Part shown: positions 1 to 21,384 of the stretch, one piece after another
Position numbering within the stretch: position 1 is the stretch's first letter
Layout: every line of letters begins with the position of its first letter
Source of the DNA: a virus
DNA length: 21,384 nucleotides
Strand: one strand, 5' to 3'
IMG/VR virus record: IMGVR_UViG_3300046090_000008
Location: 1-21,384 of that record
The notes under the pieces: model-generated
What the model saw: only the letters and a program-made list of their open reading frames with translations
The model's database searches: none
Told to the model about the DNA's origin: nothing
Made by a program: the position numbers and the translations under genes

Positions 1-2
1 CG

Positions 3-218
3 CTGACACCACAAGAGCGCTTGCACTTACTGGAGACCTTGAGGCAGACGGAAGCGAGGGAATGGGTACAGAGATACCGCAAGAAAGCGAGAGACCTTGG
101 GAAAATCAAAGCATCGGCATGGTGGTGGCAGGTTTACTCAGATATAGAGAAGCGGCGTGGAACAACGGCAGCCAACGATTTGCGGAGAAGAATGAATGAG
201 ATACGCGGCGCGAGTTGA
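3..218 (+). CDS. Small phage protein, 5'-truncated (DUF7696-like?)
   Basis: The reading frame is open from the first bases of the window, so the true start lies upstream; a TTG at 21 is possible but has no reason to be the start. The visible 71 residues are highly charged and mostly helical, with a Trp-rich stretch (ASAWWWQVYSDIEKRRG) followed by a basic C-terminus. This pattern resembles small proteins often found near phage recombination genes (DUF7696 is my best guess from memory). No catalytic motif is visible. Its last 23 bases overlap the start of the VRR-NUC gene, so the two are probably translationally coupled. Function unknown. Confidence 0.6.
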   Translation: MTPQERLHLLETLRQTEAREWVQRYRKKARDLGKIKASAWWWQVYSDIEKRRGTTAANDLRRRMNEIRGAS

Positions 219-462
219 CGCAAACCAAGATCAAATAGTGGTTGCATTGCGAGCTGCTGGCGCTTATGTGTGGATCATCGGCTTGCCAGTTGATCTTTTA
301 GTTGGCTACAAGGGTCACACATTCTTGGTGGAGATTAAAACAGACGCTAGGAAGCGTTTAACAGTCCTACAGCGGGATTTTTTTGAAAATTGGGGCGGGG
401 GTACATTGGCGCGGGTTGATAGCCCTGACGCGGCTTTACGCATGATTAGAGTATTAAAGTGA
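196..462 (+). CDS. VRR-NUC domain nuclease
   Basis: A stand-alone VRR-NUC (PD-(D/E)xK superfamily) protein of 88 residues, the usual size for phage members. The nuclease core is visible: PVD with Asp33, then FLVEIKTD with Glu46 and Lys48, then a helix carrying Gln59 (LQRDFF), which matches the D...ExK...Q pattern of the family. Such phage enzymes are thought to act on branched or structured DNA in recombination or packaging, much like Holliday-junction nucleases; the substrate here is inferred. The ATG at 196 lies inside the end of the upstream gene, and its TGA stop overlaps the GTG start of the next gene (GTGA). The neighbouring zinc-ribbon and HNH-type genes fit a DNA-processing block. Confidence 0.85.
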   Translation: MRYAARVDANQDQIVVALRAAGAYVWIIGLPVDLLVGYKGHTFLVEIKTDARKRLTVLQRDFFENWGGGTLARVDSPDAALRMIRVLK

Positions 463-1310
463 ATTCTTACAAAATAACTGGGCCAACGTGCATTAGCTTT
501 AGCGGTGGGCGCACAAGTGCTTATATGTTATATAAAGTATTAGAAGCTGGGGGGGGGCAACTACCTAGCGAGGCAAAAGTGATATTTTGTAATACAGGTA
601 AAGAAGAAGAATCTACTTTGAAATTTGTGAATGATTGTTCAATGCATTGGAATGTTGAAATTACGTGGCTAGAGTTTGCTGTTGTGAATGATTTAAAAAT
701 TCCAAAAGTTGTTAATTACCAAACCGCCAGCAGAAATGGCGAACCTTTTGAAGCGGTAATTAAATGGTTTGAGCCTACTTTGCCAAATGGCAGGGCTAGA
801 TATTGTTCAAGCCAAATGAAAACAAGAACAATGCACCGTCATTTAAAGTCACTTGGTTGGGAAGATTGGGATTCTTTTATTGGCATAAGGGCCGATGAAC
901 CAAGGCGAGTGGCTAAATTTCGCGCCAATCCACATCCTGAAAACAAACATGAAACGGTTTTTATGCCGCTTGTGCCTGACAATGTTTCATCTAAAGAAGT
1001 AGGTGACTTTTGGGCAAATCAAACTTTTGATCTTGGTTTACCAAATATGAATGGCAAAACCATGCATGGAAATTGTGATTTATGTATGTTGAAGCCTAAA
1101 TCTCAAATTTTGAGCTTAATTCAAGAAAAGCCTGAAAGGGCGCTTTGGTGGATAAAACAAGAAGAACAAGCTGCTACAAGATGCCACGGCGATGGAAGAT
1201 TTTTTGCCATTGACCGCCCAAGCTACGCCCAAATGCATAAATATGCAGCGGAACAAACTGATATGTTTGATTCAAACGAAGAAGCAATTTCATGTTTTTG
1301 TGGAGATTAA
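459..1310 (+). CDS. PP-loop ATPase, PAPS-reductase/DndC-like
   Basis: An adenine-nucleotide alpha-hydrolase (PP-loop) protein of 283 residues. The PP-loop is SGGRTS at residues 15-20, followed by the family signature FCNTGKEEESTLKFV (43-57). The ECGLH-type catalytic motif of true PAPS reductases is not visible. Instead there are Cys116, a CDLC pair (206/209) and a C-terminal CFCGD (279/281), which could hold an Fe-S cluster or zinc as in DndC- or TtcA-like enzymes (inference). A role in nucleic-acid sulfur modification or adenylation is therefore as plausible as sulfate reduction. The start is GTG, overlapping the previous stop. The gene is markedly AT-rich compared with its neighbours (17 G+C of 60 at 601-660, against 35 of 60 at 1321-1380), which suggests separate acquisition. 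Confidence 0.85.
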   Translation: MNSYKITGPTCISFSGGRTSAYMLYKVLEAGGGQLPSEAKVIFCNTGKEEESTLKFVNDCSMHWNVEITWLEFAVVNDLKIPKVVNYQTASRNGEPFEAVIKWFEPTLPNGRARYCSSQMKTRTMHRHLKSLGWEDWDSFIGIRADEPRRVAKFRANPHPENKHETVFMPLVPDNVSSKEVGDFWANQTFDLGLPNMNGKTMHGNCDLCMLKPKSQILSLIQEKPERALWWIKQEEQAATRCHGDGRFFAIDRPSYAQMHKYAAEQTDMFDSNEEAISCFCGD

Positions 1311-1640
1311 ATGAAACCTGAAGAAGCGGCGCAAGCCATCAGAGACAAAGCCCCAGCCTACGGCGAAGCCAAAGCCCAAAGGGTTTACCTTGAGGAATTC
1401 CGCAAAAGCCAAAAAGCCTTACTGATGAAAGATGCCTTAGAAATGGGCTTTGAGGCGGCAAACGCACAAGAAAGGGAAGCCTATGCAGACCCTGTTTATG
1501 CCAAGCTGTTAAGGGGATTGGCTGCGGCAATAGAAAAAGAAGAAACCCTCAAATGGGAGATCGAGGCGGCAAGGCTTGACATTGAAATTTGGCGTACCCG
1601 CGAAGCCACCAACCGAATGCAGGACAAGGCGCACCAATGA
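1311..1640 (+). CDS. Conserved phage hypothetical protein, helical
   Basis: A 109-residue, highly charged and probably all-helical protein that starts directly after the previous stop. Features are EAKAQRVYLEEFRKSQKALLM near the N-terminus, AQEREAYADPVY in the middle and IEIWRTREATNRMQ at the C-terminus. I recognise this arrangement from phage genomes, where such proteins sit beside recombination or single-strand-binding genes, but I know no demonstrated function. No metal-binding or nucleotide-binding motif is visible. The stop overlaps the ATG of the zinc-ribbon gene (ATGA at 1637-1640). Confidence 0.75.
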   Translation: MKPEEAAQAIRDKAPAYGEAKAQRVYLEEFRKSQKALLMKDALEMGFEAANAQEREAYADPVYAKLLRGLAAAIEKEETLKWEIEAARLDIEIWRTREATNRMQDKAHQ

Positions 1641-1822
1641 AATGTCCCGAATGCGGGACTTGGACTATCGTAAAAGAAACGAGAACTTCAACAGGAAACA
1701 CACGCAGGCGGCGCTTGGAATGCGCCAACAAACACAGATTTACCACATTGGAGACAATAATTGTTTCAAAAACACCAGTACGTCAGAAGCAAAAAACTTC
1801 TAAAGCTGGTGGCGGGACTTGA
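1637..1822 (+). CDS. NrdR-like zinc-ribbon protein
   Basis: The ATG at 1637 overlaps the preceding stop (ATGA) and gives a 61-residue protein beginning MKCPECGTWT. An in-frame upstream start at 1589 would add a stretch overlapping the previous gene and is not needed. CxxC (Cys3, Cys6) followed by RRRRLECANKHRFTTLE (Cys29, His33) closely resembles the N-terminal zinc ribbon of NrdR, with the second ligand pair changed to CxxxH. The ATP-cone domain of NrdR is absent, so this is a lone ribbon, probably a small DNA-binding or protein-binding factor. The basic tail (VRQKQKTSKAG) fits nucleic-acid binding. Its last 62 bases overlap the next gene. Confidence 0.75.
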   Translation: MKCPECGTWTIVKETRTSTGNTRRRRLECANKHRFTTLETIIVSKTPVRQKQKTSKAGGGT

Positions 1823-2114
1823 TTGCCAAGCCTGCGGGTCGGGCAATATGGTGCAGGCAGCTCACACTAATTGGGGTGGCGGTAAGGGTCGGGGGGTCAA
1901 AGCTGACGATAATTTAGTGGCGGCTTTATGCCTGAAATGCCATTACGAAATTGATCAGGGCAAAGAGTTAAGCAAAGAGGAACGGCAAGAAAAGTGGCAT
2001 CATGCCCACATAGCCACAGTTGCAAAACTTTTTAATGATGGCAATTGGCCTGTTGACGTACCCATTCCTGCGTTTACAATAGATGTGCAGTTGTCTCATT
2101 CGCAGGGGCATTGA
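1761..2114 (+). CDS. HNH-type zinc nuclease-like protein
   Basis: A 117-residue protein with a treble-clef/HNH-like arrangement: CQAC (22/25), AAHTNWGGGKG with His35, then CLKCHYEID (Cys57, Cys60, His61, Asp65). I recognise this family from phage recombination regions, where it sits near Nin-type or DUF1364/DUF968-like proteins. Nuclease activity is likely but not proven by sequence alone. The TTG start at 1761 is chosen because the resulting N-terminus (MFQKHQYVRSKKLL) matches the usual start of the family; the cost is a 62-base overlap with the zinc-ribbon gene. A GTG at 1809 is the alternative. The stop codon lies in the loop of the terminator hairpin at 2102-2128. Confidence 0.7.
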   Translation: MFQKHQYVRSKKLLKLVAGLDCQACGSGNMVQAAHTNWGGGKGRGVKADDNLVAALCLKCHYEIDQGKELSKEERQEKWHHAHIATVAKLFNDGNWPVDVPIPAFTIDVQLSHSQGH

Positions 2115-2128
2115 CCCCTGCTTTTTTT
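2102..2128 (+). terminator. Rho-independent terminator
   Basis: A perfect 7-bp GC-rich stem (GCAGGGG at 2102-2108 pairing with CCCCTGC at 2115-2121) encloses a 6-base loop and is followed at once by seven T. This is a textbook intrinsic terminator. The TGA stop of the HNH-type gene (2112-2114) is inside the loop, so a ribosome finishing that gene would cover the hairpin. It separates the nucleic-acid block from the genes that follow. Confidence 0.9.
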
Positions 2129-2137
2129 AGGGTAAAT

Positions 2138-2494
2138 ATGAAAAAAGACGTTGCCGACTTTATTTCCACGTTGTTTCACAGCTCAACGGTGACGCATTTT
2201 ATGCACCTGAGTACCGATTCATACGCCGTCCATAAGGCTTTGGGGAAATACTACCCAGCCATTGTTGAACTAGCTGACAGTTATGCAGAGGCTTATTCGG
2301 GCTGTTACGAAAAGATCAAGGATTTTCCTGAGAACTTCCATAATGCCAAAGACCCTGTTAAGTATCTGACAAGCATTAAAGACTACGTTTACAAAAACCG
2401 TAAGGCATTGCCTGATGACAGTCAATTACAAAATATTGTGGACGAAATAGCGGCGTTGATTGATAGCACAATTTATTTATTGTCATTCAAATGA
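2138..2494 (+). CDS. Small helical phage protein (DUF5856/Dps-like?)
   Basis: The ATG at 2138 is preceded by AGGG (2129-2132) and lies just beyond the terminator T-tract. An in-frame TTG at 2111 is inside the terminator loop and is rejected. The 118-residue product is all-helical in appearance, with HSSTVTHFMHLSTDSYAVHKAL, then ALGKYYPAIVELADSYAEAY and a C-terminal helix. It recalls the phage DUF5856 family and, loosely, ferritin-like or Dps-like four-helix bundles, with several His and Glu/Asp that could bind metal. That structural reading is inference. The stop overlaps the next ATG (ATGA at 2491). Confidence 0.7.
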   Translation: MKKDVADFISTLFHSSTVTHFMHLSTDSYAVHKALGKYYPAIVELADSYAEAYSGCYEKIKDFPENFHNAKDPVKYLTSIKDYVYKNRKALPDDSQLQNIVDEIAALIDSTIYLLSFK

Positions 2495-3171
2495 TCAGGA
2501 TCTTTGCTGGCTATGACCCAAGAGAGGCTATTGGCTACCATGTGTTTTGCCAAAGCCTGATTGAGCGCACCAGTGAGCCAGTAGCCATAACACCGCTATA
2601 TGGTACACAGCGGGACGGTACAAACGCATTTACCTATCAGCGGTTTTTAGTCCCATACTTTACAAAGTTCCAAGGCAAGGCAATATTCTTGGATGCCAGC
2701 GATATGCTGATGCTTGCCAACATAGACAACTTGAGCAAGTTATTTGACCCAACCAAGGCGGTGCAAGTGGTCAAGCATGAATATCAGACCAAGCACCCAA
2801 GGAAATATATCGGCACACCGATGGAAGCGGCGAATCGGGACTATCCCCGAAAGAACTGGTCAAGTTTAATACTTTGGAATTGCGATCACTTAAGAAACAG
2901 GGTTTTGACGCCTGAATTTGTAGATGACCACACAGGCGCAGAGCTTCACCGATTCGGTTGGCTACCTGATTCACTTATCGGTGAGCTACCGAAAGAATGG
3001 AACGTGCTAGTTGGCGAGCAAGAAAACAAGAACGCCAAGATTGCCCACTACACGCTGGGCATACCCGAGTTTGATTACTACCAAAACTGCGACTTTAGCA
3101 AGCAATGGTTTAACACCAAGAGCCGTATGATGAATGGCTTGATAAAGATGAGGGAGCTGGTCGATGGATAA
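2491..3171 (+). CDS. GT8-like glycosyltransferase
   Basis: A GT-A fold glycosyltransferase-like protein of 226 residues. The N-terminus (MIRIFAGYDPREAIGYHVFC) is the first strand and donor-binding loop. FLDASDMLML at 67-76 occupies the place of the metal-binding DxD motif of family GT8, here DxxD (Asp68, Asp71). AHYTLG at 185-190, with His186, resembles the C-terminal HxxG metal ligand of that family. It would transfer a sugar from a nucleotide-sugar donor to an unknown acceptor: modified DNA, virion protein or host surface glycan. It overlaps both neighbours (4 and 8 bases) and lies far from the second glycosylation-type cluster at 11995-14791. Confidence 0.75.
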   Translation: MIRIFAGYDPREAIGYHVFCQSLIERTSEPVAITPLYGTQRDGTNAFTYQRFLVPYFTKFQGKAIFLDASDMLMLANIDNLSKLFDPTKAVQVVKHEYQTKHPRKYIGTPMEAANRDYPRKNWSSLILWNCDHLRNRVLTPEFVDDHTGAELHRFGWLPDSLIGELPKEWNVLVGEQENKNAKIAHYTLGIPEFDYYQNCDFSKQWFNTKSRMMNGLIKMRELVDG

Positions 3172-3556
3172 ATACCAAGTAAAGCCCGATTACACCTTGT
3201 TAGCCCAAGCGTTAAGCCGTGAGCCTGGTCTTAGCGGAGCACGGTATTTGGAACAAGGGCAAGATATGTCCAAAGGCACAGTTAAGGGCAAAGGATATTT
3301 TGGCGAAGTCCCAATGAATCAAGGCGGCGCAATGACCGAATACTCAAGCGCTTTTGAGCAAGACGGCAAGCTGGTGTCACATCCATTGTTAGTGCCGACC
3401 CTTACTAAACAAGAAATTGACCTGTTAAGAATGGGAATAGAGCCAACGCCTGAGATATACAGAAAAGCACAAGACTACGCCCAACAACGTATAGGCGCAG
3501 GTCAAAGCCCATTTGCATCACCGCAAGAGTTAAGATACCCTGTCCCCACAGAGTAA
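3164..3556 (+). CDS. Conserved phage protein, possible virion component
   Basis: A 130-residue protein with a recognisable domain: GKGYFGEVPMNQGGAMTEYS, then an acidic loop, then HPLLVPTLTKQEIDLL and a C-terminal helix ending in AGQSPFASPQELRYP. The same kind of segment (TEYS...PLLVPTLT...SPF) is familiar to me from phage internal virion or ejection proteins and as stand-alone genes; a virion role is inference. No enzymatic motif is visible. It overlaps the glycosyltransferase by 8 bases and ends 17 bases before the small terminase gene. Confidence 0.65.
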   Translation: MDKYQVKPDYTLLAQALSREPGLSGARYLEQGQDMSKGTVKGKGYFGEVPMNQGGAMTEYSSAFEQDGKLVSHPLLVPTLTKQEIDLLRMGIEPTPEIYRKAQDYAQQRIGAGQSPFASPQELRYPVPTE

Positions 3557-3573
3557 AATAATGCTAAATAACT

Positions 3574-3888
3574 ATGTCAACAACTAAAGTAGTCACTAGT
3601 AGAAAGAAAGCAGGGGGGAGAGCTGCGGGAGTGCCTAACAAGACCACACAACAGGCAAGGGAGGCCATTGCTTTGTTTGTTGATGGTAACGCACACAGAT
3701 TGGCAGAGTGGCTAGATGAGGTCGCTAAGGGCGTTCCTGAGCATGACATTAAACCCAACCCTGCTAAAGCGTTTGAGCTATTCCAATCGGTAGTTGAATA
3801 CCATGTACCCAAGTTGGCAAGGACAGAAATCACCGGCAAAGACGATGGGCCGGTAGAAATGGTGGTGACATGGGGCGGCGTGAAGTAA
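3574..3888 (+). CDS. terS: Terminase small subunit
   Basis: A 104-residue protein directly upstream of, and overlapping by 19 bases, the large terminase. The N-terminal KKAGGRAAGVPNKTT followed by a helical region (ARQ/AREAIALFVDGNAHRLAEWL) matches the small basic, helix-turn-helix-bearing terminase subunits that recognise phage DNA to start packaging. The central and C-terminal helices would form the oligomer, and the last segment (MVVTWGGVK) probably contacts the motor. There is no clear ribosome-binding site before the ATG; an in-frame stop at 3565 excludes any earlier start. Confidence 0.8.
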   Translation: MSTTKVVTSRKKAGGRAAGVPNKTTQQAREAIALFVDGNAHRLAEWLDEVAKGVPEHDIKPNPAKAFELFQSVVEYHVPKLARTEITGKDDGPVEMVVTWGGVK

Positions 3889-5189
3889 TCCTGCCCTATT
3901 CCCCAAGGGCGGCATTTATGCCATTCCATGAGCGCAAGGAGCGCTGGTCTTGTTTAGTCGCACACCGTAGAGCTGGAAAGACCGTAGCGGCAATCAACGA
4001 CCTGATCAAGCGAGCCATCACCGAGGGCAACAGGTCAGCCCAATATGCTTACATTGCCCCATTTCGTAGCCAAGCCAAGCGGGTCGCATGGGATTACCTC
4101 AAGTTTTACGCTGCGCCAGTAACCAAAGCCACCAATGAATCCGACCTGATGGTGGAGCTGGTGAACGGCGCAAAGATCATGTTGTTTGGCTCAGACAATG
4201 CAGATGCAATGCGGGGTATGGGCTTTAACGGTGTGTATCTTGATGAATACGGTGACTTTAAGCCAAGCGTTTGGGGTAATGTAGTAAGACCAACTTTGTC
4301 TAGCACTATGGGCTGGGCGGTGTTCGGTGGTACGCCAAAGGGCAAAAACCAATTCCACGACATTTACAAGGTCAGTCAGCTTGTATCGGATTGGTTTCTG
4401 TTAAGGCTACCTGCATCCGTGTCTAAGATACTGCCCGACTCAGAATTAGAAGCGGCTCGGTCTCAGTTAAGCCAAGACCAGTACGACCAAGAGTATGAGT
4501 GCAGCTTTGATGCGGCAATCCTTGGGGCGTTTTACGGTCAGGAGATGCGCCAAGCTCAAGATGAGGGCAGGATTAGAGAGCTACCCTTTGAGCCTGAGTC
4601 GCCTGTTTACACCGCATGGGACTTAGGCTATCGGGACGACACCGCTATTTGGTGGTATCAGGTAGTCAGGGGCGAAATCAGGGTAATGGACTACTATGCG
4701 GTCAGCGGGGCAAGCATAGAGCAATTGGCAGACGTAGTTAACGCCAAGGGCTACCGATACACCAAGCATTACCTACCGCATGACGCAAGGGCAAAGACGC
4801 TGGCCTCGGGCGGCAAGTCAATCATTGAGCAGTTGGCGGCGCATCTTGGTGGCATCAGCAAGTTAGCCATAGTGCCTGAGATTGGGGTGCAAGACGGCAT
4901 CCAAGCGGTGCGAATGGTCTTGCCCATCTGTTATTTTGATTACCGATGCGATGAGGGGCTGGAAGCGTTAAGGCAATATCAGCGGGAATATGATGAAGAT
5001 AAGAAAACTTTTCGTCAAACTCCGCGCCATGATTGGTGCTCACACCCCGCAGATGCGTTTAGAATGCTTGCAGTAGCTTATAGACAAGAAGCAAAAGATC
5101 AGACACCGCCCAAGGGCAAGACCCTGCAAACCATCACACTTGATGAGCTGTGGGATTATGAGATGCAACATAAAGAGGAGCGAATATGA
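3870..5189 (+). CDS. terL: Terminase large subunit
   Basis: The packaging motor and headful/end nuclease, 439 residues, complete. ATPase domain: Walker A HRRAGKT (32-38), Walker B VYLDEYGDF with Asp125 and Glu126, and a coupling-type motif GGTPKGKN (153-160). RNase H-like nuclease domain: TAWDLGYRDDTA with Asp251 and Asp256/257, HDARAKT with Asp305, and SHPADAFRML with Asp395. All acidic residues expected for two-metal cleavage are present. The short C-terminal extension (395 onwards, ending in EMQHKEERI) probably docks on the portal. The ATG at 3870 lies within the small subunit gene and the TGA overlaps the next ATG. Confidence 0.97.
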   Translation: MGRREVILPYSPRAAFMPFHERKERWSCLVAHRRAGKTVAAINDLIKRAITEGNRSAQYAYIAPFRSQAKRVAWDYLKFYAAPVTKATNESDLMVELVNGAKIMLFGSDNADAMRGMGFNGVYLDEYGDFKPSVWGNVVRPTLSSTMGWAVFGGTPKGKNQFHDIYKVSQLVSDWFLLRLPASVSKILPDSELEAARSQLSQDQYDQEYECSFDAAILGAFYGQEMRQAQDEGRIRELPFEPESPVYTAWDLGYRDDTAIWWYQVVRGEIRVMDYYAVSGASIEQLADVVNAKGYRYTKHYLPHDARAKTLASGGKSIIEQLAAHLGGISKLAIVPEIGVQDGIQAVRMVLPICYFDYRCDEGLEALRQYQREYDEDKKTFRQTPRHDWCSHPADAFRMLAVAYRQEAKDQTPPKGKTLQTITLDELWDYEMQHKEERI

Positions 5190-5461
5190 GCCAGCCAGTA
5201 GCAGAAGTCGGTGGATATAAAAACATCACCGAAACAGGCGCAGTCACCACAGGCCCATGCCAATTGCTTGGGTTTTACGTTAACAGCACTAGCTCAGGAA
5301 CTTTAGTGCTTAAAGACGGCGGCGCAAGCGGCACGGTCATGTCGGGGACGATTACCCCTGCCATTGGGTTTCACCGATTCCCCGCCAATGTCGGCACAAG
5401 CCTATATGCAACCGAGGGCGGGACGTTAGATGTGACATTCTTTTTTGCCAGCGGTAACTGA
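5186..5461 (+). CDS. Small beta-rich phage protein, probable structural
   Basis: A 91-residue Gly/Thr/Ser-rich protein placed between terminase and portal, a position where a small beta-sandwich protein is often found in related phages. The central GGASGTVMSGTITPAIGFHRF and C-terminal TEGGTLDVTFFFASGN look like alternating beta strands and turns. No signal peptide or catalytic motif is visible. A virion role (head or portal accessory) is inferred from position only. It starts in an ATGA overlap with the terminase and ends 2 bases before the portal ATG. Confidence 0.7.
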   Translation: MSQPVAEVGGYKNITETGAVTTGPCQLLGFYVNSTSSGTLVLKDGGASGTVMSGTITPAIGFHRFPANVGTSLYATEGGTLDVTFFFASGN

Positions 5462-5463
5462 TC

Positions 5464-7767
5464 ATGTACGATGAAAACGGCGCATATGAGGGCGAGGATG
5501 CTGGCCCTTATTGGCACGATCAGATTGAGACCGCCATCAAGATATTTGATAAGTGGGAAAAGCGCGGCTTAAAGGTTGTCAAGCGGTATCGGGATGAACG
5601 AGATGCGATAGAGATGCCAAGGATGAAGTTCAATATCCTTTGGTCAAACATCCAAGTCCTCTTCCCTGCCCTTTATGGTCGCCAAGCCAAGCCCGAGGTT
5701 TCACGCCGCTATATGGATCAAGACCCTGTGGGTCGCTTGGCCTCCACAATGCTTGAGCGTGTCATGGAGTACGAGACCACCCAATTCGGCGACTTTGATG
5801 CGGCAATGAGTGGCGCGGTGCAGGATAGATTGTTGCCTGGTCGCGGTACTGCTTGGATTCGCTATGAGCCTGTAATCGTTAATGACCGACCCAATGATGA
5901 CGGCGTATTAGACGAAACCGAAGAATCTCAGGTTTACAACACGGTAGAAGACCCAACCGAGCGCATTGACGCAGCTCACAGCCCTATTGATTACGTCTAT
6001 TGGTCAGACTTCTTGCATTCACCAGCTCGCACATGGGATGAGGTTTGGTGGGTAGCTCGGGCGGTCTACATGACCAAAGATGAGGGCGTAGAGCGCTTTG
6101 GTGACGTATTTAAGAATGTCGGACTGACAAGCTCAAACACCGACATGGATGGTAAGAATCCCATGACCGCCAAGATGACCTACGACAAAAAGGCGATGGT
6201 CTATGAGATTTGGAACAAGCGCACAGGCAAGGTTTGTTGGATTGCCAAAGGTTATCCACAGGCGCTAGATGAGAGGGATGACCCGCTAGAGCTTGATGAG
6301 TTCTTCCCATGCCCCAAGCCGTTGATGGCAACCACCACCACCGGCACGATGATCCCTGTACCTGACTTCTGCGAATATGAGGATCAAGCGCAAGAGCTAG
6401 ACAACTTAACCCAACGCATTTACCTGCTGACCAAAGCCTGTAAAGCGGTTGGCGTGTTCAATGCGGAATTTAAAGAGTTGGCGCGGATGTTTAGCGAGGG
6501 CGTGGATAACAAGCTATTCCCTGTGACCGGTTGGGCGGCAATGAGTGAGAAAGGCGGCTTAAAAGGCGCTATCGACATGATGGACACCTCGCAGATCATT
6601 GTGACCTTGCGTGAGCTGTACGCCGCTAGGGAGCAGGTTAAGCAGTCGATCTACGAGATCATGGGCATATCGGACATCTTGCGTGGATCGTCAAAAGCCC
6701 AAGAAACCCTTGGTGCTCAACAGCTCAAGGCCAACTTTGGCAGCTTGAGGTTAAAGAGTTCCCAAGGCGATGTGGCTCGGTTTGCCACAGACATCTTTAA
6801 GCTCAAAGCGCAAGTTATCTGTAAGTTTTACCCGCCCGAGCTGATTGTTGAAATGTCGGGTGTGATGAACACGCCCGATGGTCAAGACCCGCAAAGGTTG
6901 CAAGCGGCGTTGCAGATGTTGTCAGACAGCACCATACGCGACTTCCATATTGCGGTTGAGGCTGATAGCTTGGCGCAGATTGACGAGCAGGCAGAGAAGC
7001 AAGGCGCACAAGAGGCAATCCAAGCTATTGGTTTATTCTTGCGTGAAGCGATCCCAATGATTGCCCAAGCGCCCGAGACCTTGCCTATGGCTTCCGAGAT
7101 GTTGTTATTCTTGGTACGCCGATTTAGAGCTGGTCGCGGGTTGGAAAGCGCGGTTGAAAGGGCAATGAAAGCCTTGCAAGACAAAGCGGATCAAGCTAAA
7201 CAACAACCAGCAGGCCCACCGCCCGAGATGATGCAAATGCAAGCCGAACAACAGGCAGAGCAGATGCGGATGCAAGCACAAGCGCAAACTGAGCAGATGA
7301 AAATGCAAGCGCAGGCTCAAATTGAGCAGGGCAAGGCACAGCTTGAGATGCAGATGCACCAAGCCAAAGTGCAGGCTGATATGCAGTTACAGCAAATGAA
7401 AGCCGAGTTTGAGGTTGCCAAGCAGAATAACGAAATGCAAATGAAAGCCCGAGAAATGGCTGGAAAGGAAGAATATGAGCGATGGAAAGCAGAACTTGAT
7501 GCCGCGACTAAGATCATGGTGGCAAGGATTGGTAGCAACCCTGGCGTTGACCTACCGGTCATTGAAGCAGCGTCTGCACAAATAACCAATGAGCTTGGTG
7601 CGCCGATTGCAGAGGCCGTTAACAGGATGGTGGAAATGCACGACCAAATGGCAAATATGCACGGTCAGACCATGCAAAACATTGGCGATGCCATGCAAAG
7701 GCTTAACGCACCGAAACGAGTGGTAAGGGGCGCTGATGGCTTAGTGATAGGCGTGGAGATAGCATGA
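5464..7767 (+). CDS. Portal protein (podovirus type)
   Basis: A 767-residue portal, the ring at the capsid vertex through which DNA enters and leaves and on which the tail is built. The size and sequence course (YWHDQIETAIKIFDKWEKRG at the start, MPRMKFNILWSNIQVLFPAL, IDYVYWSDFLHSPARTWDEVWW, IYLLTKACKAVGVFNAEFKE) match large podovirus portals. Residues about 587-680 form a long Gln/Met/Ala-rich coiled coil (repeats of the type EQMKMQAQAQ), which corresponds to the barrel extension into the capsid. The final segment, VVRGADGLVIGVEIA, is typical of the family. The stop overlaps the ATG of the fibre-type gene. No clear ribosome site precedes the ATG. Confidence 0.93.
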   Translation: MYDENGAYEGEDAGPYWHDQIETAIKIFDKWEKRGLKVVKRYRDERDAIEMPRMKFNILWSNIQVLFPALYGRQAKPEVSRRYMDQDPVGRLASTMLERVMEYETTQFGDFDAAMSGAVQDRLLPGRGTAWIRYEPVIVNDRPNDDGVLDETEESQVYNTVEDPTERIDAAHSPIDYVYWSDFLHSPARTWDEVWWVARAVYMTKDEGVERFGDVFKNVGLTSSNTDMDGKNPMTAKMTYDKKAMVYEIWNKRTGKVCWIAKGYPQALDERDDPLELDEFFPCPKPLMATTTTGTMIPVPDFCEYEDQAQELDNLTQRIYLLTKACKAVGVFNAEFKELARMFSEGVDNKLFPVTGWAAMSEKGGLKGAIDMMDTSQIIVTLRELYAAREQVKQSIYEIMGISDILRGSSKAQETLGAQQLKANFGSLRLKSSQGDVARFATDIFKLKAQVICKFYPPELIVEMSGVMNTPDGQDPQRLQAALQMLSDSTIRDFHIAVEADSLAQIDEQAEKQGAQEAIQAIGLFLREAIPMIAQAPETLPMASEMLLFLVRRFRAGRGLESAVERAMKALQDKADQAKQQPAGPPPEMMQMQAEQQAEQMRMQAQAQTEQMKMQAQAQIEQGKAQLEMQMHQAKVQADMQLQQMKAEFEVAKQNNEMQMKAREMAGKEEYERWKAELDAATKIMVARIGSNPGVDLPVIEAASAQITNELGAPIAEAVNRMVEMHDQMANMHGQTMQNIGDAMQRLNAPKRVVRGADGLVIGVEIA

Positions 7768-8582
7768 GCCTTGTCTTAGCTGATCGGGTAAGACAGACCA
7801 CCACCGCCACCGGCACAGGGACGATCACGCTAGACGGCACGGTAGAGGGGTTTCAAACCTTTGCGGCAATTGGCAACAACAATACGACCTACTACACAAT
7901 TGCAGGCGGCACGCAATGGGAGGTTGGGATTGGGACGTACTACGCTGGAACACTAGCTAGGACAACCATAATCTCCTCATCCACAGGCTCAACGCTTGAT
8001 CTTGCGGCGGGTACAAAGGATGTGTTTGTTAGTTATCCTGCTGAAAAATCGGTTAATCAGGATGCCAATAACCGTGTTTTGATACCCTACACAACAGGAA
8101 CGACTAATGTTGGCTCTTTAAATGTTGGGGATGCAACCGTTCACACCGATTCGGGCGTGATAGCAGGGTTTACGGCAAGTGAGGCGTTATATCTTTACAC
8201 AAGCCTGCAAAACACAAGCGCAAGCAATACAAGTTATGCAAGCTACGCAGTTAATGACGGCGGTCATACGGCTTATGGCGAGCTTGGAATAAATAACGCA
8301 AATTACAGTTACACGGCTGCGGGATTTCCCAATAATGGGTTTTCTGTACCGTTGGCAAGTTTTGTCGAATCCTTTGGTGGCCCATTGGTTTTGGGTAGCT
8401 GGGACAATCAAAAGATCAGTTTCATCATTAATGGCGCTGTTAGCACGACTGACGCAGTAACCATTAACACAAATGGATCGGTAGCATTCAATGGTCAAGT
8501 GGGGACTGCGGGACAGGTCTTGCAATCCAATGCCACTACCGCCCCGACTTGGGTAGATAACGCCGCAAAATGGGGGGCGTAA
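7764..8582 (+). CDS. Tail-fibre-type protein
   Basis: A 272-residue protein with two fibre hallmarks. Residues 1-95 form the conserved N-terminal domain seen in many phage fibres (ADRVRQTTTATGTGTITL ... WEVGIGTYYAGTLARTTI ... GTKDVFVSYPA), thought to attach to the virion. The C-terminus carries GQVGTAGQVLQSNATTAPTW, a motif common before the end or receptor-binding part of fibres. Between them lies a Ser/Thr/Asn/Gly-rich beta region (about 105-245), probably a trimeric shaft or small head. No chaperone or peptidase domain is present. Its place between portal and scaffold, away from tail genes, is unusual. It overlaps the portal by 4 bases. Confidence 0.75.
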   Translation: MSLVLADRVRQTTTATGTGTITLDGTVEGFQTFAAIGNNNTTYYTIAGGTQWEVGIGTYYAGTLARTTIISSSTGSTLDLAAGTKDVFVSYPAEKSVNQDANNRVLIPYTTGTTNVGSLNVGDATVHTDSGVIAGFTASEALYLYTSLQNTSASNTSYASYAVNDGGHTAYGELGINNANYSYTAAGFPNNGFSVPLASFVESFGGPLVLGSWDNQKISFIINGAVSTTDAVTINTNGSVAFNGQVGTAGQVLQSNATTAPTWVDNAAKWGA

Positions 8583-8945
8583 GTGTTTGGCATATCAGCT
8601 TTTGCCCAAACACCTTTTGCAAGCATTCCAAGCGTAACAACGCCTGTACCTGTTGAAATCCCTTTAGGCGGTCACTTTGGCTTTGACGAGAAAAAGCGCG
8701 ATGAGCAATGGGCTAAAGACCGAAAGCTAGAAGCACAGCGCAAGCTCAAGCTACAAGAGGCGCTGTTTGGTCTACCACCCAAGGTAAGGGAAGAGATCAC
8801 CTCCGCGCCAGCACAAACAATAGAGGTTGCGGTGAAAAAACAAATTGATTATGATTTGTTAATGCAAAGGGTCAAAGACCTAGAAGTGCGTGTTAAGCTA
8901 AAGCGTGATGAAGAAGATGTCGCAATGATCTTGGAGCTAATGTGA
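8583..8945 (+). CDS. Conserved small phage protein (FGISAFAQ type)
   Basis: A 120-residue protein with a GTG start directly after the fibre gene's TAA, preceded by a G-rich run (8572-8577) that can serve as ribosome site. The N-terminal MFGISAFAQTPFASI is a motif I recognise from small proteins encoded right behind phage fibre genes. The rest is charged and helical (KKRDEQWAKDRKLEAQRKLK, then VKDLEVRVKLKRDEEDVAMI). Function unknown; it may accompany the fibre. The stop overlaps the next GTG start (GTGA at 8942). Confidence 0.65.
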   Translation: MFGISAFAQTPFASIPSVTTPVPVEIPLGGHFGFDEKKRDEQWAKDRKLEAQRKLKLQEALFGLPPKVREEITSAPAQTIEVAVKKQIDYDLLMQRVKDLEVRVKLKRDEEDVAMILELM

Positions 8946-9364
8946 GAAGAACTTGGGTTTTCCCATCAGACGGCAGCGAGCCATACGAAAAGACGGCGGG
9001 TCACTCTGCTGAATACACTACGGTCATGGGCGATATTGCCCCATTCATGTCACCTGATGGCGTAATGATTGAGGGACGCAAACAATGGCGTGACCACCTT
9101 AAGCGCACCGATTCTATTGAGATGGGGCATTCTGACGTTAAGTATGCTCAAGCTGAGTGGAACAAGAAAAAAGAAGTTCACCGAGACCGATTGCGTGGGC
9201 AGTTGGCTACGGTGCAAGAGTTTGATCGACCAGGCGCACCGATTGCCCCTGTTAAGATGTCTAATCTCAACGTAGAGATGGCTAACCGCCTACACAACCG
9301 TCCCATGCCCGAGCGCAAGGAGATGATCAAAATGACTTTGGAACAAATGAAAAGGATGAAGTGA
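8942..9364 (+). CDS. Head-cluster hypothetical protein, pre-scaffold position
   Basis: A 140-residue protein upstream of the scaffold gene. The segment DIAPFMSPDGVMIEGRKQWR followed by DHLKRTDSIEMGHSD resembles the C-terminal part of the FmdB-type zinc-ribbon proteins that often precede phage scaffold genes, but the zinc ribbon itself is missing: the protein has no cysteine. The C-terminal half is helical and basic, ending in EQMKRMK. The start is GTG in a GTGA overlap. A role in head assembly is inferred from position. Confidence 0.6.
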   Translation: MRRTWVFPSDGSEPYEKTAGHSAEYTTVMGDIAPFMSPDGVMIEGRKQWRDHLKRTDSIEMGHSDVKYAQAEWNKKKEVHRDRLRGQLATVQEFDRPGAPIAPVKMSNLNVEMANRLHNRPMPERKEMIKMTLEQMKRMK

Positions 9365-10413
9365 TGGAAAACGAAGTTGTCGCACCCGACACAGCAGAAA
9401 CACCAGCACCCGAAACCCAAGCGGTAGAAGCGCCCCAAGCGTCATCAGAGCCGCAAAGCCGAGCCGATACGATCCGCGAGGCATTAACCAAGACACCGAC
9501 AAACCGTGGCAAACACGCCGCAAGCCAGCCCCGCGAGGGCGGTAAGTTTGCACCCAAGTTCCCAACCTCAGAAACCCAAGCGCCTCAGATGGCTAGTAGG
9601 GCAGAGATGCCCAAAAGCCTGCGTCTTGAGCTAAAAGAACATTGGGAGAAAGCGCCAGCCGAATTACAGCAAGCCTTTGCACAGCGGGATGCCGACTACG
9701 AAAAGGGCATTACCACATACAAGCAAAGGGATGCCGAGGCTCGGGCGGTAACAGAACAGTTTGCGCCCTATGAGTGGATTCTGCGAAACGAAAACACCAC
9801 GCCAGCTCAAGCGATTGGGCCATTGCTACAGACGGCGGCATTGCTTAGAACAGGCACACCGCAACAGAAGTCGCAAGCGGTAGCGCAAATGATTCAGCAG
9901 TTCCAAATCCCTTTGGAGCAAGTGGCGGCTTACTTTGGCGGTGAAGCACCACCACAACAGCAGGATTCGCACTACAATCAATTAGCGCAACAAGTACAGC
10001 AATTGACGGCACACATCACGCAGTCGCAGTATGAAGCGCAGAAATCGAATGAAAACCGAGCACTCTCGGTAATCCAGCAGTTTGCAGGCGACCCCGCAAA
10101 CGCACACTTTGAGGCAGTCCAAGACCGTATGTTGTCGCTTCTCCAAGCGCCGCAGGTACTAGGGGACATCAGTCATATGTCGGAACGCGAGAAATTGCAG
10201 ATTGCATATGACACCGCCGTAAGACTTGATCCACAGTTGGCACAAAGTTTATATGCTCAACAGCAACAAAGCTATGCCGCGCAGAATCAGGTTCAGAAAG
10301 CAAAACAAGCGGCTGTACAGGTTAGGGGAGCGCCAGGCGCTGCCATCTCAGGTGCAGTCAATCAAATGGATCGCCGAGCCGTCATTGCCAATGCGCTGCG
10401 GCAGGTGAATTAA
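9364..10413 (+). CDS. Scaffolding protein
   Basis: A 349-residue protein immediately before the capsid gene. The N-terminus is acidic, Pro/Ala/Thr-rich and probably disordered, followed by a basic KFAPKFP patch, then SLRLELKEHWEKAPAELQQAFAQRD and long Gln-rich helices (for example AQQVQQLTAHITQSQYEAQ), with a helical basic C-terminus (MDRRAVIANALRQVN) that would bind coat protein. This order is typical of podovirus scaffolds, which direct procapsid assembly and then leave. The ATG at 9364 (TGATG overlap with the upstream stop) is preferred over GTG at 9361 because AAAGGA at 9351-9356 sits 7 bases before it. Confidence 0.85.
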   Translation: MENEVVAPDTAETPAPETQAVEAPQASSEPQSRADTIREALTKTPTNRGKHAASQPREGGKFAPKFPTSETQAPQMASRAEMPKSLRLELKEHWEKAPAELQQAFAQRDADYEKGITTYKQRDAEARAVTEQFAPYEWILRNENTTPAQAIGPLLQTAALLRTGTPQQKSQAVAQMIQQFQIPLEQVAAYFGGEAPPQQQDSHYNQLAQQVQQLTAHITQSQYEAQKSNENRALSVIQQFAGDPANAHFEAVQDRMLSLLQAPQVLGDISHMSEREKLQIAYDTAVRLDPQLAQSLYAQQQQSYAAQNQVQKAKQAAVQVRGAPGAAISGAVNQMDRRAVIANALRQVN

Positions 10414-10414
10414 A

Positions 10415-10420
10415 AAGGAG
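10415..10420 (+). promoter_or_regulatory. Strong ribosome-binding site of the capsid gene
   Basis: AAGGAG lies 6 bases before the capsid ATG, a near-perfect Shine-Dalgarno sequence. Most other genes in the window depend on overlaps or weak sites, so this fits high expression of the coat protein. Confidence 0.85.
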
Positions 10421-10426
10421 TAAATC

Positions 10427-11407
10427 ATGGCATACGCCAATAGTAATTACTCAGACGTTTTAGCAACCACCATTGAGTCACGTTCCGGCATCGTTGCTGA
10501 TAACGTGACCAAAAACAATGCGTTGTTGACTCGCCTGCGTGAGAAAGGCCGTTACAAGCCGTTCACAGGTGGTTCGACCATTCTGCAAGAATTGTCATTC
10601 CAAGCAAACAGTACCGCGATGTACTACTCAGGCGCAGAAGTCTTAGACATCAGCCCTGCGGACGTTATCTCTGCGGCTCAGTTCCCTATCAAGCAGGCCG
10701 CTGTTGCGGTCACCATCAATGGCTTGGAGATGCTCCAAAACAGCGGCGAAGAGCAGATCATTGATTTGTTTGACGCACGTTTGGACGTTGCCGAGGCATC
10801 GATTGAGAACTTGATCTCTACTGGTATCTACTCAGACGGTACAGCCAACAACGGTAAGCAAATCACAGGTTTGCAAGCTATGGTGGTCGCATCGCCTGCA
10901 ACTGGTGTGGTCGGTGGTATTGACCGTTCTACATGGTCATTTTGGCGCAATCAGACTTTTGACTTCTCTTCTGACTTGGGTGCTTCTGCATCTAGCTCAA
11001 ACATTCAGACCGGTTTTAACCGCCTGTATGCAAAGACAAGTCGCGGCTCTGATGTAGTCGATTTGATTTTGTTGGATAACAACTTGTGGGGCTTCTTTAT
11101 GTCGTCTCTGCAAAACATTCAGCGTTTCCCTGGCTCAAGCAAAATGGCCGAATTAGGCTTTGTTGCTTCCAAGTACATGAATGCAGACGTAGTTCTTGAC
11201 GGTGGTATCGGCGGTAATATTCCGACATCTACTGGTTATTTCCTTAACACGAAGTACATTTTCTTCCGTCCTCATGCAAATCGTAACTTTGTTCCGATTG
11301 GTGATGAGCGTATGTCCACCAACCAAGATGCCATCGTGCGCTTGATCGGCTGGGCTGGCAATATGACTGCCTCGGGACTCCAGTTCCAAGGCGTGATGAC
11401 TGAATAA
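10427..11407 (+). CDS. Major capsid protein
   Basis: A 326-residue coat protein of the HK97-fold kind without a visible N-terminal protease delta domain, matching a separate scaffold gene upstream. Features are IVADNVTKNNALLTRLREKG near the N-terminus (N-arm), LQELSFQANSTAMYYSGAEV (E-loop region), VAVTINGLEMLQNSGEEQII (spine-helix region) and the C-terminal RLIGWAGNMTASGLQFQGVM (final strand of the axial/peripheral domain). Codon use differs slightly from the neighbours, with more pyrimidine-ending codons, as in highly expressed genes. It is preceded by AAGGAG and followed 12 bases later by the decoration gene. Confidence 0.93.
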   Translation: MAYANSNYSDVLATTIESRSGIVADNVTKNNALLTRLREKGRYKPFTGGSTILQELSFQANSTAMYYSGAEVLDISPADVISAAQFPIKQAAVAVTINGLEMLQNSGEEQIIDLFDARLDVAEASIENLISTGIYSDGTANNGKQITGLQAMVVASPATGVVGGIDRSTWSFWRNQTFDFSSDLGASASSSNIQTGFNRLYAKTSRGSDVVDLILLDNNLWGFFMSSLQNIQRFPGSSKMAELGFVASKYMNADVVLDGGIGGNIPTSTGYFLNTKYIFFRPHANRNFVPIGDERMSTNQDAIVRLIGWAGNMTASGLQFQGVMTE

Positions 11408-11411
11408 GGAG
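11406..11411 (+). promoter_or_regulatory. Strong ribosome-binding site of the decoration gene
   Basis: AAGGAG, partly within the capsid stop codon, is 8 bases before the ATG at 11420. Together with the capsid site it marks these two genes as the most strongly translated pair in the window. Confidence 0.8.
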
Positions 11412-11419
11412 CAAATATC

Positions 11420-11953
11420 ATGGCAGATTACGTCACAGACGGCAAAATCGGCATTGACTTGACGGCTACTTATGCGTCAACAAGTGCAGGCTCTACAACA
11501 TTGTTCCCTGTTACCCCTGGTACTCGGGTGAGCACTTCCAACAACGGCGTGTATATGTTTGTGCGCGCCGAATCCACTATTGCCGCATTTGATGCGGTGA
11601 TCATGAGCACTTACGCAAACTCAGCGAGTCCCACTCCTGTTATGCGAGCCGTGCCTGTGACCACTACAAACGCTGCGGCTTTAGGTTTCAACATGGTTGG
11701 CTTTGCACAAACCGCTATCGCCTCTAGCTATTACGGCTGGGTTGGCTTGAACGGTATGTTGCAGGTTAACTTGCTGGTTGCTTGCCAACCTAAAGTTCCT
11801 TTGTACACCACGGCTACCCCTGGCGCGTTGGACGACACAACCGTGTCTGCTGGCTTTATCCAAGGTATCGTGGCTAACACATCGGCTACTTCTGCATCAG
11901 CACCATTCTGTATGGTCAACAATGCAGGCTTGATCATGGTTGGCGCAGGCTAA
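11420..11953 (+). CDS. Capsid decoration/head structural protein
   Basis: A 177-residue Ala/Ser/Thr/Gly-rich, beta-type protein directly behind the capsid gene and under an equally strong ribosome site. Motifs include VYMFVRAESTIAAFDAVIMS, FAQTAIASSYYGWVGLNGML and QPKVPLYTTATPGALDDTTV; the PLYTTATPG...DDTTVSAG part recalls capsid cement/decoration proteins of the DUF2190-like kind. Such proteins bind the outside of the capsid and stabilise it after expansion. It contains many Ser/Thr residues, possibly relevant to the glycosylation-type genes that follow. The gene is closed by the terminator at 11962-11993. Confidence 0.8.
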   Translation: MADYVTDGKIGIDLTATYASTSAGSTTLFPVTPGTRVSTSNNGVYMFVRAESTIAAFDAVIMSTYANSASPTPVMRAVPVTTTNAAALGFNMVGFAQTAIASSYYGWVGLNGMLQVNLLVACQPKVPLYTTATPGALDDTTVSAGFIQGIVANTSATSASAPFCMVNNAGLIMVGAG

Positions 11954-11961
11954 TCAGAAAC

Positions 11962-11993
11962 GATGCCCCACTCAAAAGGTGGGGTGTCTTTTT
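11962..11993 (+). terminator. Rho-independent terminator after the capsid genes
   Basis: The stem core CCCCAC (11966-11971) pairs with GTGGGG (11979-11984) and can be extended outwards by four pairs, including two G-T wobbles (11962-11965 with 11985-11988). A 7-base loop lies between, and five T follow (11989-11993). It ends one base before the ATG of the next gene, leaving no room for a promoter, so the downstream genes probably depend on read-through. The GGGG of the 3' arm is also the only ribosome-binding candidate for that ATG. Confidence 0.88.
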
Positions 11994-11994
11994 A

Positions 11995-13626
11995 ATGAGT
12001 TCTTTGCCTTTAAAAATTACTGGTAAATGTGTCGCAGAAGATGAGACATTGTTTGCCAATATGGATGCGGCAATTGCTAGAGGTTACCCACAGGTAAAAG
12101 AAGCGCAACCGATAAAGACCGGTGCGATCCTGTTGGTGGCAAGCGCCCCAAGTGTTAAGGGTCAGCTAGAGCTTATTAAAAAGATGAAAGCGGCAGGGTC
12201 GCCCATTGTGGCGATTAAGGGCGCACACGATTGGTTAATTGATAACGGCGTAATGCCTGACTACGCATTAGCCATCGACCCACAAGAGCACAGGATAGCG
12301 TTTTACAAACCGCAGCCAACTGTGCATTACATGATTGCAAGCCAATGCCATCCAGCAATGTTTGACAACCTAGATGGGTATCAGGTCACGCTATGGCATC
12401 CATACGTTAAAAAGGGGCAAGATCGCCCTAAAAACTCCATGCTAATAGGTGGGGGTACAACCTCGGGGTTAAGGGCTATATCTTTGTTCTACGTCCTTGG
12501 CTACCGTCAGTTTGAGCTGTTTGGCTTTGACTCATGCAATGACGGCGAGCTGCTGAGAGTTAATGGCGAGGGGCTAAAGTATGGGGACAAGCTGATTGAG
12601 GTCAAGATTGACCCACAAGGCGAGACCTTTTATTGCAATACAGCAATGGCGTTGCAAGCCGAGCACTTCCAAACCTATTACGATTATTTGCCTGATGCCG
12701 TATTTAATGGGCATGGGCATGGACTGATCCAAGCCATCATCAACAAGCGCGGACAAAACATGATGGAGCTCGGCGGCATTATTGACGGTAAGTTTGAGCT
12801 GAACGACAAAACATCATTCATCCATTTTGGCAACAAAACGGCAGCGAGCTGGCGCTACCGAGCCAAGATACCTGCGGGGGATTGGGCAAGCCAAAACGAT
12901 CTAACCGCTGACACGCTGATATTTGCCAAACCGCAAGCCAATGAGCTAATGGTGATGGCAAGGGCTAAAGCCCGAGGCGCTTGGGTGGTGGTGGACTTTT
13001 GTGATGACCATTTTGATTGGATGCACTACCAAGAGGCACTACGCCTTGCGGACGCGGTGACCTGCCCAACTACCGAGATGGCTAAAAGAATTAAAGAGCT
13101 AGGGCGGGATGCTACTGTCATCCCTGACCCTTATGAGTACCCCGAGATGCCACCGCATTGCAATGGGGTCAATTTGCTATGGTATGGGCATCATGTCAAC
13201 CGTGAGAGCCTTAAACGCATACTGCCTGATCTTGAGGGTTATCCCTTGCGGGTGGTGTCTAATTTTGATGGGGCAATCCCTTGGTCTAAAGAAACCATGT
13301 TGGAAGAATTTGCCCAAGCCGATATAGTGGTGATCCCTGCCACAGCTCCTTACAAGAGCGCAAACAGGGCAATTGAGGCAATTCGCCAAGGGTGTTTTGT
13401 GGTTGCAGAGCCGCATCCAGCCTTAGAGGGTTTTCCCATTTACATCGGCAACATCAAAGAGGGCATCGAATGGACAAAACAGCAGAACATGAACGAACTT
13501 ATATCCAAGGCGCAGAAGTTCGTGATGGCAGAATTCTCGCCTCAAATACTGATCGACAAGTGGAAGACCGCTACGAGACGGCTTACAACCTTGGATGCGG
13601 AAAAAAGAAATGGGACGGTTGGATAA
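11995..13626 (+). CDS. DUF115/MptE-like and glycosyltransferase fusion
   Basis: A 543-residue two-domain protein. Residues about 40-255 form a Rossmann-like DUF115 (MptE-like) domain: LLVASAPSVKG (46-56), AIKGAHDWLIDNGVMPDYAL (73-92), AIDP, IGGGTTSG (151-158) and FGFDSC (176-181). Residues about 265-530 look like a GT-B glycosyltransferase: ADTLIFAKPQ, VVVDFCDDHFDW, a hinge VIPDPYEYPE, LLWYGHHVNRESL and the donor-site helix ANRAIEAIRQGCFVVAEPHP. DUF115 is the core domain of Maf proteins that glycosylate flagellin with nonulosonic acids in bacteria; by analogy this protein may modify a phage or host protein, but the substrate is unknown. The ATG follows the terminator T-tract by one base. Confidence 0.75.
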   Translation: MSSLPLKITGKCVAEDETLFANMDAAIARGYPQVKEAQPIKTGAILLVASAPSVKGQLELIKKMKAAGSPIVAIKGAHDWLIDNGVMPDYALAIDPQEHRIAFYKPQPTVHYMIASQCHPAMFDNLDGYQVTLWHPYVKKGQDRPKNSMLIGGGTTSGLRAISLFYVLGYRQFELFGFDSCNDGELLRVNGEGLKYGDKLIEVKIDPQGETFYCNTAMALQAEHFQTYYDYLPDAVFNGHGHGLIQAIINKRGQNMMELGGIIDGKFELNDKTSFIHFGNKTAASWRYRAKIPAGDWASQNDLTADTLIFAKPQANELMVMARAKARGAWVVVDFCDDHFDWMHYQEALRLADAVTCPTTEMAKRIKELGRDATVIPDPYEYPEMPPHCNGVNLLWYGHHVNRESLKRILPDLEGYPLRVVSNFDGAIPWSKETMLEEFAQADIVVIPATAPYKSANRAIEAIRQGCFVVAEPHPALEGFPIYIGNIKEGIEWTKQQNMNELISKAQKFVMAEFSPQILIDKWKTATRRLTTLDAEKRNGTVG

Positions 13627-14072
13627 ACGTAGACCTGCATTCTGATATTTCCGACATCCAATGCGATCTAAGGAAACTTGAGTTGGCAACCGACTCAGCC
13701 GATGCGGTAGCGGCAATCCACGTTTTAGAGCACTTTTACGAGTGGGAGGTTTACGACCTACTGAGTGAGTGGAAGAGGGTGCTAAAGCCTGGCGGCAAGA
13801 TGATCCTAGAGCTTCCCTGCATGGATAAGGTGTTTGCCTACATTCACAATTGTGTGGTCAACAAACAGCCTTTACAGCCTTTTATGACGACCTATGCCCT
13901 ATGGGGTGACCCTAAGTACAAAGCCGAGTCAATGTGCCATCGGTGGGGTTGGTTTCAAAATCCTTTGCGGGATATGTTGGAAACCGTAGGTATGCAGAAT
14001 ATTACGTTTTGTGAGCCTAGATACCATTTCCCATTTAGAGACATGAGGGTGGAATGCTTAAAGGGGTCTTGA
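13560..14072 (+). CDS. SAM-dependent methyltransferase (class I)
   Basis: A small class I methyltransferase, 170 residues from the GTG at 13560. Motif I is YNLGCGKKKWDGWINVDL (LGCG at 11-14 and the acidic NVDL strand), followed by ADAVAAIHVLEHF and LKPGGKMILELP, the standard order of the Methyltransf_11 type. The start is uncertain. The GTG leaves a 67-base overlap with the glycosyltransferase fusion, and an ATG at 13470 (30 more residues) would overlap it by 157. I prefer the GTG because the upstream gene's C-terminus looks real (EFSPQILIDKW) while the extra residues do not resemble the family. The position inside the sugar cassette suggests methylation of a sugar or its acceptor. Confidence 0.75.
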   Translation: MEDRYETAYNLGCGKKKWDGWINVDLHSDISDIQCDLRKLELATDSADAVAAIHVLEHFYEWEVYDLLSEWKRVLKPGGKMILELPCMDKVFAYIHNCVVNKQPLQPFMTTYALWGDPKYKAESMCHRWGWFQNPLRDMLETVGMQNITFCEPRYHFPFRDMRVECLKGS

Positions 14073-14791
14073 GTAACGTTGAGCGCCATGAGCAGATGGC
14101 AAAAGCGATTCACTTGCCCTTGCTAAAGAAAAAGGGCAAATTCAACGACAGGCGCATGACCATTGCGTGTTACGGCCCAAGCCTTGCAGACACTTGGCGG
14201 CAGCTCAAGCACCCAATCATGACGGTCTCGGGGGCGCATGACTACTTGGTGGAGAGGGGCGTTATTCCTGATTTTCATGTGGACTGCGACCCAAGACCGC
14301 ATAAGGCTGAGATGTTAAGAAAGCCGCAGAAAGAAACCAAGTACCTGATGGCCTCGGTCTGCCATCCAAACTTTTGGGAAACTCTCAAAGGGAAAAATGT
14401 TAAGGTATGGCATTTGGTGAATGGGGATGATTTTGAGACGGTGGCATGGGTTGCCCAGCACCACCCCGAGGGAATGGGAAGCCTGATTGGGGGCGGTTCA
14501 AGTGTGGGCATGAGGGCAATGAATGTTTCGGCGGCTTTAGGGTTTCGCCGGTTTGACATTCACGGCATGGATTGTTCATTTACAAATAACCGCCACGCAG
14601 GTGCTCATACTGGCAAAGATCAAGTTAAAATCATGGTCAATGTTGGTTTGAGAACTTTCCAAACGACACAGCAGATGCTCCAAGCGGCGATTGAAATGGA
14701 AAAATTCATAGAGACGCAGGACGCAGAAGTGGTGTTTTATGGCGATGGTCTAATGCAGGAAACTGCTTTCAAACTCAAGGAATTAGCATGA
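14054..14791 (+). CDS. DUF115/MptE-like Rossmann protein
   Basis: A 245-residue paralogue of the N-terminal domain of the fusion protein at 11995. The same ordered landmarks appear: YGPSL (40-44), VSGAHDYLVERGVIPDFHVD (58-77), CDP, YLMASVCHPNFWETL, IGGGSSVG (145-152) and IHGMDCSF (169-176). No glycosyltransferase domain is attached. DUF115 proteins bind a nucleotide or pterin-like diphosphate ligand and include Maf glycosyltransferases, so an accessory or second transferase role is plausible (inference). The ATG at 14054 overlaps the methyltransferase by 19 bases; a TTG at 14069 behind AAGGGG is an alternative. The stop overlaps the next ATG. Confidence 0.75.
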   Translation: MLKGVLSNVERHEQMAKAIHLPLLKKKGKFNDRRMTIACYGPSLADTWRQLKHPIMTVSGAHDYLVERGVIPDFHVDCDPRPHKAEMLRKPQKETKYLMASVCHPNFWETLKGKNVKVWHLVNGDDFETVAWVAQHHPEGMGSLIGGGSSVGMRAMNVSAALGFRRFDIHGMDCSFTNNRHAGAHTGKDQVKIMVNVGLRTFQTTQQMLQAAIEMEKFIETQDAEVVFYGDGLMQETAFKLKELA

Positions 14792-15366
14792 AAAACGAAG
14801 TAGCGGGTTGGACAAATGAGAGCTTCATGGAAGATAACCGTGGCAAGATGGCGGTGTTTTTCCATGCGGTGCAGGTGCGAAACAACTTTAAATCAGATGC
14901 GGAAAAGCGCCCAATCTTTGAGGAGCGCATCTTTATCAAGAAGTTAGTGCCAGGCGACTCGACCTTGGTTGTTGACCGCCCCATGCGTGAGCAAGACATG
15001 GAAGATCACCCAATTGAGTGGGCAAGGTTTGAGCAAAAGAAAGAACAAAAAGTAGCTGGCACACCTATTGACGCTTGGATGGCGGTTTCTGACACACAAA
15101 AAGCTGAGTTTAAGTCGCTAAACATTTTTACCATTGATCAGTTTGCTAACCTGCCCGATGTGGCTGGCGACAAGATCATGGGCTTTAACGACCTGCGATC
15201 TAAGGCTCGGGCTTTCATCATGGCGGCGCAAGACTCGCAGATGATGGACAAAATCCGCGCTGAGATGGATAAAAAAATGGAAGCTCAAGAGGCTGAATTA
15301 GCTGAACTCCGTGCGATGATTAATAAAAGAGCCGGACGACCTAAAAAAGAAACCGTAGAGGAGTGA
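14788..15366 (+). CDS. Conserved phage protein, tail-adaptor neighbour
   Basis: A 192-residue protein just upstream of the tail adaptor gene. I recognise the type from podovirus genomes, with VFFHAVQVRNNFKSDAEKRP, IFIKKLVPGDST, a helical middle (SDTQKAEFKSLNIFTIDQFA then NLPDVAGDKIMGFNDLRSKA) and a C-terminal coiled coil (MDKKMEAQEAELAELRAMIN). The terminal KRAGRPKKE resembles an AT-hook core (GRP flanked by basic residues), so weak DNA binding is possible. Function is unknown; position suggests head completion or a DNA-associated virion role. Confidence 0.65.
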   Translation: MKNEVAGWTNESFMEDNRGKMAVFFHAVQVRNNFKSDAEKRPIFEERIFIKKLVPGDSTLVVDRPMREQDMEDHPIEWARFEQKKEQKVAGTPIDAWMAVSDTQKAEFKSLNIFTIDQFANLPDVAGDKIMGFNDLRSKARAFIMAAQDSQMMDKIRAEMDKKMEAQEAELAELRAMINKRAGRPKKETVEE

Positions 15367-15367
15367 T

Positions 15368-16285
15368 ATGAGCTACACATTACTGCAACTGGTTGACCAA
15401 ATGTCCGCAGAGTTGGGCTTGACTCAGCCAGCGGCGGTAATCGGCTCATCTAATAACCAAACCATCCAAATTCTTGCCTTGGCTAATCGCTTGGGTAAGG
15501 ATTTGGTTAGGGATTACGAATGGCAGCGCTTGGTGCAAGCCTATATTTGGCAGACTCAAGTTGCTGTGAGCACCACCGGCACTATTACGTCAGGTTCAAG
15601 AGTAATTACGGCAATCCCAAGCACGGCGGCTTTACAGGTGGGCAACGTGATTACAGGCACAGGGCAAACACCGTATGCTGAGATTTTGACGATTGACAGC
15701 TCCACGCAGGTCACGCTAAATGCGCCTGTAACAACTTCCACCGCCTCAGTATCAATGACGTTTGCCAAGCAGGACTATGACTTGCCTGATGGCTATGACC
15801 GCATGATTTCCGACACCAATTGGGATAGGACAGACCATTGGCGCAACCTTGGCACTAAATCATCACAGGATTGGCAGTTCTTGCAGGGCGGCATTATCTC
15901 GATTGGCCCACGCGAGCGCTATCGTATATACAACAACAAATTCCGCATTTTCCAAGCTCTGACAACGGTTTATAACTTTTCTTTTGAGTATGTGTCGAAC
16001 TATTGGGTATGCGCTACAGGCTCAGATCAAGGCTCAAAAGCGGCTTACACAGCGGACACAGACACCTCAATATTCCCTGATGATCTGATGTTGGCAGGTT
16101 TAAAGTTTTATTTCTTGAAAGCCAAAAAGCTCGACTACGCAATTGAGTTGGGCGAGTTTATGCGGTCACTTTCATACTGCAAAGCGCAGGATGTACCAGT
16201 TTCTGCCATGTCTCTTGCACCTGTTGGTATGAATCAATTGGTCGGGCCTTGGAGTGTGCAAGATGGCAATTGGCCTAGTGTTTAA
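15368..16285 (+). CDS. Head-tail adaptor / tail connector protein
   Basis: A 305-residue protein of the podovirus connector type: helical N-terminus with LANRLGKDLVRDYEWQRL, an Ig-like beta insertion rich in Thr/Ser (about 65-130), then YDLPDGYDRMISDTNWDRTD, GIISIGPRERYRIYNNKFRI, FEYVSNYWV and FPDDLMLAGLKFYFLKAKKL. These ordered segments are familiar from phage proteins assigned to the ring below the portal that links head and tail. GAGGAG (15358-15363) lies 4 bases before the ATG and overlaps the upstream stop region. The beta insertion may be a virion-surface decoration. Confidence 0.8.
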   Translation: MSYTLLQLVDQMSAELGLTQPAAVIGSSNNQTIQILALANRLGKDLVRDYEWQRLVQAYIWQTQVAVSTTGTITSGSRVITAIPSTAALQVGNVITGTGQTPYAEILTIDSSTQVTLNAPVTTSTASVSMTFAKQDYDLPDGYDRMISDTNWDRTDHWRNLGTKSSQDWQFLQGGIISIGPRERYRIYNNKFRIFQALTTVYNFSFEYVSNYWVCATGSDQGSKAAYTADTDTSIFPDDLMLAGLKFYFLKAKKLDYAIELGEFMRSLSYCKAQDVPVSAMSLAPVGMNQLVGPWSVQDGNWPSV

Positions 16286-16294
16286 GGAGATGAC

Positions 16295-16453
16295 ATGAAA
16301 TTAGATGGACTTTACAAAAATATTCAAGACAAGAGGGCAAGAATTGCCGCAGGGTCGGGCGAGAAGATGAGAAAGCCAGGCACAGAGGGCGCACCATCAG
16401 CCAAAGACTTTAAACAAGCTGCCAAGACTGCAAAGCCTGAGAAGAAGAAATGA
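16295..16453 (+). CDS. Small basic conserved phage protein (52 aa)
   Basis: A short gene with a good ribosome site (AAGGAG just before the ATG). The 52-residue product begins MKLDGLYKNIQDKRARIAAG and continues SGEKMRKPGTEGAPSAKDF, with a Lys-rich end (PEKKK). I recognise this small protein from many podovirus-like tail clusters, always next to the gene that follows here, which supports it being real despite its size. Function unknown; its basic, flexible nature suggests DNA or virion binding. The stop overlaps the next ATG (ATGA at 16450). Confidence 0.75.
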   Translation: MKLDGLYKNIQDKRARIAAGSGEKMRKPGTEGAPSAKDFKQAAKTAKPEKKK

Positions 16454-16737
16454 CAGCGGCTTGGCAACGCAAAGAGGGCAAGAATCCCGAGGGCGGTCTA
16501 AACGCCAAGGGTAGAGCCTCGGCAAAGGCAGAGGGCATGGATTTAAAGCCGCCTGTCAAATCAGGAGACAACCCACGCCGAGCATCATTCCTAGCAAGGA
16601 TGGGCAATATGCCTGGCCCGATGGAAAAGAACGGCGAGCCAACCCGATTAGCGTTGTCACTCAAGGCTTGGGGGGCTAGTTCTAAGGAAGATGCCAAGAG
16701 TAAATCCCGAGCTATATCACGCAGAAACAAAGACTAA
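16450..16737 (+). CDS. Small basic phage protein, DUF6321-like
   Basis: A 95-residue strongly basic protein: AAWQRKEGKNPEGGLNAKGR, then LKPPVKSGDNPRRASFLARM, GNMPGPMEKNGEPTRLAL and a Lys/Arg-rich C-terminus (SKEDAKSKSRAISRRNKD). The NPEGGLNAKGR and SGDNPRRASFLARMG segments match the phage family I know as DUF6321. Its role is undescribed. It forms a translationally coupled pair with the 52-residue gene upstream and overlaps the tail protein downstream by one base (TAATG). Confidence 0.8.
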   Translation: MTAAWQRKEGKNPEGGLNAKGRASAKAEGMDLKPPVKSGDNPRRASFLARMGNMPGPMEKNGEPTRLALSLKAWGASSKEDAKSKSRAISRRNKD

Positions 16738-18284
16738 TGCTAAATTCATTTGCCAAGATACCGCGCCAGCAAGCCGCCCAAACGGTGACGGTTGCCGCGC
16801 CTATTGGCGGGTGGAATGCTAGAGATGCTTTGGGGGCAATGGATGCCTTGGACGCGGTGACGTTGCAAAACTTTTGGCCTGGCACTAACTCGGTTATCCT
16901 GAGAAACGGCTACACCAAACACGCCACAGGCTTACCCGCTGAAGTGCAGACGTTGATGGCCTACAGCTCGGGAACGTCAAACAAATTGTTTGCTGTATCT
17001 GATGGCAAGATTTACGATGCCACTAACACCGGTGCGGTGGGTGCGGCGGCTGTAAGTGGTCTTACTAACTCAAAATTTCAATATGTAAACATCACTACAC
17101 CGGCAGCGTCTTATTTGATGGCTGTCAACGGCGCAGACAAGCTCCGCACTTTTGACGGCACAAACTGGCATACCGATGGCGATGGTTCGCCTTATGACAT
17201 CACAAACATTGACACGGCAACGGTCTCAAACATTACGCTGTTTAAAAACCGCATTTGGCTTACAACAAATAACACTTTAAAAGTTTGGTACTTGCCTGTT
17301 AATTCCATCGGCGGCGCGGCGGTTGCGTTAGACATGACCAGTATTTTCCAGCTTGGTGGCTACATCATGGCGGGGATGACTTGGACGCTAGACGCTGGTT
17401 ATGGCGTGGATGATTACTTGGTGTTTATTACAAGCAATGGAGAGGCGCTTGTTTGGCGTTTAACAGACCCAACAACTCCATCAGGTATTTCACAAATTGG
17501 GCTTTATAAAATTGGCGCACCTATTGGCAGGCGTTGTTATACCAAGTTTGGCGGTGATTTATTGGTCATTACTCAAGACGGCGTAGTGCCTATGAGTGGC
17601 TCTTTGCAGTCATCTAGGCTTGACCCGAGGGTGTCTATTACCAACAAGATTCAGTACGCCATGAGTTCGGCTATATCAACCTATGGGGCTAATTTTGGGT
17701 GGCAATTGCTGTACTACCCAAAAGAGAATCAATTGATCTTAAATGTGCCAATTAGCGTAGGTGCTCAACAGCAATATGTGATGAACAACATTACAAAAAG
17801 CTGGTGTAACTTTACCGGTTGGTATGCCAATTGTTGGGAACTACACTTAGATGATCCTTACTTTGGCGGCAATGGGTATGTCGGCAAGGCTTGGAATGGC
17901 AATACCGATGACACCTCCAATATTGAGGGATTTGGGTTACAGAGCTTCCAATCCTATGGCACGGCTTTACAAAAGCAATGCAAGATGATTCGCTATCACC
18001 TCCAAACCAATGGTACGCCTGCGGTATTTGGTAACGTAAACGTAGACTACAACCTTGCTGATGAATCGGCACAACTTAACTTTTCATTAAGCGTTTATGG
18101 CTTATGGGATTCAGGTCTGTGGGGTTCTGCCATTTGGGGTGCTGGGTTAGTGCCAAGCGCTGATTGGCAAGGGGCAACAAATATCGGATATACGTTTGCT
18201 CCGCTGATCAAAACTGCCACGCAAGGCATACAATTGCAATGGGTCGCAACCGATCTAGTGTTTGAGGGTGGCGGGGTACTGTGA
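16737..18284 (+). CDS. Tail hub / DNA-stabilisation-like propeller protein
   Basis: A 515-residue beta-rich protein. The N-terminal GGWNARDALGAMDALDAVTL and QNFWPGTNSVILRNGY are the recognisable start of a phage tail family related to P22 gp10-type packaged-DNA stabilisation proteins and T7-type tail tube proteins. Repeated blade-like units follow (LFAVSDGKIYDAT, LMAVNGADKLRTFDG, LFKNRIWLTTNNTL, LVFITSNGEALVWR, LLVITQDGVVPMSG, GNGYVGKAWNG), fitting a beta-propeller that forms the tail hub closing the DNA channel. The C-terminal part is a Trp-rich beta region (YGLWDSGLWGSAIWGAGL). Start in a TAATG overlap, stop in a GTGA overlap. Confidence 0.8.
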   Translation: MLNSFAKIPRQQAAQTVTVAAPIGGWNARDALGAMDALDAVTLQNFWPGTNSVILRNGYTKHATGLPAEVQTLMAYSSGTSNKLFAVSDGKIYDATNTGAVGAAAVSGLTNSKFQYVNITTPAASYLMAVNGADKLRTFDGTNWHTDGDGSPYDITNIDTATVSNITLFKNRIWLTTNNTLKVWYLPVNSIGGAAVALDMTSIFQLGGYIMAGMTWTLDAGYGVDDYLVFITSNGEALVWRLTDPTTPSGISQIGLYKIGAPIGRRCYTKFGGDLLVITQDGVVPMSGSLQSSRLDPRVSITNKIQYAMSSAISTYGANFGWQLLYYPKENQLILNVPISVGAQQQYVMNNITKSWCNFTGWYANCWELHLDDPYFGGNGYVGKAWNGNTDDTSNIEGFGLQSFQSYGTALQKQCKMIRYHLQTNGTPAVFGNVNVDYNLADESAQLNFSLSVYGLWDSGLWGSAIWGAGLVPSADWQGATNIGYTFAPLIKTATQGIQLQWVATDLVFEGGGVL

Positions 18285-18715
18285 TTTGTACAGATCACGA
18301 GATTGGATACTGGGTTGCAAAAAGGGTCAATGGCGGCTATTTTAAGGAAAGAAGCCAAAGCATTGGTCTGAAAAAAGACGGCAAGATTGTGGCAGGCGTG
18401 ATCTATCAAGACTACAACAACAGATCAATTGTTTGCCATATTGCAATTGACGGTCGGATGACCAAAGATTTTTTATGGGTAATATTTGATTACCCATTTA
18501 AAGTTTGTGAAGTTGAAAAAATCATTGTGCCTGTTGCAAGCGAAAACAAAAAAAGCAACAAAATCGTGACAAACATGGGCTTTACAGAAGAGGCAAGAAT
18601 CAAAGATTGCCACCCTGATGGAGACATCATTCTGTATACGTTAAAACGTGAAGATTGTAGATTTTTAGGGGAAAGATATGGGAAAAGACGCACCATCACC
18701 ACCACCAGCACCTGA
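18281..18715 (+). CDS. GNAT-like acyltransferase
   Basis: A 144-residue protein with a GNAT-type layout: IGLKKDGKIVAGVIYQDYNN (strands beta2-beta4), VCHIAIDGRM, a helix around FLWVIFDYPFKVCEVEKI, then IIVPVASENKKSNKIVTNMG FTEE, where the NKKSNKIVTNMGF part is the familiar helix and strand at the acetyl-CoA site. Such proteins are common next to tail and ejection genes of podoviruses; their substrate is unknown. The GTG start overlaps the tail gene stop. The gene is AT-rich relative to its neighbours (18 G+C of 60 at 18481-18540), and its last 38 bases overlap the next gene. Confidence 0.72.
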   Translation: MICTDHEIGYWVAKRVNGGYFKERSQSIGLKKDGKIVAGVIYQDYNNRSIVCHIAIDGRMTKDFLWVIFDYPFKVCEVEKIIVPVASENKKSNKIVTNMGFTEEARIKDCHPDGDIILYTLKREDCRFLGERYGKRRTITTTST

Positions 18716-19580
18716 TTACAGGGGCGCAGCCGTTGAACAAGGCGCGGCTAATTTAGAAGCCGCAAGAGCTACGGCAAAGCTGTCTAATCCCAATACATAC
18801 ACGCCTTATGGCACTCAATTGATAAGCTATGAGGGCGACATTCCTACCATTCGCCAAACTCTAACACCTACCGCACAAAAGACATTAGAGGCGCAACAAG
18901 GCGTTCAGCTTTCACTTGCAAACCTTGGTCAACAAGGCGCTACTACTGCTAGTGGTGTGCTAGATAAGCCGTTTAGCTTTGGTGGGCCTAATGTGCAAAC
19001 CTCGCTTGATTTAAGCGGTATTGCCAAGATGCCAGTCAATGCAGGAATGACAGGGCAAGAGGCAATCATGTCTCGCCTTAATCCATCATTGGCAAGACAA
19101 CGTGTTAGCACAGAAACCAACTTGATCAATCAGGGCTTACGGCCTGGCACAGAGGCTTACGACAACGCTATCAGATCGCTTGGTGAGCAAGAGACAGACG
19201 CAAGAACGCAAGCTGTGTTACAGGGGCTTAACCTTGATATTGGCGCAAATCAACAAGGGTTTGGTCAGCAGCTTGAGGCGGGTAAGTTTGGCAATACAGC
19301 TCAACAGCAAGCGTTGGCAGAGGCCATCCAATTGCGTCAACTGCCATTGAATGAGATCACGGCGCTTATGTCAGGCTCACAGATTCAAAACCCACAGTTT
19401 GGGGCGTATTCGGGCGCTACCGTAAATGCCGCACCATTGTTTGCCGCTTCACAAGCGCAAGGTCAATTTGATGCCAACAAATATAACCAAGAGGTTTCAC
19501 AAGCAAACACACAAACGGCGGGTATGTATTCCTTAGGTGGTGCGGCCTTGGGTGCGCCAAAAGGTACATTTACAGGTTAA
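18678..19580 (+). CDS. Ejection/internal virion-type protein
   Basis: A 300-residue protein with a Pro-rich N-terminus (GKDAPSPPPAPDYRGAAVEQ) followed by GAANLEAARATAKLSNPNTYTPYG. The middle holds MSRLNPSLARQRVSTETNLI and NQGLRPGTEAYDNAIRSLGE, and later RQLPLNEITALMSGSQIQNP. This succession is a familiar podovirus family placed after the tail hub; members are annotated as tail or DNA-transfer (ejection) proteins. Gln/Ala-rich helices fit a protein packed in the head and released through the portal. AGGGGA at 18667-18672 precedes the ATG. It overlaps the GNAT gene by 38 bases. Confidence 0.75.
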   Translation: MGKDAPSPPPAPDYRGAAVEQGAANLEAARATAKLSNPNTYTPYGTQLISYEGDIPTIRQTLTPTAQKTLEAQQGVQLSLANLGQQGATTASGVLDKPFSFGGPNVQTSLDLSGIAKMPVNAGMTGQEAIMSRLNPSLARQRVSTETNLINQGLRPGTEAYDNAIRSLGEQETDARTQAVLQGLNLDIGANQQGFGQQLEAGKFGNTAQQQALAEAIQLRQLPLNEITALMSGSQIQNPQFGAYSGATVNAAPLFAASQAQGQFDANKYNQEVSQANTQTAGMYSLGGAALGAPKGTFTG

Positions 19581-19592
19581 TGGGAGACTTTG

Positions 19593-20627
19593 ATGGCAGA
19601 TATTAATTTAAGCCCTTTAACCGCCGAGCAAGCGGCATTAAACCGCCGCCGCAGAATGGCAGAGGCTATGCAACAGCAGGCTATTTTGCCCATTGATATG
19701 CCAACCGTGCCAGTTAGCCATTATCAAGGTCTTGCCAAGCTATTGCAAGGCTACATTGCGGGTAAAGGTTTAGAACGAGCCGACACCGAGCAAAAAGAAC
19801 TTGAAGCTAACACAATGGCAGACTATGCCAAGATTTATGAGCTTATGGGTCAAACTGAGACTGTGCCTGGCGCTGTAACTTCTCCCGCCGTGCAACCTCA
19901 ACCTATTCTTGAAAATATTGCACAACAAGCAGAATTAGAAAGATTAAGTCAGCCCAAAGCTCTTTTTGAAGCAAAAGCCGCTTATGGTGGAAATCCAATA
20001 TTAGCCAATGCGGAACAGATTAAAACTCTACCAACCATGTCAGAGGCTAAAGCTGAAGAAAGAGCGCCTAGCCAGCAAATTCCCGCGCTTAAAGCCAGTA
20101 TGTTGAAAGACGCTACATTTACACAGACAAACGAAGGTCGCAGAATGTTGGCGCAAGCATTAGTGCAACAACAAGCACAACAACAGGCTGAGGCTATAAG
20201 AAAACGAGAAGCAGAACAAGCAATTGTTAAATTTGGCCCTGAAGATACCGCAGGCAGAATTGTGAACGGCGTGTTTAAGCCAATTGTCACAGGCGTTAAA
20301 CAACCTAAATGGGAAAAATCAAGCCAGTTTGATGTAAATGGGCAAGAGATAACAGGTTGGGTAAATACCAATGCGCCTGACATACCTAGCTCATTTGTAA
20401 AAGGCGCAACAAAGCCCTCAATGACTGAATCGCAGCGTTTAGAGGCTGAACTAAAACTTTATGGAACTGATGTTGAGGCAGCAAAACTTTCTGACGTAGG
20501 AAAAACAGCTCCTGTATTTACGCGGCTACCTAAAGGTGTTCCAGTAGGCGCTAAAAAAGTTGGCACAGATAAAGCAACAGGAAAAGATGTTTATAAATTA
20601 AACAATGACTTATTTGTGGGGGAATAA
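19593..20627 (+). CDS. Probable internal virion / ejection protein
   Basis: A 344-residue Ala/Gln/Glu-rich, mostly helical protein. The ATG at 19593 is preferred to the TTG at 19590 because GGGAG (19582-19586) is 6 bases upstream. Features are LTAEQAALNRRRRMAEAMQQ, a Gly-containing helix YQGLAKLLQGYIAGKGLERA, a coiled and Gln-rich stretch (ALVQQQAQQQAEAIRKREAE) and a C-terminal beta-like part (FTRLPKGVPVGAKKV ... KDVYKLNNDLF). Low complexity and position suggest DNA-ejection cargo; no enzymatic domain is seen. G+C falls within the 3' half. The TAA overlaps the next ATG by one base. Confidence 0.7.
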   Translation: MADINLSPLTAEQAALNRRRRMAEAMQQQAILPIDMPTVPVSHYQGLAKLLQGYIAGKGLERADTEQKELEANTMADYAKIYELMGQTETVPGAVTSPAVQPQPILENIAQQAELERLSQPKALFEAKAAYGGNPILANAEQIKTLPTMSEAKAEERAPSQQIPALKASMLKDATFTQTNEGRRMLAQALVQQQAQQQAEAIRKREAEQAIVKFGPEDTAGRIVNGVFKPIVTGVKQPKWEKSSQFDVNGQEITGWVNTNAPDIPSSFVKGATKPSMTESQRLEAELKLYGTDVEAAKLSDVGKTAPVFTRLPKGVPVGAKKVGTDKATGKDVYKLNNDLFVGE

Positions 20628-21384
20628 TGGGTAAATTTACAGGTGAAGTAATTTATGATGACCCGCAAGCACAAGGTAAACCTGCGGTCAATCCTGCATT
20701 GGTTAAGGCATTAGTGCCACAACCAGCAGTAAACGTTTTATCGCCTCAAGATCAAAGGGCATTTGACTTAGCGGAGGCTAAAAGAAAATCTGATCAAATA
20801 TCAAAAATTGATGAGGAAAATCGAGCTCAAGCGCGAAAACTACAAGAAGAATCTCGGCAAAAAGAAACAAAAAAAGCTGAAGAACAAAGGACAATAAAAT
20901 TAGAAGCTGAAAAAATAGATTTAAAGAAAGCCAAAAATCTTGAAAATTTACCTACGTTAATTAAGAGAGCAAAATCGGTTTTAACAGGTCAATATGTAGA
21001 TGAAACAGGCAAATTAATAAAAACTCCATTACCTACTCAAAGTTTAGGTGGTTCAATTATTGATACTGTGGGTGGATTTGTTGGAAAAACTCCTCAAGGG
21101 GCTGCACCAGCTGACAGATTAAAAGTAATTGGTGGCGCTTTGGTTTTGTCAATGCCCCGCATGGAAGGCCCGCAATCTGATGCCGACACTAAGTTATATA
21201 GAGAAATGGCTGGTAAAGTTGGCGATGATACTGTTTCAATTGAAAGACGGCTTGCTGCTTTGGATGAGGTTGAAAAAATATATTCTAAATACACCCAAAC
21301 TCCTGAATTGGGCAACAAACTACCAGCAGGCGCACCACCTGAAGCTAAACAAGCAAAAGATGGCAATTGGTATTCGCCTGATCC
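20627..21384 (+). CDS. Ejection-type virion protein, 3'-truncated
   Basis: The reading frame starts with ATG in a TAATG overlap and stays open to the end of the window, giving 252 residues of a longer protein. A charged coiled coil (about 45-105, with KIDEENRAQARKLQEESRQK) is followed by LENLPTLIKRAKSVLTGQYV, a Gly-rich turn, and ADRLKVIGGALVLSMPRMEG with PQSDADTKLYREMAGKVGDD. The last motif is typical of podovirus internal virion/DNA-transfer proteins. The sequence ends in DGNWYSPDP, which often opens a C-terminal tail in that family. The gene is AT-rich (15 G+C of 60 at 20881-20940) compared with the head genes. Confidence 0.72.
   Translation, partial: MGKFTGEVIYDDPQAQGKPAVNPALVKALVPQPAVNVLSPQDQRAFDLAEAKRKSDQISKIDEENRAQARKLQEESRQKETKKAEEQRTIKLEAEKIDLKKAKNLENLPTLIKRAKSVLTGQYVDETGKLIKTPLPTQSLGGSIIDTVGGFVGKTPQGAAPADRLKVIGGALVLSMPRMEGPQSDADTKLYREMAGKVGDDTVSIERRLAALDEVEKIYSKYTQTPELGNKLPAGAPPEAKQAKDGNWYSPD

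Follow-up and report, generated by a model that had tools for sequence, protein, structure and literature searches.

The window analyzed here, the whole 21,384-nucleotide stretch of IMG/VR virus record IMGVR_UViG_3300046090_000008, is a contig fragment from a tailed phage, with genes for DNA packaging and for the virion (terminase, portal, major head protein, and tail protein). Its terminase is nearest to those of Rhodoferax phage P26218, Microcystis phage Mvi-Yong1342-1, and Pelagibacter phages (37-43% identity). One of its genes, the ORF 459..1310 on the + strand, codes for a 283-residue PP-loop protein and raises the question of whether it is an enzyme of sulfate assimilation or one that transfers sulfur to nucleic acid.

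The family matches pointed to the first possibility. In a profile search, residues 2-279 matched phrog_424 (1.4e-48), which is labelled PAPS reductase, and PF01507 matched above its cut-off (2.2e-7). A phage PAPS/APS reductase, i.e. a cysH auxiliary metabolic gene product, would use one cysteine of the C-terminal tail to attack the sulfonucleotide and the other to resolve the intermediate. Phage cysH has been so read in print: 167 such genes were counted in 7,334 freshwater phage genomes (PMC10914622), and cysH had the highest station occurrence (65%) among the tabulated viral genes of Baltic Sea sediment (PMC9301287), both being reported as sulfate assimilation. It is also one of the 14 viral metabolic genes that PMC7288430 calls "globally conserved".

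The gene and its base composition

The ORF starts with a GTG that overlaps the TGA of the upstream gene (GTGA), and its end directly precedes the next ATG. Comparison with eight homologues of 78-96% identity gave dN/dS values of 0.045-0.083. This shows purifying selection and hence a functional gene rather than a chance ORF.

The initial annotation, which had correctly placed the ORF, the SGGRTS and FxNTGxE motifs, and the five cysteines discussed below, had also described the gene as more AT-rich than its neighbors and, from this, as probably inserted. The compositional difference was confirmed: the GC content is 39.1% (GC3 29.6%), while the two ORFs beside it have 48.3% and 50.9%. This value lies 10.1 points below the flanks and 2.2 s.d. 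below the mean of the 28 ORFs picked in the window; 2.0% of the record's 852-base windows are equally low, and three other window ORFs have 39.0-40.1% GC. These are 2111-2494 (40.1%), a DUF5856/phrog_858 gene near the same module that is labelled starvation-inducible transcriptional regulator; 18281-18715 (39.8%), an acyl-CoA N-acyltransferase-like gene (phrog_4470); and the last ORF, 20627-21382 (39.0%), whose GC3 of 21% is the lowest of the 28 ORFs measured.

Insertion was not supported. All 27 scored homologous loci of at least 70% identity, some of which are the same or identical contigs, were also AT-richer than their flanks, by a mean of 5.2 points. Over 199 loci, the difference from the flanks averaged -1.9 points and was negative in 140. 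A recent insertion of the window gene thus finds no support, given that the low GC is common to close relatives at about half the size and that the gene is closely packed between its two neighbors. Since it is common to all 27 loci, the AT bias is largely a trait of the gene lineage and gives no insertion date. The neighbors found in the window are only partly common to the closest relatives.

Elsewhere in the window, two MptE-like (PF01973) proteins are encoded amid the structural genes, at 11995-13626 (2.9e-15) and 14054-14791 (2.7e-18), with a methyltransferase-like ORF (13392-14072, phrog_6636) between them.

The NinC family and its cysteines

The phrog_424 family is common in phages and includes NinC of phage lambda (NP_040635), which aligned with the window protein by BLASTP at 26% identity over 213 residues (3e-19). 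By tblastn with a cut-off of 1e-5, 402 of 50,697 phage records contained a relative, in every case at less than 60% identity. One relative detected in this way, gp7 of Erythrobacter phage R6L, is described in PMC5463345 as an auxiliary metabolic gene. The homologues were taken from viral contigs (75 loci), from a second viral scan that gave at least 588 relatives (80 loci taken, 76 of them new), from bacterial genomes (the best 80 of 94 relatives), and from three phage records. Conservation was counted over 235 aligned rows, 212 of them distinct, in which rows with stops, cut ends, or frame breaks were kept and the stops written as X.

The PP-loop, SGGRTS (residues 15-20; 501..518, + strand), has Asp at position 19 (SGG[KR]DS) in DndC and in SspD, the sulfur-transfer protein with which the bacterial SspABCD system introduces phosphorothioate into single-strand DNA. 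In the NinC family, this position was Thr in 192 of 204 distinct rows, Ser in 11, and Gln in 1, and never Asp. The loop is replaced by SMGRSS in two homologues (L026 and L028), which retain the five cysteines. The second motif, FCNTGKE (residues 43-49; 585..605, + strand), keeps Glu49 in 207 of 209 rows. In the alignment, the positions of Glu49 and Glu147 are Glu in the SspD and DndC rows and not Glu in the CysH rows.

The cysteines were compared by motif alignment. Cys116, within RYCSSQMK (804..806, + strand), was kept in 211/211 rows and aligned with the RWCT of SspD and DndC and with the first Cys of the CC pair of APS reductase. The Cys206-x2-Cys209 pair (GNCDLC; 1074..1085, + strand) was kept in 211/211 and 210/211 rows, the only exception at Cys209 being an X (stop) in one row, and aligned with SGCxFC of SspD, GCWxC of DndC, and GCxPC of APS reductase. 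The C-terminal dicysteine tail Cys279-Phe-Cys281 (1293..1301, + strand) was kept in 208/208 and 207/208 rows, the sole row without Cys281 (L233) ending in CFFGD. Other cysteines of the window protein vary in the homologues (Cys11, 95/204; Cys44, 42/209; Cys60, 185/209; Cys242, 31/124). The near-invariance of the five cysteines among the 212 distinct rows bore out the initial annotation, which had named them and had proposed their conservation as a check.

The spacing of the tail cysteines was counted separately. At least two cysteines were present in the last 30 residues of 203 of the 204 complete homologues, with 1 (184 homologues), 2 (2), 3 (12), 4 (1), or 6 (4) residues between the last two. 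This count dropped 6 of 210 distinct rows, with stops (L048, L137, and L149), a cut end (L136), or frame breaks (L063 and L154, by hand); the totals of 212 and 210 distinct rows reflect different definitions of duplicates.

The window protein ends in SCFCGD, without the ECG(I/L)H catalytic tail of CysH. It had been stated beforehand that no PAPS-reductase active-site motif is visible, which is literally true; however, the CFC tail sits at the place of the CysH ECG(L/I)H. Four distant members (L140, L145, L152, and L153) carry ECGLHC there, that is, the CysH ECGLH tail with a second Cys. These members make it probable that the CFC tail corresponds to the catalytic ECGLH tail of CysH; it is likely to correspond to the CxxC of SspD as well. 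The ECGLHC tails would fit sulfonucleotide-reductase chemistry and count in favor of a reductase.

The same five-cysteine plan was found in lambda NinC (C111, C187/C190, C270/C274), Salmonella phage Chi (C113, C199/C202, C278/C282), and Vibrio phage 91E28-1b (C111, C246/C249, C329/C333). Lambda NinC shares SGGRTS, FCT, GNCxxC, and the dicysteine tail with the window protein, although its tail is CxxxC instead of CxC. The gene settings also differ: ninC belongs to the nin region and precedes Q, whereas the window gene lies upstream of the terminase genes. Lambda NinC is reported as non-essential for plaques (PMC10695390), and PMC3224144 counts it among poorly understood proteins and reports that no interaction was found for it. 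Our literature search returned no paper of relevant title joining ninC with SspD, or ninC with "phosphorothio-". The nearest report is of PADLOC SspD and DndC matches in Sinorhizobium prophages, for which verification is asked (PMC12429752).

Placement among SspD, DndC, and CysH

The SspD model of PADLOC matched the window protein (9.3e-16, 56.3 bits), all 32 members of a family set (best 2.5e-20), and all 7 additional NinC-like proteins, lambda NinC among them (1.8e-14). At E 0.01, none of the 11 CysH controls matched it. The family set consisted of 32 rows picked for spread from 76, with L023, L048, and L063 omitted. In contrast, the CysH model TIGR02055 matched 4/32 members (best 0.0067, far under its 235-bit cut-off), and no CysH model matched the window protein up to E 1. 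This difference between the two models argues against a reductase. The DndC model TIGR03183 gave no match to the window protein up to E 1 and matched 4/32 members (best 1.9e-4), and the PRK13795 models ("hypothetical protein") matched up to 25/32 (best 6e-7). BrxP, another phosphorothioation model, matched 20/32 members; it was not discriminating, since all 11 CysH controls matched it too.

We have also compared a profile of 27 chosen NinC-like rows, which were those used in the tree below, with profiles of the reference families by hhalign. Eight of the 42 reference ORFs were omitted from this comparison and from the tree, namely L236-L238 (NinC-like), L266/L268 (duplicates), L261 (fragment), L258 (stop), and L243 (outlier). 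The match to SspD (5 rows) had an E-value of 3.6e-25 and a score of 171 over 242 columns, the "EKPERA" helix and the tail included. An SspD-related family (L249-L251) was matched at 1.1e-15 over 237 columns, nearly the full length; its members have a GGGVNS loop and an IPCxCYD tail. DndC (8 rows) matched at 4.5e-11 with a score of 86 over 129 columns, in the N-terminal part only, and CysH (18 rows) at 1.8e-8 over 187 columns, with the lowest score of those compared (64). The sequence profiles do not support the "PAPS reductase" label. The initial annotation had held the protein to be closer to DndC or tRNA-thiolation enzymes. Its general direction was upheld, the profiles being nearer to DNA-phosphorothioation proteins than to CysH, whereas the nearest protein was SspD and not DndC.

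The likeness to SspD extends to the plan of the protein, with one RxC, one CxxC, a C-terminal dicysteine, and a similar length. All five true SspDs have RWC(T), SGCxFC, and a terminal CxxC, that is, the same five-cysteine plan. On the other hand, the PP-loop of SspD is SGG[KR]DS as opposed to SGGRTS, and no SspA, SspB, or SspC partner was recognized for the window family in the flank comparison described below. The window protein also scored far lower on the SspD model than true SspDs (346-445 bits; 1.8e-112 for one of them), which are rare (5/200 genomes of one phylum at E < 1e-100). One caution is that, at E<=0.001, the SspD model also finds something in 7/14 control genomes, E. coli included; at 1e-20 it finds none. 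In view of the low score, of the Thr/Ser in place of the PP-loop Asp, and of the non-rejecting tree tests described below, the window protein is filed as a member of the NinC family, SspD-like in plan, and not as an SspD.

The other two families are like the window protein in part. DndC has the PP-loop and the RWCT and GCWxC cysteines, but is longer, carries additional cysteines (ECP, and SCG in most DndCs), and lacks a dicysteine tail. CysH has the same fold and a C-terminal tail Cys, and the cluster cysteines of APS reductase stand at matching places. However, APS reductase has a CC pair, GCxPC, and an ECGLH-type tail with one Cys, where the window family has CT or CS in place of CC; this substitution, and Glu49 and Glu147, which are not CysH-like, tell against a reductase. 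In the four rows that score above the PAPS-reductase cut-off, neither CC nor CxxC is present. The CysH-like protein of type IV-B CRISPR, likened here by description, has a PP-motif and a defense or mobile context and is reported as lacking the catalytic Cys (PMC8175902).

An AlphaFold2 model built from 32 sequences predicted a PP-loop fold (mean pLDDT 87.9, pTM 0.86) with a disordered tail (pLDDT < 50 at residues 267-272 and 274-283). The top Foldseek rows were Vibrio vulnificus CysH (6vpu, E 2.3e-6), the PAPS reductase 1sur, and the APS reductase 2goy, followed by LarE, the ATP sulfurylase 1zun, NcsA, and TtuA. The best VIA-align match was 2goy (Z 13.4, rmsd 3.3, 177 residues aligned); other CysH/APS reductases scored 11.9-12.9 and 1zun 12.7, and the highest scores of GMP synthases and LarE were 12.5 and 12.0. 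The leading reductase matches favor the reductase explanation. A clear structural match to assimilatory PAPS reductases had been named beforehand as evidence against a DndC- or thiolation-type enzyme: CysH and APS reductases do lead both lists, but with Z-scores only slightly above those of ATP sulfurylase, GMP synthases, and LarE. Among the rows listed, neither comparison includes a DndC, SspD, or TtcA structure, so that the lists say nothing about those three. The predicted fold places the protein in the PP-loop superfamily and does not separate CysH from SspD/DndC. A sequence search of the PDB gave no PP-loop relative at E<=0.001, with unrelated proteins on top and Vibrio CysH at 0.92 by profile.

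In the tree, the 27 NinC-like rows, lambda NinC on a long branch among them, formed one clade (support 98/93), which was joined with SspD and the SspD-related family at 94/86. AU tests left unrejected the groupings of NinC with CysH (p 0.313), which is again in favor of a reductase, with DndC (p 0.285), and with SspD to the exclusion of the SspD-related family (p 0.125). Given these alternatives, the branching order was not used as proof.

Gene neighborhood and proposed role

The window gene is preceded by a gene for a small nuclease-like protein (196..462, + strand; weak profile match to phrog_93 endonuclease, 2.2e-7), which is probably in the same operon. Immediately downstream is a 109-residue protein without a family match (1311..1640, + strand), whose cluster was found at 38/202 loci. 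An HNH endonuclease of YbcO/DUF968-like type (1761..2114, + strand; phrog_131, 1.7e-24; PF06147 and PF07102 below cut-off) is a neighbor in the same module.

Neighbors were counted over the 202 loci with a called gene, as single-linkage clusters each named from one representative. In raw counts, RusA lay directly upstream of the homologue in 22 loci and the cluster of the window's small nuclease in 19 (41/202 together). A Ref-type nuclease, YbcO/HNH, NinB, RusA, or small nuclease was at most six genes away in 72/202, and a C5 methylase, ParB-methylase, or queuine-transferase-like (phrog_887) gene in 61/202. The phrog_887 gene (e.g. L203:1710-2447), present at this distance in 17/202 loci, is possibly a second nucleic-acid modification enzyme. 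These counts favor a link to a DNA module and are supportive only. The ORF upstream of SspD at the five SspD loci had no match in NinC loci, and no Ssp partner was recognized; when the ORFs of the ~1.5-kb flanks of SspD loci were compared with NinC loci, five matches (8e-10 to 2e-4) came from two unnamed ORFs.

The neighborhood and the hosts bear on the reductase as well. The recurrent neighbors that were identified are replication, recombination, and DNA-modification genes. Moreover, 24 of 26 chosen bacterial genomes carrying a relative matched the APS-reductase model at E<=1e-15, 11 of them over the cut-off; with their own match, a second enzyme of this type would be redundant in such bacteria. 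A PF01507 gene near YbcO, NinB, and Q in Psychrobacter phage Y8A, likened to ours by gene setting and PF01507 listing alone, is reported as a thioredoxin-dependent PAPS reductase (PMC10434257). On balance, we consider it unlikely, at roughly one chance in several, that the window protein is a PAPS/APS reductase.

An enzyme of tRNA or RNA thiolation in the style of TtcA, TtuA, or NcsA would likewise hold a [4Fe-4S] cluster on three cysteines. TtuA and NcsA were indeed among the Foldseek matches (E 1.2e-4 to 8.7e-4; NcsA had a Z-score of 11.0 in VIA-align), and the TilS model touched 6/32 family members (best 7.4e-4). However, these fold scores are under those of CysH, and the SspD profile similarity is much stronger. 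A tRNA gene was present in 15/211 loci and within 2 kb of the homologue in 2/211, although the genes of such enzymes need not adjoin tRNA genes. Against this last point stands the isolate relative of Vibrio phage 91E28-1b (L284), with four tRNA genes near the homologue, an arrangement noted at L284:1968-2295 that is not general among the 211 loci. We regard a tRNA-thiolation enzyme as distinctly unlikely.

A counter-defense decoy, namely a mimic of SspD or DndC that would sequester the host desulfurase or modification complex and so disarm a phosphorothioate-based defense, would be in line with the SspD similarity over the whole length, the unrecognized partner genes, and the SspD-SspA complex reported from pull-down (PMC7188994), but seems improbable, as the conserved five cysteines and PP-loop frame suit an enzyme better and strong SspD matches are rare (5/200 genomes beyond 1e-100) versus a common phage family with at least 588 relatives.

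We propose instead, with moderate confidence and on the sequence comparisons above, that the window protein is a phage NinC-family, stand-alone, SspD-like PP-loop sulfur transferase acting on nucleic acid, and not an assimilatory PAPS reductase. DndC is reported to bind a [4Fe-4S] center through three cysteines and to have a cysteine dyad apart from these (PMC10853773), and SspD forms the above complex with SspA, a desulfurase. By analogy with DndC and SspD, from which we infer every step of the scheme, Cys116, Cys206, and Cys209 would hold a three-cysteine [4Fe-4S] cluster with one iron open. The cluster of APS reductase has four cysteines, the second Cys of its CC pair being Thr/Ser in the NinC family. 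The mobile tail, through Cys279/Cys281, would take up persulfide sulfur, probably supplied by a cysteine desulfurase of the host (IscS, for example). From the tail, the sulfur would travel through the cluster to a nucleic-acid target while nucleotide is bound at the PP-loop. The ATP chemistry of this scheme is unsure because position 19 of the PP-loop is never Asp in the 204 rows. The most likely target would be phage DNA handled by the recombination/replication module, in view of the RusA-type or small nuclease genes that immediately precede the homologue at one locus in five and of the DNA-modification genes close to it at others; RNA or tRNA is kept as the alternative target.

Extended to the family, we suggest tentatively that very many tailed phages, lambda included, may carry a single-gene SspD-like transferase that borrows the host desulfurase and puts sulfur into phage nucleic acid during recombination or replication. 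Phosphorothioate is not known from lambda DNA, which speaks against the proposal. Lambda NinC is an experimentally easy member of the family, with which this question could be addressed in a classic phage, in E. coli, by mass spectrometry. If the suggestion is true, some viral "cysH" genes assigned to sulfate assimilation would be nucleic-acid thiolation genes, and if NinC-family genes belong to the published cysH counts, the reading of those counts would change.
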